In this document: in pieces, positions 1-64,000 of the stretch | Layout of the letters: each line of letters begins with the position of its first letter | Position numbering within the stretch: the first letter of the stretch is position 1 | IMG/VR virus record: IMGVR_UViG_3300027759_004177 | Span: 248,001 to 312,000 of that record | Reading direction: 5' to 3' (one strand) | DNA: 64,000 bases | DNA from: a virus | Translations under genes and position numbers: made by a program | Notes under the pieces: generated by a model | The model's input: only the letters and a program-made list of their open reading frames with translations | Database searches by the model: none | Told to the model about the DNA's origin: nothing

Positions 1-417
1 TCCAACTGTGCCGACTGTGGCGTTGGCAGTGATTTCTGTTGTGTTTGCTGCATTGGTCACTGCCACTGTGTTGACAGCAATGTTACCAGCAGCTGTTATT
101 AAACCTTTGCCGTTGACAGTGACAAAAGGAATCTGGCCATTTGCGCCACCCCAAGTGCCTGTGTTTGAGTTTACTGTGGCTAAAGTTACTGCCAAATTAC
201 TATAGTTACCGCCAGCAGCAGGATTAGTACTTGTGCCTGTGGCATCACCGCTGAGCGTGATTTTGTCATTTTGTGTCAGGTCTACGATTGCACTACCGGT
301 GGTGGTGTATAAACGCCCGTCTGTGCTGTTTATGCTTAACTCGCCCAGTGACAAGTTTGCCGTGACGGGAACCTTTCCTGCGGTGCTAGCTCTTTTTAAT
401 AATATTGTATTTGGCAT
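1..417 (-). CDS. Tail fibre / receptor-binding-like protein, N-terminal part (cut by window edge)
   Basis: The minus-strand frame opens with ATG at 417 and runs off the left edge after 139 codons, so only the N-terminus is visible. Residues 27-38 carry the pattern GELSINSTDGRLYT, the GEL-x-IN-x-x-DG-x-LY signature common at the N-terminus of phage fibre and tropism-determinant proteins that dock on the virion. Further on, the segment TGTWGGANGQIPFVTVNGKG resembles the short beta repeats of phage fibre shafts. It lies 15 bases downstream of the preceding fibre gene on the same strand, so it is probably co-transcribed. The structural role is inferred from motif and context. The C-terminal receptor-binding part is not visible. 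Confidence 0.7.
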   Translation of the reverse strand, partial: MPNTILLKRASTAGKVPVTANLSLGELSINSTDGRLYTTTGSAIVDLTQNDKITLSGDATGTSTNPAAGGNYSNLAVTLATVNSNTGTWGGANGQIPFVTVNGKGLITAAGNIAVNTVAVTNAANTTEITANATVGTVG

Positions 418-432
418 CTTCTAATCCTGTTT

Positions 433-2655
433 TTAAAAACTACCGCCATCCATCACTTCTGACCCGTTGATTATCTTTACCCACGTGGTCCATGCACTTG
501 TACTATACTTGCTACGAGTCCAAAAAACATTGGGCCCAGTGGCGTTATCGTACGGTCTATAATTCTGTGTTATACTCACATTTCCTGTGTTTATAACTTC
601 TAGTTGTCCAGTAAAATTCAACGTGTTTAGCGGTGTATTGCTAGTTCCTGTCCAGCTATCTCTATTTATCAAATATACGCCCATAACAGTCAGCGTGTTC
701 CAGTCGTTTATGTCGTTGCCGCGATCCTGGAATATGTTTGTGGCTGAAATATTGCCACCAACGTTGAGATTGCCCGAGATGCCGGCACCGCCTACTACTA
801 CCAGGGCACCTGTGCTGGTATTTGTTGATACAGTAGCCGAGTTTGCTATTAAATTTCCGCCTACTATTTCTGTACCCAACACCAACTCTGTTTGTGTTTG
901 TACCACAGAGTTGGTAAAAGTCACAGTTCCGGCCACACTCAAATTGCCTTGTACTTCAAGATTGCCTGTGGTTTGTACGTTGGCAAAAGTTGTGAGTGCT
1001 GCTGCTGCTGCTGCATTGGCCACTGCGGCAATGTTGGCAGAAGCTACAGTACCACTTTGTGTTTGAATGGCGCTGATTGTGCCTGCTGGAGAAACAACAA
1101 TGGCCGTTGGGTTCGGAACTTGGACTGTGGGAATTGGTATGATCACAACAGCGCCAGATACTGCATCAGTTTTAATAGTTGCACCAGCTAGGTCAATGGT
1201 ATTGCCACTGAGGTACAAGCTACGGAAACGCTGGGTAGGACTACCAATATCGTAGGTTACATTGGCGCTGGGTAATATGTTTCCAGTGACTGTTATGTTG
1301 CCACCTATGTACAGGTTGCCAGCAACACCTGCCCCGCCTTTGACTACCAATGCACCGGTTATATTTGATGTTGATGCAGTTGTGCTTGTGACATTAATAG
1401 AGTCAGTGCTAATAACTTGACTGTATGAAATAGCTGCCAGTGATGTACCACCAAATGTGGAGTTTGCTTTGTCGTATACAGAGTGTAAGATAGAATAAAA
1501 ACCACCAAAACTGTTTCTTGCCACATTTGATAGATCGGGTATCAGTGTCTGACTGTTGTTTAATGTCAACACTGATCCAGCACTTTGTGTTATGGCGTTG
1601 GCCGTATTAGTGGCCGCGTAAACCAGCGTATCGGAAATCTGTAGCGTTCCTGCTGTCAAAACCACTGATCCCATGGTAGTAACTGCTTTGACCAAAACAC
1701 CAGCCGCGGCATTGTTTACAGTGACATTACCATAATTACCACCAACCATCACTGTTGTGCCAGTGCCAGTGATACTTAATGTAGATGAAGATAAATCACA
1801 TCCTCTAAAAACTGTATATGCACTTGATGTTTTTGTTGTTGCTGTGGATACTGTACAACCGATAATATCAACTGAACCAACCGATGAGTTTGCCGAGATA
1901 ACAAGATTGGTCATCTTTAGGCCTTCAATGGTACAACCTTTGGTTATGGTCAAATTGCCAGTTAAGGTTGTATTTTTGCCCACCAATTCGTGTGTGGTTA
2001 GCACAGTATACTGAGTACTGATAGTTACATCTTCAGTATAAGAACCCGGATGTAAAACGATTGTTTTTCTTTCGCCAACACCTGTTGTTTCAAATGCTGC
2101 TGCTGCTAGTACTTGAGCTCGAGCAATGGTTTTAACTGGATCACCAACTGTTCCGTTGCCGGTGTCGTCCAACGCAACCGGGCTGACATGTATTTCTGAG
2201 CTGTATCCTGTGATGTATACTCTTGTTGCATCTAGATAGTTGCTGTATGTAACTGCCCCAGTTGTTTCATTGTACTGTAACACTCTTTGAGTTGCATAAG
2301 AACTGGTAGCACCATTTTGAACATAAGCAGCTGTGATTGTTCCGCTGACATTTAAATTGCCGTTGATGTTGGCTCTACCTACCACTGTCAGTGCGCCAGT
2401 GATAATGTTCGCATAGGCAGTTACTGCAATATTTGAATCTGTTACTCCGGTGTTGCTGGTAAATGCTGTTACAAAAGTGTTGCCCGACTCGTTCCAATAC
2501 AGGGCTACGTTGCTGATCAATCCGTTGGCACGATTCATCAAGAAACCAACGTCTACGTTGGCCAATGTTGCTCCGCCGTTGAGTACCGTTATTGGATCCG
2601 TCAACGACGTAATTGCGGTGTTGAATTGTCCTATTTTTGGTCTGGTTAATGCCAT
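433..2655 (-). CDS. Tail fibre-like virion protein with pyocin-knob-like C-terminus
   Basis: This is a 740-residue protein rich in Thr, Ser, Asn, Gly and Val, typical of beta-helical phage fibres. Near the N-terminus is a module (residues about 15-75, containing ITVLNGG and VGFLMNR) related to modules in the genes at 5536-7584 and 12232-12792. Two copies of the GALVVxGGAGxxGNLxxGGNI module lie at about residues 435-465 and 600-625. The last 90 residues (YLINRDSW, then GQLEVI, ITQNYRPY, WTRSKYS, WTTWVKI) match the pattern of pyocin-knob/fibre-tip domains that bind surface glycans. A GCT triplet run near 997-1017 encodes a short polyalanine stretch. A late-promoter motif sits about 26 bases upstream. 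Fibre identity is inferred from composition, modules and neighbours. Confidence 0.75.
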   Translation of the reverse strand: MALTRPKIGQFNTAITSLTDPITVLNGGATLANVDVGFLMNRANGLISNVALYWNESGNTFVTAFTSNTGVTDSNIAVTAYANIITGALTVVGRANINGNLNVSGTITAAYVQNGATSSYATQRVLQYNETTGAVTYSNYLDATRVYITGYSSEIHVSPVALDDTGNGTVGDPVKTIARAQVLAAAAFETTGVGERKTIVLHPGSYTEDVTISTQYTVLTTHELVGKNTTLTGNLTITKGCTIEGLKMTNLVISANSSVGSVDIIGCTVSTATTKTSSAYTVFRGCDLSSSTLSITGTGTTVMVGGNYGNVTVNNAAAGVLVKAVTTMGSVVLTAGTLQISDTLVYAATNTANAITQSAGSVLTLNNSQTLIPDLSNVARNSFGGFYSILHSVYDKANSTFGGTSLAAISYSQVISTDSINVTSTTASTSNITGALVVKGGAGVAGNLYIGGNITVTGNILPSANVTYDIGSPTQRFRSLYLSGNTIDLAGATIKTDAVSGAVVIIPIPTVQVPNPTAIVVSPAGTISAIQTQSGTVASANIAAVANAAAAAALTTFANVQTTGNLEVQGNLSVAGTVTFTNSVVQTQTELVLGTEIVGGNLIANSATVSTNTSTGALVVVGGAGISGNLNVGGNISATNIFQDRGNDINDWNTLTVMGVYLINRDSWTGTSNTPLNTLNFTGQLEVINTGNVSITQNYRPYDNATGPNVFWTRSKYSTSAWTTWVKIINGSEVMDGGSF

Positions 2656-2680
2656 TGGTTAAAATCCGTATATTATTGTA

Positions 2681-2689
2681 TATTTATCG
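2681..2689 (-). promoter_or_regulatory. T4-type late promoter (CGATAAATA)
   Basis: Read on the minus strand the site is CGATAAATA, one base from the T4 late consensus TATAAATA. It lies about 26 bases upstream of the fibre gene starting at 2655 and directly after the terminator of the previous gene, so the fibre gene is its own late unit. No -35 element is needed for gp55-type promoters. Confidence 0.6.
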
Positions 2690-2690
2690 G

Positions 2691-2719
2691 AAAAAACAAA
2701 AGGGCCCTAAGGCCCTTTG
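2691..2719 (-). terminator. Rho-independent terminator
   Basis: The stem AAAGGGCC / GGCCCTTT with a four-base loop lies just past the stop of the gene ending at 2743. On the minus strand it is followed by six T residues. This is a textbook intrinsic terminator. The next late promoter begins within a few bases. Confidence 0.85.
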
Positions 2720-2742
2720 TTTGTTAACTATTTGATTAGTTG

Positions 2743-5505
2743 TTAGTTGCGACCAACTGCTATTTCTATAACTGCTTTGGTAGCACTTGGGAAATCACAC
2801 AAGGCTTTGCCAATCACTTGTCCTATCAGTGGATTTTCACTGGCTTTGGCATAACCAAATCCGGCACTGACCATCAAATCTCCCTTGCAAACTGGACCAA
2901 TTACATTACAAGGAACACGTCCTTGTAGTGCCACTGGAACTACGTTTGTACCGGTTAGGCCGCCATTCATCAAGTGTGCTGGGTTTGTACTTACTACACC
3001 GGCCACTGCTCGTGTTTCTACATCGGCTTGGGTAACTTCTGCGGCTCCACCAAACATGACCACAGTACCGGGAGCATAGGCTTTGTCTGCTTGATAGTTT
3101 TCTGCCAAGTCAGCGTATTTGGCCTGTGTTGACACACCATAGAATGTACTCCACCAACTGCTTACACTACCTAAATTGTATGTCAAGTTGGCTGTGGGCA
3201 CAATACTTCCTGTGATGGTCATTTCGCCGCCAACATACAATTTGCCACCAATACCAACGCCACCTGCTACAATCAATGCACCACTTGTGGTACTGGTTGA
3301 TACTGTACTGTTGGCCAGCATCAATGAACCAGCATACAAGTTACCTGCTGTTGATCCGGCAAAGTTGGCTGTTATATTTGGTTTGGTGGTTAATCCGTCA
3401 AAGACACGCACTGACTTTGTTATGCTGTCTCTAACAACACCAAAATACTTGGTTGTACCACTGACGTATTGTCCAACAATACCAATGTCTTGACTGTCGC
3501 CGGGGTTGGCATTGGCCAAGAAGCTGATTGGATTTTCAATGACCAGGGTGCTTGTACTTGTTGTTGATCCGGTGCCGCCAATTGTGATATTACCTTGCAA
3601 GTTAAAATTACCACCCACATACAAGTTGCCTTGCAGTCCAACACCACCGTTGACCCGTAGAGCACCTGTTGTGGTGCTGGTTGCTGTGGTAGCAATGTTG
3701 ACTTCCACACCGGCTGGACGACCTGCACGACTTTGTCCAACAATTCGCATACGCTCGTTGCCGGCCACAAAACCGTCGGTAGCAAACACAATGTCGTTGG
3801 TTTGGCCATATTCGCTGGTGGCGATGACCAATTCTCCGTCACCTGTGGTTCCTGCCGGAGCACTCATAAACAAGTAACCGTCATCGGCGCCGGTGATACC
3901 AAACGCAGCGGTATTAAATGTTTCTGACGTGATACCCATGTCTATCCAACCTGACTCATTGTCACCGTTGGAAGCGTAGGCAATGATGTCAGTTGAAGCA
4001 TCGGCACCCGAGTTGAAGTTTTTAATAGCCACTTGAACAAAGTCATCAGCGTTGCCGGTCAACACAGTTGACGCATTGGTTAGTCCTGAATTGGGTTGAT
4101 ATATTACTCTACCACTGGGTTGACTTGTAGCAGTTGTTCCTGATGTACCACGTGTGATTCCAGTGAACTGTGTTGACGTTTTGCTGGTGTAGTACATGAG
4201 TTCTGTGCCAGCATACAAGGCGCCGTGTACCAAGAATCCTGCGGTACTGTTTACAGTAAGTGTGGTTGCTGTGGTGTTGGCTGTGCTACTTATTGTGGCT
4301 GTAACGTTGGCGTCAACGATTAAGGCCTTGGCACCTGCGCCTTGATAAATGGCACCATTTTGTGATACCAAGTTACCTGTGACATTTAATCCGTCGCCGT
4401 TGATGAATCGTCCTTGTATTGCACCAGTGGCAAATCCACCTGCGGAGAACACAATGTCGCCACGAGCGCCATCAGCTGTGGCAAGGACTAAGTTACCACC
4501 AGTTGGGGTAGTGTTGGCGTAGGCAGGAGCACTTAGAAAAATATATCCGTCACCGGCCTTGGTCACAGCAAATGCAGGATCTGTAAAGGTGGTACTGCAA
4601 ACACCCATGTCAATGAAGCCGTTGTCATTGTCTGAACGATCGGCATAGGCAATAAAGTCTGTGCTGGCACTGATACCAGAATTACGATTGTGCAGGGCCA
4701 CTTGAGCAAATGAGTTGATATTGCCGGTAAACAAGGCAGCCGGATCTGTGATTGCTGCAACTGCTTCAAATTCTTTAGCCAAGGGTCCTTGGTAAATGGT
4801 TCCGCCATTGGCCACCAAGTTACCTGTGATATATAAACCGTCATCCTTTTTAAAACGACCTTGTTCTGTACTTGCACCAGCGGAGAATCCGTTGGCCGCA
4901 AACACAATATCGCCAAATACACCATCGGCTGTGGCTAAAACTAAGTTACCACCTGTAGGTGTGGAGTTGGCATAAATTGGCGCACTTAAAAAGATATATC
5001 CGTCGCCGGCCTTGGTCACTGCGTAAGTAGGATCACTAAACAGGCTACTGGCAATACCCATGTCAATGAAACCACCGGTATTGGTTCCTCTATCAGAATA
5101 GGCAATGAAATCGCTTGATGCACTGGTTCCCGAACTGCGGTTGGTCAATGCACTTTGAACAAATGCGTTGGCTGATTTGGCACCAATACCAATGGTATCT
5201 GTTAAGGCACCACTGGTTACAAATGCATCTGCTGTGTTGTCTGGACTAAAACTCAAATTACCACGCAGGCTGGTCAAAGCACCAGTCATTGTGTGTTCTA
5301 TGCCGTTGTCAATTTTGAATGTGATATTACTACCAGATCCAGTGTCTGTGATTGTGATTGACGAATCATTTTTGGCAATTTGGCTTACACCAACGTTACC
5401 AGTGATGTTTACGTCACCTGATGTGTTGATTGATCCTGTTGTTGCATCAATCGTTAGCGGTCCTACTGTAAGACCGTTGCGTACTACAAAGTTTCCGTTT
5501 GCCAT
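2743..5505 (-). CDS. Large modular virion structural protein with triplicated domain
   Basis: This 920-residue surface/fibre-like protein contains three diverged copies of a domain of about 120 residues, starting near residues 115, 266 and 485. Each copy is recognisable by FxQ-A-xxNxxSG, DFIAYxDR or DIIAYAS, and G(F/W)IDMG. Two GAL-x-VxGGVG-x-x-GxLYVGG modules follow near residues 625 and 765. The last 120 residues begin with AKYADLAENY, then a PGTVVMFGG segment. That arrangement recurs at the C-terminus of T4-type cyanophage structural proteins (family knowledge). It ends just before an intrinsic terminator and lies 30 bases after the preceding fibre gene. The function is unknown beyond virion structure; adhesion is inferred. 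Confidence 0.75.
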   Translation of the reverse strand: MANGNFVVRNGLTVGPLTIDATTGSINTSGDVNITGNVGVSQIAKNDSSITITDTGSGSNITFKIDNGIEHTMTGALTSLRGNLSFSPDNTADAFVTSGALTDTIGIGAKSANAFVQSALTNRSSGTSASSDFIAYSDRGTNTGGFIDMGIASSLFSDPTYAVTKAGDGYIFLSAPIYANSTPTGGNLVLATADGVFGDIVFAANGFSAGASTEQGRFKKDDGLYITGNLVANGGTIYQGPLAKEFEAVAAITDPAALFTGNINSFAQVALHNRNSGISASTDFIAYADRSDNDNGFIDMGVCSTTFTDPAFAVTKAGDGYIFLSAPAYANTTPTGGNLVLATADGARGDIVFSAGGFATGAIQGRFINGDGLNVTGNLVSQNGAIYQGAGAKALIVDANVTATISSTANTTATTLTVNSTAGFLVHGALYAGTELMYYTSKTSTQFTGITRGTSGTTATSQPSGRVIYQPNSGLTNASTVLTGNADDFVQVAIKNFNSGADASTDIIAYASNGDNESGWIDMGITSETFNTAAFGITGADDGYLFMSAPAGTTGDGELVIATSEYGQTNDIVFATDGFVAGNERMRIVGQSRAGRPAGVEVNIATTATSTTTGALRVNGGVGLQGNLYVGGNFNLQGNITIGGTGSTTSTSTLVIENPISFLANANPGDSQDIGIVGQYVSGTTKYFGVVRDSITKSVRVFDGLTTKPNITANFAGSTAGNLYAGSLMLANSTVSTSTTSGALIVAGGVGIGGKLYVGGEMTITGSIVPTANLTYNLGSVSSWWSTFYGVSTQAKYADLAENYQADKAYAPGTVVMFGGAAEVTQADVETRAVAGVVSTNPAHLMNGGLTGTNVVPVALQGRVPCNVIGPVCKGDLMVSAGFGYAKASENPLIGQVIGKALCDFPSATKAVIEIAVGRN

Positions 5506-5535
5506 AGTTCCATATCTCCCTGTTGGCTATTTCTA

Positions 5536-7584
5536 TTAAATCGCTTGATACACTGAGTCAACTCTGACTATGGTGTTCGAATTTGTTGTGTTTCCGTACA
5601 ATATTAAATTTCCACTTACAATATTTGCTGTAAAATTAGTTAATGTATTACCAGCGGTACAAATTACACCATAGGTACTGATTGTGGGCGTAGTTCCGTT
5701 GTGTACAGCTAATATTTTTGCCACTTCTCTAATACTGGTGTTTCTAATGGTTGATGTTATTGTGTATTCAGCACTACTGTATGTGTTTGCAAAGAAGTAA
5801 TCAATAGGTGTGTCAACATTATCAATAACGATTGTTGTATTGCCTTTGACATTGACTTCAGCGCCAGATGTGTTCCACTGAGTGGTTGTGACCAATGAAG
5901 ATGTGCCTGTACCAATGTATACTCCGTCGTTGTCAACAGATACTTGCATAAAACCATTAGTACTGGCAATCTGTGTCACTGTTGAAGTTGTTGATAATCT
6001 GCGTACATCAATCAAGTCGCCAACAGCTGGAGCTTCAGTAAATGTTAGCGTTGCGCCTGACACTGAGTAAGCTGTGGTTGGTATTTGTAAAACACCGTTA
6101 ATTGCAACCACTGTGGCAGCTGTGGTACTGGTGCCAGCCATAGTAAAGGCCACTGTGGTTCCATCGCCGTTGAATGTTTCGCTGGTGATAACAGTAAACT
6201 GTGTGGTCAATGCTACCCAGGCTGAAGCACCGTAGTATTCTAATCCGTTATTGGTTGTGTTGTAGCGGAACATACCAGTGACATCTGTGCCGCCGGCACT
6301 ACTTGGACGTTGAGCACTGGTACCAACCGGTAACAGGATAGAATCTGTACTGTAAATTTGTAATTTAGCACCAGTAACCACGTTGGCTTGTACGGCGCTG
6401 TTACCAATAACCACTGCATCGTATGTGGCGTTGGGTCTGGCCCAGATCAAGGTCTCGTCGTTTTTGCCTTTGACTTTGAAGTCTTGTCCGGCAGTTTTTG
6501 TACTATTAATTGTAACACTATTGCCCAAAAATACGTTGCCTGCAACACCTAATCCACCAGCGGTTCTAACAGCGCCGGTAGTTGCACTGGTACTGTTTGT
6601 GGTGTTGGCTGAGAAGAACTCGCCTGCCTTGACGGTACCGTAAGATGTGCCTGTGAATACATTAGAAGATTCTGTACCAGCACCGTAAAATTCTAAAAAT
6701 TTAGTACTATTGGAACGACCCAAGAATGCATGTCCATCTACACCATCGTAGTAGTGGAACTTGATACCAATGTCTTTGCCGTCATCCACTGACCACGGTG
6801 CTAAGTTAGCAGTGGTATGCAAATTGATCACAGCATCTTGTACTGTCAAGTCTGCTGTACCAATTGTGGTACTTGCACCCAATACTATCAGGTTGCCAGT
6901 AATTACAGCGTTGCCAGTTAAGTTAAAGCTGCCGCCTACGTTCAAGTTGCCACTTATACCAGTTCCGCCCACCACTGTCAGTGCGCCAATTGATGTGCTG
7001 GTACTTTCTGTGCCACTGTGTGCTACTAGATTTCCGCCTACTTTGGTGATGCCGCCAATGTTGACAGCTCCGCCAATGCCTGTGCCACCTGTGACTACTA
7101 GTGCGCCATTGGTTGTGCTAGTAGATGCTTTGCTGTCACGTATAGTTGCGGTATTGGCTGTGATATTACCAATGATTAGATTGGCAAAGCCCGAATTGTT
7201 AACTGTACCGGTGGTTGTACCAGTTTCTGTGGTCATTACACCTTCAAAAGCTGTTTCGCTTTCGCGCCAGACCCAAGCAGCATTGACAGAACCATACGGA
7301 GCAAGACTGCTTAAATTACGATTGATCAGCATACCAATGTCATATGTTGGTGAGCTGGTGTAGTTGTTGTTGAACACAACGATTGGATCGTTGATGTAGG
7401 TGTTGATCGAATTTAACTGTGCAAAGCTGTTGGCCACAGTTAGATTACCAAGAATGGTAACGTTAGAATTTAGTGTTAAGTTAGCGTTAAACTTGCTACC
7501 AACCAAGGTTCCATCTTTGAGTTTTTGATACTCGATGGTATTGTCTGTGACTTGGTTATTTTTAATTCTTGTTAAAATCGTCAT
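5536..7584 (-). CDS. Modular tail fibre-like virion structural protein
   Basis: This 682-residue protein starts with ATG at 7584, 32 bases downstream of a late-promoter motif. Modules in order: an N-terminal anchoring segment; an INDPIVVFNN / DIGMLINR module (about 70-120); two GALxVxGGTGIxGxxNxGG repeats (about 155-225); a block of about 100 residues with NLHTTANLAPWSVDDGKDIG and HYYDGVDGHAFLGR; a third GG repeat; and an NGVLQIPTTAYSVSG-type module near residue 500. The HYYDGVD block and the NGVLQ module are shared with the next gene upstream (7733-9463), which indicates duplication or recombination among the fibre genes. No enzymatic motif is seen. The structural role is inferred from composition and context. 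Confidence 0.7.
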   Translation of the reverse strand: MTILTRIKNNQVTDNTIEYQKLKDGTLVGSKFNANLTLNSNVTILGNLTVANSFAQLNSINTYINDPIVVFNNNYTSSPTYDIGMLINRNLSSLAPYGSVNAAWVWRESETAFEGVMTTETGTTTGTVNNSGFANLIIGNITANTATIRDSKASTSTTNGALVVTGGTGIGGAVNIGGITKVGGNLVAHSGTESTSTSIGALTVVGGTGISGNLNVGGSFNLTGNAVITGNLIVLGASTTIGTADLTVQDAVINLHTTANLAPWSVDDGKDIGIKFHYYDGVDGHAFLGRSNSTKFLEFYGAGTESSNVFTGTSYGTVKAGEFFSANTTNSTSATTGAVRTAGGLGVAGNVFLGNSVTINSTKTAGQDFKVKGKNDETLIWARPNATYDAVVIGNSAVQANVVTGAKLQIYSTDSILLPVGTSAQRPSSAGGTDVTGMFRYNTTNNGLEYYGASAWVALTTQFTVITSETFNGDGTTVAFTMAGTSTTAATVVAINGVLQIPTTAYSVSGATLTFTEAPAVGDLIDVRRLSTTSTVTQIASTNGFMQVSVDNDGVYIGTGTSSLVTTTQWNTSGAEVNVKGNTTIVIDNVDTPIDYFFANTYSSAEYTITSTIRNTSIREVAKILAVHNGTTPTISTYGVICTAGNTLTNFTANIVSGNLILYGNTTNSNTIVRVDSVYQAI

Positions 7585-7615
7585 GGCTCCGGTCCTTAAT
7601 TATGGGCATTATTGT

Positions 7616-7624
7616 TATTTATCG
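7616..7624 (-). promoter_or_regulatory. T4-type late promoter (CGATAAATA)
   Basis: The minus-strand motif CGATAAATA is identical to the one at 2681-2689. It lies about 32 bases before the ATG at 7584, inside the 148-base gap between two fibre genes. It would drive the 7584-to-2743 pair of genes. Confidence 0.6.
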
Positions 7625-7732
7625 CGGCCGTGAGAAAACGGTCCTTGCTGGGTTGTTTTTGCGGAGGACTTGGAAAATTAAATTGTGTCGTTAGCGATCA
7701 TCTGCTAAGAAGTTGATGTAGTATTTATTCGT

Positions 7733-9463
7733 TTAAAAAACACCGCCGGTTAATGCCACTCTTTTCCATGTGTTTGTAGCGGTACATACATAGACGTAAT
7801 TGGCATCCCAGCATACTTGTCCTGCCGTGCCTGTAGAAGTTGATGTTTTAGTTGCCTGCGGTGCTTGTAATACTCCACTTAGTGTAACATCATTGGTTAC
7901 AGTTAAATTGCCAGAAATAGTCAGGTCGTCGTATATTGTTTCGTTTACTGTAACAGCTGCACCTAAAAAACGTACATCAATCACGTCAGTGGCTTCTGGT
8001 GTTTCTGTAAAAGTAAGTTGGTCTCCGGTTACTGTGTATGCAGATGCGGGTCGCTGTAAAGTACCGTTAATACTTACAATTATACCAACTGTACTGGTTT
8101 CTTGATCTAGTGTGAATGTGGTGCTGACGCCGTCGCCGGTGATTTGCTGATCAGTAACAGTATTGGTAATTGGTATCCAAATTGATCCATTAAAGTATTC
8201 GAGCGCCGGAGTATCAGTATTATAACGAATCATACCGTTGGCGCCACTGGGCCGTTGTGCCGTTCCGCCAATTGGTACTTGTATTGCTGTATTACTATTG
8301 AACACAAATACGTTAGAGTGTGTTACGGTGCTGTTAGCAAATTGAAGATTACCAATGTTTGCTGTGGTTGCATCTAATCTAGTAAATGCACCGGTACTGG
8401 GCACAGCATTGCCAATTGGTGTGTTGTTGATAGCTGCAAATATACTTAAATTGGCTTGCAAGTTTCCTATGTACAGGTTTCCGCTAATACTGGCGCCGCC
8501 CCATACTTGCAATGCTCCTGTGTTAGGGCCAGTGGCCGGTGTGGTATTGGCTAAAATTAAAGAACCAGTTTTAATGGTTCCGTAGGCGCTGCCACTGAAT
8601 GTGTTGCCGGAGACTTCTGTTCCGCGGGCATACCATTCCAAGTAGCCAGTGTTATTGGCACGTACTAGAGCAGAATGACTATCTACGCCATCATAGTAGT
8701 GCATCTTGATACCGATGTCTTTTCCATCATTCACAGTCCATGGAGCCAAGTTTGCTTGTGTGTGTAAGTTTAAAATACTATCTGTGATGGTTAAATCACT
8801 GTATCCATAAAATGTGGTATTACCAATAATGTTTAAATTTGATGTGATAGTAACGTTGCCACTACTGCTGTTAATATTGTTACCAACTATGGTAATATTT
8901 CCCATTGTAATACCGCTAGGGAAACTGCTGATACCTTTGGCTCCCACATAACGGGCGCCTGTGATGTATATTTTTTTACCTGTGACAGCCGTTGGTACGT
9001 TGGTGTCAGGGAAGTTTAAAATACCAGATTGGTAGTCAAAGAACCAAGTGTCGCTGTTGCCAGATCCATCGCTGAACAACTGTGTGCCATAAGTCTGTGG
9101 TGCTGAGTTTCCAGCAGCGGCAGCGTAAACTTGAACTTGATATGTTGCCCCAAATTCTGATCCAATCCAGTCAACTTGATTTGTAAACCAAGTTCTGTTG
9201 GTACCACTAGCTGAAGTGTCTAATACGCACTCAATGGTGCTTGACAAGGTGTCTTGATACAATACCAATACGCTGGAATTACTGGCAGGTTTGACAGCAG
9301 GAATACTAACCGACTGTTGCCAGATTGTGTCACCTCGTGTTAAAATTGGGCTAGCGTTGGCTTCGTTAGAGGGGCTTTTGAAGGCGCTGGTATCTGTCTT
9401 GGCGACACCGGCACCAATTTTCTTATAGAGATAGTCGACTTTTTGTGCGTCTGTAATAGCCAT
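7733..9463 (-). CDS. Virion structural / fibre-like protein
   Basis: This 576-residue protein has an N-terminal domain of about 190 residues (containing GDTIWQQS, DTWFFDYQSGILNFPD and ITGARYVGAKG). It resembles a recurrent N-terminal region of T4-type cyanophage structural proteins (family recollection, not searched). Downstream are a GNTTFYGYSDLTITDSI segment, an HYYDGVDSH block paralogous to the one in the 5536-7584 gene, a GALQVWGGASISGNLYIG repeat, and an NGTLQRPASAYTV module. The start ATG overlaps the TAA of the preceding gene by one base (TAATG), which suggests translational coupling. No catalytic motif is visible. It is probably a baseplate-proximal fibre or adhesin component. Confidence 0.7.
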   Translation of the reverse strand: MAITDAQKVDYLYKKIGAGVAKTDTSAFKSPSNEANASPILTRGDTIWQQSVSIPAVKPASNSSVLVLYQDTLSSTIECVLDTSASGTNRTWFTNQVDWIGSEFGATYQVQVYAAAAGNSAPQTYGTQLFSDGSGNSDTWFFDYQSGILNFPDTNVPTAVTGKKIYITGARYVGAKGISSFPSGITMGNITIVGNNINSSSGNVTITSNLNIIGNTTFYGYSDLTITDSILNLHTQANLAPWTVNDGKDIGIKMHYYDGVDSHSALVRANNTGYLEWYARGTEVSGNTFSGSAYGTIKTGSLILANTTPATGPNTGALQVWGGASISGNLYIGNLQANLSIFAAINNTPIGNAVPSTGAFTRLDATTANIGNLQFANSTVTHSNVFVFNSNTAIQVPIGGTAQRPSGANGMIRYNTDTPALEYFNGSIWIPITNTVTDQQITGDGVSTTFTLDQETSTVGIIVSINGTLQRPASAYTVTGDQLTFTETPEATDVIDVRFLGAAVTVNETIYDDLTISGNLTVTNDVTLSGVLQAPQATKTSTSTGTAGQVCWDANYVYVCTATNTWKRVALTGGVF

Positions 9464-11445
9464 TAATTAGTTGCCGCCTCTATTGTTAATGCTGATAAAG
9501 ATTGACCCGTGGTCAATTTCACTCTAACATAAATTTCGTTTGTTGCTGTGCTACTTGAACTTACTGTACCAAAGGTTGCAGTTACACTTTTGTTGGTTTG
9601 GGCACTATTAAACAAGGCCAAGGCACCCAACGCACATCCGTTACTGCCGTTACCACCAGTGCCAGCACCAGGTTGTCCAGCACCTGCATAGGCCGTTCCC
9701 ATACTGAGCCAGCCGTTTAAGGTTGAGCTGGTATCTATTACGCTACCAGGAAGAGATACCCATAAGCCGGCCATGGTACCTGTGTATTTGATATCAAATT
9801 TACTTACCGCAGTACGTGTAAATTTAAATGTGTAGTATTGAGCTCCGTGACGTCCTGCACTGAGATTTGGTCCCACTGGCAAATATCCCGAAGCATAGTT
9901 GGTAATGTCGTGTTTTAGTGTAGCGGCCACCACTGTGGCGCAATTGGCTGTGAGGGTACCGGTGGTGCTGTTGAATGCAGCAGCACTGGCAGAATGTGTT
10001 GGAGTATCTGTGGTTCCTGGATTTACAATACGCACAGGGTTTCCAGATCCAGAGCCCACACTGACTGCAATGCTCATACTGGTTTCTTCAATTTGAGTTG
10101 CTGTGCCAGTTTTGTAAAGTACTGTGGCACCGGGTGGGAAATTTTGTGTACCAGTATTGTAACTGTTGCTTATGCTAATAGTAGGACCAAGAGCACTGGA
10201 TCCAAAGCCCGATATAACATTGGCTGTTGTTGTTACAGACAAAGTACCACTAGCCACATACAAATTGGCCGCTAGTGGGGTAGTTACGCCTGCACTGGCG
10301 TATGTGGTTGTTGCGGGTGCTGTCAGTGCTCCGCCAGCTGTTCCGGTGGCCATGCTGTCTGACGTCGGATACATATCTCCGCTTAATCTATTTACACTAT
10401 ACGATAAGGTAAATCCTGCTGAGCTATTTAAGTGCGGTATGGTACTGGAATAAGTGACTGTGTTAGAACTTAACGCAATACTAGTGGCACTAAATGTTGG
10501 AGTACCCGGATTGCTATTATCAAAGTACCACCAGCGTACATTGGTCGGTACTCCTTGATTGTGGGTTAAATAAACTTCGTTCCAGCCTGGAGCCACATTT
10601 GATCCGGTGGCATAGGCATTAAAACTTTCCCAAAAGCCACCAGAACCACCTATTATGGCAGCGTAGTCTTGGTCATTTCCTATAACCAAATGCCCATATG
10701 TGCCGTTTTGTGCCCCAAGGGCCATGGCGCGACTGCCCATCAAAGTGCTGTTTTTATAAACGCTGACTGTGCCCGATTCGCCGGGACCTACTGTGGTCAC
10801 GTTGCTGGTTGTGTATGTGGCTGCACGTCTTACGTTGGCCACTGTTGATCCGGCTGCCACTGTTCTTGAGTTGCCAGTTAAGTCAATCTGCGTAAGGTTG
10901 GCCATGCGGTACGTGCTCAAGGTACTGATTGTGATTGAGCTAGAGCCCGGGAATGTGGGTGGTGCTGGTGGAACCAGTTTGCCTAGTACAAAGTTTAATT
11001 GTGCTATTCCATCTGTGACTGATGTGCTGGTTGTCAATGTTACTGCGTTACTGGTTAGTGCTCCGGTGCTGTTGGCGCCCAGCTCAATGGTATTACCAGT
11101 AAAAGTTGTGTTGCCAGAAATTTCATCCAAGGTACCAAAGCGTAAGTTGCCAGAACCATCGGTCAAAATTACATTGTATGCTGATCCGCCTGTGACCACA
11201 ATACTTGAAATTGATCCAAGACCAATTCGACCTGTGTTGCTGGTAATTGTGTTGCCAAGTATGGTAAGGTTAGCTAATCGAACGTTGGCCGGAACATCTA
11301 GGCCGTACTGCGGGCTGTCTGTGCCAACGCCAAGTCTACGATTGGTAACATCAAGGTATGCTAAATTTCCATCAAAGGATAGATTGACACCCTGGCGTTC
11401 CAGGTTGTCTTTGAGCATTACTCCTGATATTTTACCTATTGCCAT
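9463..11445 (-). CDS. Virion structural protein, probable adhesin
   Basis: This 660-residue protein is rich in Ser, Thr, Gly and Ala. Residues 1-70 (MAIGKISG-x-MLKDNLER, FDGNLAYLDV, RRLGVGTDSPQYGLDV) look like an anchoring segment of modular phage fibres. The remainder is predicted beta-rich, including an aromatic segment near residues 290-325 with GGFWESFNAYATG and RWWYFDN. It sits 10 bases downstream of the 149-residue structural gene and shares its stop with the next start. No domain was confidently recognised in the middle or C-terminal parts. The virion role is inferred from operon position and composition. Confidence 0.65.
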   Translation of the reverse strand: MAIGKISGVMLKDNLERQGVNLSFDGNLAYLDVTNRRLGVGTDSPQYGLDVPANVRLANLTILGNTITSNTGRIGLGSISSIVVTGGSAYNVILTDGSGNLRFGTLDEISGNTTFTGNTIELGANSTGALTSNAVTLTTSTSVTDGIAQLNFVLGKLVPPAPPTFPGSSSITISTLSTYRMANLTQIDLTGNSRTVAAGSTVANVRRAATYTTSNVTTVGPGESGTVSVYKNSTLMGSRAMALGAQNGTYGHLVIGNDQDYAAIIGGSGGFWESFNAYATGSNVAPGWNEVYLTHNQGVPTNVRWWYFDNSNPGTPTFSATSIALSSNTVTYSSTIPHLNSSAGFTLSYSVNRLSGDMYPTSDSMATGTAGGALTAPATTTYASAGVTTPLAANLYVASGTLSVTTTANVISGFGSSALGPTISISNSYNTGTQNFPPGATVLYKTGTATQIEETSMSIAVSVGSGSGNPVRIVNPGTTDTPTHSASAAAFNSTTGTLTANCATVVAATLKHDITNYASGYLPVGPNLSAGRHGAQYYTFKFTRTAVSKFDIKYTGTMAGLWVSLPGSVIDTSSTLNGWLSMGTAYAGAGQPGAGTGGNGSNGCALGALALFNSAQTNKSVTATFGTVSSSSTATNEIYVRVKLTTGQSLSALTIEAATN

Positions 11446-11455
11446 CTATTGGCTC

Positions 11456-11905
11456 CTAGGTAGCGTCAGTGCTGTTGAGATTGTATATTACCAATACTGT
11501 TTGTCCTGCGTCTCCAACTGCACTTGGTTCAATGTACAATTGATCTGATGCGACACCTGATGAAAAATGATAGTGTTCTACAGGTCTTTGTTGTACACCG
11601 CTGATGAATACTAGTATGCTGGCTTCTTCGCTGGTGATATAATCGCGTGGTGCATTGGTCATAGTAAACTGATTTACAGCGCCACCATCGATAGTGGTAA
11701 ATGTGTCTGTGGTAATTGGTACTTGACCAATTTTGGCTACAGAATTCCATTGGCCGTTGTAATAAAATTCAATTTTGCTAGTGGTCTGATTAAATCTCAT
11801 CTGACCGTTAACTGGGCTGTCTGGTCCTATGCTAGAGCTACCAAGCGGTATTTGAACAGCATAACTTCCGCCTTCCAGCTGAGTATTTTTAAGATAACGT
11901 CCCAT
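11456..11905 (-). CDS. Small virion structural protein (MGRYLKNTQL type)
   Basis: The likely start is the ATG at 11905, giving 149 residues beginning MGRYLKNTQLEGGSYAVQIP. The open frame extends 10 codons further upstream, but the preceding gene stops at 11907, one base before this ATG, and the MGRYLKNT opening is a familiar start for phage structural proteins. Residues 35-65 (GQMRFNQTTSKIEFYYNGQW) are the G-x-(I/M)-RFN-x-x-x-x-x-(I/L)-E-(Y/F)-(Y/F) module used in many phage fibres. The second half contains an ISGVQQRPVEHYHFSSG module related to the NGxLQxPxxxY modules of the two larger fibre genes downstream. It is probably a short adaptor or fibre-proximal protein. Confidence 0.7.
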   Translation of the reverse strand: MGRYLKNTQLEGGSYAVQIPLGSSSIGPDSPVNGQMRFNQTTSKIEFYYNGQWNSVAKIGQVPITTDTFTTIDGGAVNQFTMTNAPRDYITSEEASILVFISGVQQRPVEHYHFSSGVASDQLYIEPSAVGDAGQTVLVIYNLNSTDAT

Positions 11906-11906
11906 G

Positions 11907-12221
11907 TTAGATACCCAACGTGCTGACAGTAGCAACTATGGCATTACCTGTATTGGCGCTGGCCTGTAACATGTCGCCTGTGCTTAATATAATTTTTTCT
12001 AATTCAAGAATATATGTATCGCCGGCAGTGACAGTTTTGTTGCTGTATACTGTTGTGTTTGGTCCAGCTGTTCCCCCAGACGGTACCAAATGCAACGTAA
12101 AAGCTGTTGCTGATGCTGATCTGTTGCAAAAATATGTAACCGATACAACGTTTCCGTCTGTACCCGAAGCTACATAAATGTTACCTACTGTTGTTCCTAG
12201 TGCTGTGCTTTGTATGGCCAT
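11907..12221 (-). CDS. Small virion structural protein
   Basis: This 104-residue protein has the form MAIQSTALGTTVGNIYVASG, then VTYFCNRS and HLVPSGGTAGPNTTVYSN, ending TYILELEKIILSTGDMLQAS. This beta-sandwich-like pattern (short N-terminus, YFCN, VPSGG, then an E-K-I-I-L-x-x-GD strand) recurs in small structural proteins of T4-type cyanophages (family recollection). It lies 10 bases after the 186-residue gene and one base before the next start, so all belong to one operon. The exact virion location is unknown. Confidence 0.65.
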   Translation of the reverse strand: MAIQSTALGTTVGNIYVASGTDGNVVSVTYFCNRSASATAFTLHLVPSGGTAGPNTTVYSNKTVTAGDTYILELEKIILSTGDMLQASANTGNAIVATVSTLGI

Positions 12222-12231
12222 TTTTCTTATC

Positions 12232-12792
12232 CTACAATATGATTGAATAGACCAATGCTCTATTCTTTGTGATTAATTCTTTTTTGTTGTTTGTTACACC
12301 AATCTTGTTGGTATATAAACCAGAGCCTCCCATGGCTGCGGTGTTTGCACGAACCTCTACGTTAGCCGATGTGTCAAACAAACTTTTGGTAGTAATGTTT
12401 AAATTACCGCCCAACGAAGGAGCCGAGTCTTGGTACACATTGCCAATCGCCCCAATCGAACCGCTAGTGATATTGCCCCAGACTGTTCCATCGTTAGTTA
12501 ACTGCCAGCTATCAACGTTTTCGTTGTATCTGATACCAACATCGTTTAACGATCCGCGATCAACTTCAATACCTGAATACACTGATGTTACGCCAGCACC
12601 AGTTTCTCCTTTGTTTAGAAGAATAGTGTTGTCAGTAATTTCTGTGTCGGTTTTGGTAACTACGCTGGTGTTTCCACCAACTACCATATTTCCCTGCACA
12701 AACAAGGTATGTGTGCTCACTGTTACGTTAGCACCGTATGTATCTTTGTTGGTTATTTGGTAATCACCTATGATGCGTTTGGTCAGACTCAT
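12232..12792 (-). CDS. Fibre-associated structural protein (short)
   Basis: This 186-residue protein begins MSLTKRIIGDYQI. It contains the TDTEITDNTILLNKGETGAGVTS and SGIEVDRGSLNDVGIRYNE module, which equals the N-terminal module of the larger fibres at 433-2655 and 5536-7584. It therefore looks like a stand-alone version of the module. It is the first gene of the minus-strand fibre operon (12792 to 7733), with a late-promoter-like CATAAATA about 22 bases upstream. The role is inferred as a fibre or baseplate surface component. No enzymatic residues are recognised. Confidence 0.65.
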   Translation of the reverse strand: MSLTKRIIGDYQITNKDTYGANVTVSTHTLFVQGNMVVGGNTSVVTKTDTEITDNTILLNKGETGAGVTSVYSGIEVDRGSLNDVGIRYNENVDSWQLTNDGTVWGNITSGSIGAIGNVYQDSAPSLGGNLNITTKSLFDTSANVEVRANTAAMGGSGLYTNKIGVTNNKKELITKNRALVYSIIL

Positions 12793-12813
12793 TCTAGTAT
12801 CCTGTTTATAGTG

Positions 12814-12821
12814 TATTTATG
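12814..12821 (-). promoter_or_regulatory. Late-promoter-like motif (CATAAATA)
   Basis: On the minus strand this reads CATAAATA, one mismatch from TATAAATA. It lies about 22 bases upstream of the 12792 start, immediately after the terminator at 12845-12871, matching the terminator-then-late-promoter arrangement seen at 2681-2719. Confidence 0.5.
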
Positions 12822-12844
12822 AGCGGTAAAACTTTGCCAAGTTC

Positions 12845-12871
12845 AAAAAAATAGCAGCCGAAGCTGCTATT
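12845..12871 (-). terminator. Rho-independent terminator with UUCG loop
   Basis: A perfect nine-base stem AATAGCAGC / GCTGCTATT is closed by CGAA on the plus strand. On the minus strand this is a C(UUCG)G extra-stable tetraloop followed by a T run. It lies 19 bases past the stop of the gene ending at 12890. Confidence 0.9.
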
Positions 12872-12889
12872 CTTATCAATCAAATTTGA

Positions 12890-13393
12890 TTAATGTGCAA
12901 CAATGTTAGCAAATGAGCTAGTAGCTACTTGACTGTTGTGCTTGTAACGCATTTTGTTACCGGCTTGATCATATACGTGTTTTGTAGTGATACGACTGGC
13001 ATAAAAAGCTGTGTTACTTGTGGTATAGCCAGTAATGGTCATTGTACTTGCACCAGATGCAGGGGCAGAGTTTGCTGCATCTGCGCCAGCGGCCAGTGTA
13101 CATACAGTAACACTAGCATTGCTGTGTGTTGCGCCGTTAACAGCGCCAACAGCGTTAGCAACCAAAAATTGCTCTGAACCTTTTTGTCTGATGATGTAAG
13201 CATTGGCATGCAATACGCCAGCTGCTGTACGAAATTGAACCTTGATAGTTTTAACACCTGTGCTGGTCACCCACTGTGGGACACCGCCAACACCACCAAA
13301 GTAATTTGAAGTTCCTACTGTACTACCAGTGATGCGTTGGTCTGATAGTGTACCGTCTGTTTGCTTGTGAGCAATTTTTAATCCGCGTGCCAT
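12890..13393 (-). CDS. Abundant-type virion structural protein, single-gene unit
   Basis: This 167-residue protein (MARGLKIAHKQTDGTLSDQR...) is rich in Ala, Thr, Ser and Val with no catalytic motif. It has a predicted beta-rich core (VKTIKVQFRTAAGVLHANAY, then ASTMTITGYTTSN) and a C-terminal basic segment with KMRYKHNSQ. It is the only gene between a late-promoter motif (13464-13471) and a strong terminator (12845-12871), so it is its own transcription unit. That arrangement would suit a protein needed in many copies, such as a head-decoration or tail-surface protein. This is inference from context only; the family was not recognised. Confidence 0.65.
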   Translation of the reverse strand: MARGLKIAHKQTDGTLSDQRITGSTVGTSNYFGGVGGVPQWVTSTGVKTIKVQFRTAAGVLHANAYIIRQKGSEQFLVANAVGAVNGATHSNASVTVCTLAAGADAANSAPASGASTMTITGYTTSNTAFYASRITTKHVYDQAGNKMRYKHNSQVATSSFANIVAH

Positions 13394-13432
13394 TTTGTTT
13401 CTCCTGTTTTAGCGTTCTAGGCTACTCAAGGT

Positions 13433-13451
13433 AGGCTTACCTGAGAGTTTC
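13433..13451 (-). other. 5' UTR hairpin upstream of the 167-residue structural gene
   Basis: The near-palindrome CTCAAGGTAGGCTTACCTGAG gives a stem with one bulge. It would lie at the very 5' end of a transcript started from the late promoter at 13464-13471. It could protect the message or mark the leader. No T run follows, so it is not a good terminator. Confidence 0.4.
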
Positions 13452-13463
13452 ATACGAACAAAG

Positions 13464-13471
13464 TATTTATC
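13464..13471 (-). promoter_or_regulatory. T4-type late promoter (GATAAATA)
   Basis: The minus-strand motif GATAAATA lies about 70 bases before the start at 13393 and overlaps the last codons of the SGNH hydrolase gene ending at 13467. It is the same variant as at 2681, 7616, 38090 and 57489. Confidence 0.6.
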
Positions 13472-14348
13472 CAATTTGGGTATAAACATATTCGGCCCAT
13501 AGCCGATGTCCTGCAGGATTGGGGTGGCAAGTGCTGCCTTTGAGATTGTACGGGCTGTCTCCCAAGAATCTCCAGCGTGTGCCTACACGTTCCATGATAT
13601 CTAAAAACTCGGCTTTGCGTTCGGGATTTTGTACAATGTATTTTTTTGTTAAAGGATCTATGCTCATCTGTCCTATAAAAGGTACAGGCTGTTGATAGTT
13701 GTCAAAGTTAAAGCGATCTTGTATCACATCACACCAAGTCTTTTCCAACAGCAACGGACTAGAAACGCCGGGCCAAAAATCTGTAAATGCTCGACCAACA
13801 TGTGCCGACACCGCAGGTAAATTTTTAAAATAAGTTTCTAAGTTAAGTAGTAAGTATTGTTCTACTTGACGCAAAAATGTTTCAATGGTGTCACTGGCTT
13901 GCCACATTTGCTGATATGGCTCTTCAACACGTATTCTTCTAGTGTATTCTGCTTCGCGAAGATCTTCTGTTAGTGTTACTATCACATAGATTTTTTTATA
14001 ATCAGCTTGTTGAATAAATGGCTGTAGGTCTTGTAGTTTTTCCAGCATCCAATAATTACTGCAACCCGGTCTAGCTAGATTAACCCAGTCTGCGTCAAGT
14101 AGACGACTAAGATGTCTACCTGCTATCTGCTCTTGTCTACAAGGGTCATTGCTGGACTTGTCCCAATCTATTGTGCCCAAATGGTCGCCCCAGGTCCAAC
14201 TATCTCCGACCATGACCAATAAGGTGTCTCGTCCTTGTATATCTTCTTCGTACCACTGCCGATAGCTGTGTATATTATCAGGACTCCAGTCGGTATGCCT
14301 GTGATCAATGCTTTCTTCAAAGCCAAGTGTGTGATAAAATTTAAACAT
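13467..14348 (-). CDS. SGNH/GDSL-type hydrolase (second of pair)
   Basis: This 293-residue protein shows the blocks of the SGNH hydrolase fold. Block I is MVGDSWTWGDH near residue 47, with the nucleophilic Ser. A Gly/Asn block (ARPGCSNYWMLEKL) lies near residue 95. A C-terminal block V, CHPNPAGHRLW near residue 277, carries the catalytic His. Family members are esterases or deacetylases acting on acyl groups of glycans and lipids; the substrate here is unknown. Its ATG lies inside the last codons of the glycosyltransferase-like gene (eight-base overlap), so the three genes 16015-13467 form one operon. It is probably an accessory gene acting on host or virion glycans. The fold assignment is strong; the function is inferred. 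Confidence 0.8.
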   Translation of the reverse strand: MFKFYHTLGFEESIDHRHTDWSPDNIHSYRQWYEEDIQGRDTLLVMVGDSWTWGDHLGTIDWDKSSNDPCRQEQIAGRHLSRLLDADWVNLARPGCSNYWMLEKLQDLQPFIQQADYKKIYVIVTLTEDLREAEYTRRIRVEEPYQQMWQASDTIETFLRQVEQYLLLNLETYFKNLPAVSAHVGRAFTDFWPGVSSPLLLEKTWCDVIQDRFNFDNYQQPVPFIGQMSIDPLTKKYIVQNPERKAEFLDIMERVGTRWRFLGDSPYNLKGSTCHPNPAGHRLWAEYVYTQIG

Positions 14349-15327
14349 TGTAAAGTGCTAGTATCCTGGTATCATACTTGATGGTGTTGATACACGCTTG
14401 ATTGTGTAAAAATATTTCTTGATTGTGTTTGTATAGAGTTGGCAAATCTTGCGACATTAATCGTTGAAATTCCGCAGTCAGTGCGGCAAATCTTTGTTGC
14501 GGATCAGTTATGCTGTCAAACCCGTAGTCTACACCTGCGGGCATTTTGAACCCCATATCTACTAGTCTTGCAATGGTACCTGGATTACTAAATGGTAAAA
14601 TAATGTGTCCTTTGATCAGTGGCTCAAATGTTTTTTCTGTGATGTGTATCAAGTCGTCGCGTAAAAAATTACTTTCACAATAGATGCTGACATAGCTGTC
14701 TAAATAAAATGTATTGGGTACGGGCTGAAATGCTCCTATTATGTCTTGCCCTTCTACTGTAATACCACGACTACGATTACTCACATATCCATAGTCAAGG
14801 TCTTTGACAAATTCATACAGGTTGGTTCTGTAGCTGAACTCCCGCCCGGTCATACTTAAAAACTTTTTTGCTTTGGGTCGATCAAAATCCAATTGGGGTA
14901 TTTGATATGCAGCCGGACCACTGTAATGGTGCAGGTATAACTTGTCGTGCGGAACTGTTTCCGTATAATAACTGCGATATCGATTCCACATAAAATCCCA
15001 AGACACAATGTCTACGTTGGCTAATTTTAGTTTGAGACTTTGATTTACTGTAAGGTAAACACGATGCGGATGATCAAAGTTACTAACAAACTCACAAAAT
15101 TTAGTGTGTTCGTAATCTCCAGTGTTGACTAAATCATAAAAAATAATTGTTCGACTTGCTCTGGCACGGTTGGTGTATATAGCTAACCACTCTGAGTCAT
15201 GTCTGTTATAGTGGTCAACCAGCGGCCAAAATAAAATCTGCGGATCGAACGTGTTAGCGTTAAGCCCAAGCAATTTAAGATGGTATGGTAAGTCGTCGCC
15301 TTCAATCCCGCGGATATTTTTGATCAT
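14341..15327 (-). CDS. Glycosyltransferase-like protein
   Basis: This 328-residue protein has a C-terminal half with ITEKTFEPLIKGHIILPFSN, then GTIARLVDMGF and YGFDSITDPQQRF. That is the sugar-nucleotide-binding pattern (E-K-x-x-x-P-L-x-x-G-x-x-x-x-P, then LxxxGF) seen in exostosin-like and fucosyltransferase-like GT-B proteins carried by environmental phages. The N-terminal half is not recognised. It overlaps the upstream SGNH gene by 26 bases and the downstream SGNH gene by eight bases, so the three are translationally linked. The donor and acceptor sugars are unknown. It could modify the virion or host lipopolysaccharide. Confidence 0.6.
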   Translation of the reverse strand: MIKNIRGIEGDDLPYHLKLLGLNANTFDPQILFWPLVDHYNRHDSEWLAIYTNRARASRTIIFYDLVNTGDYEHTKFCEFVSNFDHPHRVYLTVNQSLKLKLANVDIVSWDFMWNRYRSYYTETVPHDKLYLHHYSGPAAYQIPQLDFDRPKAKKFLSMTGREFSYRTNLYEFVKDLDYGYVSNRSRGITVEGQDIIGAFQPVPNTFYLDSYVSIYCESNFLRDDLIHITEKTFEPLIKGHIILPFSNPGTIARLVDMGFKMPAGVDYGFDSITDPQQRFAALTAEFQRLMSQDLPTLYKHNQEIFLHNQACINTIKYDTRILALYNV

Positions 15328-16015
15328 AAAATTCTAATAGAAGTTCAGCAATACGCCGATGGCCTGCAATGTTAGGATGAAACAGCTTGCCCGTAAAGTA
15401 TTCATTTTCTCTTATGTCAGGCAAATCATATTCTTTGCCAGTTAATGCTCGAGTAATAGTAATTGGATAAATTAGATCTTTACGCAACATGTGTCCGTAG
15501 TTGTCAGTTATCAGTTGGTCAAAATAGCTAAAGAACACGCAATCTATTTCATTGTAAAAACAAAACTGTTGAAACTGAAAAACTGTTTGCACTCCTAAAA
15601 ATTCATTGTACAAACCAGACTCCACATATCGGTATGTTTGCTGTGCATAGTCTTGCATGTGCATCACACAGTCTGGCGCTCTACCTGTAAAGTGTATGTT
15701 GCTGGTACTGTATGGTGCCTCTGATGTTATGTTTATAAACTCGTTGTCTCGATTGTTATAACTCAAATACCTAGATGGTGCCGAGAGTCCAATCATGAAA
15801 ATTAATTTATATTCTTCAAAGTTGGGATATTGTTTTATGAAATTGAATAGTTGTACTGTGGTATGTCCAATGCTGCTGGCTGGTACACCCATGTTTACAT
15901 ATTCTACACCAAGTTGGTCAGCCACATGTTTGACCCAGGGATCTTCTCTAGGAATATCTAGTTCACTGCCGAAGGTCCATGAGTCTCCAAAGGCCACCAA
16001 TAACTGTTTCTTCAT
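15302..16015 (-). CDS. SGNH/GDSL-type hydrolase (first of pair)
   Basis: This 237-residue protein begins MKKQLLVAFGDSWTFGSEL, the SGNH block I with its nucleophilic Ser at about residue 12. It has a Gly-containing block (NMGVPASSIGHT) near residue 42 and block V, LFHPNIAGHRRIAELL, near residue 212 with the catalytic His. It is diverged from the other SGNH protein of the operon, and the two flank a glycosyltransferase-like gene. It is the first gene of the minus-strand island and follows the capsid-gene terminator. A weak TGTAAATA late-like motif lies just upstream. It is probably an O-acyl esterase acting on a surface glycan; the substrate is unknown. Confidence 0.8.
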   Translation of the reverse strand: MKKQLLVAFGDSWTFGSELDIPREDPWVKHVADQLGVEYVNMGVPASSIGHTTVQLFNFIKQYPNFEEYKLIFMIGLSAPSRYLSYNNRDNEFINITSEAPYSTSNIHFTGRAPDCVMHMQDYAQQTYRYVESGLYNEFLGVQTVFQFQQFCFYNEIDCVFFSYFDQLITDNYGHMLRKDLIYPITITRALTGKEYDLPDIRENEYFTGKLFHPNIAGHRRIAELLLEFYDQKYPRD

Positions 16016-16044
16016 TATTATATTTACATGATAAAACTACAGCC

Positions 16045-16075
16045 AACAAAAAAGGCTCCGAAGAGCCTTTTTGTT
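16045..16075 (-). terminator. Rho-independent terminator after the capsid gene (bidirectional form)
   Basis: The stem AAAAAGGCTC / GAGCCTTTTT, with CGAA in the loop, reads as C(UUCG)G on the minus strand. It lies 32 bases past the gp23 stop and has T runs on both sides, so it could work in either direction. It separates the head operon from the SGNH/glycosyltransferase island. Confidence 0.9.
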
Positions 16076-16106
16076 CCTTCCCATCCCTGGGGCAGATATT
16101 CCGTTT

Positions 16107-17285
16107 TTACTGGAACGATAGGTTTGATACAGAGATCTCACCAACGTAGTCACCAGCATTACCTAGCGAAGACGCTGTGTTTGTCAACTCTACATAACCA
16201 TAACGTGTCATAAATGATACGACTGGTTCGAATGTAGATGGATCTAGTACAACACCAGAACTCATCAATGGGATATATGGGCAATAGAACGCAGCTGCAT
16301 CAGCTTCGCTTGAACCCTTATAACCAACCAATACAGCCTGACTGTCGTTTGCATAACCGTCAACATATACCTTCATTGCACCGTTCAATGTACCAACAAA
16401 CTTGGTGTTTGTAGGAGCTTCGAATGTACCTTCTGTTGTACGAGCAAATGCACTTGTTGTAGCACTTTGTAGTACTGTCAAAGCAGCTGGACTTACAACT
16501 GCCCAGTTACCAGCACCACGACGTGTACGCTGAGCGATCTTGTTAGCAACACGGTTGACTAGAACTGCCAAAGCGGCATGCTCATCACCAACGAATGTGG
16601 CTGTACCAGATACAGCAGATTGGTCATATGCTTCATCAGTAGCGGCAAGAGCACGTAGGGAACCAAGAATCTCTTGATCGATCTCTACAGTGATTTCTTG
16701 TGCTAGGGCAGCCATAATTTCTGCCTCAACATCCAAACCATGCATAGACTGTGCGTCTTGTGCAGCTTCAAATGTCCAACGAGCACTTAACTTACGTGTT
16801 TTAGCTTCTACAACTTGTTTCAAAATCTGAACGTTAATACGGTTACCAGCAACACCTTCTAGTGTACTAGTTGTATTAGCCATACCAGTAGAGTTACTAC
16901 CAGAGTATGCTGTTGCAATTTTGAATGGGCTCAATGCTTCGTCACCAGCTGTTGTGCTTGTTGCGTATGCAGATGAATCTGTAACGCTGTCAGCATAACG
17001 TACACGTAGTGTATGGATCTGAGCAACTGGACCTGTCATTGGCTGTACACCAACGATTTCGTTGGCGATAACTGTTGGCATTACACGACGGATAACTGGT
17101 AGAATTACACGGTTAAGTGTAGCTACGTTACCTGCTTGTGTAGAGCCAGCTGTTGCGTTTTCAGCCAACATTTTGCGTGTATTCTCAAGGATTACACCCA
17201 TTGTAGTTCTTTTAGAACCATTTAGACCTTCTAACAGGGCTTCTTTTGTTTCGCCCCAACGGCCTTCTAATAATGCTTGTGTCAT
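16107..17285 (-). CDS. 23: Major capsid protein gp23
   Basis: This 392-residue T4-type major capsid protein forms the hexamers of the head. Recognisable blocks are ANEIVGVQPMTGPVAQIHTL (about 75-95), a WTFEAAQDAQSMHGLDVEAE block (about 165-185), VGYKGSSEADAAAFYCPYIP (about 325-345), and the C-terminal block running SGVVLDPSTFEP to MTRYGY. It is clearly shorter than T4 gp23 (521 residues). The likely gp21 cleavage point is after Leu40-Ala41-Glu42, an LxE site just before the NATAGSTQAG segment. The start is supported by GAGGA a few bases upstream. It is last in the head operon, 24 bases after gp22, and followed by a strong terminator. Confidence 0.97.
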   Translation of the reverse strand: MTQALLEGRWGETKEALLEGLNGSKRTTMGVILENTRKMLAENATAGSTQAGNVATLNRVILPVIRRVMPTVIANEIVGVQPMTGPVAQIHTLRVRYADSVTDSSAYATSTTAGDEALSPFKIATAYSGSNSTGMANTTSTLEGVAGNRINVQILKQVVEAKTRKLSARWTFEAAQDAQSMHGLDVEAEIMAALAQEITVEIDQEILGSLRALAATDEAYDQSAVSGTATFVGDEHAALAVLVNRVANKIAQRTRRGAGNWAVVSPAALTVLQSATTSAFARTTEGTFEAPTNTKFVGTLNGAMKVYVDGYANDSQAVLVGYKGSSEADAAAFYCPYIPLMSSGVVLDPSTFEPVVSFMTRYGYVELTNTASSLGNAGDYVGEISVSNLSFQ

Positions 17286-17309
17286 AATATTCCTCTTTCC
17301 TTTTAGGGT

Positions 17310-18428
17310 TTAATTAAGCCCTGCTAAACGTTTCATTTCAAACACATTGGACATTACGTCTTTTGCTTCTGAAGTTTCAACGGCAGTTTTAGCAGTTTTA
17401 TCACCAGTTACCACTTGACGACTTTCTGTTAGAACAGCAGCTTTTGGGGCCACTTCTTTAACAGAAGAGTTGTTTAGTACAGCTGGTAGATACTTTTCAT
17501 ATGCGGACTGTAGCTTATCAGTCTGCACACTCTCGAGTAGGTCACGCATGATTGCTGACTTCTCTTTGTTCAAAGGTTTCAACATTTCTGCAAGACGTTC
17601 TTTGCGTTCTGTTGATTCTTTGATAATACGAATTTCTGTTTCTTTTGATTCAACCAAAGCTTTCTTATCTTCAATTGCTGATACTGCTTCAGACAATTTC
17701 TGAGTTACCATGTCCACTGTGGATTGTAACTCACGGATTTGTTTGTTCTCATTTAAGTGAGTAACAGCAAATTCGCTTGCGAATGCTTCATATAGACGAC
17801 GACCAAACATGTTCTCGCGAGCAACTTGGATGTCTTCTTTTAGTTGAGTCAGTTCTGACTCTAACGAACTGGTTACGGCCTCTTTAACAGCCTCAGCAGA
17901 TTGTTTTACGAACTTGGCTTGTAGTTCAGCTAACTTAGCTTTACCTTCAGCGACTAGACGAACCTTAGTTTCCACTACAGCTTTCTTGTCTGCTTCAAAT
18001 TCTTTGATTTCTTCTGCCAATGCACGGATTGTAAACTGTTCAAGTTTGCTGATAGCATTCTCGTAAGTTTTACGATCTGCACGTAGTTCTTTGATTTCTT
18101 CAGCTAGTTTACTAACTAAGAAATTGTCAAACTTACTTGCACTTTCAACCATTTGCTTTTTAAATGCAACACGGTCTTCGGCTAATTGTTGTTTTTCGTC
18201 TGCGAACTCTTGCAGTTCAGCAGTGAGAGACTCTGTTACCATTTTGTCTAGAGCTTCAACCATTACTGCTTTGTCATGTTGATAACGTTGAGCAAATTCT
18301 TCGCGTAATTCTGCACGAACTTGTTCTTTGGCTTCAGTAATGCGTGATTCCCAAGCTTCAGCAATAGCTGTCTTGGTCTCTTCATTAATGATTCCGTTAT
18401 CCAACAATGGTTTGATAGCATCTAACAT
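17310..18428 (-). CDS. 22: Prohead core scaffolding protein gp22
   Basis: This 372-residue protein is almost entirely charged and heptad-like (Glu, Lys, Ala, Leu), as expected for the coiled-coil core scaffold on which the T4-type prohead assembles and which gp21 later degrades. Several LxE/IxE tripeptides, the gp21 cleavage preference, occur along the chain (for example SKLAEEI and RALAEEI). The C-terminus ends with VMSNVFEMKRLAGLN, similar in style to gp22 tails that contact the capsid. Order and spacing (gp21, then gp22, then gp23) match T4. T4 gp22 is 269 residues, so this one is longer. Confidence 0.92.
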   Translation of the reverse strand: MLDAIKPLLDNGIINEETKTAIAEAWESRITEAKEQVRAELREEFAQRYQHDKAVMVEALDKMVTESLTAELQEFADEKQQLAEDRVAFKKQMVESASKFDNFLVSKLAEEIKELRADRKTYENAISKLEQFTIRALAEEIKEFEADKKAVVETKVRLVAEGKAKLAELQAKFVKQSAEAVKEAVTSSLESELTQLKEDIQVARENMFGRRLYEAFASEFAVTHLNENKQIRELQSTVDMVTQKLSEAVSAIEDKKALVESKETEIRIIKESTERKERLAEMLKPLNKEKSAIMRDLLESVQTDKLQSAYEKYLPAVLNNSSVKEVAPKAAVLTESRQVVTGDKTAKTAVETSEAKDVMSNVFEMKRLAGLN

Positions 18429-18440
18429 TGGATATTTCTC

Positions 18441-19073
18441 CTATAGTTTTAAATCTTTGATCAAGGCTGCAATGCCCTCTTTCAGGTACTTCTGTACTTT
18501 TTGATCTTGAGCGGCTTCACGTGCCGTTTCAAATACCTTAGCACCACCACGCATGTTCATCAAGCCTTCATAGATGGCTTTTGGATACGCATGAGGAGCA
18601 CTAGGTTGTGCTACGATGTCTACGGTAATGATTTCAAAATCACTAACGTGTCCACTTCCTTCATTGACATTGCCTGATCCACGTGACGAAACACCTAGCT
18701 TGACACCAGAGGTTATCATGGCTTCTACTAGTTGTCCCATTGGGGTTGGCAATACCTTTAATTTACCACGTCCTGTTGGACCATCCATCCACATCTTTTC
18801 AATCATGTGGCTTACACGGTCTAGGTTAATCTTTAAATCATCTGGGTGATCTACTTCGCCCAAGACTGAGTAACCTTCATTGATTTGTTTGTTGATGGTA
18901 TTAACAGCTTTTTCTATTTCATGGACAGGGTATACTCGTTCATTGGCGTTTTTTACTCCGCCTTCGATGAATATACCCTCCATTTTTAGAGTTTTCTTAC
19001 CATTCTCGTCGATGGACTCAACAATCAAGCCCGCCCGATCAAATGTAAGATTCTCTTTTAGGTACAAAGCCAT
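18441..19073 (-). CDS. 21: Prohead core protease gp21
   Basis: This 210-residue protein is the maturation protease of T4-type heads. It activates inside the prohead and cuts gp22, gp23 and core proteins after (L/I)xE. Visible family features are EGVKNANERVYP-type sequence near residues 37-50, GEVDHPD with the catalytic His at 76, and KLGVSSRGSG with the catalytic Ser at 129 or 130. The next block, VSDFEIITVDIVAQPSAP, is the conserved strand of the U9/S78 protease family. The start has AGGAAC upstream, and the gene lies 13 bases after the acidic core protein. Confidence 0.95.
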   Translation of the reverse strand: MALYLKENLTFDRAGLIVESIDENGKKTLKMEGIFIEGGVKNANERVYPVHEIEKAVNTINKQINEGYSVLGEVDHPDDLKINLDRVSHMIEKMWMDGPTGRGKLKVLPTPMGQLVEAMITSGVKLGVSSRGSGNVNEGSGHVSDFEIITVDIVAQPSAPHAYPKAIYEGLMNMRGGAKVFETAREAAQDQKVQKYLKEGIAALIKDLKL

Positions 19074-19086
19074 TTGTAGTTCCTAA

Positions 19087-20025
19087 TTATTTACGAACTG
19101 GGCTCTTGTCGTTTGTAGGTACGCTACCATCGGTAGTTTGACCTTCGCCTGACTTGGCTGTTTCTTTGGTTTTAAAAGAGTTACCAGCTTTTCCACCTGG
19201 AACATTGATGTTACCAGATTTGATTTCTTGTGGTTTTTCGCTTGATGGAGCACTTGTGCCGTCTGGGTTGCTTTCGCCGCCCTTGGTCTTAACTGCTGTA
19301 CCACCAAAGTCAGCACCAGGACCAGTTACAGACTTGGTGTTAACACTTGTCTTTTTACCAGATCCAGCAACTGCGTCGCCTTCGGCTGCATCGCCAGCAC
19401 CACCGTAGATATCGCCAATGCGGTCTACATACTCACGCATTAGTTCAGAAGTAGATAGTTTACGGGAATTGTCACGTGACTCTTCTGCTTTTTCTTTCTT
19501 ATCTTCTTCTTTGTCATCTTCTTCATCGGACTCTTCGTCAGACTCGTCAGCTTCAAACATTTGTGGCTCTTGTTCAGCACCCATGTCGTCCATTGCTGGC
19601 TCTTCTGCAGGCATTTCTTCTGCTGAATCATCGCCCATGATTTCGTCAAACTTGGCTAATAGCTCGTCCAACTTGGCATCAATGTTCATGATTTTGTCTT
19701 CTTCGGCTTCTTCGTCATGTCCAACTTCAGCTGGCATGTCGCCTGTCATTTCACCATCGTCTTCACCATCTGGGTCAAGACTAAATTCTTCTTCGCCTTC
19801 TTCATCAGCTTCGCCCACTGCTTCTTCGCCAGCTAGTTGATTTGTTAGTTCTTCAACTTGCTCACCAGCAACAGGTCCGCCCATGTTTTCTTCGACTTGC
19901 TCTTCTTCCATAATGGACTCATAGATGTCACGGCTTTTTTCTACTACGATTGTGTGAAATAATTCACGTGCTTTTTGATCTTCATCATTGATGATGTATT
20001 CAATTAATTTTTCAAACTTGTTCAT
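19087..20025 (-). CDS. Acidic prohead-core-like protein (gp67 position)
   Basis: This 312-residue protein is extremely rich in Glu and Asp between residues 35 and 185. A basic, Ser/Gly/Thr-rich tail follows (residues 205-312). The N-terminus (MNKFEKLIEYIINDEDQKAR) is a helix followed by a region with MREYVDRIGDIYGG near residue 195. It lies between portal gp20 and protease gp21, where T4 has the small acidic prohead core proteins gp67 and gp68. It is much longer than T4 gp67 (80 residues). The role as an internal core protein is inferred from position and charge. An AAGGAG ribosome site is seen just upstream. Confidence 0.65.
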   Translation of the reverse strand: MNKFEKLIEYIINDEDQKARELFHTIVVEKSRDIYESIMEEEQVEENMGGPVAGEQVEELTNQLAGEEAVGEADEEGEEEFSLDPDGEDDGEMTGDMPAEVGHDEEAEEDKIMNIDAKLDELLAKFDEIMGDDSAEEMPAEEPAMDDMGAEQEPQMFEADESDEESDEEDDKEEDKKEKAEESRDNSRKLSTSELMREYVDRIGDIYGGAGDAAEGDAVAGSGKKTSVNTKSVTGPGADFGGTAVKTKGGESNPDGTSAPSSEKPQEIKSGNINVPGGKAGNSFKTKETAKSGEGQTTDGSVPTNDKSPVRK

Positions 20026-20060
20026 AAGAACTCCTTATATAAATGGCTTGTATATTATTT

Positions 20061-20071
20061 ACAAATATACG
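20061..20071 (-). promoter_or_regulatory. Possible late-promoter variant (GTAAATAA)
   Basis: The minus strand reads TTGTAAATAATAT about 40 bases upstream of the acidic core gene (start 20025). It differs from TATAAATA in the first bases. It is the only candidate in the 95-base gap and could boost the 67-like/21/22/23 genes. The call is weak. Confidence 0.3.
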
Positions 20072-20120
20072 CAGTTTTTGGGGTTAAATGGGTAGTTTTT
20101 GAAGAATATTGACGGAATAA

Positions 20121-20354
20121 TTACATTCCGAGAGGGGCGCCACCAGGTTCTGCAGGAGGTTGGTACTGTTTTGCCACTGCTTCCAGCTTTTTCTCGTGCT
20201 CAAGTTTACGTACATCATGAGCTTGTCTTAGCTGGTTTAGGTGTGATAGAGTCAAGCGAGTTTTACGGCTATCAGACATTTTAAGCGTACTTTGATCCGC
20301 TTTTTCATCGTGGTAGCCGTGCGGTGCTGGATCAAATAGTTCGCTAATAATCAT
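20121..20354 (-). CDS. Small basic protein between gp20 and gp21 (gp68-like position)
   Basis: This 77-residue protein has a central helix DSRKTRLTLSHLNQLRQAHDVRKLEHEKKL. The KTRLTLxHLNxLR pattern is typical of small proteins encoded between the portal and prohead protease in T4-type cyanophages, often annotated as prohead core or hypothetical. The C-terminus is Pro/Gly-rich. It lies 23 bases downstream of gp20. The function as a minor prohead core component is inferred from position. Confidence 0.6.
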   Translation of the reverse strand: MIISELFDPAPHGYHDEKADQSTLKMSDSRKTRLTLSHLNQLRQAHDVRKLEHEKKLEAVAKQYQPPAEPGGAPLGM

Positions 20355-20377
20355 AATACTATTTAACCTTTTATGTG

Positions 20378-22075
20378 TTAAAGTGCCGGCTGTGCGCCAC
20401 CAGCAGCAGGTTGTCCTATGCCGGGTGCGGCCCCAAGATCAGGTCCACCTGGTGCGGCACCGGGTGCTGTCTCAGGACCCAGTCCTTCTAGGTCGTTTTG
20501 CAAACCGCCCGGACTAATGCCCACGCTACGTAAGCCCGGAGCTTCTGGCTGTGCTAATTCGGCGTCGCCACGTTCTTCTGCCCATGCTGTTTCGTTTTCG
20601 CTGATCTCTTGTTCAGTCATGCCCAAGTAACGCTTCATCAACCAACGCTTGCTGAGATAAGGATACTGTTCCAGCTGTGTAAATGTGCCAATACGTGCAG
20701 CATCAATGTCGGCCTGGCGATATTGAGCAAAGTTTTGCGGTTCATTGAAGCTTAGATCAAAAAGACTTCCATCAATGTTAAAGCCTCTCCAACGCATAAA
20801 CAGCTTGAACTCTGAGTCCAGCTTGTCAGCAATCATGCTTTGTAAACGCTGGCAATATTGATTGAACCGCCATTCCTGGATCAGTGCTGTGCCCACACGT
20901 CCGTCTGTGTAGGCTGCTGTACCGTCTTCGGCTGTGGTGGGCAAATAACTGCTGGGAATACGCAGGCCACGGAACAGCTTGTTGGTAAAGAATCGTAAGT
21001 CTGTGATTTCGCCTAGATTTTGACCGCCCGGTAACACGTCTACACTGGATCCGCGACCGTCTGCTGTGGTTGGGAAGAAGTAGTCTTCGTTAGTCGATAA
21101 TGGATTATATGTGGCATCCATCATGTTGGCGCCACCGCCCGATTGTGTGGGAATACGACGTTGATGAATTTCGTTTTTGATACGTTCCACAAAGGCCATG
21201 GCCATGTGTGTAGGCATGTTGCCCACGTCAATTTTGAAGATTCTGCGTTCCGGAGCACGTTGCACACGATAGATAATGATCGAATCTTCTAGCAGTTCTT
21301 TTTGCTTGAACACTTTGAAAATGTTTTCTAATACGCTATTACCAAATGGCCAATACACATCCAAGCCTTCAGTTAGGCTGATATGTACCACATGTTCAGC
21401 ATTGAGAGCAGCTTCGTTTTGAGCATGACTGAAACGTGAGCCGCCGCCAAATGGACTTTGCGGTTGTGTGTAACCGCCGGATGGACCACCCACTTGCGGA
21501 TGATTCATGTAGGTGTCTGTGGTGGCCACTGCTGTCACAGTCAAGTTTTGAAAGTTGGGGTTTAGGTCTTTGATCAAGTACTGTTCGGGCTTTTTGCCTT
21601 CGCCTTCGTTCACAATGACCTTGGTAACTTTCGACATTTCTGTCCAGTACAGCTTGAAATTTTCTGGATCACGGATAAACACTTGATCGCCGTACTTGAA
21701 TGTGTTGCGAACAATTTTAAAAACACGCTTGTTCAGTTCGTTTAGGCTGACCCACTGTTGCAGTTGCTCTTTGATGATTTTTACTTCGTTGTCTGACGGA
21801 GTTTCTTTGTACTTGATAGTAAATGCTGTGTGGTTTTCTTGATTCTTTTGTGTGCAAAACTCGGCTAGAATGTCTAGTGCGGCATTGACTTCTGAGTCCA
21901 TGTCCATTTGCTCGTACTGATTGTAGCGTTCAACACGATTGGGTTGTCCGGTATAAACTTCTGGTAACTGACTTTGATAGTTGCGGAAACCAGGATCTGG
22001 AGCACGTCCGCCGCCTAACGGGCTTACATTGCTGGGTAAGTTACTAGTCTTAAAATATTTTTTCCAACCGGCCAT
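20378..22075 (-). CDS. 20: Portal vertex protein gp20
   Basis: This 565-residue protein is the T4-type portal, a dodecameric ring at the head vertex through which DNA is packaged. Recognisable blocks are YNQYEQMDMDSEVNAALDIL (about 50-70), FKYGDQVFIRDP (about 128-140), RAPERRIFKIDVGNMP (about 270-285), a DYFFPTTADGRGSSVDVLPGG stretch (about 330-350), and FRGLRIPSSYLP near 370. The C-terminal 60 residues are Pro/Gly/Ala-rich. It is slightly longer than T4 gp20 (524). An exact TATAAATA late promoter lies 21 bases upstream of the start, so the head operon begins here. Confidence 0.97.
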   Translation of the reverse strand: MAGWKKYFKTSNLPSNVSPLGGGRAPDPGFRNYQSQLPEVYTGQPNRVERYNQYEQMDMDSEVNAALDILAEFCTQKNQENHTAFTIKYKETPSDNEVKIIKEQLQQWVSLNELNKRVFKIVRNTFKYGDQVFIRDPENFKLYWTEMSKVTKVIVNEGEGKKPEQYLIKDLNPNFQNLTVTAVATTDTYMNHPQVGGPSGGYTQPQSPFGGGSRFSHAQNEAALNAEHVVHISLTEGLDVYWPFGNSVLENIFKVFKQKELLEDSIIIYRVQRAPERRIFKIDVGNMPTHMAMAFVERIKNEIHQRRIPTQSGGGANMMDATYNPLSTNEDYFFPTTADGRGSSVDVLPGGQNLGEITDLRFFTNKLFRGLRIPSSYLPTTAEDGTAAYTDGRVGTALIQEWRFNQYCQRLQSMIADKLDSEFKLFMRWRGFNIDGSLFDLSFNEPQNFAQYRQADIDAARIGTFTQLEQYPYLSKRWLMKRYLGMTEQEISENETAWAEERGDAELAQPEAPGLRSVGISPGGLQNDLEGLGPETAPGAAPGGPDLGAAPGIGQPAAGGAQPAL

Positions 22076-22095
22076 ATATGTTCTCTCGTATGCTA

Positions 22096-22103
22096 TATTT
22101 ATA
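22096..22103 (-). promoter_or_regulatory. T4 late promoter, exact consensus
   Basis: TATAAATA on the minus strand, in the 33-base gap between the tape-measure-like gene and gp20. It would drive 20-68like-67like-21-22-23. Confidence 0.75.
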
Positions 22104-22108
22104 GCTGG

Positions 22109-24511
22109 TTACGCTGTAGCGTTGAAGATTTTTTCCGAAGTGTCTCTGTGGTCTTTCATAACCGAAATCATTTGATCCAATCGTTCAATCATTTCGTCCA
22201 TGCCGGGCAAACGACCGTTTTTGAGTGGTGCAATCACTTCGCCGGCGCCGCCTTCAGCTACTTTTACATTGACTCCGCCTGTGGTAGCTGGTACAACTGC
22301 ACCTTGTGCGGCTGCCACTTCAGCATGTATGTGTGGTCCCCAGACTTTTGCTTTCTCAGGATTGGCCGGTTCTATGCTTTCATCTAATACTTGGCTAAAT
22401 CCGCCCATACTTTTTAATTTGGCCACTACCTCAGGATATTGTTTTAGATCGTGTAGCACCAGATCAAACGCACGACCGGAACCATGAGCAACACTATCGT
22501 CTATTCCTCGATCTTTGAAACCGCTAAAATGTTTGTAATTTCCACCCAGCATAGCATGAACCTGTTGGGCCATTTGCATAATTGTTGCGTTGCCTTGTTG
22601 CTCTTCTCTGTCAAATCCTGATTTAATTTTGAGACCAGTGGCTGTTACTACCGGTTCGCTGCTGCTTTTTCCTTTGTTAAATCTCTCTCTGCGTTGATCA
22701 AATACCGATTTAGCCGGGCTTTGAAACGGTGCTGCTGGTGTACCAGCTGTAGGGCCACTGGGAGGAGGTGTTCCTGGTGTTAAACTTTTGATTGCTGCGT
22801 CTAGATCTAATTTTTTTAATGCTTTTTCTATTGTGTCTACTCCGGCTGCAGTAACTTGAGCAAATCTAGTAAGAGGCGTCAGCAAGTTCTCGCCTAGTGC
22901 AGCTTTTAGTCGATTAGTATCTTCTTCTAGTCCTTGCACAGCCTTGTCCAATGGCAACATATTGTCGGCCATTTTGTCAGCGTTTTTTCTAGCTTTTTCT
23001 GCGGCGCCTTCTTGTCGCTTGAGTTGTTCTATTCTTTCCTGATTTGCAAATGTAGCAATGTCACTGTATTGGCCAGTCAATCTAGCAGCTCGAACAATAG
23101 CTTCAAATATGCCTGGATTGTCTCTTGCATATTTCAATGATTGCTCACTGAGTTTGGCAGTTTCAAGGTTAGATTCCTGGAGAGTTTTACTACTGTCCCC
23201 TATCATGCTTATCTGTTGATTTATTTGTTCCTTTAACCTTGGATTGTTAGCCAACGCCAAATTGAATGCAGTATCAGTAGATGCTCCAGCTGAGTACATT
23301 TCCATGAAGCCTTTTTTGTACACTTCGGGCATAGTAGCCAATTGGTCTCGCAATTTTTTGTAACCCTCGGCGCCACCTTCTCTTTCTGCCTTGGCTAGCA
23401 CGTCCACTTCTAGTGCCTGGGTTTGTGCTTTTTCCATGGCCTTTTTGGCATCTTGACCTGTGATGTCTGAAATTATACGCAGTTCTTTACCATACTGCAT
23501 AGTAATTTCTGCAATCTGACGATCACTCAAGGCTCTGCGATCTCCGGCAGCGTTTTGGCGTGCCATGACCTGTGCGGCCAATTCGGCCTGTTCTTCGGCA
23601 CTATAACCTAGATTACGCAGTTGTATGCCCAGCTGGCTGTTACGCAACTCTCGGCTGATCCCGCCAATTCTACGAGTAGCTTCGCCGAGCCCCAGACCCA
23701 TATTGACAAAATCTTCTCTGGCATTTTTTACCACTGTGGCCAGCTGGGCAATGTCCAGGCCAGCTCTGGCAGCTTCTTGTCGCATTTCGGTCATGCCACC
23801 AGCAAAAATTGCACCTGCACCAGTTATGTCTTTGAACCCGGCTTGCGTTTTCTTGAGTTCGTCACCCAAAAACTCTACACCGTCCTTGATTTTTTCCGCA
23901 CTCTTGCCAACCAGAAATTCGCCCAACTTGCCAAGGCCAGTTATTATCAATCCAATTGCTCGACCCCACGGTCCCATCAGTGCAACAATAAGCCCAGCTG
24001 ATTCAGCTACCCCGCCCAATGCTTTGCTGGCAGCCACACCAGCATCAATTGTTTTTAAACTGGCTTTGGTTGCTGCTTCAACCCCCGACGCACCCGATTG
24101 CAGACTTTTTGCAAAATCTCGTGTGCCTTCGTAGATGGTCTGTGCCAGTGATCCAATTCCCACACCCAAATTAGACAAGCCGGCACTGACGTTTTTTGTT
24201 ATTGCTGTTTTCTTTAAATCTGCCTTGCTTGATTCAAGTTCGTCTACACGTTCAGCGTTACGAGATTTTTTTGCTTCCTTGATGGCACGATTTAACTCGT
24301 CCATCTCTCTGACCACGTTTTGAATAGGTTGCTTGGTGCCATCTAAGAAATCGCCAAATCCTTTGAGTACCGGTTGCTGTCGTTTGAGATTGTCAGTAAA
24401 TGCTTTGATGTGTTTCTGAAAGTCTTCAACGTTTTTTGGATCAAAGGTGGCCTTGTTGCCAGTCAACTGCTCGACTTTTTCTAGAAACTCTTCTGCGGTC
24501 ATGTTAGCCAT
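22109..24511 (-). CDS. Tape-measure-like tail protein with M15-type peptidase domain
   Basis: This 800-residue protein is mostly helical and Ala/Lys/Glu-rich. Hydrophobic stretches near residues 105-125 and 160-195 (including GLIVALMGPWGRAIGLIITG) are common in phage tape-measure proteins, which set tail length and enter the host envelope. A Pro/Gly linker (about 580-610) leads to a C-terminal domain of about 120 residues. That domain carries HGSGRAFD (His676, Asp683) and GPHIHAE (His727, His729), matching the H-x-x-x-x-x-x-D ... H-x-H zinc pattern of M15 (VanY/endolysin) peptidases. It would cut peptide cross-links of the cell wall during entry. The last 50 residues are coiled-coil-like. The tape-measure call is inferred; the peptidase motif is seen. 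Confidence 0.75.
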   Translation of the reverse strand: MANMTAEEFLEKVEQLTGNKATFDPKNVEDFQKHIKAFTDNLKRQQPVLKGFGDFLDGTKQPIQNVVREMDELNRAIKEAKKSRNAERVDELESSKADLKKTAITKNVSAGLSNLGVGIGSLAQTIYEGTRDFAKSLQSGASGVEAATKASLKTIDAGVAASKALGGVAESAGLIVALMGPWGRAIGLIITGLGKLGEFLVGKSAEKIKDGVEFLGDELKKTQAGFKDITGAGAIFAGGMTEMRQEAARAGLDIAQLATVVKNAREDFVNMGLGLGEATRRIGGISRELRNSQLGIQLRNLGYSAEEQAELAAQVMARQNAAGDRRALSDRQIAEITMQYGKELRIISDITGQDAKKAMEKAQTQALEVDVLAKAEREGGAEGYKKLRDQLATMPEVYKKGFMEMYSAGASTDTAFNLALANNPRLKEQINQQISMIGDSSKTLQESNLETAKLSEQSLKYARDNPGIFEAIVRAARLTGQYSDIATFANQERIEQLKRQEGAAEKARKNADKMADNMLPLDKAVQGLEEDTNRLKAALGENLLTPLTRFAQVTAAGVDTIEKALKKLDLDAAIKSLTPGTPPPSGPTAGTPAAPFQSPAKSVFDQRRERFNKGKSSSEPVVTATGLKIKSGFDREEQQGNATIMQMAQQVHAMLGGNYKHFSGFKDRGIDDSVAHGSGRAFDLVLHDLKQYPEVVAKLKSMGGFSQVLDESIEPANPEKAKVWGPHIHAEVAAAQGAVVPATTGGVNVKVAEGGAGEVIAPLKNGRLPGMDEMIERLDQMISVMKDHRDTSEKIFNATA

Positions 24512-24541
24512 ATGTGTTTTTGTCCAGGTGGATTTTTAACC

Positions 24542-24549
24542 TATAAATA
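24542..24549 (+). promoter_or_regulatory. T4 late promoter, exact consensus
   Basis: TATAAATA on the plus strand, 38 bases before the gp26 ATG, in the 75-base divergent gap with the tape-measure-like gene. It would drive gp26 and its frameshift extension. Confidence 0.75.
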
Positions 24550-24565
24550 TATAGGTATATCAACT

Positions 24566-24573
24566 TATTTATT
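24566..24573 (-). promoter_or_regulatory. Late-promoter-like motif (AATAAATA)
   Basis: The minus strand reads AATAAATA about 55 bases before the ATG of the tape-measure-like gene at 24511. One mismatch to consensus. It would make the gap a divergent late promoter pair. Confidence 0.45.
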
Positions 24574-24586
24574 GGAAAAATAAACC

Positions 24587-25438
24587 ATGGAAAATGCTAT
24601 TCAAAACCCCCTAGTCAAGTACTTTAGACAGCCGTCAATCTACTTAAAATTGCCATCAAACGGTCAATATTGGAAAGAAGGGGCAGTAAATTTACCAGTA
24701 ACTGGGGAAATTCCTGTGTACCCAATGACTGCCAGGGACGAAGTTACTTTGCGTACTCCTGATGCACTCATGAACGGAGCTGGCGTTGTTGACGTAATAC
24801 ACAGTTGTTGCCCCAATATCACAGATGCTTGGAGTATGCCCAGCGTGGATGTGGATGCTGTGTTGATCGCTATCAGGATTGCCAGTTACGGTGCAGAAAT
24901 GCCAGTTGATACCAGTTGCCCCAATTGCGGTGCAGAAAACACCCACAATGTCGATTTGAGTGTGAGACTATCGGGAATCACTTGTCCAGACTACAACAAA
25001 AAAATCAGTTTACCCGATGAGTTGCATGTAAAATGCACGCCGCAGGCATATTTCAGTGTTAATAGAAAAAATACCATATCGTTTGAAGAACAACGGCTAG
25101 TACAGGCCCTAGAACAAACTGATGAAAACTCAGAACAACGCATGTCACAAATTGCCGACAGCATGACCCGATTGATACAGATCAGCATAGACACAGTAAC
25201 AGACAGCACCGAGTACATTGAAATGCCCGACGGAACCCGTGTTACAGATAAAGAATTTATCAAAGAGTTTTATAGCAATGCTAATGGCAGCGTTGTACGT
25301 AACGTACAAGAACAACTGGCTGAAATCAACAACCAAGGCGCCGTCAAGGATCAATCAGCTGAGTGCAACGAGTGTAAAACTGAATATAAAATTCCTATCA
25401 TGTTTGACTACGCAAATTTTTTCGCAATCGGCTCCTGA
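24587..25438 (+). CDS. 26: Baseplate hub assembly protein gp26-like
   Basis: This 283-residue protein belongs to the T4 gp26-type baseplate family. It shows LKLPSNGQYW (about 20-30), VYPMTARDEVTLRTPDALMNG (about 44-64), VIHSCCPNI, and VDAVLIAIRIASYG (about 89-102), all conserved blocks of that family. Two Cys pairs, Cys111/Cys114 (CPNC) and Cys260/Cys263 (CNEC), probably bind zinc. T4 gp26 helps assemble the baseplate hub. It has its own late promoter and stands divergently beside the tape-measure-like gene. Near its 3' end the codons GCA AAT TTT TTC form two overlapping slippery heptamers, and the -1 frame continues into a gp51-like sequence. Confidence 0.85.
   Translation: MENAIQNPLVKYFRQPSIYLKLPSNGQYWKEGAVNLPVTGEIPVYPMTARDEVTLRTPDALMNGAGVVDVIHSCCPNITDAWSMPSVDVDAVLIAIRIASYGAEMPVDTSCPNCGAENTHNVDLSVRLSGITCPDYNKKISLPDELHVKCTPQAYFSVNRKNTISFEEQRLVQALEQTDENSEQRMSQIADSMTRLIQISIDTVTDSTEYIEMPDGTRVTDKEFIKEFYSNANGSVVRNVQEQLAEINNQGAVKDQSAECNECKTEYKIPIMFDYANFFAIGS
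25414..25423 (+). other. Candidate -1 ribosomal frameshift site (A AAU UUU UUC)
   Basis: In the gp26 frame the bases read A AAT TTT TTC. This contains the canonical heptamers A AAU UUU (25414-25420) and U UUU UUC (25417-25423), five codons before the gp26 stop. Slippage at either one gives the same protein, joining gp26 residue 279 to 76 residues of the gp51-like frame (355 in total). The -1 frame is open from 25408 to 25653. No strong downstream stem-loop was found by eye. Confidence 0.65.
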
Positions 25439-25653
25439 CATTAGACAATGACGCCGTCGTAAAACTGTTGGAATCTTACGATAAAGAGTCGAGAGCCGTT
25501 AAAAAAGAAGCGTTGCAAATGGCCTGGTACATGCGAGGTGGGTTGACCTATAACGATGCTATGGCACTGAGCTCATCAGAACGAGAGATAATTGGTGAAA
25601 TAATTAAAAAGAACATGGAAACTACAGAGAAATCGGGATTACCATTCTTCTAA
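25423..25653 (+). CDS. 51: gp51-like C-terminal extension, probably made by -1 frameshift from gp26
   Basis: The frame encodes 76 residues after the slip site: RNRLLTLDNDAVVKLLESYD, then KESRAVKKEALQMAWYMRGG, then TYNDAMALSSSEREIIGEII, ending KSGLPFF. The AWYMRGG-x-TYxDxMxLSxxERExI pattern resembles T4-type gp51 (baseplate hub assembly). There is no good independent start. Upstream of TTG 25468 no Shine-Dalgarno sequence is seen, and the first in-frame ATG (25519) would remove the conserved LDNDAVVKLLESYDKES part. The gp26 and gp51 frames are therefore best read as one gene with a programmed frameshift. If independent, start codons would be TTG 25468 (61 residues) or ATG 25519. Confidence 0.65.
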   Translation, partial: RNRLLTLDNDAVVKLLESYDKESRAVKKEALQMAWYMRGGLTYNDAMALSSSEREIIGEIIKKNMETTEKSGLPFF

Positions 25654-25661
25654 CTGATTTA

Positions 25662-25711
25662 AGATTAGCTACGCTAATCTATTGATTTCGCTTTGCTCAT
25701 CAATGTTTTTC
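25662..25711 (+). terminator. Possible terminator region after gp26/51
   Basis: A perfect eight-base stem AGATTAGC / GCTAATCT (25662-25680, three-base loop) lacks a T run. The next six-base stem ATTGAT / ATCAAT (25681-25704) is followed by GTTTTTCTTCTTT. Either could end the gp26/51 transcript. The second stem is weak and AT-rich. The region continues into the hairpin-rich non-coding stretch. Confidence 0.35.
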
Positions 25712-25719
25712 TTCTTTGT

Positions 25720-26100
25720 TGCTTTTCCGTATTATCCAGATTAATTGGTCACAATTCACCGTATGCACGGTGAACATGATTGAGCATTATCCGAGTAGCA
25801 CAGTCATTTATTATAAAGAGATTGTATTTACATACGCAGAGGCGGTTGACCGGTACCCCTTACTCTAGCTTCACATATCAACGGAACCCTAGTGACCCGA
25901 TAATAAATCCAAGTCCTATAAGCTGGGGTTGTATCTTTTTCACATAGCCCCGACCATTTTTTGCCTTAAGTTAGCATTTGCCTTGCACACCCGAGCAACA
26001 TCTAGACTGGGTATCTCACCAGTCCGCAACGGGAGTCGAGCTGCCTCGACCAAACAGAGTGCGAATTCCATAATAAGAGTATAACTTTGTGTTTATTGCA
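25720..26100 (+). ncRNA. Candidate structured non-coding RNA (469-base gene-free stretch)
   Basis: The 25654-26122 interval has no convincing gene and many hairpins. They are TTCACCGT/ACGGTGAA (25755-25774), GGGGTTGT/ATAGCCCC (25925-25951), GACTGG/CCAGTC (26005-26024) inside CCCG/CGGG (25990-26033), and GTCGAG/CTCGAC (26035-26050). ACTCTAGCTT (25862-25871) can pair with AAGCTGGGGT (25920-25929), competing with the GGGG/CCCC stem. Those last two helices use G-U pairs that exist only in a plus-strand RNA. GAGTCGAG recurs at 26033 and 26110 and could compete for CTCGAC. No tRNA or tmRNA core, and no clear group I intron core, was recognised. Boundaries are approximate. Confidence 0.4.
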
Positions 26101-26122
26101 GAATGACTTTGAGTCGAGTGTG

Positions 26123-26551
26123 CTAAATCTTGTTGATAATGTGTGAGCCATGTACACGGACTTGTATGTGTCCGTTATAATAATCGTTACTTTCTAAAAC
26201 TCTGCGAGCAAATTGTTCTCTTGCTTCTATATAGCTGCATTCAGATTTACTTTTGCAGTAGTATAGTATTTCTCTACTGAAATTGTCAACACCCAATGCA
26301 ATCACATCTTTTGTTAATTCTGGACTGGAACCATAGTATGTTTGCCAGTCTGAATCAATTTTACCACGAATCTTCTTGCGTTTCTTCTTACCATTTTTTA
26401 GTTTGACCATTCGGTAAGTGGTCTTGCTAAATTTTGCAAGTTTTTTGCCAATATACTTTCGGCCGGTTAGGTTATTTGTTATCAAATAAACAAAACCAAC
26501 ACAATCTTCGGGTAGCGTTTCTACTTGAGTATTTTCGTGAATCCATGACAT
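26123..26551 (-). CDS. GIY-YIG homing endonuclease-like protein (Seg type)
   Basis: This 142-residue protein has the GIY-like strand GFVYLITN (about 19-26) and KYIGK (Tyr33, Ile34, Gly35) of the GIY-YIG nuclease fold. A Lys/Arg-rich insert and DWQTYYGSS (about 68-76) follow, then FSREILYYCKSKSECSYIEA with the probable metal-binding Glu109. It resembles free-standing Seg-type endonucleases of T4-like phages, which cleave related genomes and bias inheritance toward their own. It follows gp46 on the minus strand, separated by 46 bases, and is next to the hairpin-rich non-coding stretch. It has no visible DNA-binding domain beyond the basic insert. Confidence 0.85.
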   Translation of the reverse strand: MSWIHENTQVETLPEDCVGFVYLITNNLTGRKYIGKKLAKFSKTTYRMVKLKNGKKKRKKIRGKIDSDWQTYYGSSPELTKDVIALGVDNFSREILYYCKSKSECSYIEAREQFARRVLESNDYYNGHIQVRVHGSHIINKI

Positions 26552-26597
26552 GCATAGTAGTTATGATCTTTGCCCTGCAATATATACTAATCTTGAA

Positions 26598-28367
26598 TTA
26601 AACAATGTCTACGTCAGTGTTATAACTGGTGTACCCGTTTTCTTTTACCACGTGAAGTGTGTTATTAACACGGCCTGCCAGTTCATCCTTGTGCGACACT
26701 AACCAAATACTCTTGTTAGCTTCGCGACTCATCTTTTTCAGGATAGCCAAAGAGTTTTCAACTCCCGAACTATCCATACCGCTGTCTACCAACTCGTCAA
26801 TAAACAACAAGTTGATGGGTTGATATAAACTTTCCCAAACATCGCGGAAGCTCCAGCTCAAGGATAAAATCAAGCGATTGCGTTCTCCGCGACTTAGATT
26901 GTCAAAGTCTAAATCTCTACCCAACTCTGTAATGGCTACAGTCAAGTCGTTGTTGAACTTGACTGTGTGTGGTAAGCCAATACGGTCCAGGTATTGTCCC
27001 AAGCGGGCATTTAAATAACTTAAATTCTGATCAATAATACGTTTACGAATAAATGAATCTTTGTTGGTCAGCAGTTTGAGTAAGAACTCTTGATGTTCTC
27101 TAATGTTATTGAGTTCGTTAATCACATCAAAACTGACTTCTTCTACGCCTTGTGTTTGCATTTCTGCTATTTGTTCAGCATACGGATCTTGTTCAACTGC
27201 CTTGATTTCCAACTGTTGAATCAAGTTATCAACGCTTGCTTGATGATGAATAGCATCCGACTCTTTGTCATAAAACGTTTCAGGCCGTGGTCCTAGCTTG
27301 CCCAGCCCATCGTGAGCTGACTGTAATTCACCCAGAGTGGCAGCAAAGGCATCCGCTGCTTCCTTTGCTCCAGCCAAGTCTCTCTGCTTTTGTCCCAGTA
27401 CTGATTGGTGCTTCTCGTCATGGAAATCCTGTCCACAGGTATGGCACGTATGATTTTCCAACGAAACAAGTTCTGCTGATATCTTGCCAATCGTTTTTTC
27501 CTCACGGGAAAGGTCCAGTTTTGTGCGACCAATCGCCGACGATAGTTCATTGATATCCTTGCGAGTTTGATCCCATGTCTTGAACGCTTGGTGTGCCCGA
27601 ATCTCGGCCTGGATGTCAATTCTCTGAAGCTCTTCAATTCCTGTCTGTAATTTCTGTATATCTTCTGCATGTTTATTCACCCATAGCGTTTGCCTACGCT
27701 TCAACGCTTCGATCTGTTCTTCAATTCGCTTGTTGGCATCGCCCACAGCCTTGATACGAAACTCTTCTTGTGTGATGGCATCTTTGGTTACTTTGCCAGC
27801 TTCCTTTAGTTTGTCTGCTTTTTCACTTAGCAATGTAATACCAAGTAATTGCTCAATTATAGTACGCTGGTCATTGGCTTTGAGTGCTAAGAATGGTTCT
27901 GTGTAGGTGTTGAGAGCCACAATGTGCTTGAACATGTCGTGACTCATGCCCAGCATACGTTCTATTTCTTGCTGTGTTTCTCGGCTGTCGCCTTGTGCAT
28001 CATCGGTGATTTCTTGTTCGCTATCGCCAACAAAAAACTTCATGGTGTTGGGTTTACGTCCGCGTTCTATTCGGTAGCTGACACCTTCTTTTTCAAAATC
28101 AATTGTGACCATCATGTTTTTAGCATTGGTCTTGTTGATCAAGTTGTCTTTTTTAATGTTGGTAAGTGCGTTGCCGTACAGGGCATAGCTCAATGCATTG
28201 ATAATAGTGGTTTTACCTGTACCGTTACGTGCACCGGAGTCGTCTCCGCCTAGGTCTAAATTTTCACCCAACACAAGAGTCAAGTCTTGTCGATCAAAAT
28301 TAACTGCCTGTGTGGTATTGCCCACACTCATAAAGTTTTTAACAGTAAGGTCTTTTATTTTAAACAT
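26598..28367 (-). CDS. 46: Recombination endonuclease subunit gp46 (SbcC/Rad50-like ATPase)
   Basis: This 589-residue ABC-type ATPase partners gp47 to resect DNA ends for recombination-dependent replication. Features are Walker A GARNGTGKTT (45-54), coiled-coil arms either side of a zinc hook CHTCGQ near residue 310, a signature-like LSRGERNRLILSLSW near 490, and Walker B LLFIDELVDSGMD near 520. A conserved switch His lies in IWLVSHKDEL. Length fits T4 gp46 (560). It is the penultimate gene of the minus-strand recombination operon, preceded by a radical SAM gene and followed by the GIY-YIG gene. Confidence 0.95.
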   Translation of the reverse strand: MFKIKDLTVKNFMSVGNTTQAVNFDRQDLTLVLGENLDLGGDDSGARNGTGKTTIINALSYALYGNALTNIKKDNLINKTNAKNMMVTIDFEKEGVSYRIERGRKPNTMKFFVGDSEQEITDDAQGDSRETQQEIERMLGMSHDMFKHIVALNTYTEPFLALKANDQRTIIEQLLGITLLSEKADKLKEAGKVTKDAITQEEFRIKAVGDANKRIEEQIEALKRRQTLWVNKHAEDIQKLQTGIEELQRIDIQAEIRAHQAFKTWDQTRKDINELSSAIGRTKLDLSREEKTIGKISAELVSLENHTCHTCGQDFHDEKHQSVLGQKQRDLAGAKEAADAFAATLGELQSAHDGLGKLGPRPETFYDKESDAIHHQASVDNLIQQLEIKAVEQDPYAEQIAEMQTQGVEEVSFDVINELNNIREHQEFLLKLLTNKDSFIRKRIIDQNLSYLNARLGQYLDRIGLPHTVKFNNDLTVAITELGRDLDFDNLSRGERNRLILSLSWSFRDVWESLYQPINLLFIDELVDSGMDSSGVENSLAILKKMSREANKSIWLVSHKDELAGRVNNTLHVVKENGYTSYNTDVDIV

Positions 28368-28376
28368 AGGTTCTTA

Positions 28377-29666
28377 TTATATACTAAAATCTTGATCTAG
28401 CCAAGCAAAATGAGCTCGCCAGTTGGTATTGCGTCTTTGATCCAGAGTTGTCAGATATGTTTTTAATTTATTAATTTGACTGACATTATTTTTAGATGCT
28501 AAACTTGTGGTAGCAATACCTTGCATGGCCTTACGCTGTGCTTGCTGTGTGGGAGTAGTATCGGGCATCAACTTCAATATCTGGTCAAAGTCGTTGGCAA
28601 ACACAGCACCATCGAACAAATATGGATTATCAAATTCTCCGGACGTATTAAAACTGTGAATGATGGGTTCTGCTGCCCATTCCCGTTGGAACCATGTGGC
28701 TGTGGCTGTTTGTTTGGTATTCCAGTGATTGATACGTTCCAATAACTTGGGCAACGATTTAATAGTCAAGGCTGATACAGCACTATTAATGCTTAAGGAT
28801 ATCCATGGCTGATTCAACAGCAATTCAAAGTTACGTTGCCATTGTGCTAGGTCGAGTCCATAGCGAACATATTCCTGCTCACTGTCCCAACAATCTAAAC
28901 TGGCAGTGATTTGCAGTTTCCATATTTTGTTTGACAGCACCAATTTTCTAAATTGCTGTAAGTATTGTTCAAATCGTGGCGTGGGTATGTTTAGATTGGT
29001 TACTATACTAAAAATTAAATCAGGATTAGCATGAGTTCGCCAAAACTCAATGCTGTCGTCTAGTTCACTCATTAAAAACGGCTCACCACCTAAAATATGA
29101 TACCGCTTGATTGTTTTGTAACAATCGTTTTCGTCCAAGTATTGCCACAGGCCTGCAACCATTTGATCATAATGGTCATTGTGTTGTGCTTGTTTGATGT
29201 CAAACGTTCGGGTGTGAAACGAATCTCCAAACTTTCTATTTTCTTCTTCCCATAGGCTACTATGGTGTGGCCCACAGTATACGCATTTCATATTACAGGT
29301 ATTTTTAAAATAAACTTCCAGTATGGTAGGAGTAACAGTTGTAGATGATTCATCTGTGTCAAGCTCGGGCGGCACCAACCATCCGTTATCTTGTTGTAGT
29401 GTGCTTTGTCTATCACTTAGGCCACCTGCATCTTCTACGTTTCGACAGTATTCGCAACCAGCCCCCGGCCACGCACCTGCAAGCATGGTCTGTCTAGCTG
29501 AAATTTTTTCAGGTAAATTATGAAATGATGCAAAGTTGTCGGCTGGTATGGCATATTTTTCCGTGCGGTGACAGCTGGCACTAGTACCACTGTTAAAGTA
29601 GACGGTGCTCCATGCCCATTTTAATAAACAAGCAGATTCTGTGCGTATGGGAAACACTTTATTCAT
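28377..29666 (-). CDS. Radical SAM protein (twitch-like), between gp46 and gp47
   Basis: This 429-residue protein carries the radical SAM cluster motif CNMKCVYC (Cys124, Cys128, Cys131) followed by GPHHSSLWEEE. A later GGEP (RYHILGGEPFLM, about residue 192) binds the SAM amino group in this superfamily. An N-terminal CEYC (Cys71, Cys74) with ED-x-GG-x-SDR looks like an extra Cys motif. The SPASM domain is not obvious, so a short twitch-type auxiliary site is possible. Radical SAM enzymes modify peptides, nucleotides or cofactors by radical chemistry. The substrate here is unknown. It overlaps the next upstream gene by eight bases and lies nine bases from gp46, so it is co-expressed with recombination proteins. 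Confidence 0.85.
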   Translation of the reverse strand: MNKVFPIRTESACLLKWAWSTVYFNSGTSASCHRTEKYAIPADNFASFHNLPEKISARQTMLAGAWPGAGCEYCRNVEDAGGLSDRQSTLQQDNGWLVPPELDTDESSTTVTPTILEVYFKNTCNMKCVYCGPHHSSLWEEENRKFGDSFHTRTFDIKQAQHNDHYDQMVAGLWQYLDENDCYKTIKRYHILGGEPFLMSELDDSIEFWRTHANPDLIFSIVTNLNIPTPRFEQYLQQFRKLVLSNKIWKLQITASLDCWDSEQEYVRYGLDLAQWQRNFELLLNQPWISLSINSAVSALTIKSLPKLLERINHWNTKQTATATWFQREWAAEPIIHSFNTSGEFDNPYLFDGAVFANDFDQILKLMPDTTPTQQAQRKAMQGIATTSLASKNNVSQINKLKTYLTTLDQRRNTNWRAHFAWLDQDFSI

Positions 29667-30027
29667 ATAATATATGATTCATGGGCAACTTTTCTTGTGG
29701 ATTGTATCGTTTGCGTACATATTCTAATTCTTCTGGCAACGACTTGATATCAGTTACCACAACGATAAAAAAATGTGGAATGTCGTGATGTTGCACATAT
29801 TCCTGTAACGAGATCAAGATATCGTGCGGTTGATCGGCATAGGATTTTTTCAATGGCTGGTTAGCAACAAAGACCACACGCTCATTGTCAGCAAACACTT
29901 CCTTGTGCAATCGTCGCAGGGCAGTATATAGTTTACCCTTTGGCAAGTTATCAAACTCAGTTAAGTCAATGAAATTGTCAATTTGATACTGAGTTTGCAG
30001 TCGATGTTTAATCCGCGCCAGGATCAT
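29659..30027 (-). CDS. Conserved-looking hypothetical protein in the gp46/gp47 operon
   Basis: This 122-residue protein has no recognised domain. Features are an N-terminal helix (MILARIKHRLQTQYQIDNFI), a helix KGKLYTALRRLHKEVFADNE, and two hydrophobic strands, RVVFVANQPL and HFFIVVVTDIKSL. They suggest a small alpha/beta fold. Its ATG overlaps the gp47 stop by four bases (ATGA) and its stop overlaps the radical SAM start, so translation of the four genes is coupled. A role linked to gp46/gp47 is inferred from position only. Confidence 0.7.
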   Translation of the reverse strand: MILARIKHRLQTQYQIDNFIDLTEFDNLPKGKLYTALRRLHKEVFADNERVVFVANQPLKKSYADQPHDILISLQEYVQHHDIPHFFIVVVTDIKSLPEELEYVRKRYNPQEKLPMNHILYE

Positions 30028-31043
30028 AAGTTTCTATAAATGTCCAACAGGAGATTTTTATTAAACTGTTCGCTGTCGATGTTGCTCAACTGTCCGTACA
30101 CAATCTGATCCACCGACTCAAATGCAATGTTGCCTTGTATTTCGTATTCAGTCAAGTCAGTTACCTTGGCAGGGATCAGTGTGATCTCACGCAGTTTATA
30201 CGTGTCAATAAAAGTTTCTTTGATAAAGGTGGCTTCTTCATAGCTGATATCAATATCCAAGTTAACCCTAACATGCATGTTGGGTTTGAGCATGACTTCG
30301 GTGTGTTTGAGCACATCGCTCAGTTGAAACACACGATATATGGGCTGATCGGGCCAAGCATGATACACTGGCTCTTTGTCCCACTCTAGAATCATCATGC
30401 CACGATCATCGTCGCCGGCGTCAGCATAGTTGTGCGGAAAGCAGTTGCCCAAATAGGTAATATTGCCTTTGGTCTGTCGTTTGTGGAAGTGCCCAGAGAA
30501 CACATGTTCAAAACCTTTTAAATCATTTTTAGGATCAACTTCACCATGATCCGGCATGGCTACCATGGCATTCATCAAGTATCCGGGCAATTCAAAATGC
30601 CCAAACATGTACTTGCCTTGTAGTTTCTTTAGACGTTTGAAGTCATCGCCCACTAGCCACGGAGCAATAGTAACGTCGCCATGAGTAGTCCAGTCGTTAC
30701 AGATATGTATTCTATTAAGGTGCTTTGCCCATTCCACACTCTGTACATCTCGCTTGTCGCGATAATACAGATCATGATTTCCAGGAATAAAGAAAGTTTG
30801 TTCGAAGTTTTCATTCAAGTGCTCCAGGGCACGTAGACTATAGCCCAAGGTTAGGATATTGATTGACGCACGATTGTTGTGCCAGTCTCCAAGAAACATG
30901 CAAGTTTCGCATCCTTCTTCCCGTGCCTTGGCAGTGGCCCATTTAACAAAGTTCAAACAGTCTTCATTGTGCAAGGTACTGTTTGATTTTAACCCAAAGT
31001 GTATGTCTGTAAAGACAGCGGCTCGTTTGAATAGATTAGTCAT
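30024..31043 (-). CDS. 47: Recombination endonuclease subunit gp47 (SbcD/Mre11-like nuclease)
   Basis: This 339-residue metallophosphoesterase shows all metal-binding motifs of the Mre11/SbcD family: FTDIHFG (Asp13, His15), FLGDWHNN (near 52), FIPGNHDLYY (near 90), FGHFELPG (near 148) and SGHFHKRQ (near 178). With gp46 it processes double-strand ends. T4 gp47 has the same length (339). The ATG at 31043 lies only eight bases past a sigma-70-like -10 element (31051-31056), so the message may be almost leaderless, or initiation may begin upstream from gp55 read-through. Confidence 0.95.
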   Translation of the reverse strand: MTNLFKRAAVFTDIHFGLKSNSTLHNEDCLNFVKWATAKAREEGCETCMFLGDWHNNRASINILTLGYSLRALEHLNENFEQTFFIPGNHDLYYRDKRDVQSVEWAKHLNRIHICNDWTTHGDVTIAPWLVGDDFKRLKKLQGKYMFGHFELPGYLMNAMVAMPDHGEVDPKNDLKGFEHVFSGHFHKRQTKGNITYLGNCFPHNYADAGDDDRGMMILEWDKEPVYHAWPDQPIYRVFQLSDVLKHTEVMLKPNMHVRVNLDIDISYEEATFIKETFIDTYKLREITLIPAKVTDLTEYEIQGNIAFESVDQIVYGQLSNIDSEQFNKNLLLDIYRNL

Positions 31044-31050
31044 AACATAC

Positions 31051-31079
31051 AGTATAGACTAATAAACGGAAAAGATCAA
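31051..31079 (-). promoter_or_regulatory. Sigma-70-type promoter upstream of gp47
   Basis: On the minus strand TTGATC, a 17-base spacer and TATACT. It is the only such element in the 48-base gap between gp55 and gp47 and would give early expression of gp47-unknown-radical SAM-gp46. The expected start site falls at or next to the gp47 ATG. Confidence 0.5.
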
Positions 31080-31091
31080 ACGTTAATTTGT

Positions 31092-31982
31092 TCAATCATC
31101 GTAACCGCCGTCGCTACCACCACTTGTTGCCGATATCTTCATGCCTTGGCGTGTGTAACTAGGAGTCAAGTTGTTCATTTCTAAAATGTCATCACGTAAG
31201 TTTTGATTACGTTTTTCAATATTTAGAACTCGTGTAAATGAGTTTGTGATGGCCGCTGTGTAATAGGCAAATGGGTTTTGACTCTTGGCTTCGTCGAACT
31301 GTAAGCCAATCTGACTCAATTGTAGCAAGGCTTGACTACGCATTTCGTCGTTGTAGGTGTAACCACGCCAGTTGCTGCGTGTGGCATAGCGTTCACACAG
31401 TTTGATAAACATGTGAGCCAGCTTGGGAGTCATTTTGCCGTGTTCACGATTGAATGTGCCTTTGACCAGATCGCCCTTCCAGTGGCTTTTGCCCACGCAC
31501 ACAGGCTCACCAGCTTCGTTAACTTTGTAGTGTTGGAACGGGGGAAAATTGCATTTGACATATTTGGTATTACCAATCAAGTCTAAATCATCGTCGTCGT
31601 ACTCACTACGTGGCACAGCACCTTCTTCTTCCTCTAAGGCTTTGACAGCGGCCTTGCGACTTTTTACATCATCCACAGGAATATGATCCCAGGTCATGAT
31701 ACGAAAAACCACATCTGTATCTTTGACATCTTTGAGTTTGACTTCAAATTCGTCTAATTTGCGTTTGGTGCCATCTGCCATAGCTGCTTCTAACGCCAGT
31801 TTAGCTAGCCTTACACATCGCTCCTTGCGAGCCAACATTATGTTCTTTTTGTTTATTTTGCTCACATCGGGCAGTATTAAATCGTAGGCGTGATATTCTG
31901 GATCTGTGAAAGTGCAGTAGGTTGTTTTGCTTTTGTGAATCTCTTTTAGAATGTCTTTGTTGTTAAGATAATTATGGCGCAC
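31092..31982 (-). CDS. 55: Late transcription sigma factor gp55
   Basis: This 296-residue protein resembles the T4 gp55 family, a divergent sigma factor that directs host RNA polymerase to TATAAATA promoters. The key region is RSNWRGYTYNDEMRSQALLQ followed by NPFAYYTAAITNSFTRVLN (about 215-275), equivalent to sigma region 2. It is longer than T4 gp55 (185). The N-terminus HNYLNNKDILKEIHKSKTTYC agrees with cyanophage members. I place the start at GTG 31982, preceded by AAAGGA at 7-8 bases spacing. The longer GTG at 32006 touches the -10 element of the promoter at 32007-32035, upstream of the probable transcript start. Confidence 0.88.
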   Translation of the reverse strand: MRHNYLNNKDILKEIHKSKTTYCTFTDPEYHAYDLILPDVSKINKKNIMLARKERCVRLAKLALEAAMADGTKRKLDEFEVKLKDVKDTDVVFRIMTWDHIPVDDVKSRKAAVKALEEEEGAVPRSEYDDDDLDLIGNTKYVKCNFPPFQHYKVNEAGEPVCVGKSHWKGDLVKGTFNREHGKMTPKLAHMFIKLCERYATRSNWRGYTYNDEMRSQALLQLSQIGLQFDEAKSQNPFAYYTAAITNSFTRVLNIEKRNQNLRDDILEMNNLTPSYTRQGMKISATSGGSDGGYDD

Positions 31983-32006
31983 CTGTATTTCCTTTAAAGT
32001 TAGCAC

Positions 32007-32035
32007 ATACTAACATATTTAATTGTTGTGGTCAA
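32007..32035 (-). promoter_or_regulatory. Sigma-70-type early promoter of gp55
   Basis: On the minus strand TTGACC (32035-32030), a 17-base spacer and TAGTAT (32012-32007). It lies just upstream of the gp55 Shine-Dalgarno sequence and start at 31982. This would let host polymerase make gp55 before late transcription. Confidence 0.6.
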
Positions 32036-32084
32036 CCTAATTTTGAAAAATACCGAAAACATTATCTACGCCGTTATTGATATC

Positions 32085-32092
32085 TATAAATA
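32085..32092 (+). promoter_or_regulatory. T4 late promoter, exact consensus
   Basis: TATAAATA on the plus strand, 22 bases before the ATG at 32114. It would drive the baseplate operon and stands back to back with the early promoter of gp55. Confidence 0.75.
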
Positions 32093-32113
32093 CTGTATAA
32101 CCAGGAAGTCACG

Positions 32114-33124
32114 ATGCCAGTTTTATCCAACGCACAATTACAAGGAAGCCCTGCCAACGGCTCACAGTCACTTGGCGCCCAATTGGGACAAAGCATCAAC
32201 AATGGATTGATGGGTGCTGTGGGGCTAGCACCCAACGGCATGAGCGGACGTCAAAACACAGCCGACATGTTTAGATACAGCAGCAGAACCACCGGACCGG
32301 CTCCTAGATTTGTGTACCCAGCATTTCCCAGCGCCAGTGCAGACTGGCGTGTGCGTGTGAGTCTAGCACCAAACAGCAAGTATTTTTACAATGATCCACA
32401 GGGCAATGCCCTATTGAGTCCGTTGATAGAATCCGGTGGCGGATCAGACAACAGCATCGGCGCAGCATTCGGGCAATTGACCGGGCTTGGCGGAACAAAA
32501 CGAGTGGGTGTAGTATTCCCTTACACTCCCACCATGACTGTAGCACACACCGCTAGTTACACTCCACAAAAATTGACACACAGCAATTATGCTCAGTATT
32601 TTTATGACAACAGCGAAGTTAGTGCAATAACACTCAACGCAGATTTCACTGTGCAAAACATCAACGAAGGACAGTACCTGTTGGCTGCTATCTATTTCTT
32701 TAGAAGCTGTACCAAAATGTTTTTTGGAGCTGGTCCCAATGCCGGTAATCCGCCCCCGATCGTTTATCTAAACGGTTATGGTCAGTATTACATGCCCAAT
32801 GTGCCTTGTGTGGTCACCAGCTTTAGTCACACCATGCCAGCTGATGTGGACTATGTGGACATTCCTGAACCCAGCGTTACTCGTGGCAGCATGGGACTGA
32901 ATCCTAGACTAAACAGCACTCGCTTGCCTACTACCAGTCAGATGAGTTTGAGTCTACAACCGGTGTACAGTCGTTATGCACAAAGCCAAGGCTTTAGTCT
33001 AGAAGACTTTAGTCGTGGCGCTTTAATTAATCCAGTTAGAGGTAACAATCCTGCCACTGCATTTGGCGCTACACAGCCAACAAAGCATGTCAACAACACC
33101 GTTAAAAATGGTGGCTTCCTATAA
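32114..33124 (+). CDS. Tail-tube/baseplate protein, gp48- or gp54-like
   Basis: This 336-residue protein leads the plus-strand baseplate operon. Its central part reads LNADFTVQN, then GQYLLAAIYFFRSCTKMFFG (about 180-200), PPPIVYLNGYGQYYMPNVPC and VVTSFSHTMPADVDYVDIP (about 235-260), followed by LPTTSQMSLSLQPVYSR. This pattern is known to me from T4-type phage baseplate/tail-tube-cap proteins, and the strand order fits the tube-like fold shared by gp48, gp54 and the tail tube. Which of the two it replaces cannot be told by eye. The start has AGGAAGT upstream. Its TAATG stop/start overlaps the next gene. Confidence 0.6.
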   Translation: MPVLSNAQLQGSPANGSQSLGAQLGQSINNGLMGAVGLAPNGMSGRQNTADMFRYSSRTTGPAPRFVYPAFPSASADWRVRVSLAPNSKYFYNDPQGNALLSPLIESGGGSDNSIGAAFGQLTGLGGTKRVGVVFPYTPTMTVAHTASYTPQKLTHSNYAQYFYDNSEVSAITLNADFTVQNINEGQYLLAAIYFFRSCTKMFFGAGPNAGNPPPIVYLNGYGQYYMPNVPCVVTSFSHTMPADVDYVDIPEPSVTRGSMGLNPRLNSTRLPTTSQMSLSLQPVYSRYAQSQGFSLEDFSRGALINPVRGNNPATAFGATQPTKHVNNTVKNGGFL

Positions 33125-33426
33125 TGGCAACATATTCACGCACTAGTCCATATGCCGGAACACAGACCTGGGGCAAGTTCCTGGATGTGTGGCCGGGTAA
33201 AACTATCTCAGCCAACATGACAGATGCAGTATATCAAATCGACCAAATATATAACCTACGTCCGGACCTGTTGGCCAATGACATGTACCAGGACAGTAGC
33301 TTATGGTGGGTGTTTGCTGTACGCAATCCTGATGTGTTAAAAGATCCCTTGCTGAGTTTTACAACAGGCACAATCATTTATGTTCCTACCAAGGCAGTTA
33401 TTCAACAGCAACTACTAGGCATTTAA
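33124..33426 (+). CDS. 53: Baseplate wedge protein gp53-like
   Basis: This 100-residue protein contains YQDSSLWWVFAVRNPDVLKD (about 57-76), then FTTGTIIYVPTKAVI. It is the core of the gp53 baseplate-wedge family, in which the LWW...NPD element and final IYVP strand form a LysM-like fold. T4 gp53 is 196 residues, so this is a short form as in cyanophages. The ATG overlaps the preceding stop by one base, and it ends three bases before the next gene. It would bind the wedge and close the baseplate ring in T4. Confidence 0.85.
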   Translation: MATYSRTSPYAGTQTWGKFLDVWPGKTISANMTDAVYQIDQIYNLRPDLLANDMYQDSSLWWVFAVRNPDVLKDPLLSFTTGTIIYVPTKAVIQQQLLGI

Positions 33427-33428
33427 CA

Positions 33429-35627
33429 ATGGCTATCAAACGTCAAGCAGAAACTGCTGCAATCGTCAATCCCTTGCATCGATACGCATCCTACACCTAC
33501 TCGTGGAGCCTATGGTTGTTGGCTCCATCTGACTACAACTCACTTATGAATTCTCTAGGGCCAGAAGAAGCCATGTCATGGAAACCTGCCAGTAGTCGAA
33601 GTTTTGTGCTGGCCCAAGACGGAGGCCTCTATCCCGGGGAGAAGTTTAGACAGCCCGGCACTAACGGGTTAAACTATCATATACAAAATGTGCAATTTGA
33701 TACTGTGGTAGCGCCAAATAAAACCAGCAGAAGCAGCAACACGATCAAAGGATCAATGACCATATTGGAACCATATGGTGTAACCTTGATCGACTCGCTG
33801 GTTGCAGCATCGTTTGATGGAACAAAATTTAATAACTACACCCAAAATCCCTACATGTTGCAACTGGAATTTTTTGGTTATGACGACAACGGAGAGCAAA
33901 TTCCCAAAGGTCGCTCAGACCTTGTTACTTACAACAAGCGTTTTCCTATCAGTTTGTTGACCATGAAGATCGAAGTCACTACCCGCGGCTCAGAATACAA
34001 GATAGATTTTGTGCCCGGCGGCGCCATGGTACACCAATCAACTTCGTACAGCACCACACCCGAACAATTTAACATCACAGCCGACACCGTTGACGCATTC
34101 TTTAACGGCCCCGAGGGTCTGGCAGAGCAGTGGCAAGCATATTCTAATCAACAAGTAAAGCAAAAACAGGCAGAATTGGCAGACGGTATCTTTTTTAAAA
34201 TTGATCCACTGATAGGTGAATCTAAAATAGTAAATGAAAGCAAAGTTTCTTTGGCCAAGGCCAATCCCAAAGCCAAAAACATAGATTTAAAAAGTTCAAC
34301 ATTTACCATTCCTCGCGGAACCCCGATACTAGACATCATTACCAAAGTAATGGCACACAGCGATTTTTTAATACAAAAACAATTGGGCTTAGAAGAGACC
34401 ATTTATGAAAATCCCGACCTGTTTGACGCAACAAAAGTATTCAATGCATTTAAAACCACAACAAAATTAGAATACGGTGGCATAGATCTTACCGGGCAAC
34501 GTCAAGGCCCAGCTATTGACATAATTACAGGACGGTACCCTAAGATTGTAACTTATAACATACATCAGTATGCAATATGGAATGCCAAGCACCCAAAGGC
34601 AAACCAACTGGCCAACAGCTATCCGTACACAAACAAATACTACAATTACATTTACACTGGCCTAAACACAGATATCATTGATCTTAAAATAAATTTTGAC
34701 AGCACCTATTACACCGCAATTATGGCCTTTACCAATACCAAGGCTGCAGAAGACTCAACCAAAGATACTGACGTGGCTGTGGCAAATAATACAGCCGAAG
34801 GCAGAAACACCACAATCGCTTTGAATCCAACAATTTTTGCAAAACTGTTCCCGCAACTGGCGTCAATAGCAACTGTTACACCTCTACAGTATAGATTTAT
34901 TGTGGATGATGTTCGTGAAACATCATTAATGAATGTCAAAGATCGGCCTGCGGCACAGGTAGCAGCCGACGTGTTAAAAAGTATATATACTGCACAAAAT
35001 CAAGAAATGTTGGCATTGCAATTGACCATTGTTGGCGATCCTACCTTGATCAAACAGGACGATTGGTTATATGTACCCGACCCTAGAGACAACACTGACT
35101 TTTCACGATGGGACATATCAAGTGCAGATTATACTCAAAAGTACGGACATATTCCCATGGACCGCGGACAAGTGGCTGTGCGTGTGATTATAAATTCTCC
35201 TGTTGACATGGATCTTGATTACGAAGATGGCAATCAAGGTCTGGCCTATCCCCAACCCAAATACAGTCAAAGTTTGTTTAGTGGTCAATATATAATAGTA
35301 TCGATTACTAATCGATTTGCCAACGGAAAATTTGAACAGGTATTAAATCTGGCTAGAATTCATAACGACGAAATCCCAACAGCATTTGAACTGGCAAGAA
35401 ATGGAGACGGTAGAAACCCAGTTGAATTGGGCTCACGGATTGACAAAGAACTATCACAGACCAATCCCAATCTGCCAGCTGGCGACTACGATCCCGACAA
35501 TGTCGGTGCTAACGAACTCTCTCCGGGAACCACACTGATATTAAATCCCAGTGGCACTGGATCTAAAGTCTGGGAGATACAAGTCAACGGACTAGGCCCT
35601 AGAGACGACAAACAAAACACGGAATAA
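33429..35627 (+). CDS. Baseplate hub structural protein (gp27-like candidate)
   Basis: This 732-residue protein lies between gp53 and the gp5-like spike. Residues 20-150 begin with YASYTYSWSLWLLAPSDYNSL. The central part is a large beta domain, and the end reads KYSQSLFSGQYIIVSITNRF, FEQVLNLARIHND (about 620-660). The final G-x-Y-x-I-x-x-x-x-x-x-x-x-FxQxLxLxR pattern is typical of gp27/gpD hub proteins that carry the spike. It is nearly twice the length of T4 gp27 (391). The hub assignment is inferred from this motif and from the position just before the gp5-like gene. Confidence 0.55.
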   Translation: MAIKRQAETAAIVNPLHRYASYTYSWSLWLLAPSDYNSLMNSLGPEEAMSWKPASSRSFVLAQDGGLYPGEKFRQPGTNGLNYHIQNVQFDTVVAPNKTSRSSNTIKGSMTILEPYGVTLIDSLVAASFDGTKFNNYTQNPYMLQLEFFGYDDNGEQIPKGRSDLVTYNKRFPISLLTMKIEVTTRGSEYKIDFVPGGAMVHQSTSYSTTPEQFNITADTVDAFFNGPEGLAEQWQAYSNQQVKQKQAELADGIFFKIDPLIGESKIVNESKVSLAKANPKAKNIDLKSSTFTIPRGTPILDIITKVMAHSDFLIQKQLGLEETIYENPDLFDATKVFNAFKTTTKLEYGGIDLTGQRQGPAIDIITGRYPKIVTYNIHQYAIWNAKHPKANQLANSYPYTNKYYNYIYTGLNTDIIDLKINFDSTYYTAIMAFTNTKAAEDSTKDTDVAVANNTAEGRNTTIALNPTIFAKLFPQLASIATVTPLQYRFIVDDVRETSLMNVKDRPAAQVAADVLKSIYTAQNQEMLALQLTIVGDPTLIKQDDWLYVPDPRDNTDFSRWDISSADYTQKYGHIPMDRGQVAVRVIINSPVDMDLDYEDGNQGLAYPQPKYSQSLFSGQYIIVSITNRFANGKFEQVLNLARIHNDEIPTAFELARNGDGRNPVELGSRIDKELSQTNPNLPAGDYDPDNVGANELSPGTTLILNPSGTGSKVWEIQVNGLGPRDDKQNTE

Positions 35628-35635
35628 CACAGCAC

Positions 35636-37039
35636 ATGGCCACAGATCAAATTAGAAAATCCGGCGACGACCCTACTGCGGTAGGTGATGCTAAATCCAC
35701 ACCTAAAAATCCAGGTCCATACGAAGCGGTAGTGGTGGCCCACGCCACCGGCGCCAGACTGGGACAGTTGCGTGTCAGAGTCATCTCCACAACAGGTAGA
35801 AAGCCCGCGGGATTTGAAGATAATGCTGTAACGGCCAATTACTGTAGCCCATTCTTTGGAACAACCTACGGAACTGATCAACAATCTGCTGTGCCCGACG
35901 GGGCATTTACTTCAGGACAAAGCTACGGTATGTGGATGGTACCACCGGACATTGGCAACAAAGTATTGGTAATGTGTACACCCAATGGCGACTGGTATTG
36001 GATTGGTTGTATCTACGATAGTAGCAGTCATCACATGGTTCCGGCAATTGGCCGTAACATCGGCGGCAAAGACCGTACCAGAGCACCAGGATCCCTGCCG
36101 GCATCAGGATCCAGTAACTTGCCAGTGGTAGAGTACAACACCAAATATGAAACCACAGCATTTGATGCCGACGGTTTAGAAAACACACCACGCTACACAC
36201 ACGAATTTCAAGTTGCCAAACTAGTAATGCAAGGCCTAGACAGAGACCCTATACGTGGCGCTATCAGTTCCAGTAGTATGCGTGAAAGCCCCAGCAACGT
36301 GTACGGTATCAGTACACCTGGACGCAAAGTAAGCAAAACGGATCAAGTGCCGGGCTCACCCGACTTGGTATATGCCAGACAAGGTGGTCACACGTTTGTG
36401 ATGGATGACGGTGACAAAGACGGAAAAGATCAGCTGATGAGATTGCGTACCACGGGCGGTCATCAGATCTTGATGAATGATTCAGAAAACGTTTTGTACA
36501 TCGCCAGTGCCAGCGGACAACACTGGCTGGAATTCAGCAAAAATGGCCAGATAAACGTTTACGGTGCAGCCGGCTTTAATCTACGCACACAAGGAGTATT
36601 GAACCTACACAGCGATGTCATGCTGAACATGAGTGCTCCAAACATCAAAATGACTGCCATGGGCAACGACAAAGTACCTCTGGGATCGATTAACATGGCC
36701 ACATCGGGCAACTTCAGTGCCAGTGCTGTGGGCATGGCCAGTTTAAAATGCAATGGTATGCTGACTTTAAGCGCCGTTGGCAAAGCCAGTTTGACTGCTG
36801 GCGGCTGGTTAAGTTTGAGCAGCGTAGTAAAAACCAGTGTGTTTGGCGGCATGCTGATGTTGAACTCGGGCAAGCCTGGTATACCAATGCCAGTTACTCC
36901 GCCCACAGTCACACCAAAACCAGATACAAAATTACAAGGCGGCGTATGGAACACTGGCGGGGTAATCATGACAGCCTGCACAGTAGCACCGGCACATGAG
37001 CCATGGACAGACGCCAACGGACAAAGGCCTAAGAAATAA
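35636..37039 (+). CDS. 5: Baseplate central spike protein gp5-like (no lysozyme domain)
   Basis: This 467-residue spike protein has an N-terminal OB fold (about 28-140) with ARLGQLRVRVISTTG, PPDIGNKVLVMCTPNGDWYW and IGCIYD. A middle segment follows, then a C-terminal beta-helix of short repeats (about 285-420: GGHQILMNDSENVLYIASAS, then repeats of MxxSxxx and LSxxGK). The T4-type lysozyme domain between the OB fold and needle is absent. The next gene, overlapping by one base, encodes a lysozyme-like protein that may supply this activity separately. It is expected to puncture the outer membrane. Confidence 0.85.
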   Translation: MATDQIRKSGDDPTAVGDAKSTPKNPGPYEAVVVAHATGARLGQLRVRVISTTGRKPAGFEDNAVTANYCSPFFGTTYGTDQQSAVPDGAFTSGQSYGMWMVPPDIGNKVLVMCTPNGDWYWIGCIYDSSSHHMVPAIGRNIGGKDRTRAPGSLPASGSSNLPVVEYNTKYETTAFDADGLENTPRYTHEFQVAKLVMQGLDRDPIRGAISSSSMRESPSNVYGISTPGRKVSKTDQVPGSPDLVYARQGGHTFVMDDGDKDGKDQLMRLRTTGGHQILMNDSENVLYIASASGQHWLEFSKNGQINVYGAAGFNLRTQGVLNLHSDVMLNMSAPNIKMTAMGNDKVPLGSINMATSGNFSASAVGMASLKCNGMLTLSAVGKASLTAGGWLSLSSVVKTSVFGGMLMLNSGKPGIPMPVTPPTVTPKPDTKLQGGVWNTGGVIMTACTVAPAHEPWTDANGQRPKK

Positions 37040-37686
37040 TGGACGCAGGAATAGTTCAAGCCACCCGCACACTACCACCCAACCCTTTGCCAGTCAGTTG
37101 GCTGGGCCGCTCCGACATGGTTGCAGCTTGTCCAGACTGGGCAGTTATAGCACAGTTATCTAATATTCAACAACAAAATCTTCTGGCACAAATAGCCTAC
37201 GTGTCCAGTGCCTGGGATTATACAAAAATTGGCACCAACAACGAGCTGGGTAGATATCAATTTGATACCGACACGTTAGAAACTTACAGTTTATTAACCA
37301 CAGGATCAAATGCCAGCTACGGCACAGATTGCGTAAATTATCAACATTGTTGGCGAGCACCGTTTAGTACCTATGCTGATTATTTGACAGAAGTTGCCAA
37401 CATAAACGATTTTTTAACCAACACATCAGCACAAGAACTTTTGGCCTATCAACGTCTAGTAGATCTATACAGTGATTGTATCAAAATTGCCGCGATAAAA
37501 ATCAACGACACCGCAGATGTGGTGGCAGGTATGCTGTATGTGGCCTGGGAGTTAGGAGCAGGCACAGCCGCCACCCTAAACAATACTACAGGCACAGGTG
37601 CCTATGCCTGGCGCTATTTTAGCGTTGGTTCCGGCGGCAGTTACTATACAGCTGGCCGATACGCCATAACAATACTGAGCAAATAA
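37039..37686 (+). CDS. Lysozyme/transglycosylase-like protein next to the spike
   Basis: This 215-residue protein contains IGTNNELGRYQFDTDTL (about 64-80), with Glu69 in an N-E-x-G-x-YQ arrangement like the catalytic Glu block of lytic transglycosylases and phage tail lysozymes. The helix VVAGMLYVAWELGAG and YAWRYFSVGSGG near the C-terminus also fit a lysozyme-like alpha fold. Its ATG overlaps the spike stop (TAATG), and gp25 follows eight bases later. It probably cuts peptidoglycan at infection, replacing the missing gp5 lysozyme domain. The glutamate assignment is by pattern only; no fold search was done. Confidence 0.6.
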   Translation: MDAGIVQATRTLPPNPLPVSWLGRSDMVAACPDWAVIAQLSNIQQQNLLAQIAYVSSAWDYTKIGTNNELGRYQFDTDTLETYSLLTTGSNASYGTDCVNYQHCWRAPFSTYADYLTEVANINDFLTNTSAQELLAYQRLVDLYSDCIKIAAIKINDTADVVAGMLYVAWELGAGTAATLNNTTGTGAYAWRYFSVGSGGSYYTAGRYAITILSK

Positions 37687-37689
37687 ATA
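37682..37689 (+). promoter_or_regulatory. Late-promoter-like motif (AATAAATA)
   Basis: AATAAATA overlaps the stop of the lysozyme-like gene, six bases before the gp25 ATG. It is close to consensus but too near the start codon for a normal leader, so it may be chance. Confidence 0.25.
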
Positions 37690-37694
37690 CTATT

Positions 37695-38069
37695 ATGACA
37701 ATATATCGCGGATTCAGCACCAGACTCAATGCCAAAAAGTACAGACTAACTGATTTCCAATTGGCCAAACAAGACATGATCAACCACTTTGAAATACGCA
37801 AAGGTGAAAAACTCATGAACCCTGATTTTGGCAGCATAATCTGGGACATGTTGTTTGAACCCTTGACTGAAGACACCAAACAAATTATCACCAATGATAT
37901 CACACGTATTGTGAGCTACGACCCCAGACTTGCTGTGCAACAAGTAGCAGTAACCGAGCAGGACAATGGGTTTTTAATAGCAATTGATGTGGCTTATATT
38001 CCCACTGATCAAACAGAAACTATTGCTTTAAATTTTGATCGTGCCAACAATAGATTAATTACTAATTAA
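37695..38069 (+). CDS. 25: Baseplate wedge protein gp25
   Basis: This 124-residue protein of the GPW/gp25 family is an inner baseplate protein, lysozyme-like in fold but structural. Visible motifs are YRLTDFQLAKQDMINHFEIR (about 15-35), KGEKLMNPDFGSIIWDMLFE (about 36-56; the NPxFGxxIxxxLFEP core) and ITRIVSYDPRLAV (about 70-82). Length matches T4 gp25 (132). It lies between the lysozyme-like gene and gp6, in the usual T4-type order. Confidence 0.95.
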   Translation: MTIYRGFSTRLNAKKYRLTDFQLAKQDMINHFEIRKGEKLMNPDFGSIIWDMLFEPLTEDTKQIITNDITRIVSYDPRLAVQQVAVTEQDNGFLIAIDVAYIPTDQTETIALNFDRANNRLITN

Positions 38070-38089
38070 CAGACCATATTATTCTTTCC

Positions 38090-38097
38090 GATAAATA
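38090..38097 (+). promoter_or_regulatory. T4-type late promoter (GATAAATA)
   Basis: GATAAATA, preceded by CC, 21 bases before the gp6 ATG in the 48-base gap after gp25. It would restart transcription for gp6 and the giant gene. Confidence 0.65.
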
Positions 38098-38117
38098 CTT
38101 GATACGGATAAAATAAC

Positions 38118-41100
38118 ATGGCACAAACCACACGTCAAACCAACCTCTTAGTACAGCAAGACTGGACCAAGATCTATCAAACGTTTACCAACGCTGATTT
38201 CACCAGCTATGATTTTGAGACCTTGCGTAACAGCATGATCACCTATCTCAAAACCTACTACCCTGAAACATTCAATGATTTCTTAGAAAGCTCAGAGTAT
38301 CTGGCCTTGATCGACATGATTGCGTTTCTTGGGCAGAGTCTAGCGTTCCGTGCAGACTTGAATGCTCGTGAAAATTTTATTGACACAGCACAGCGTCGTG
38401 ACAGTATTTTAAAACTGGCTCGTATGCTCAGTTACAATCCACAACGCAATACTGGCGCCAGTGGCCTGCTCAAGTTTGAAAGTGTGCGTACCACAGAATT
38501 TCTCACAGACAGTTCGGGCATTAATCTAAGCAACGCCACCATACACTGGAATGATCTTACCAACGAAAACTGGCTGGAACAGTTTACTACTATTCTCAAC
38601 GCGGCCCTGGTCAGTAGCCAAGCAGTGGGCAAGCCTGGCAACAGTCAATACCTTAATAATATCAAAACAGACGAATATACAATTAACCTAAACACCAACA
38701 CCTTGCCTGTTGCTCCATTTACCACAACCATACAAGGCAGTAGTGTGGCATTTGAAGCAGTAAGTGCCACCAGTCTGGGACAGAGTTATCTATACGAACG
38801 TGACCCAACCAGTAGTGGTGCGTTTAACGTTTTGTATCGTAACGACAACAATGGTAACGGTAGCAACAACACCGGTTTCTTTTTGTATTTCAAACAGGGC
38901 AAATTAAATTCTACAGAATTTAACATCACCAATGCCATTCCCAATAACTTTGTCACGGTGGCCACCAACAACATCAACAACACAGATGCTTGGTTATACA
39001 GTTTGGATGTCAACAGAAATGTCAGCGAAAAATGGACCAAAGTTCCAGCCTTGAACGGCATCAATGTTATCTACAATCAATTAACAGAAAAAAATCTTTA
39101 CCAAATCAACACTCGCACCAATGACCAAGTGGATGTGGTGTTTGGTGATGGCAGTTTCAGTAACATACCACAAGGCAGTTTCCGTTTTTATTATCGCACC
39201 GGTAATGGTATCACCTACAGCATTACTCCTGACGACATGGCCAGTGTCAGTGTGGCCTTTAGCTATATCAGCAAACAAAACAGAGTTGAAACGCTGACTA
39301 TCACAGCCAGCTTGAATTATACTGTGACCAATGCCAATGCAGCACCAAGCCTGAGCAGCATCAAGGCCAGTGCTCCGCAACAGTACTACACACAAAATCG
39401 TATGATCACAGCAGAAGACTACAACATCTTCCCACAGACCAACTACGGTAGTATTCAAAAGATCAAAGCAGTTAATCGTACCAGCTCAGGTGTGAGTTTA
39501 TACCTTGACGCACTGGACCCAACTGGCAGTTTCTCCAGCACAAATATCTTTGGCGACGATGGCACAATATCAGCCAACAACAAAATAGGTTCAACACAGT
39601 TTGATTTCTTAACCGATAACGACATTTATTCGGCTGTGTACAATGTGATCATACCAACAATCAACAGCACAGAAGTTAGAAACTACTACTATGGTAATAC
39701 TAGTGTATTTCCAAGATTCAGTGGCAACACCAACACAGTCTCGGGCGGCAATATCAAGTTTAATCAAAACACAGTAAGCACAGGAACCAGTACAGGGTTC
39801 TTGGCCAATTTGGTCAGTAACGTAACTCTACAGGTAGGCGCCAATGTTAGTCATTATCTACGTTATGTTGATACAGGTGCTGTGTTGCAATTCAGTGCAC
39901 CAACCGGATATAGATTCAACAGCGAACATCAGCTACAGTTAGGTAATACCTTGACCAACGCCGGCGACACATTGAATTTTTATGCTGTGGTCACAGACAT
40001 TGTGGCCGATTCGGACCCAACTGTGCCAAACAGAATTACACTTGGCACAGTGGTACCGTCAGGTGCAATTTTAAGTAATGTGAGCTTGGCTGGTGCCGAA
40101 GCTATAGTGCCAGCTTACAAAAACGATTTGAGTACCAGCTTAATTACTACCATAATCACACAAATCAAAGCCTTGTTAAACTTTGGTTTAAAATACAATA
40201 CAACAGTTAGAGTACAATACGAGGATGGCTCATACGGACCTTATGGTGTATGGGAAAATATTACACCAGCCAACATCGGTTCAAGCACAGACTGGATATT
40301 GAAATTTACCTATAATCAAGGCCTATACACAATTAACTATAGAAATCTCGAATACACTTTTGCCAGTGCGGGCAATACCAAGTTTTATTTTGATCCATCA
40401 GTGCGTGTGTACAACTCTGTTATTGGCACCAACGTCAAAGACACTATTAAAATTTTAAAAATTAATACCAAACCTAATGCTACAGCAACATTAGACAATG
40501 ACATAGTATGGCAAATTTATAACACTATCACAGCCACCGATGGATATGTGGATAAAACCAAAGTGTTGGTACAGGTACCGACTACACAGGCTGAAGCTAT
40601 TCCTGACAATCCAGATCTGTACCTTCAAGTTGCTGCCGGCTCTGCAGATAGGGATAGTCTATATTTCCAATATCGTCATAATGTTCCTGGACGTAGCCGT
40701 ATCAATCCAACCCCAGTAAACATCGTTGACGTTTATGTGTTGACATCAACTTATGCTATAGATTATGCAAATTATCTCAAAGATCTCACTGGCACCATCG
40801 CAGAACCAGAATTGCCAACCAGTACCAGCTTAGAAACAGCATATAGTGATTTGGATAATTATAAAGCAGTGAGTGATACGCTAATTTATAATCCAGCAAA
40901 GTTTAAACCCTTGTTCGGGGCCAAGGCCGATGTCAGTCTACGTGCCCGATTCCAGGTAGTAAAAAATCCAGCGGCCAACGTGACAGACAACGAAATTAAG
41001 AGTCAAGTTATTACTGCGGTAAACAAATATTTTGACGTGAGCAACTGGGATTTTGGGGAAACATTTTATTTCAGTGAATTGGCTGCATACTTGCATTCAA

Positions 41101-41294
41101 CATTGACACCTAACATATCAAGTGTGTTGATTGTGCCAGCAAGTAATAATTTGGTGTTTGGTAACTACTTCCAAATCAACGCCGAACCATGGGAAATTAT
41201 TACCAGTGCCGCCACAGTCAATGATGTTGAAATAATTTCAGCTATCACAGCCGCTCAATTGAATTTGGGCAATACATTAGTCGGAACATATTAA
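38118..41294 (+). CDS. 6: Baseplate wedge protein gp6
   Basis: This 1058-residue protein has gp6/GpJ-type N-terminal signatures: YDFETLRNSMITYLKTYYPE (about 34-53), ESSEYLALIDMIAFLGQSLA and RADLNARENFIDTAQRRDSI (about 60-100), then KLARMLSYNPQRN. An internal RMITAEDYNIFPQ segment lies near residue 434. It forms the wedge that joins adjacent baseplate sectors. T4 gp6 is 660 residues, so this one carries an expanded beta-rich middle region, as in cyanophages. It overlaps the giant gene by one base (TAATG). Confidence 0.93.
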   Translation: MAQTTRQTNLLVQQDWTKIYQTFTNADFTSYDFETLRNSMITYLKTYYPETFNDFLESSEYLALIDMIAFLGQSLAFRADLNARENFIDTAQRRDSILKLARMLSYNPQRNTGASGLLKFESVRTTEFLTDSSGINLSNATIHWNDLTNENWLEQFTTILNAALVSSQAVGKPGNSQYLNNIKTDEYTINLNTNTLPVAPFTTTIQGSSVAFEAVSATSLGQSYLYERDPTSSGAFNVLYRNDNNGNGSNNTGFFLYFKQGKLNSTEFNITNAIPNNFVTVATNNINNTDAWLYSLDVNRNVSEKWTKVPALNGINVIYNQLTEKNLYQINTRTNDQVDVVFGDGSFSNIPQGSFRFYYRTGNGITYSITPDDMASVSVAFSYISKQNRVETLTITASLNYTVTNANAAPSLSSIKASAPQQYYTQNRMITAEDYNIFPQTNYGSIQKIKAVNRTSSGVSLYLDALDPTGSFSSTNIFGDDGTISANNKIGSTQFDFLTDNDIYSAVYNVIIPTINSTEVRNYYYGNTSVFPRFSGNTNTVSGGNIKFNQNTVSTGTSTGFLANLVSNVTLQVGANVSHYLRYVDTGAVLQFSAPTGYRFNSEHQLQLGNTLTNAGDTLNFYAVVTDIVADSDPTVPNRITLGTVVPSGAILSNVSLAGAEAIVPAYKNDLSTSLITTIITQIKALLNFGLKYNTTVRVQYEDGSYGPYGVWENITPANIGSSTDWILKFTYNQGLYTINYRNLEYTFASAGNTKFYFDPSVRVYNSVIGTNVKDTIKILKINTKPNATATLDNDIVWQIYNTITATDGYVDKTKVLVQVPTTQAEAIPDNPDLYLQVAAGSADRDSLYFQYRHNVPGRSRINPTPVNIVDVYVLTSTYAIDYANYLKDLTGTIAEPELPTSTSLETAYSDLDNYKAVSDTLIYNPAKFKPLFGAKADVSLRARFQVVKNPAANVTDNEIKSQVITAVNKYFDVSNWDFGETFYFSELAAYLHSTLTPNISSVLIVPASNNLVFGNYFQINAEPWEIITSAATVNDVEIISAITAAQLNLGNTLVGTY

Positions 41295-44200
41295 TGGCCA
41301 TAGTCAACACAATTAATTTTTTACCAAGGATATTCCGTACACCAACCAATCAACGATTCCTTGGTGCCACCATGGACCACTTAACGTCCGACGCAATCAA
41401 CACACCTGTCAACGGATACATAGGTCGAACATTTGCTCCTACCTACAAACCAGGAGACAATTATGTACCTGAATCAACCGATCTACGAAAAAACTATCAA
41501 TTGGAACCCAGTGCTGTAGTAACTGACAGCAACGGTGAAATAACATTTAACACTGGTTACATTGATCTATTACAAAACATAAAAAATTATGGCGGCCTAA
41601 CAGACAATCAGCAACGCTTGTTTGGTAGCGAAATGTACAGCTGGGACGGACATTTTGATTACGATAAATTTGTAAACTATTACAATTATTATTGGTTACC
41701 CGATGGGCCAGACTTTGTGCCAATTTATGGAAATCAAGCGCCTTATACTGCTGATTACACAGTAGTGCGAAACGGTGCCGTTGGTGGATACACATTTACC
41801 GGCAAGGGATATCAGCCCAATACTCAACTGACTTTGGTTCGTGGCGGAGTCTACACATTTACTATCAATCAACCCGGTCATGACTTTTGGATACAACGTA
41901 GCCCCGGTGTCAACGGCATTGATCCCAATATTCCCACGGTAAGTACCCGAGATGTATACGGTGTTACCAACAATGGCGCCAGCACTGGCACAGTAACTTT
42001 CCGTGTACCTCTGTACAACGCACAAGATTTTTATATCTTGATGCCAATCAAGTCCAGCGTTGATGCGGCAACCACACTCAAATACATCGACATACAAAAT
42101 CGTTTATTAAGTAATTTCCTAAACCAGTACCCAGATGGTATTGATGGTATTAATAATCAGCTACAAAACAAAACTTTAATATTCATTGGCAACGACGAGG
42201 ACGATACCAATTGGACCACCCCTGCAGTCAGCCCAGCATACACCAGCTTAGATGTGGCCAGCATCCGTCCCGGAGACATTATCAATGATGCCACTCGAGT
42301 TAAAACTTGGAAAATTAATTTGGTTGCTGTTGATAGTGCTGCTACAGATTTTATTATACAACTATCCCCGGAAACCACAATTCTAGCAAGAGAAAAAGTT
42401 TTTATAAGCTCAGGTAAAACCTATGCTTCACAAAAGTTTTGGCTCAACGATAATCTAGCATACAATGTAGAACCAGCAATTACCGCAAACACAGATCGCC
42501 TATACTATCAAGACAGTAGCAATCCGGGGTTTGTTGGCGAAATACGCATAATAAACAACACGTCAGACACAATCGAAGTTGACACAGAAATTGTTGGTCG
42601 GGTTGGATATACCAGTCCCAATGGTGTGGTGTTTACCAATGGATTAAAGATTCAATTTGACAGTTTAGTCACTCCAGCGTCATACTATAAATTTGAGTAT
42701 GTCAATTACTCAACTTGGCTAACAGCACTCAATGACATGGGTGCTACAGTAACTGGTACCAGTGGCGGTGCAGTGGCGTATAAAGATGAGCAATTGGTTG
42801 GTGAGTGGAACGGAACCACCGGATATAGAATTAGAGAATGGTATGTAGAAGGCGTGGGCACAGCAATTAATTTAGTGCCTGTTGGACAAACAACAGTACC
42901 TGAGGCCTACGGATATCTACTGGATACTACTCCGGACTATATCACAATCAATCGTGGCAGCCGAGATAGAAATCCCTGGGCACGTAGCAATCGTTGGTTC
43001 CACAAAGATGTGATTGCCGCCACCGCTGACTACAATAACACCACTGAAAATTACGGACTCAACTTGCCTGGTCGCAGACCTATCATTGAGTTTGACTCAG
43101 ACCTACAACTTTTTAATTTTGGCCGTCAAGCAAAAAATAGTGTAGATCTAGTGACTTTTGAGGAAACAGATGCATTTGGTATAACTATACCGGCTACTCG
43201 AGTTGAAGGACAAATCACTGCTGTAGTGGATGGTATTACTTTGGCGCCCGGCCACAGAGTTGTATTTGCCAATGACTATGATCTCAATGTTAAAAATAAA
43301 ATATGGGAGGTAACTGTAATTGAAGGACTGGGTGGACAAAATTACATCAACTTGATCGCCACCGATGACAATCCAGTGCTGGCTGGAGAAAATGTTTTGG
43401 TCACCGAAGGCGACAACGCAGGAAAAACTTATTATTTTGATGGTGAAGATTGGTTTGTATCACAATCTAAATCCAGCATAAATCAGATGCCTTTGTTTGA
43501 TCTAGTAGATGCCGACGGATATAGTTTCAGTGACACAACTGTTTATCCAGGATCTACTTTTGCGGGCAACAAGATTTTTAACTACAATGTTGGTACTGGA
43601 AACAACGATACAATCTTGGGATTTCCTTTAAGCTATCAAAATTTCAACAACATCGGTGACATTGTATTTAAAAGTCACTATAATACAGATTCGTTTACTT
43701 ACACATCAGATACCAATACCGGAGCAACTCAAGCCATTGCTTGTAGCACAGGTTATTTAATTAAAAACACCAATTTAACCACACAAGAAAAATTAAATTC
43801 CTGGGTACCGGGTGCTGAAGACAGTAGCCAATATCAGTTGTTTACCAAATTCTTTGATGGGCGAGTGCTTGACATCAATGGAGTCAACAGAGCATTCGTA
43901 CAAGTTGACGTTTTGCCCGCAACAACAGATACTATACCGCACCTCAAAGTCTATAAAAATAATATGCTGTTAACAGCAACAGTTGACTATGAGTTAACCA
44001 CATATGGTATGTACAATATCGTAATCTTTTTATCTGATCCAGCCGTGGGAGACAAACTTGATGTTGCAATTTTTAGCGACACAGCAAGTAAACTGGCACC
44101 ATATGAAGTTCCAAAAAATCTGATTCAAAATCCTCTCAACGAGAATTTTTCAACCATTGCTTTGGGGCAAATTAGAACACACTACAATAAACTGTTAGAA

Positions 44201-47200
44201 AACACATCAGTCAGCAACAGACCTATCCAGGACACGTACTTAAAACAGCAAAACGGAACACTGAATCAACACTCTGCGCCGTTGGTCTATGCAATGACAT
44301 TCTTAAACGATCCAATGCTTAATTTTGTCAATGGTATTGATTTGGCCAAAAAAGAATATAGCAGATTTAAAAATAAATTTATAAGTTTGTGCTCAACCCT
44401 ATCTGGTCTAAACTACAATGACCCTGTTACAGGTGTAGATACAATACTACAAAATATCAACTCGGTTAAAAATTCTAGCTTTCCTTGGTACTATTCAGAC
44501 ATGGTGCCACAAGGCGGAAATTACACAACAATAACTTACACCGTATTAAATGAGCGTCAGACCAACTATGAAATTGGCAATATTTTTAATCCCGTTGAAT
44601 TAAGCAATCGTGCTGTGTTAATCTGGCACAATGGCGTACAGCTGACCTTGGGCAAGGATTATGAATTTAGTCCCACAGTACCAGCAGTAATTTTTTCAAT
44701 CTCATTTGCGATCAACGACACCATTGTCATCAGAGATTACTTTGACACAGACGGAAGTTTTGTTCCCGAAACTCCAAGTAAACTAGGTCTGTATCCCAAA
44801 TCAGAGCCTTTGATTTATCAAGATACAACATATCAGACTCCTGTAAATGTGATTAGAGGACACGACGGATCGGTAATGCCAGCATTTGGCGACTTCCGCG
44901 ACAACTACATACTGGAACTTGAAAAGCGTATCTACAACAACATCAAGGCAGACTATACCAAAAATATTATCAATTTATATGATATTGTTCCTGGACGCTT
45001 TAGAACAACCGAGTACACACGAGATGAGTTCGTACAAATTCTATCTCGCAACTTTTTACAATGGTCCGGTACAAACAATGTGGACTATACCACCAACAGT
45101 TGGTATGATGCCAACAATTCCTGGACCTGGAACTATGAAAAGTTTACAGACACAGTAGATGACAAACCCTTGCAAGGCAGTTGGAGAGCAATTTATAACT
45201 ATTGGTATGATACCGATCAACCCAATAGAGCACCATGGGAAATGTTGGGATTTGGATTTGAACCTGCATGGTGGGAGACTCGGTATGGTCCAGCACCGTA
45301 TACTCGAGGTAACTTTACTCTTTGGGAAGATTTAGAAGCTGGTTATGTTTGGAACAACGGAGACCCCTACACTGACACTCGTTTTGCCCGTCCGGGGCTG
45401 ACTGACTTTATTCCTGTAGACAGCGCCGGAAATTTATTACCACCAACTGACATCAACATAGTCAAACAATATAACCTAACTGCCGGCGGCAACAATTATG
45501 TCATTGGACAAGAAGGTCCTGTAGAAACAGCGTGGATACGCAGCAGTGACTATCCGTTTGCCGTACAAATGGCCATAGCCATGGCCAAACCTGCCAGTTA
45601 TTTTGGAACACAGTATGATACATCGAGATTCTATGTCAGCGAAATCACGGGTCAATTTAGTAGTGCCACCAATGAAAAAATTAACCCTGCCGATTTAAAA
45701 ATCAACGGAGACACACGCACTGGGGCTGTCCAACGCACCAGTGGATACATTAACTGGATTGCTGATGTTATTAAAAACGTTGGCATAGATCCAGTTGAAA
45801 AAATTTCCAGTTATTTAGAAAATTTAAGTGTTAAGCTAAATTACAAAGTTGGCGGATTCACTGACAAAAATATTCTAACAGTCACAGCAGAACAAACTAC
45901 CCCAGGTGCCAAACGTGCTGGAGTTATCATACCTGACAGCAATTATAATGTATATCTGAATAAATCAATACCTGTGTCTGTAGTTACCTATAGTGCAGTA
46001 ATAGTGCAACGTACCAATGTTGGATATAGCGTGGTCGGATACAATACCAATGATCCATTCTTTACAATTTTGCCCAGTGTCGCTAATAACAAAGCAGAGA
46101 CAATCACGGTGGGCGATGTCAGCGCCAAACTGTATCAAGACACCACAAATCGCACAATATCAGTGCCATATGGTACAACCTACAGTAACATACAACAATT
46201 AAGTGACTTCTTGATCAGTTATGAACGATATCTCGAAAGTGTTGGATTTGTATTTGATCAATTTGACAAAGATTTGCAAGAAGTAAAAAACTTCAGGACC
46301 AGTGTCAAAGAATTTTTATACTGGAGTCAACAGGGCTGGGAAGTAGGTACCATACTGGTGCTAAATCCAACAACAGATCGACTGCTATTAAAAACATCCG
46401 GCACAGTGGTAGACGAAATAACCAATACACTAAACTCAGGACGCATATTGGATCAAAATTTCTTGCCTATCAAGAGTGGAAATTTTAACATTGTAAGAAC
46501 TGAAAATTTTGCATTTGGCAACCAATTTGGTATAACCACACTCAACGGAACAGGTATATGTTTTGCCAGTCTAAATCTGGTTCAATTTGAACATGTGTTG
46601 GTATTTGACAACGAAAGTGACTTTGGTGACATTATCTATGTGCCATCGCAAGGAGTAAGACAGTATCGATTAAGTTTGTCAGGAGCCAAGACCGGAGCCT
46701 GGACCGGCGCATTAAGTGCCAGTGGATACATGTACAATACTACAAATGTCAGTGGATGGACTGCTGGCACAGACTATCAAGTAGGCGACATTGTTACTTT
46801 TAATAATAACTATTATACTGCACTTGATTCTATACCAGCAACTACAAAATTCAATGTGGCAGACTGGGCACAAATTCAAGAATCTGATTTAAAAACTGGA
46901 CTATTACCAAGCCTTGGTCTGTTAGCACAACAGTCAGAAAACATTTATAACGTTGATCGACCACCAGACAACGAAACATTGCAGTTATTCAGTGCAGGCT
47001 TAATTGGATTCCGTCCAAGAGACTATTTAACTGATTTGGGCATTGGTACCGCAACACAAACAAAATTCTACCAGGGTCTTATCAAAGAAAAAGGCACATT
47101 AAATTCTATCACTGCCTTGACCAAGGGTAACTTTGACAACGTATCAGGTAACATCGCAATTTTTGAAGAGTGGGGATTCAAAGTTGGCGACTACGGCGAC

Positions 47201-50200
47201 TTAGATGGCAATCAGTTTAAAGAATTCGTGCTAGACCAATCAGTTTTCAACACCAACCCTGTGGCATTTACTCTGGGTAACACATACTCTGCTGGCAACA
47301 TAATTGTTAATTTGCAGGCCAATGCCAATTTGACCATATCAAACGTGTACAATTCTAGCAATTTGTCCAACACCAGTACCGCAATATACAGCAACAGAGA
47401 TAAAAGTTTTTACATCAACGATTTGCCTACCGCAGGATATGTGCATGTTGATGATACAGATTTAACAATTTTTAACATCAATGAATACAATCAAAATCCT
47501 GATGTGGGTATTGGTAGTAAAATTTGGACAGCCAAAGACACCGGCAATAATTGGAACGTATATCGTGTAACAGAAACCGACATTTCTGCCACAACACTGA
47601 CCTATGTTTTAGATGATTATGCACAGTTATTGTTCACAGACAAACACTCATTCCAGGTTGGAGATCTATTAGTATTAAAAGGATTCCAGGTCGCCTATTT
47701 TGATAACTCTATTTTAGAAAATTTCAGTACCAACTATGATAACATTTATAAAATAGTTGATGTTGTTAATCAATTAACAGTTACAGTACAACTAAAAGAC
47801 ATCGCCGCATTGTCCAACTTGATTGCGACCAGCCCAGTCGTCAGCGAAGCGGCAGTTTATAAATTAGTATCGTCTAAAGTGCCAACTGTGACAGCGATTG
47901 ACGGTCTTTTACCATTGCACGGATGGATTGATAACGACAGGATCTGGGTTGACACAGCTACCACTGATGCAGGATGGGGAGTCTATACGTTCAATCAGGC
48001 CTGGCCCAACACAGCCTCGGGTAATTTGACAGCCAATACAGTGACAGCCAATGATAGATTTGGTAGCCAAGTGACTATCAGCACCACCGGCAAATATTTT
48101 TATTCTAGTAATCCTGCACAAAAACAAGTGCAAGTGTTTGCTAATGTTGCTGGCAACTATAGTGCTAACATTACAATCTCCAACTCCGAAGCAAAATTTG
48201 GAAGCGTGTTAGAATCTCAAGGTAACTTGCTAGCCGTGGCTGCTGCAGGTAATGTTTATGTGTATAGACAAAACGACAGCACCACCGCCAACACCATGGC
48301 CATTCCGTGGGTACCCAACGCTTTCCCAACACTGGGAACAGCCTGGACAGCCAATACTGTAATTGCTATCAACACCCAAATTAGCAACGGATCAAACACC
48401 TATATAACAACAGGCAATGTGTATGGTGCCACGTTTGCCAATATTATATCAAATACACGGGCAGTAAGTTTTATTCCTGTTAATTCCATTATTTCTTATC
48501 AGAGTAATATCTATGTTACCACTGCCAACGTTTGTCCGGCCAACGTATTTTTACCAACCACAGCAGAAAAATTTGCTGCAATTACTTCTAATATTCAATT
48601 GATCAACGTCTTGGCTGGTAATGTTCAATTGTTGCAGACCATTACCACAGGCAACATGTCCGGTAATATTTCTAGTGTGTCAATGAGTGCAGACATGAAA
48701 CAGATATACATTGGCGGAAACGATCGTGTTGAAGCCTATACTACTACCAATGGCGCCTGGGCCAACATCAAATATACCTGGGCCAATGCTGTTACAGGCG
48801 TTGGTGCGTTTGGCAATGTGGTCAAAACCAATACCAATGGTACTCGTTTATTAATTGGTGCGCCAAATGCCACAAACACATATGATCAAAATGGTAATGT
48901 GTATTATTACACAGTTAACCTAACAACCAATGCTATCGCATTGACACAGACACTGAGTAGCGAATATAAGAATCAAGGCGCACAGTTTGGATACCAAATT
49001 GGAACAGACAGCACGGCCGCTAATGTGTTTATTGGTGCTCCTGGGTCACTGGGCACTGATAAGTTCTATGGCGTAGTAGAACATTGGACACATGACGGAA
49101 ATGTTTATGTTCGTGCTGGAAATGTGTCTCGACCAAGAGACCAATCGGGTGCATTTGGCACCACTGTCAGCGTCAGTTCAGATGCAAAATTTGTGGCGGT
49201 AGGTAGCCGTGGTAGCGCCAGCGAAGAAACAACTGTGTTTGACAATTCCGACACAGTGATCGACAACAATTCTACAAAATTTATTGATTCTATTGTGGCC
49301 AGTGGTAGTGTTTACGTATTTGAGTCATTGATGAATCAGTCCAATATCGCTGATGTTGTGTATTCGTTTACACAAGAATTAGAAACCGGCAGATATGCAC
49401 AATTGGAAAGTGGCGACAACTTTGGAGCTGCTGTTGCGGTTGCTCCGGGATTGTTATTGGCCAGTGCACCTGAATCAGATTTGGCATCGGGCGTAGTGTA
49501 TACATTTAACAATTTAACAAATACACCGTCTTGGCAGTTGACAAGAAGTCAATTGCCTCAAGTTGACATTGACAGCATTAACAGATCATTTATATACAAC
49601 AAATCAAATAATAATTTAATTGCACCATTGGACATTGTTGATCCGGCCAAAGGTAAAATTTTAGGCGGTGTGGCCAGCGACATTGATTATCGATTGGATC
49701 ATGATCCTGCCACGTACAATGCTGGCACACAAAACACATATCAAGATTACCATTGGGGGCCTGCACAAGTTGGTCGCATATGGTGGAATCTTGACAACCT
49801 ACGATATACAAATTACGAACAAGATTCTTTGATTTATAGATTAAATCACTGGGGCGATCGTTTTCCTGAAAGTAAAGTAGAAATTTACGAATGGATAGAA
49901 AGTTCTGTATTACCTAGCGAATTTGTTGCCGGCGGAGAATCTGGCGTACCCTTATACGCAGACGACTCAGCTTACAGCACATATGGATACGTAGATCAGT
50001 CTGGTGCAGTACGTGTCAAGTATTACTTTTGGGTAGCTCTTAGAGATCAAGCCAACACTCGTGCTGGCAAACAAAACAGCGTTGTTGCTATTACCGCAGC
50101 AATTGAAAATCCACAAAATCAAAATATACCGTACGCTACAGTTTTGCGTAACGACACAATAGCTTTATATAATGTTAAAAATCTATTGGTAGGAAAAAAC

Positions 50201-53200
50201 AGCGTCCTGCATCTAGGAAGTCAAAGCAATCAGGCTGGATTAATACACAGCGAATATGCACTGGTGCAAGAAAATAGTCCCAGTAGCCAACTACCACAGT
50301 CTATTATTAATAAAGCATTTGATAGTCTATGCGAAGAAGATATCGAAGGAAATCCTGTTCCTGATCCTAGCTTACCGGCTAGCCAGCGTTATGGTATCAG
50401 CATACGTCCTAGACAGACCATGTTTGTTGATCTGTATGCTGCACTAGCAAACGTTACAACTTTGGTCAATACAAAATTATATTATTATCCGGTTACCCAG
50501 CGTAAAGTATTAACTTTACTCAACAGTGAAGAAGCCCCACCAAGCTCACGCACCGGACAATATGATTTAACTGTTGATACCAAACTTGAATTGTCTTACA
50601 TTACTACCAATGGCCTGGCCGTTGGATATAAAGTTTTGGTGCTCAATGATCCAACCTATCTCACCAAGTGGGCAATATACAATTGGTCGGGCACAGCCTG
50701 GGCAGTACCTGCTGCCGGTACACGTCCACTGGGAAATGGATTGTATGGCAACTGGGTGCAATCATACAAGACCAGTCTTTATTGGAATTACATTGATTGG
50801 TATTCGGCCGATTTTGATCCCACCACAACAATCAATATCACTGTGGCAGACAACTTAGAATTTGGAAAACTAACTCTACAAGCAGATACCTATATCAAGG
50901 TTCTCAATGCCGGCAATGACAAATTTGCTATCTACTACATTGATCAAAACTTAAATCGTGTTACTGTGGGATTAGAGTCTGGCACTATTCAATTACCTGC
51001 AGCTGAAGCATTTATTCCCGGAAAAGAGTTCCGTAAAATTTTACAAAGCCTACAAACTGAAATATTCATTGACGACTTGGCCGCAGATTTTAATGAATTA
51101 TTTTTTACTTTGATCAAGTATGCGTTAGTAGAACAAAAAAATCTTGATTGGGTATTTAAAACCAGTTTTATCAGTGCCACGCAATACATTCGTAAACTTG
51201 AACAATTTGCCAGCTACATCACCGATAACCAAGACTTTTATCAAAGTTACATCAACGAAGTTAAACCATACCGCACAATCCTGCGTGAGTTCAACATCAA
51301 CTATCAACGAGACGACGAATTTGGCGGCGACATAACTGACTTTGATTTAGCACCATATTGGGACAGCAACATCAATGTGTATCGTAGTCCCAGCGGCGAA
51401 CAGAGTTATGACGCAGGATTATTAAACAACCGTGTTTATTACGACTGGAAAAACAATTATGCCTATGGCGTAGTTGACATCGTGGTTGGCGCAGGCGGCA
51501 CTGGGTATGTGACAGCTCCACAGATCATTATATCAGGCGGTGGAGGCACTGGTGCCAATGCTGTGGCACAAATAAACGGGCTTGGCGAACTGGCCAACGT
51601 CACCGTTGTCAATGCCGGCACCGGTTACACCAGCAGTCCCTCAGTTATTATCAACGGCACCGGTACAGGTGCAGTGGCCACCGCTGTATTACGCAATGTG
51701 TTTGACGGCGACGATCAAGGACACAATGTGGTTCGCAGTATTAAAACCAGTATTAAATTTGATAGATTGACCTATGATATCAAGCGACCCGCACAATGGG
51801 CAAACACCATTGCAGAATCAACTGGATTAACCAACACCAACGCAGCAGTTATGTGGGATGAAGTTACAGCAGGTCAGGTGATAGCTGCAAATACCGTTAT
51901 AAATCTTGGCGGTGACTTATACCAACTATCAACTGTGCCGCACACAGTCAGTGCCAACGTTGATTTCCCGCTGGCCAACGTATCGTCAATCAATGCTGGA
52001 ATATTGCCAACAGCCAACGATCGTATTGTGGCCTACAACGGAAACATTGACCTAAGAGCCAGTGCTGAAGGAATGGATTACCCGGGTGTCATAGTTGATG
52101 GCAGCACATACTTTGCATATGATACCGTCACCGAATGGACAGCAAACACTGACGTTGCCACAGACACACAAATTTCATACAACGGAAATGTTTACATTGT
52201 GACAGGAAATGTGTATGCCGGATATTTCGCCAACATTGTAGCCAATGTCACACAGGTCAGTGGAGAAAAAATTGACGCCATAATCCAAAGTAGATTTGCT
52301 GACAATCTAGGTTTAGACTCTGGTAACATTTATGTGGATGGCGGCGAGTATGTTGATAGATTCAGCAGCCATGCTCCAGAAGAGCTAGTTCCTGGACACA
52401 TGTTTGACAGCCTAAATCTAAAAGTATTTTCAAATACAGCACCTGCAACCAATGAATATGCATTTAGATTGTTTGACAACATGAGTGAAGATCACGCTTT
52501 TTATAGAATCAGTGATGCATACACAACCACGCTGTCTAGAGATTTGCTAATTGCCGATGACAAGATATTTGTAACTGATGGTACACGTTTACCAAACCCC
52601 AATAGAGATGCAGGCATTCCCGGTGTGGTTTTTGTCAATGGTGAAAAAATTAGCTACTATAGAAACTATGCTCAAGAAACAATAACCGCCTGGACAGCAA
52701 ATGCCACGATCCCAACAGATACCTTAACATCATTCAACGGAAATGTTTATCTAACACTGGGTAATGTGTACGCACCAAATACTCCTTGGACGGCAAACAC
52801 AACCTTTGCTGCCAATAGTTATGTGTACTTCAGCGGTAACAGTTATCGGATTACCGGAAATGTTAACGCACCATACTTTGCCAACATTAGTGCCAATACT
52901 GCATTGATATATAACAATGAAAATTCAGGATTTGCCACGATAAGTTCTAATGTTGCATTGATTGCCAATACCGCCAATGTACTAGGGCAGATACGTCGAG
53001 CCACCGACGGAACTGCACCCAACGGTCTAAACACTACACCGTGGACCACTAACATAGTACTACCTACCGGTACATATATCACATACAATAGCAACACTTA
53101 TGTGACCACTGGAAATGTTTACGGATTTAATATACCGTGGAGATCCAATATTGTGTTGGCTGCAAACACCTATTTCTTTTATGGATCCAATGTGTATCAG

Positions 53201-53866
53201 GTGTCCAGTAATGTTGGCGCCAATGTATACGGTGTTAGTTTTGCCAACATCAGTGCAAATGCAAATGTAAAATACACCGGACGCATAGACTCGGGGTATG
53301 CGAGTATAGAATCTAATGTTCGATTGTTGTACACAGGCACAAATAACATACGACATCTTGCTAACACTAGAGTAGTAGACGCCAGTGAACAACAGGTTAT
53401 ACCGGATATTGTGGTCAGTAATACCAATATAGTTGCAACTACAGCAGTTAATACAACATCCAATGTCTCATTGAGATTGCGACTAAACGGTAATATCACT
53501 GCCAACATTGGCGATTATATTTTAACAAATATTGCCAATTTACGCTTGTTAGAAACAGTGACAACTGCATCAAACATAGCAGTATTGCCACACACAGGAA
53601 ATATTTTTGCAGGTAATGCTAATGCAATTTCCGTCGTTAGCAGAATTACAGGAAATGCATCAGCTACCACAGCCCGAGTGATGTATGCCAATGTGTTAGG
53701 ACAAGTAAGCAGCGTTGGTAATGTGACTGTGTCAGCCAACACTTATGTAACACGTAGTAATATTTGGTACGGAAATGTTACAAATGCGTTCTATGGCAAC
53801 ACCCTTGCCAACAGCACTACTGCCCAAGGCACATTCTTGATGGCATCACCAGGATACATACCATGA
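41294..53866 (+). CDS. Giant modular virion structural protein (4190 residues; gp7 position)
   Basis: One uninterrupted frame of 12.6 kb. The N-terminus (INFLPRIFRTPTNQRFLGAT, then NTPVNGYIGRTFAPTYKPGD) resembles a large structural protein that follows gp6 in T4-type marine phages. The first 200 residues include YSWDGHFDYDKFVNYYNYYW. Later parts contain a CBM5/12-like patch (GWTAGTDYQVGDIVTFNNNY, about 1820), FG-GAP-like propeller repeats (about 2450-2750), YTSSPSVIINGTGTGA-type repeats (about 3395-3465) and at least seven WTAN...YNGNxY...TGNVY repeats, mostly at the C-terminus. Long parts in between are unassigned. It may replace gp7 and carry receptor-facing modules; this is inference. Translation is coupled to gp6. 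Confidence 0.8.
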   Translation: MAIVNTINFLPRIFRTPTNQRFLGATMDHLTSDAINTPVNGYIGRTFAPTYKPGDNYVPESTDLRKNYQLEPSAVVTDSNGEITFNTGYIDLLQNIKNYGGLTDNQQRLFGSEMYSWDGHFDYDKFVNYYNYYWLPDGPDFVPIYGNQAPYTADYTVVRNGAVGGYTFTGKGYQPNTQLTLVRGGVYTFTINQPGHDFWIQRSPGVNGIDPNIPTVSTRDVYGVTNNGASTGTVTFRVPLYNAQDFYILMPIKSSVDAATTLKYIDIQNRLLSNFLNQYPDGIDGINNQLQNKTLIFIGNDEDDTNWTTPAVSPAYTSLDVASIRPGDIINDATRVKTWKINLVAVDSAATDFIIQLSPETTILAREKVFISSGKTYASQKFWLNDNLAYNVEPAITANTDRLYYQDSSNPGFVGEIRIINNTSDTIEVDTEIVGRVGYTSPNGVVFTNGLKIQFDSLVTPASYYKFEYVNYSTWLTALNDMGATVTGTSGGAVAYKDEQLVGEWNGTTGYRIREWYVEGVGTAINLVPVGQTTVPEAYGYLLDTTPDYITINRGSRDRNPWARSNRWFHKDVIAATADYNNTTENYGLNLPGRRPIIEFDSDLQLFNFGRQAKNSVDLVTFEETDAFGITIPATRVEGQITAVVDGITLAPGHRVVFANDYDLNVKNKIWEVTVIEGLGGQNYINLIATDDNPVLAGENVLVTEGDNAGKTYYFDGEDWFVSQSKSSINQMPLFDLVDADGYSFSDTTVYPGSTFAGNKIFNYNVGTGNNDTILGFPLSYQNFNNIGDIVFKSHYNTDSFTYTSDTNTGATQAIACSTGYLIKNTNLTTQEKLNSWVPGAEDSSQYQLFTKFFDGRVLDINGVNRAFVQVDVLPATTDTIPHLKVYKNNMLLTATVDYELTTYGMYNIVIFLSDPAVGDKLDVAIFSDTASKLAPYEVPKNLIQNPLNENFSTIALGQIRTHYNKLLENTSVSNRPIQDTYLKQQNGTLNQHSAPLVYAMTFLNDPMLNFVNGIDLAKKEYSRFKNKFISLCSTLSGLNYNDPVTGVDTILQNINSVKNSSFPWYYSDMVPQGGNYTTITYTVLNERQTNYEIGNIFNPVELSNRAVLIWHNGVQLTLGKDYEFSPTVPAVIFSISFAINDTIVIRDYFDTDGSFVPETPSKLGLYPKSEPLIYQDTTYQTPVNVIRGHDGSVMPAFGDFRDNYILELEKRIYNNIKADYTKNIINLYDIVPGRFRTTEYTRDEFVQILSRNFLQWSGTNNVDYTTNSWYDANNSWTWNYEKFTDTVDDKPLQGSWRAIYNYWYDTDQPNRAPWEMLGFGFEPAWWETRYGPAPYTRGNFTLWEDLEAGYVWNNGDPYTDTRFARPGLTDFIPVDSAGNLLPPTDINIVKQYNLTAGGNNYVIGQEGPVETAWIRSSDYPFAVQMAIAMAKPASYFGTQYDTSRFYVSEITGQFSSATNEKINPADLKINGDTRTGAVQRTSGYINWIADVIKNVGIDPVEKISSYLENLSVKLNYKVGGFTDKNILTVTAEQTTPGAKRAGVIIPDSNYNVYLNKSIPVSVVTYSAVIVQRTNVGYSVVGYNTNDPFFTILPSVANNKAETITVGDVSAKLYQDTTNRTISVPYGTTYSNIQQLSDFLISYERYLESVGFVFDQFDKDLQEVKNFRTSVKEFLYWSQQGWEVGTILVLNPTTDRLLLKTSGTVVDEITNTLNSGRILDQNFLPIKSGNFNIVRTENFAFGNQFGITTLNGTGICFASLNLVQFEHVLVFDNESDFGDIIYVPSQGVRQYRLSLSGAKTGAWTGALSASGYMYNTTNVSGWTAGTDYQVGDIVTFNNNYYTALDSIPATTKFNVADWAQIQESDLKTGLLPSLGLLAQQSENIYNVDRPPDNETLQLFSAGLIGFRPRDYLTDLGIGTATQTKFYQGLIKEKGTLNSITALTKGNFDNVSGNIAIFEEWGFKVGDYGDLDGNQFKEFVLDQSVFNTNPVAFTLGNTYSAGNIIVNLQANANLTISNVYNSSNLSNTSTAIYSNRDKSFYINDLPTAGYVHVDDTDLTIFNINEYNQNPDVGIGSKIWTAKDTGNNWNVYRVTETDISATTLTYVLDDYAQLLFTDKHSFQVGDLLVLKGFQVAYFDNSILENFSTNYDNIYKIVDVVNQLTVTVQLKDIAALSNLIATSPVVSEAAVYKLVSSKVPTVTAIDGLLPLHGWIDNDRIWVDTATTDAGWGVYTFNQAWPNTASGNLTANTVTANDRFGSQVTISTTGKYFYSSNPAQKQVQVFANVAGNYSANITISNSEAKFGSVLESQGNLLAVAAAGNVYVYRQNDSTTANTMAIPWVPNAFPTLGTAWTANTVIAINTQISNGSNTYITTGNVYGATFANIISNTRAVSFIPVNSIISYQSNIYVTTANVCPANVFLPTTAEKFAAITSNIQLINVLAGNVQLLQTITTGNMSGNISSVSMSADMKQIYIGGNDRVEAYTTTNGAWANIKYTWANAVTGVGAFGNVVKTNTNGTRLLIGAPNATNTYDQNGNVYYYTVNLTTNAIALTQTLSSEYKNQGAQFGYQIGTDSTAANVFIGAPGSLGTDKFYGVVEHWTHDGNVYVRAGNVSRPRDQSGAFGTTVSVSSDAKFVAVGSRGSASEETTVFDNSDTVIDNNSTKFIDSIVASGSVYVFESLMNQSNIADVVYSFTQELETGRYAQLESGDNFGAAVAVAPGLLLASAPESDLASGVVYTFNNLTNTPSWQLTRSQLPQVDIDSINRSFIYNKSNNNLIAPLDIVDPAKGKILGGVASDIDYRLDHDPATYNAGTQNTYQDYHWGPAQVGRIWWNLDNLRYTNYEQDSLIYRLNHWGDRFPESKVEIYEWIESSVLPSEFVAGGESGVPLYADDSAYSTYGYVDQSGAVRVKYYFWVALRDQANTRAGKQNSVVAITAAIENPQNQNIPYATVLRNDTIALYNVKNLLVGKNSVLHLGSQSNQAGLIHSEYALVQENSPSSQLPQSIINKAFDSLCEEDIEGNPVPDPSLPASQRYGISIRPRQTMFVDLYAALANVTTLVNTKLYYYPVTQRKVLTLLNSEEAPPSSRTGQYDLTVDTKLELSYITTNGLAVGYKVLVLNDPTYLTKWAIYNWSGTAWAVPAAGTRPLGNGLYGNWVQSYKTSLYWNYIDWYSADFDPTTTINITVADNLEFGKLTLQADTYIKVLNAGNDKFAIYYIDQNLNRVTVGLESGTIQLPAAEAFIPGKEFRKILQSLQTEIFIDDLAADFNELFFTLIKYALVEQKNLDWVFKTSFISATQYIRKLEQFASYITDNQDFYQSYINEVKPYRTILREFNINYQRDDEFGGDITDFDLAPYWDSNINVYRSPSGEQSYDAGLLNNRVYYDWKNNYAYGVVDIVVGAGGTGYVTAPQIIISGGGGTGANAVAQINGLGELANVTVVNAGTGYTSSPSVIINGTGTGAVATAVLRNVFDGDDQGHNVVRSIKTSIKFDRLTYDIKRPAQWANTIAESTGLTNTNAAVMWDEVTAGQVIAANTVINLGGDLYQLSTVPHTVSANVDFPLANVSSINAGILPTANDRIVAYNGNIDLRASAEGMDYPGVIVDGSTYFAYDTVTEWTANTDVATDTQISYNGNVYIVTGNVYAGYFANIVANVTQVSGEKIDAIIQSRFADNLGLDSGNIYVDGGEYVDRFSSHAPEELVPGHMFDSLNLKVFSNTAPATNEYAFRLFDNMSEDHAFYRISDAYTTTLSRDLLIADDKIFVTDGTRLPNPNRDAGIPGVVFVNGEKISYYRNYAQETITAWTANATIPTDTLTSFNGNVYLTLGNVYAPNTPWTANTTFAANSYVYFSGNSYRITGNVNAPYFANISANTALIYNNENSGFATISSNVALIANTANVLGQIRRATDGTAPNGLNTTPWTTNIVLPTGTYITYNSNTYVTTGNVYGFNIPWRSNIVLAANTYFFYGSNVYQVSSNVGANVYGVSFANISANANVKYTGRIDSGYASIESNVRLLYTGTNNIRHLANTRVVDASEQQVIPDIVVSNTNIVATTAVNTTSNVSLRLRLNGNITANIGDYILTNIANLRLLETVTTASNIAVLPHTGNIFAGNANAISVVSRITGNASATTARVMYANVLGQVSSVGNVTVSANTYVTRSNIWYGNVTNAFYGNTLANSTTAQGTFLMASPGYIP

Positions 53867-54549
53867 TAAATACTGATAACAAACAAAATTTAGAGGAAAC
53901 AGCAGTGGAAAATACACCAAAACAGCCCGACGATACGTCCGGAATTTATGTTCGTGGACATATCAAGATATTTGATCCGGAATCTGGCGAAGTCTACATT
54001 GACAAGTCCAACGCTATTCACTACGAAAACTTCAGTCGTGCATTGGCCAGTAGTGTTGCCAACAAAGGACAGAATTTTATCTATGAAATGGTGCTAGGTA
54101 ATGGCGGAACAAGTGTTGACACCACCGGTATCATCACATATCTTCCTACAAATACTTTGGGACAAAGCTCAAACTTGTACAATCCCACATTTAGTAAAAT
54201 AGTAGACAACACCGCGGTTGCAAATTTGGACCCAGTCAATAACAAAATGACTGTAGCACACATTCCTGGTACAATTTATACAGACATTCTAGTTACTTGT
54301 TTGCTAGACTACGGCGAGCCAAGTGGTCAAGCCCTGTTTGACAACAGTCAAAACTTAAACAGCGAATATGTGTTTGATGAATTAGGCCTGCGTGGTCGCA
54401 GTATAGATGGAACCACTGGGTTAACTTCAACTGGGTTGTTACTGACACACGTGGTATTTCATCCTGTACAAAAATCGTTAAACAGATTAATTCAAATAGA
54501 CTATACTGTGCGTATTCAAACCCTAACTAACCTTAGCTCGATAGGATAA
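53863..54549 (+). CDS. Virion structural protein after the giant gene (gp8-like position)
   Basis: This is a 228-residue protein if started at ATG 53863, which overlaps the giant-gene stop (ATGA). A GTG at 53905, with AGAGGAA seven bases upstream, would give 214 residues and fits better with a late motif GATAAATA at 53865-53872, so the start is uncertain. Conserved-looking blocks are YVRGHIKIFDPESGEVYIDK, NAIHYENFSRALASSVANKG, YEMVLGNGGTSVDTTGIITY and TGLLLTHVVFHPVQKSLNR. They resemble a structural protein found beside gp6/gp7 in T4-type marine phages. A baseplate or fibre-connector role is inferred. Confidence 0.65.
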   Translation: MINTDNKQNLEETAVENTPKQPDDTSGIYVRGHIKIFDPESGEVYIDKSNAIHYENFSRALASSVANKGQNFIYEMVLGNGGTSVDTTGIITYLPTNTLGQSSNLYNPTFSKIVDNTAVANLDPVNNKMTVAHIPGTIYTDILVTCLLDYGEPSGQALFDNSQNLNSEYVFDELGLRGRSIDGTTGLTSTGLLLTHVVFHPVQKSLNRLIQIDYTVRIQTLTNLSSIG

Positions 54550-54553
54550 TGCC

Positions 54554-56131
54554 ATGAGTTATATTGTTAACAAAACAGATGGATCAGTACTAACAACCTT
54601 ACTGGATGGTACTACCAACACCGAAACTGGATTAACTCTAATTGGTCGCAACTACACCAGCTACGGCGAAATTCAAAATGAAAATTTCATCAGATTGTTG
54701 GAAAATTTTGCCAGTACTTTGCCACCTGGACAAAGCGTAGGCTTTGCCCCAATTGCTGGACAGCTTTGGTGGGACACCACAAATCAACGACTCCGTGTTT
54801 ATAACGGATCAGAGTTTATTAACGTCAGCGAGCGAACAGTTGGAGCAACAGCACCTAGTGTAGTTAAAACAGGCGACCAATGGTGGGATACCGCAGACCA
54901 ACAACTAAAACTTTATAACGGCACCGCATGGATTGTGATAAATCCTCCATACTCTGCCACACAAGGTAAGAGTGGATCCTTGGTTGAAACAGTATCAGAT
55001 ACCAGTCTAATTTCTCATACTGTGGTCAACACCTACACCAACAATCGTTTAATTGCTGTATCCAGCTACGATCCGTCATTCCAGACTGGTGCATACAGTC
55101 AATTTAGTTTTATCAATCCTGGCATTACCCTGGCATCCAATGTGATGATACATGGTAATGTGACAAACAGTTTACAACTGGGTGGAACCTATGCCAATGC
55201 ATTTCCACGCACCACTGCAAGAACAAATTTTTTATCAGATCTTGGAGTTGCAGGCAACTTGGTAATTGGCAATGCCAACGTTTCGTACAGTAGCAATGCA
55301 TTTGTAGTGACCAATTCTGTACTTGGTGGCAACGTTGACATTTACGTCAACACCACACTAGGTAATACTCGTGCAGTTAGAATTAATGGCACCACTGGCA
55401 TGATCACTGTGTCTGCCAATCCAACCAACAATTTGGGTGTAGTGACCAAAACATACGCCGATGATATTCAATTGGCACTGAACACTAGCCTTGTGGCCAA
55501 CATAGCCAATGTCAATGCCAGTGTTGCTCAGTTACGTAGCGACTCATTTACGGCATTGACCACCAACGTCAGCATACTAACATCTGCTACCAATCAATTG
55601 CGTACAGATACCAATGCCAATGTTGCGGCCTTGGACACAGCATTCAAAGCCAATGTGTCCTCTATAGATTCTAACTTGGCCAACAAGACCACACGTATCG
55701 CAAGTCTTGAAAGTGACATAGTTCTCAAGTCTACCATTGCCAGTCCTGCATTTACAGGTACACCAACTGCTACAACACCAACAGCCAGTGATAACAGTAC
55801 ACGTATTGCAACCACAGCCTATGTGGATGCAGCCGATCTAATTGGTACCAACTATACCAATACCGTAGTCAATGCTCTAGCAATCACAACAGCAGCAAAT
55901 TTAGCTGTTGGCTTATCCAGTAAATCTAATATTGTCAGTCCATCATTTTCTGGAAACGCAACATCAGAGACCCCGGTATCAACAGATAATAGTACAAAGA
56001 TTGCAACCACAGCATTTGTTCGTGGTGCCATTACTGGCAATTTAACTCGTTGGCAAGGCAGTCGCTATACTGTAAGTACCAGCGGTCCCACTGGCGGAGA
56101 TGATGGAGATTTTTGGTTCCAGATCGGCTAG
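54554..56131 (+). CDS. Tail fibre paralogue A (shared N-terminus)
   Basis: This 525-residue protein has an N-terminal 90-residue block (MSYIVNKTDGSVLTTL, LIGRNYTSYGEIQNENFIRL, LLENFAS, AGQLWWDTTNQRLRVYNG) that is also present in the genes at 57523 and 59522. A second WWDTADQQLKLYNG copy follows near residue 115. The rest has SPAFTGTPTATTPTASDNST / IATTAYVD repeats and a short coiled segment (about 310-390), and the C-terminus ends with GPTGGDDGDFWFQIG. Shared N-termini with different C-termini are typical of a fibre family that docks at one virion site. It lies four bases after the previous gene. Confidence 0.75.
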   Translation: MSYIVNKTDGSVLTTLLDGTTNTETGLTLIGRNYTSYGEIQNENFIRLLENFASTLPPGQSVGFAPIAGQLWWDTTNQRLRVYNGSEFINVSERTVGATAPSVVKTGDQWWDTADQQLKLYNGTAWIVINPPYSATQGKSGSLVETVSDTSLISHTVVNTYTNNRLIAVSSYDPSFQTGAYSQFSFINPGITLASNVMIHGNVTNSLQLGGTYANAFPRTTARTNFLSDLGVAGNLVIGNANVSYSSNAFVVTNSVLGGNVDIYVNTTLGNTRAVRINGTTGMITVSANPTNNLGVVTKTYADDIQLALNTSLVANIANVNASVAQLRSDSFTALTTNVSILTSATNQLRTDTNANVAALDTAFKANVSSIDSNLANKTTRIASLESDIVLKSTIASPAFTGTPTATTPTASDNSTRIATTAYVDAADLIGTNYTNTVVNALAITTAANLAVGLSSKSNIVSPSFSGNATSETPVSTDNSTKIATTAFVRGAITGNLTRWQGSRYTVSTSGPTGGDDGDFWFQIG

Positions 56132-56134
56132 ACT

Positions 56135-57481
56135 ATGGCACGAGGAATCTTTCAAAAAATCAATGGTATATGGAAGCGGGTAATTGCTCCGTCGTATAAA
56201 GATAATGGCACGTGGAAATCCGTGCAAAAAGGATTTGTTAAACGAGACGGAGTTTGGCAACAGTTCTACCCCAGCGATGTCATTGCTGATATATTGGTAG
56301 TAGGTGGAGGCGGCGGTGGTGGAGTTGGTTATGGATATGAAGGCGGTGGTGGTGGCGGAGCCGGCGGAGTTGTATTCCAGGAAGATCAAACTTTATCGGT
56401 ACTAAACGGCAACAACTACACAATTAAAGTTGGCACAGGTGGCGGCGCCAATGAATCAGGCACATACAGCCTATTTGGCACAGGTGGTATCACATTAACA
56501 AACACAGTAACTCCGGCTGTGTACGCAGGCACATACCCAGCGTACAATGGATTTTTAAACACATACGGAGTCTGGACTCATCCAGGCATGGCTGGTGCTG
56601 CCGTTGGCACAGTATCAGCTACATACACCACACAGATACAAACAGGTCAAGATTACACTTTACGAGTCAGTGCCGACAATGCTATAGATGTTAGCATCGA
56701 CGGCAACGCAGTTGGGTCAAATGGCGATTGGGGAACATATAACGATTATCGTGTAACATTAGCATTTGGCGTTCATACTATAGTTTGTACAGCAACAAAC
56801 TGGGGCGGCCCTGCCATGTTTGCTGCAGCACTATATGATCCACAGGAACGAGTGGTTTGGGATACCAGAGCACCTATAAATTACCCTGTTGTTGTTGTAG
56901 AAAGCGGAATCACTGCATTGGGTGGCGGTAATGGCGGTTGGGGGACTTCCAATCAGACAGCAGGCTCGGGAGCCAGCGGTGGCGGCGGGTGCGGATTTGT
57001 GTATACACATGAAGGTGGCGCAGGATATCCAGGACAAGGATATGAAGGCGGTACAGGAATATGGCAAGGATTTGGCCAAGCTGGGGGTGGCGGTGGTGGT
57101 GGATTTGCTGGCGCCGGACAAGGTAGTAACGGATTTGCTGGCGGAGCAGGCGGACCCGGAATTACTATATTGGGATTTAGTGTAGGCGGTGGCGGTGGTG
57201 GTGGCTATGGAAATCGAAGCCCATATGGTAGTGGTCCAGGCGGTCCGGGAGGCTCCGGCGGCGGAGGCGATGGAAACGGTGTAGATGCACAAGCCAATAC
57301 TGGTGGCGGCGGTGGTGGTGGTCTGCACGGGGGTCAAACATCGGGTGGGCGTGGTGGCGATGGTATTGTAGTGGTACAATATGCCGGTGCACCAGCATTT
57401 ACAGGTGGTACAATTACCTATGATAACGGAATAACCACACATGTTTTCACTTCTAGCGGTTCGCTAACAGCATTAGGATAA
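56135..57481 (+). CDS. Glycine-rich adhesin-like protein with PA14-like insert
   Basis: This 448-residue protein opens with GTWKSVQKGFVKRDGVWQQF-type repeats (about 20-50). Two glycine-rich regions follow (about 55-80 and 265-410, with runs of five to seven Gly), like the polyglycine loops of gp38-type adhesins and glycine-rich phage tip proteins. Between them residues about 130-250 form a distinct beta domain (GTYPAYNGFLNTYGVW, TGQDYTLRVSADNAIDVSID, YNDYRVTLAFGVHTIVCTAT) resembling PA14/lectin-type sugar-binding domains. It is immediately downstream of fibre A. A receptor-binding tip role is inferred; specificity cannot be read from sequence. Confidence 0.7.
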   Translation: MARGIFQKINGIWKRVIAPSYKDNGTWKSVQKGFVKRDGVWQQFYPSDVIADILVVGGGGGGGVGYGYEGGGGGGAGGVVFQEDQTLSVLNGNNYTIKVGTGGGANESGTYSLFGTGGITLTNTVTPAVYAGTYPAYNGFLNTYGVWTHPGMAGAAVGTVSATYTTQIQTGQDYTLRVSADNAIDVSIDGNAVGSNGDWGTYNDYRVTLAFGVHTIVCTATNWGGPAMFAAALYDPQERVVWDTRAPINYPVVVVESGITALGGGNGGWGTSNQTAGSGASGGGGCGFVYTHEGGAGYPGQGYEGGTGIWQGFGQAGGGGGGGFAGAGQGSNGFAGGAGGPGITILGFSVGGGGGGGYGNRSPYGSGPGGPGGSGGGGDGNGVDAQANTGGGGGGGLHGGQTSGGRGGDGIVVVQYAGAPAFTGGTITYDNGITTHVFTSSGSLTALG

Positions 57482-57488
57482 TATTGGC

Positions 57489-57496
57489 GATAAATA
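57489..57496 (+). promoter_or_regulatory. T4-type late promoter (GATAAATA)
   Basis: GATAAATA 27 bases upstream of the ATG at 57523, in the 41-base gap after the glycine-rich adhesin. It makes fibre B and its neighbours a late unit. Confidence 0.65.
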
Positions 57497-57522
57497 AGTT
57501 AATATAATTAAGAAATTACAAT

Positions 57523-59493
57523 ATGCCATATCAAATTAACAAAACAGACGGAACGGTATTAACAACAATTGCCGATGGAACTAGAGATACTACTACTAGT
57601 TTGAGTCTAGCTGGCCCAAATTTTGTTGGATATGGAGAATACTTGAATGAAAATCTAGTAGGTTTACTAGAAAATTTTGCCAGTAACACAGCCCCAAGTT
57701 CGGTCAATTTGCAGGGACAGTTATGGTACGATAAGAATGCACAGATTCTAAAAGTTTTCACACCACAAGGTTATGTGGCAGTTTCGGGAGTTACAAACTC
57801 AGGTAGCCAACCAGCCCTGGGCAAAAACGGTGATATCTGGTTTAACACATCCACTGAGCAAATGTACGTGTACGACAACAGTGGAACAACACCAGGATTT
57901 AAAATTGTAGGTCCTGCATATACCAAACAGCAAGGTGTCAGCGGAGCAGTCCCCGTTACTGTAGAAGATGGTTCAATCAGTGGCACATATCATAATATTT
58001 TAAAACTACAGTATGGCAACGTAACCTATGCCACTGTCAGTGCAGATTCTGCATTCTTACCAACACCGGCTATTCCAGGTTTTAGTTTTGTCAATCCTGG
58101 AATCACATTCAGTAGCAATGTAAATAATCCCACTGTCAATGCCAATGTTATAACCGGTGGCGCCAGTGGTTTGGTCATGGTAGATATCGTCAATCGTCAA
58201 TTGCAAGGAACCTTACACGGCAACGTGGTAGCCACAACATTGAGTGGTACATTAACTGGCAATGTCATTGGTAATTTAACTGGTAATGTAGTGGCCACAA
58301 CGCTACGCGGTAACCTAACTGGTAATGTTTCTGCAACAGTTACATATTCCGCAAACTTCAGTAGCGGCAATGCTGTAATCACTGGCGGATATGCACAAAA
58401 TTTAACTAATGTGTCAGCCGCAATTGGTACCATAACAACATTATCTAGTACTACCGGTCAAGCAACCAACTTTAGCTCAAGCAATGTTTTAGTCACCGGT
58501 GGTGCAGTTACAGGACTACTTAACTTTTCAACCTTGGTTGGACAAAGTACAAACTTTAGCAGTGGTAACATACGTGTGACTGGTGGTAGTGCTACAGGAT
58601 TGCTTAATTTTTCAACTTCCTATGGTCAAAGCACAAACTTTAGCTCAAGCAACATTTTGGTCACCGGCGGTAGTGCTACAGGATTGACTAATTTCTCAGC
58701 CACAACAGGACAAGCAACTAATTTTAGTTCGGATAATATTTCGGTTACCGGTGGAAGCGCCACAGGACTAACCGCATACAGTGGCACAACTGGTCAAGCA
58801 ACCAACTTTAGCTCAAGTAATATTTTGGTTAGTGGTGGCAATGTGTCGGGTGTCGCTGGCGTCAATAACACATTTACGTTGGCTAACTTGGTTACTTCAG
58901 TGGCTACAACAAAAACTGCCAATGATAACACTACAGCAGTAGCCACAACAGCATTTGTACACGCAGTTTTACCCACTGGTATAATTGTGATGTGGAACAG
59001 CACAGCAGCCAGCATACCTGCAGGATGGCAGTTATGTAACGGTAGTAATGGAACTCCAGACCTGCGTGGACAATTTGTTGTGGGCGCCGGTGGCTCGTAC
59101 ACACCAGGCGACACAGGCGGCGCATCTTCAGTAACTTTAAGTGCCAATGCCATGCCAATACATACACACGAATTAACAGGATCGCTAACAACTGGATCAG
59201 CTGGTGGCCATACACATACAGTGAATGATCCTGGACATGCACACACTATAGACGGTCTTAATATTACAAGTGGTGCAGGTGCTCAGTCGGGTTCAGGTTT
59301 TAACACAAGTGCAGCTACATTTAATACATCATCGGCCAGCACAAGCATTCAGATTAATGCTGCATTAGATCACACACATTCATTAACTTTGAGTGGAAAT
59401 ACTCAAAGCACAGGCGGTACCGGCGGAACTACGCAACCGCACGAAAATCGTCCTCCGTACTACGCCCTATGTTACATCCAGAAAATGTACTAA
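57523..59493 (+). CDS. Tail fibre paralogue B with tail-collar domain
   Basis: This 656-residue protein starts with the shared fibre anchor (MPYQINKTDGTVLTTIADGT, YGEYLNENLVGLLENFAS). Five tandem 28-residue repeats (GQ-x-TNFSSxNxxVTGGxxTGL) lie at about residues 312-445. The C-terminus is a phage tail-collar domain: GWQLCNGSNGTPDLRGQFVVG near 505-525, then His-rich segments IHTHEL, GHTHTV and GHAHTI, and HENRPPYYALCYIQK. In T4 gp12 and relatives, His residues of this domain bind metal and the trimeric tip contacts the receptor. Metal binding here is inferred. It has its own late promoter. Confidence 0.82.
   Translation: MPYQINKTDGTVLTTIADGTRDTTTSLSLAGPNFVGYGEYLNENLVGLLENFASNTAPSSVNLQGQLWYDKNAQILKVFTPQGYVAVSGVTNSGSQPALGKNGDIWFNTSTEQMYVYDNSGTTPGFKIVGPAYTKQQGVSGAVPVTVEDGSISGTYHNILKLQYGNVTYATVSADSAFLPTPAIPGFSFVNPGITFSSNVNNPTVNANVITGGASGLVMVDIVNRQLQGTLHGNVVATTLSGTLTGNVIGNLTGNVVATTLRGNLTGNVSATVTYSANFSSGNAVITGGYAQNLTNVSAAIGTITTLSSTTGQATNFSSSNVLVTGGAVTGLLNFSTLVGQSTNFSSGNIRVTGGSATGLLNFSTSYGQSTNFSSSNILVTGGSATGLTNFSATTGQATNFSSDNISVTGGSATGLTAYSGTTGQATNFSSSNILVSGGNVSGVAGVNNTFTLANLVTSVATTKTANDNTTAVATTAFVHAVLPTGIIVMWNSTAASIPAGWQLCNGSNGTPDLRGQFVVGAGGSYTPGDTGGASSVTLSANAMPIHTHELTGSLTTGSAGGHTHTVNDPGHAHTIDGLNITSGAGAQSGSGFNTSAATFNTSSASTSIQINAALDHTHSLTLSGNTQSTGGTGGTTQPHENRPPYYALCYIQKMY
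58456..58860 (+). repeat. Five tandem 84-base repeats inside fibre B
   Basis: Repeats start with GGTCAA or GGACAA at 84-base spacing (58456, 58540, 58624, 58708, 58792). Each encodes 28 residues with TNFSS-x-N-x-x-V(T/S)GG, and the last is slightly shortened. The DNA is similar enough for recombination to change repeat number. They probably form a shaft of the trimeric fibre. Confidence 0.8.
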
Positions 59494-59521
59494 ATACTAA
59501 GATAATCAAAGCGAAAAAAAC

Positions 59522-61516
59522 ATGGCATACACAATTAATTTAACCAATGGTACAGAAATAGTCGCAGGCGGTCTTTCCGACGGCTCTGTAGATACCAGTG
59601 CCACCAGTTTAACTCTAATTGGTAAAAACTATGCTGGCTACGGCGAAATTCTAAACGAAAATCTAGTGCACCTACTGGAAAATTTTGCCAGTCCAAATTC
59701 GGGTGCCACTTCAGGCCCACCCAATCCTTTAGCCGGACAGCTTTGGTGGGACACAACCAATAACATTTTACGTGTGTATTCGGGCACAAGCTGGAAAATT
59801 TCAACTGGTGCTACCAGTGCTCCATTTTCAAGCCCTCCGGGAGATTTAAGTGCTCTAGGCGGGGACTTATGGTTTGATAGTACCAATCAACAGTTAAAAA
59901 TATACTCTGGAGCCAATTGGGTAACAGTAGGTCCTGCTGCAACACCGGTCACAGGTGACACAGGTGCTTTCCCGAGTGTAATGACAGATACACTGGGCGG
60001 TAGCCATATTGTTACACAGATTAGAATTGCTGGTGTTCCTTATATGATCGTCAGCAAAGACACTTTTCCCAGTGCCCTAGCAGGATTCAGCACAGTTAGA
60101 GCTGGTATTAATTTTAGTACTATTGCCAGTCCAGTTATGGGCATCAACACACAAGATATCAATGCCACGGCCAGCACCTTGGTCCAACGCGACTCATCTG
60201 CAGGCATCACTGGTGCTGGAATTACAGGTACAATATTGACTGGTACCAACTACATTACTTCGCCAACTGTTATTGCGACAACCTCATTCAATGGAAATAT
60301 TGCCGGCAATGTTACCGCAGACCTAGTAGAAGCAAGCACTATTCGTGCGTCTGGTATCAGTGCTACGGGAGGATACACAGGCACACTATTGACTGCCAGC
60401 CAACCAAACGTGACCGGACTTGGCACTCTTACTGCACTCAATGTTAATGGCAACGTGGCCATAACTGCTGCAAGTGCCATACTCAACGGCAGTCCAATTG
60501 CTAGAATTGGCGATCCTGCCAACTTTAGTTCTATCAACAGCACACCAATTGGCAATGCTGTGCCCAGTACCGGAGCATTTACCACACTAACAGCATCGGC
60601 CCTGACCACAACAGCGGCATTGACATCCAATGGTACTATTATTGCCAGTACTGTACAGGCTGGAACCATTGGTAATTCAGGCGCAGTACTGTTTGGCACA
60701 TTGAACTCATCAAGTGCAAGCCAGCCTAACCTTACCACAGCATCAGCTTTGGTCAGCGTGGGCAACGTTACTACTGGTACATGGAGTGCTACCACAGTAC
60801 AACCACAATATGGTGGTACAGGCGTCAACAATGGCACAAGAACAATTACCCTGGGCGGTAGCCTAACAACCACAGCCGCTTGGACACTTAATCAAAACGT
60901 TGAAATTAATTCTAGCCCAACCTTGCGTGGCACAAACTTTAACAGCATTCCAAATGGTGCTTTGATCAACAGCGGTATTGTTATCAACGGAATCAGTGTA
61001 GCTCTAGGCGGTACCTATAGTCAAACTTTAGTATCGAGTGTTACAGGAACAGCCAATCAAGTTATTACCAGTGCGGCATCAGGAAACATTACTCTAAGCA
61101 CACCACAAGATATTGGAACAGCGAGTAGCGTACGATTTGGTAGTTTGGGCATTGGTACAGCAGCTTCAGGAACCACCGGTGAAATACGTGCCACCAATAA
61201 CGTAGTTGCTTATTACTCAGACGATAGACTAAAAACTCGTTTGGGTCGAATTGAAAACGCCCTGGACAAGATATGTAGTTTGGAAGGTTTCTACTATGAA
61301 GCCAATCAAACTGCACAAGATTTGGGTTACGCTGTTCAACGTGAAATGGGTATCAGTGCCCAAAGCACACAATTGGTAGCACCCGAAATTGTTAAACCGG
61401 CTCCGATCGACGACCGGTATTTGACCGTACAATACGAGCGTCTTGCTCCGTTGATCATTGAAGCCATCAAAGAGTTACGTGTTGAAATTGATGCTTTGAA
61501 AGCAAAAATTAAATAA
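59522..61516 (+). CDS. Tail fibre paralogue C with S74 self-cleaving chaperone domain
   Basis: This 664-residue protein has the shared fibre anchor at its N-terminus (TSLTLIGKNYAGYGEILNEN, LVHLLENFAS, AGQLWWDTTN). The centre is a beta-rich shaft with INSTPIGNAVPSTGAFTTL, a segment also used by the fibre at 7733-9463. The last 99 residues form a peptidase S74 intramolecular chaperone: YYSDDRLKTRLGRIENALDK, with the catalytic dyad pattern S-D-x-x-L-K (Ser566, Lys571), then FYYEANQ, QTAQDLGYAVQ, and the C-terminal helix LIIEAIKELRVEIDALKAK. Such domains promote trimer folding and then cut themselves off. Cleavage before Ser566 would leave a fibre of about 565 residues. Confidence 0.85.
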   Translation: MAYTINLTNGTEIVAGGLSDGSVDTSATSLTLIGKNYAGYGEILNENLVHLLENFASPNSGATSGPPNPLAGQLWWDTTNNILRVYSGTSWKISTGATSAPFSSPPGDLSALGGDLWFDSTNQQLKIYSGANWVTVGPAATPVTGDTGAFPSVMTDTLGGSHIVTQIRIAGVPYMIVSKDTFPSALAGFSTVRAGINFSTIASPVMGINTQDINATASTLVQRDSSAGITGAGITGTILTGTNYITSPTVIATTSFNGNIAGNVTADLVEASTIRASGISATGGYTGTLLTASQPNVTGLGTLTALNVNGNVAITAASAILNGSPIARIGDPANFSSINSTPIGNAVPSTGAFTTLTASALTTTAALTSNGTIIASTVQAGTIGNSGAVLFGTLNSSSASQPNLTTASALVSVGNVTTGTWSATTVQPQYGGTGVNNGTRTITLGGSLTTTAAWTLNQNVEINSSPTLRGTNFNSIPNGALINSGIVINGISVALGGTYSQTLVSSVTGTANQVITSAASGNITLSTPQDIGTASSVRFGSLGIGTAASGTTGEIRATNNVVAYYSDDRLKTRLGRIENALDKICSLEGFYYEANQTAQDLGYAVQREMGISAQSTQLVAPEIVKPAPIDDRYLTVQYERLAPLIIEAIKELRVEIDALKAKIK

Positions 61517-61557
61517 AACACTACAAAAAGATAAGTAATATAAACAGGAAATAAACT

Positions 61558-62553
61558 ATGAGTTATGCACAAGGTGATATAATTGATGCCTCAGACTATA
61601 ATAATCTGATAGGAACGGACCCTAGCAGTACCACCAATCGTATCAACACCATATGGGCCACGGGTTCAGGAAGTGCCGGATATGGACAAACCGCTATAAG
61701 CCAGGTCAGCACTGGCGGTGTGGTCACAGCCACACAATGGGCCAGTTTAATTAACACCTTAAACAGTATCAGAACACACCAAACGGGCTCTGGGTCAGGT
61801 ATTACCGCAGTTGTATCTGGTAACAAAATTGATTTTTTAAGTAACCTAACCACAGTGATTGCTGCTGGATACACTTCAAGATTGGCATTTGCCTCAAACT
61901 CTGCTGTAACTGCAGCCGTGGGCGGTACCCTAAGCACAGCATGGACAGTAACAGTTACCCCTCCCGGCTCAAATCCCCCCGCTGGCGGATCCAGCATAAC
62001 CAGTGTGACTAGAGGATTTGGCACTAGATGTACTTTTGCCAGCGCCGATCAAGCACGTTACTTCTTCAATGCTGGTGGCCGTTTAAAATTAAATCTCAGT
62101 GCTACACAAAACTCTAGTACTACTGCTCGTACCAATGAAATTATTAGTTTGGTGGGTTTTGCTGGTGGCGTAGCCACATTTGGTGCCAACACCAATGGCG
62201 GTCGTACTGGCGCAGGTGCCACATTGGTCACCAATGATACCACCGACGGCTACTGGACCAGCACATTCAATTCCAATAACACCATTATTGATATTACCAG
62301 CACCACAACCAACTACACATCAGACAAAATTTATGTTTATGTAAATCCCAATGGTAACCAAGGCAGCTACAACGGCAACGGCGCCAATGTAGATTTTTGG
62401 ACTGTTATCCAAACCTTCTCTGGTGGCGACAACGGTACCTACAGTTTTGATGACTCATTTGGTGTCAACGTGATTCGAACCGTTGATATTAGCTGGCCAG
62501 AAACCACAAACCTAAGTAATACCTGGGGTGCGGTAACAGTTACTTCAATTTAA
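61558..62553 (+). CDS. Virion structural protein, unknown location
   Basis: This 331-residue protein begins MSYAQGDIIDASDYNNLIGT. It shows GYGQTAISQVSTGGVVTATQ and WASLINTLNSIRTHQTGSGS, an N-terminal pattern frequent among structural genes of T4-type phages. The rest is Thr/Ser/Asn-rich with YFFNAGGRLKLNLSAT and a C-terminal beta region, and no motif is recognised. It is the last gene of the plus-strand fibre block. A hairpin with a T-rich tail (62582-62613) follows. The fibre or baseplate association is inferred. Confidence 0.65.
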   Translation: MSYAQGDIIDASDYNNLIGTDPSSTTNRINTIWATGSGSAGYGQTAISQVSTGGVVTATQWASLINTLNSIRTHQTGSGSGITAVVSGNKIDFLSNLTTVIAAGYTSRLAFASNSAVTAAVGGTLSTAWTVTVTPPGSNPPAGGSSITSVTRGFGTRCTFASADQARYFFNAGGRLKLNLSATQNSSTTARTNEIISLVGFAGGVATFGANTNGGRTGAGATLVTNDTTDGYWTSTFNSNNTIIDITSTTTNYTSDKIYVYVNPNGNQGSYNGNGANVDFWTVIQTFSGGDNGTYSFDDSFGVNVIRTVDISWPETTNLSNTWGAVTVTSI

Positions 62554-62561
62554 TTTTCCTA

Positions 62562-62614
62562 GTCAACCCAGTTGACAAACCGGCATAGTTAGTGTAAACT
62601 ATACTATGCCTTTA
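62562..62614 (+). promoter_or_regulatory. Overlapping sigma-70-type promoter, operator-like repeat and terminator-like hairpin
   Basis: TTGACA (62572-62577), a 17-base spacer and TAAACT (62595-62600) form a good host-type promoter for the gene at 62632. GTCAAC CCA GTTGAC (62562-62576) overlaps the -35 and could be an operator. GGCATAGTTAGT / ACTA-t-ACTATGCC (62582-62610, loop GTAA) is a long hairpin followed by TTTATTCT, able to terminate the upstream unit. All three occupy the same 50 bases. Confidence 0.6.
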
Positions 62615-62631
62615 TTCTATCCATTTTAACT

Positions 62632-62946
62632 ATGTCAGATATCAATCAACTTGTCGAGCAAGTGCGTCTTGCCACAGATTATCAAATCAACAAACAAATC
62701 TTACGTGAAAAGATCCTAACAGATCTGCATGTTGCCCATAACGGCGGGCTATTTTTTGTTACCACAGAGTTGATCGGCTTTTTAACCACATGGCCAGATG
62801 ATACAGTATACCTTGAAGATACTTATCACAATCCCATTGAAGTTGACCGAATTGAATTGTTGACTTTGTGTAGAGAACACTATCAAAAAGTAATGAACCG
62901 CTGGCATCAAGAACATGCAAAACTCAAACAGATCAGAAAAATCTAG
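62632..62946 (+). CDS. Small conserved-type hypothetical protein
   Basis: This 104-residue protein has helix-rich ends (MSDINQLVEQVRLATDYQIN, KQILREKILTDLHV; then HYQKVMNRWHQEHAKLKQIR) and a beta core with GGLFFVTTELIGFLTTWP and YLEDTYHNPIEVDR. The fold and function were not recognised. I believe similar small proteins occur in T4-type cyanophages but could not search. It is the first gene behind a sigma-70-type promoter and overlaps the glycosyltransferase-like gene by 32 bases, so translation is coupled. Confidence 0.65.
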   Translation: MSDINQLVEQVRLATDYQINKQILREKILTDLHVAHNGGLFFVTTELIGFLTTWPDDTVYLEDTYHNPIEVDRIELLTLCREHYQKVMNRWHQEHAKLKQIRKI

Positions 62947-63700
62947 AGGTATTGTTGCGTTTGCTATCAACACAGCAACCACAGACTATGCCAGCATAGC
63001 CCAGCAAACTGTTGCCTTGGCTGCTCGGGTATTAGATTTACCTTATACCATTGTCACCGAAGATCATATGGCCCGTATGAATTGGCACAACTATAGACAT
63101 GATGTAGATCTTGGCCACGAAGTTGAATGGAAAAATTTTGGTCGCAATCTCTGCTATGAGTTGAGTCCATATGATGAAACCCTGGTCATTGATGTAGACT
63201 ATGTGGTACAAGATGCTGGACTATTAAAAATATTTGATTTGCCGTGGGACTACTTGTTACAACGATCAGCTAGAAGTTTAAATGATGAGTATGTGCCTGA
63301 GGTTATGGGTGCTCACAGTTTGCCTTATGTGTGGGCCACGGTGTTTGCATTTAGAAAAACTAGCCGTGCCAAAACATTTTTTGATTTGGTGCAGAGAATT
63401 GAAGCCAACTATCACTATTATAGAGAATTGTTTAATGCGGAAAGTAGGAGTTATAGAAACGATTATGCATTTGCCATGGCCGATGTAATACTAAATGGAT
63501 TTGCTGTTTCCGATGTCAGTATACCAGGACCCATGCTCAACATACTACAACCCGTTGAATCAATGACCGTGCAAGGCAATCGAATAGTTATTAAAGACCG
63601 ACAAACTGCTTATGTGGTGCCAAGGATGAACATGCATGTGATGGGCAAAGCATATCTACAAAGCGAAAACTTCAAAGAATTTATAAATGCCGCAACATAA
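62915..63700 (+). CDS. Glycosyltransferase-like protein (GT-A type)
   Basis: This 261-residue protein has an N-terminal Rossmann-like strand GIVAFAINTATTDYASIAQQ (about 12-31). YELSPYDETLVIDVDYVVQD (about 81-100) contains an Asp93-Val94-Asp95 motif after a hydrophobic strand, the usual DxD metal and sugar-nucleotide site of GT-A enzymes. Later WATVFAFRK and YRNDYAFAMADVI fit acceptor-side helices. Donor and acceptor are unknown. It overlaps the previous gene by 32 bases and the next by 14 bases. The pair with the following truncated gene is a glycan-modification candidate next to the fibre block. Confidence 0.65.
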   Translation: MQNSNRSEKSRGIVAFAINTATTDYASIAQQTVALAARVLDLPYTIVTEDHMARMNWHNYRHDVDLGHEVEWKNFGRNLCYELSPYDETLVIDVDYVVQDAGLLKIFDLPWDYLLQRSARSLNDEYVPEVMGAHSLPYVWATVFAFRKTSRAKTFFDLVQRIEANYHYYRELFNAESRSYRNDYAFAMADVILNGFAVSDVSIPGPMLNILQPVESMTVQGNRIVIKDRQTAYVVPRMNMHVMGKAYLQSENFKEFINAAT

Positions 63701-64000
63701 AGAACAACAAGGATTTGTAACCTTTGCACAAAATACACAGGATACAGACTATCTTGACTTGGCCTATGTACAAGCATTAAATATTAAAGCAACACAAAAG
63801 AATAATCGGTACGCAGTCATTGTTGATGCTGCTACCCGGGAGAAAGTAAATGAACGCCATCATCGTGTTTTTGATTATATCATTGATTTGCCCGTGGATC
63901 ATAATGAGCCTACCAGTGCTAGGAAGTTTGCTAACGAATGGCAAGTGTTTCGTCTCACGCCATTTAAAGAAACTATCAAGTTAGAATCGGACTTGTTGTT
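63687..64000 (+). CDS. Glycosyltransferase-like protein, N-terminal part (cut by window edge)
   Basis: A frame begins at ATG 63687, overlapping the previous gene by 14 bases, and runs to the window end (104 codons visible). It reads MPQHKEQQGFVTFAQNTQDT, then DYLDLAYVQALNIK, NRYAVIVDAATRE and, at the edge, LTPFKETIKLESDLL. The opening strand FVTFAQNT-x-x-TDY parallels FAINTATTDY of the previous gene, so the two may be related. The LTPFKETIKLESDLL segment sits where GT-A enzymes carry their DxD region. The C-terminus and catalytic part lie outside the window. Confidence 0.6.
   Translation, partial: MPQHKEQQGFVTFAQNTQDTDYLDLAYVQALNIKATQKNNRYAVIVDAATREKVNERHHRVFDYIIDLPVDHNEPTSARKFANEWQVFRLTPFKETIKLESDLL

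Follow-up and report, generated by a model that had tools for sequence, protein, structure and literature searches.

A conserved SGNH–glycosyltransferase–SGNH gene trio behind the capsid gene of a jumbo T4-like phage, a possible late glycan-tailoring cassette

What do a glycosyltransferase gene and two SGNH-type genes do directly behind the major capsid gene of a large phage, and do they act together? The question is raised by a virus record of 356,865 bases (~357 kb), of which positions 248001–312000 were analyzed (64,000 bases, hereafter the window, whose numbering is used unless stated otherwise). The record represents a jumbo T4-like phage with a gp23-type major capsid protein (MCP) gene (16107–17285, minus strand; Pfam Gp23, 9.5e-99). 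The best matches of the MCP among named phages are jumbo T4-like: Vibrio 2.275.O (69%), PA5oct (67%), GAP32 (65%), and 121Q (64%). Three genes follow on the minus strand in the transcription order C, B, A. Gene C (15302–16015) encodes a predicted SGNH-fold protein of 237 residues with the motif FGDSWTFG, gene B (14341–15327) a predicted GT-B-fold glycosyltransferase (GT) of 328 residues, and gene A (13467–14348) an SGNH/GDSL protein of 293 residues with the motif VGDSWTWG. The original prediction described two diverged GDSW-type SGNH genes flanking a GT-B-like gene with overlapping ends, and this arrangement is borne out by the open reading frames, Pfam (A), structural models (B and C), and hhalign. 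The overlaps comprise 26 bases between C and B and 8 bases between B and A. The trio had also been placed between head and fibre genes. The head side of this claim holds, with the Gp23 MCP gene upstream, whereas the fibre side is less firm: the first downstream gene (12890–13393, minus strand) is an open reading frame of putative fibre-like function, and none of the six fibre-like downstream genes tested has a Pfam match. In PA5oct, GAP32, and 121Q, annotated tail-fibre genes lie 1–4 kb after the MCP gene, and the downstream genes of the window may likewise encode fibres. The trio proteins match no PHROGs family (E ≤ 0.1) and no NCBIfam model, PADLOC returned no match for the trio, and Rfam returned none across 12800–17400.

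The signals proposed to bound the trio, a capsid terminator and a late promoter, recur in related loci. A hairpin with a UUCG loop and a T run (16048–16069, minus strand; −9.4 kcal/mol) forms a putative intrinsic terminator between the MCP gene and C. Behind the MCP gene, a comparable hairpin and T run are present in 17/17 loci examined; a terminator-scanning program gave no call for the hairpin of the window. The late-promoter-like sequence TAAATA (16021–16026, minus strand) lies 5 bases before the ATG of C, and TAARTA is found 4–6 bases before this ATG in 17 of 18 loci, the exception being L026, in which C overlaps an extra SGNH-like gene. A second TAAATA (13464–13469, minus strand) overlaps the stop codon of A and faces the downstream fibre-like genes. 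It is present in 15 of 17 loci; in the remaining two (L042 and L043), another open reading frame follows A. TAARTA resembles the T4-type late promoter consensus, and T4 late transcripts begin approximately six bases past the promoter element. Considering the distance between TAAATA and the ATG, the mRNA of C is predicted to be leaderless. This layout of terminator and promoter-like elements suggests that the trio looks like a late unit of its own, which would read on into the next genes. The leaderless type of spacing is not unique to C within the genome, where TAARTA stands 4–7 bases upstream of 10 of 119 mechanically picked gene starts, as opposed to 6 of 4492 other ATGs. A literature search on leaderless late promoters found nothing on point.

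Searches with protein B gave no match in Pfam (E ≤ 1) or, by sequence, among solved structures (E ≤ 10). Its AlphaFold2 model (pLDDT 87.8, alignment of 18 sequences) shows a predicted two-domain GT-B fold. In the VIA comparison, the model matches T4 β-glucosyltransferase with a Z of 12.2 (12% identity) and the α-1,3-fucosyltransferase 2nzw with a Z of 12.0, followed by other GT-B enzymes at about 10. Both T4 β-glucosyltransferase and the GT10 α-1,3-fucosyltransferases match over the whole B model, at 10–13% identity. Since rows within one Z unit are tied, the donor sugar of B is not readable from these fold matches. The best BFVD matches of B are uncharacterised phage proteins (3.7e-14), and a mimivirus GT10 entry appears lower down. 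The most conserved stretch of B, S.Y.ESN.....L.H.TEK...PL.KGH...P..N, contains a TEK motif that we take to resemble the GT10 motif. Assignment to CAZy GT10 was considered on the basis of fold and motif and was set aside, PF00852 having no match in the genome (E ≤ 10) or in the 18 B rows. The top rank of T4 β-glucosyltransferase would also suit a scheme in which B glycosylates phage DNA and the SGNH partners trim the modified base. This reading is very improbable: the fucosyltransferases are tied with the T4 enzyme, and the six B-like GTs of the genome and their pairing with SGNH and sugar genes fit glycan building better.

The flanking proteins belong to, or resemble, the SGNH superfamily. Protein A passes the Pfam Lipase_GDSL model (35 bits against a cut-off of 23.6), while C scores 21.3 bits, 2.3 bits under the cut-off; Lipase_GDSL matches at E ≤ 1 occur in 16 of 19 C rows. 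The AlphaFold2 model of C (pLDDT 88.4, alignment of 19 sequences) has a predicted SGNH fold, with VIA Z values of 15.3 to 4rsh, 15.1 to TesA, and 13–15 to carbohydrate esterases, and the PatB O-acetyltransferase is among its Foldseek matches. The structure-based family check suggested with the original prediction thus points to a GT-B fold for B and an SGNH fold for C. A sequence search of solved structures gave two weak matches for C (best 0.036) and two for A, both unrelated. Since hhalign aligns the A and C profiles across approximately 85 N-terminal residues (96.9%), the two proteins are diverged relatives. A scan of bacterial contigs for relatives of A, whose reach comprised sequences with short peptide patterns only, matched 12 stretches and yielded no relatives.

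The loss of catalytic residues, one outcome that would have spoken against the original prediction, was looked for and not found: in C, Ser12 and His213 are kept in 19/19 rows, and in A, Ser50 and His275 are kept in 17/17 rows. The residue three positions before the catalytic His is usually Asp in SGNH enzymes, a feature that is not universal across the superfamily. C invariably has Lys210 at this position, and A invariably has Ser272. As placed by sequence only, the Gly region of block II reads PG95CSN in A and PAS in C, and neither protein has an obvious candidate for the block III Asn. SGNH/GDSL esterases, carbohydrate esterases, and PatB-type O-acetyltransferases share the predicted fold of C and the GDS and HPN-GH motifs, but differ from the trio in the Asp at this position, and the trio is a three-gene phage unit. 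Because A and C retain the Ser-His pair but deviate in the other canonical residues, hydrolysis and acyl transfer are indistinguishable for A and C. The "add and remove" system that had been proposed is therefore upheld as a coordinated unit and not as an assignment of adding and removing steps. The same substitutions, together with a block III Asn that is not evident, could indicate that A and C are no longer hydrolases and instead assist B in a binding or structural role. Given that Ser and His are invariant in all rows and that the genes are under purifying selection, we regard this as quite improbable.

A and C might also be esterases carried by the virion to remove acyl groups from the host surface at adsorption, with B loosely linked. 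Precedents exist in phage structural regions: Aristophanes gp41 is an SGNH-type tailspike deacetylase (PMC8471582), and PhiPsa374 gp053 is a virion SGNH tail-fibre protein (PMC9796965). The likeness lies in the SGNH fold or family. Unlike these tailspike and tail-fibre proteins, A and C stand alone, no fibre or anchor part being recognised in either, and they are tightly coupled to the GT gene, which makes this alternative improbable. On the Kyte-Doolittle scale, the mean over 19 residues does not exceed 0.93 anywhere in the three proteins. Since no hydrophobic segment is present, all three are probably soluble cytoplasmic proteins.

The absence of linkage elsewhere was the other outcome that would have counted against a unit. 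A search with A retrieved 28 contigs, of which 28 carry B and 27 carry C in conserved order; the sole contig without C starts inside B, being cut by the contig end. Many of these contigs are near-duplicates from sibling samples, and they provide 18 distinct A proteins besides that of the window. The overlaps are also retained in the relatives, in which the start codons were picked by hand: B and A overlap by 8 bases in 16 of 17 loci, and C and B by 23–35 bases in 17 of 18. Recurrence in independent contigs shows that the C-B-A order is not due to chance, and since the genes are found as a set in the relatives examined, they probably act as one sugar-decorating unit. As neither catalytic-residue loss nor missing linkage occurred, a coordinated glycan-tailoring unit is well supported. 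Thus, the observation behind the original prediction is confirmed and its interpretation partly supported.

The distribution of the trio is patchy. When 50,697 phage records were searched by tblastn with the three proteins, no match was obtained at E 1e-3, and genes other than the trio sit after the MCP gene in the five named relatives inspected. A scan of MCP loci covered 80 of 599, among the matches listed, and counts refer to the 42 with at least 3 kb downstream. Among these, four have the full trio, two have only a B-like GT, and 36 have none; A or C without the other trio genes was found in none of the 42 by profile. The 38 loci with less than 3 kb downstream were excluded from the count, and two of them (L080 and L128) have a B-like match. 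A rescan for the GDS motif took in the first nine open reading frames per locus at 58 loci. The locus L076 has a GDS-motif reading frame directly after the MCP gene that matches neither A nor C, indicating that unrelated SGNH-like genes can occupy this slot.

A capsid tree computed quickly from 60 rows, of which 16 carry the trio, places these in one supported group (where they make up 13 of 14 rows), at L028, and at the pair L042/L043, whose tree neighbours L064 and L069 are without the trio. This distribution needs at least four gains or losses. Since the tree is quick and the placement of L028 is weak, with 18 of 56 inner branches open, four changes represent a minimum on one tree. Since L025, L033, and L043 already stand for the same contigs, their copies L050, L052, and L071 were omitted; L053, whose downstream sequence extends for 2.3 kb, was scored as trio-lacking. 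The latter lies inside the main trio group, and its slot is filled by a gene that matches NUMOD3 and, weakly, HNH. In L069, 139 bases separate the MCP gene from the start of the following structural-type gene. Pairwise distances of the trio proteins are correlated (C–B 0.81, B–A 0.75, C–A 0.62; 0/2000 permutations each), and their mean identities are 55–61%, versus 92% for the MCP. The dN/dS values of the trio genes range from 0.035 to 0.213 for pairs where they are computable, some dS values being above 1 or not computable. The trio genes are under purifying selection, and the trio is inherited jointly and gained and lost together.

Does the trio belong with the head genes or the fibre-like genes? 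Between the window and the relatives L003 and L004, nucleotide identity is 96–100% over the MCP and scaffold genes, falls at the MCP terminator to 84–94% over the trio, and is 82–96% in 400-base bins from 13,300 down to 8,500. The dS against the window is 0.03–0.08 for the MCP gene and 0.36–0.84 for the trio. Because of this step at the end of the MCP gene, the trio was at first grouped with the fibre-like genes. However, the high-identity block comprises only the MCP, scaffold, and protease genes (~16.1–19.3 kb), and the portal region further upstream is also diverged (87–95%). Across eight neighbour genes (9–16 loci each), the trio distances correlate with those of the head genes at r 0.28–0.78 and with those of the downstream genes at r 0.19–0.77, where the first downstream gene gives 0.21–0.26 (not significant) and the second 0.68–0.77. 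Since the trio tracks the fibre-like genes no more than the head genes, a fibre link is not established, and an attachment to the fibre-like side is now considered as a possibility only.

Related genes elsewhere in the genome repeat the pairing of GT and SGNH-type genes. Five more stretches encode B-like GTs (E 2.1e-13 to 6.8e-9), giving six B-like GTs in all. A second operon contains an A-like SGNH gene (genome 214885–215649, E 6.3e-34) between a gene for a 324-residue B-like GT, which it overlaps by 4 bases, and a gene for a 342-residue protein, which it overlaps by 8 bases. The A-like paralogue has DSRH at the catalytic His, unlike A. The 342-residue protein carries an SEKTFKP motif, and since it scores poorly against the B profile (probability 5.8%, E 0.0066), its GT label is a guess. 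The operon is found whole in three more contigs and in part in a fourth, which starts inside the 342-residue gene. In the genome region 320–336 kb, three weakly C-like proteins (E 8.5e-7, 4.7e-12, and 3.1e-6) are accompanied by carbamoyltransferase, DegT aminotransferase, epimerase, and radical-SAM proteins and a B-like GT, while at 98–101 kb a UDP-sugar dehydrogenase gene adjoins a B-like GT. Of ten paralogues compared with PHROGs, none matched.

Considering these findings together, the trio may be best explained as a late, translationally coupled glycan-tailoring cassette whose likeliest acceptors are virion proteins, a reading to which we assign a probability of about 0.40, lowered from 0.45 because of the distance-correlation test across neighbours. 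Its computed support consists of the B and C folds, the Ser and His residues, the gene order and overlaps, the signal layout, joint inheritance, selection, and the second operon. The following account goes beyond these results with regard to enzyme activity, donor sugar, acyl chemistry, and timing, and most of all with regard to the acceptor. Protein B, as a soluble GT-B enzyme, would work in the cytoplasm during infection and transfer a sugar onto an acceptor, and C and A, as soluble SGNH-fold Ser/His enzymes, would edit acyl groups, such as acetyl, on the sugar or its donor by hydrolysis or transfer. The acceptors would most likely be virion proteins made simultaneously from the adjoining late genes. 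The sugar-nucleotide genes of the genome and the location among late structural genes lend further support; the replaced Asp before the His in A and C and the absence of an evident block III Asn count against it. A more specific version, in which a portable sugar-plus-acyl cassette at the junction of capsid and fibre genes puts a glycan on the late structural proteins of jumbo T4-like phages and the two SGNH enzymes set its acylation, is doubtful. Such a cassette, gained and lost as a unit, would parallel the O-acyl editing of glycans in cells, with the virion itself as the target.

The same enzymes may instead act on the host envelope, with B altering LPS, capsule, or a lipid-linked precursor and C and A changing its acylation, thereby hiding the receptor from co-infecting phages or from the progeny. 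Lipid-linked precursors could be within reach of soluble enzymes in the cytoplasm, and the sugar-nucleotide genes would serve a host or a virion acceptor alike. In the parts of PMC7029224 used here, which describe a GT-rich hypervariable fibre region of pelagimyophages with GT genes near tail-fibre genes, the GTs of T4-like phages are usually interpreted as modifiers of host LPS, and a table in PMC7468147 reads those of T4-like fibre regions in the same way. For this reason, host-envelope modification ranks second, as the main rival. The locus resembles the pelagimyophage region in having T4-like GTs near fibre genes, but a fixed trio is not described in those parts, and the terms SGNH and GDSL are absent from PMC7029224. 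On the other hand, the late layout among structural genes would probably leave little time for envelope turnover, and B is without a membrane segment. We therefore consider the host envelope a possible, though unlikely, target.

For virion proteins as acceptors, a parallel is provided by mycobacteriophages Che8 and Rita (Freeman et al. 2023), in which phage GTs are proposed or shown to decorate the MCP, according to a portion of PMC11256854. The likeness lies in the phage-encoded GTs, whereas the acceptor is only proposed here, the phages are unrelated, and that portion names no SGNH partners. A search of open-licence papers found no account of a conserved SGNH–GT–SGNH unit after a capsid gene, while the folds predicted for B and C are of known kinds. 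The analysis groups three families without a PHROGs (E ≤ 0.1) or NCBIfam match, B also without a Pfam match, into one testable unit. If the virion reading is true, virion glycosylation with acyl editing would be directly testable in jumbo T4-like phages, and the virion glycan could bear on host recognition or the exclusion of rivals.

The association extends to distant loci with B-like genes. Four of eight such loci, listed in full, have an apparent carbamoyltransferase and epimerase beside the GT, as profile-tested in L157 only. A GDS-motif protein is present in three of these four, and the one tested, that of L157, has no Pfam match. From the loci listed, GT and SGNH-type genes seem to co-locate in these phages.

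The slot directly after the major capsid gene, occupied here by the trio of C (SGNH), B (GT-B-fold glycosyltransferase), and A (SGNH/GDSL), is a cargo site within this phage group. Across the relatives' loci L053, L060, L105, and L120, the slot contains a NUMOD3/HNH-type gene, a restriction-endonuclease-like protein, a TPR plus GT9-like protein, and a fatty-acid desaturase, while a Pfam search with the slot gene of a further relative, L104, returned no match. In the related locus L026, an additional SGNH-like gene (4348–5040; 25% to C) lies immediately ahead of C, resulting in a four-gene version of the unit, in which C is devoid of the TAARTA start element. In the lineage represented by L042 and L043, a 368-aa ORF follows A (5358–6464 in L042), occupying the position of the promoter-like element; its ARMT1-like match is weak and below the cut-off.

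The TAARTA element, which resembles a T4-type late promoter, is located 4–7 bases upstream of the ATG at 10 of 119 gene starts, as compared with 6 of 4492 other ATGs. The genes bearing it comprise C (15302–16015), 20121–20354, and 37695–38069 in the window, and seven genes in L176, L178, and L179. These genes are predicted to give rise to a class of leaderless late mRNAs.

Genes resembling A and B occur elsewhere in the same genome. A second operon (G000:C1:213914–216670; L176 8914–11670) encodes a 342-aa protein carrying an SEKTFKP motif, an A-like SGNH protein, and a B-like glycosyltransferase, with gene overlaps of 8 and 4 bases; it is also present in four other contigs, one of which is cut. 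A cluster at G000:C1:320917–335773 (L177) combines three SGNH-like proteins and a B-like glycosyltransferase with radical-SAM/SPASM proteins, a carbamoyltransferase, an APS-kinase-like protein, a DegT aminotransferase, and an epimerase. In the distant locus L157, a B-like stretch is contained in a 591-aa protein (4654–6429), whose N-terminal part matches a transketolase pyrimidine-binding domain just above the cut-off.

The phage genome additionally carries two periplasmic solute-receptor genes, one for DctP, of the TRAP type, and one for TctC (L180 349–1335 and 6105–7058; G000 184349–185335 and 190105–191058), which may be informative about the host or about the uptake of nutrients.
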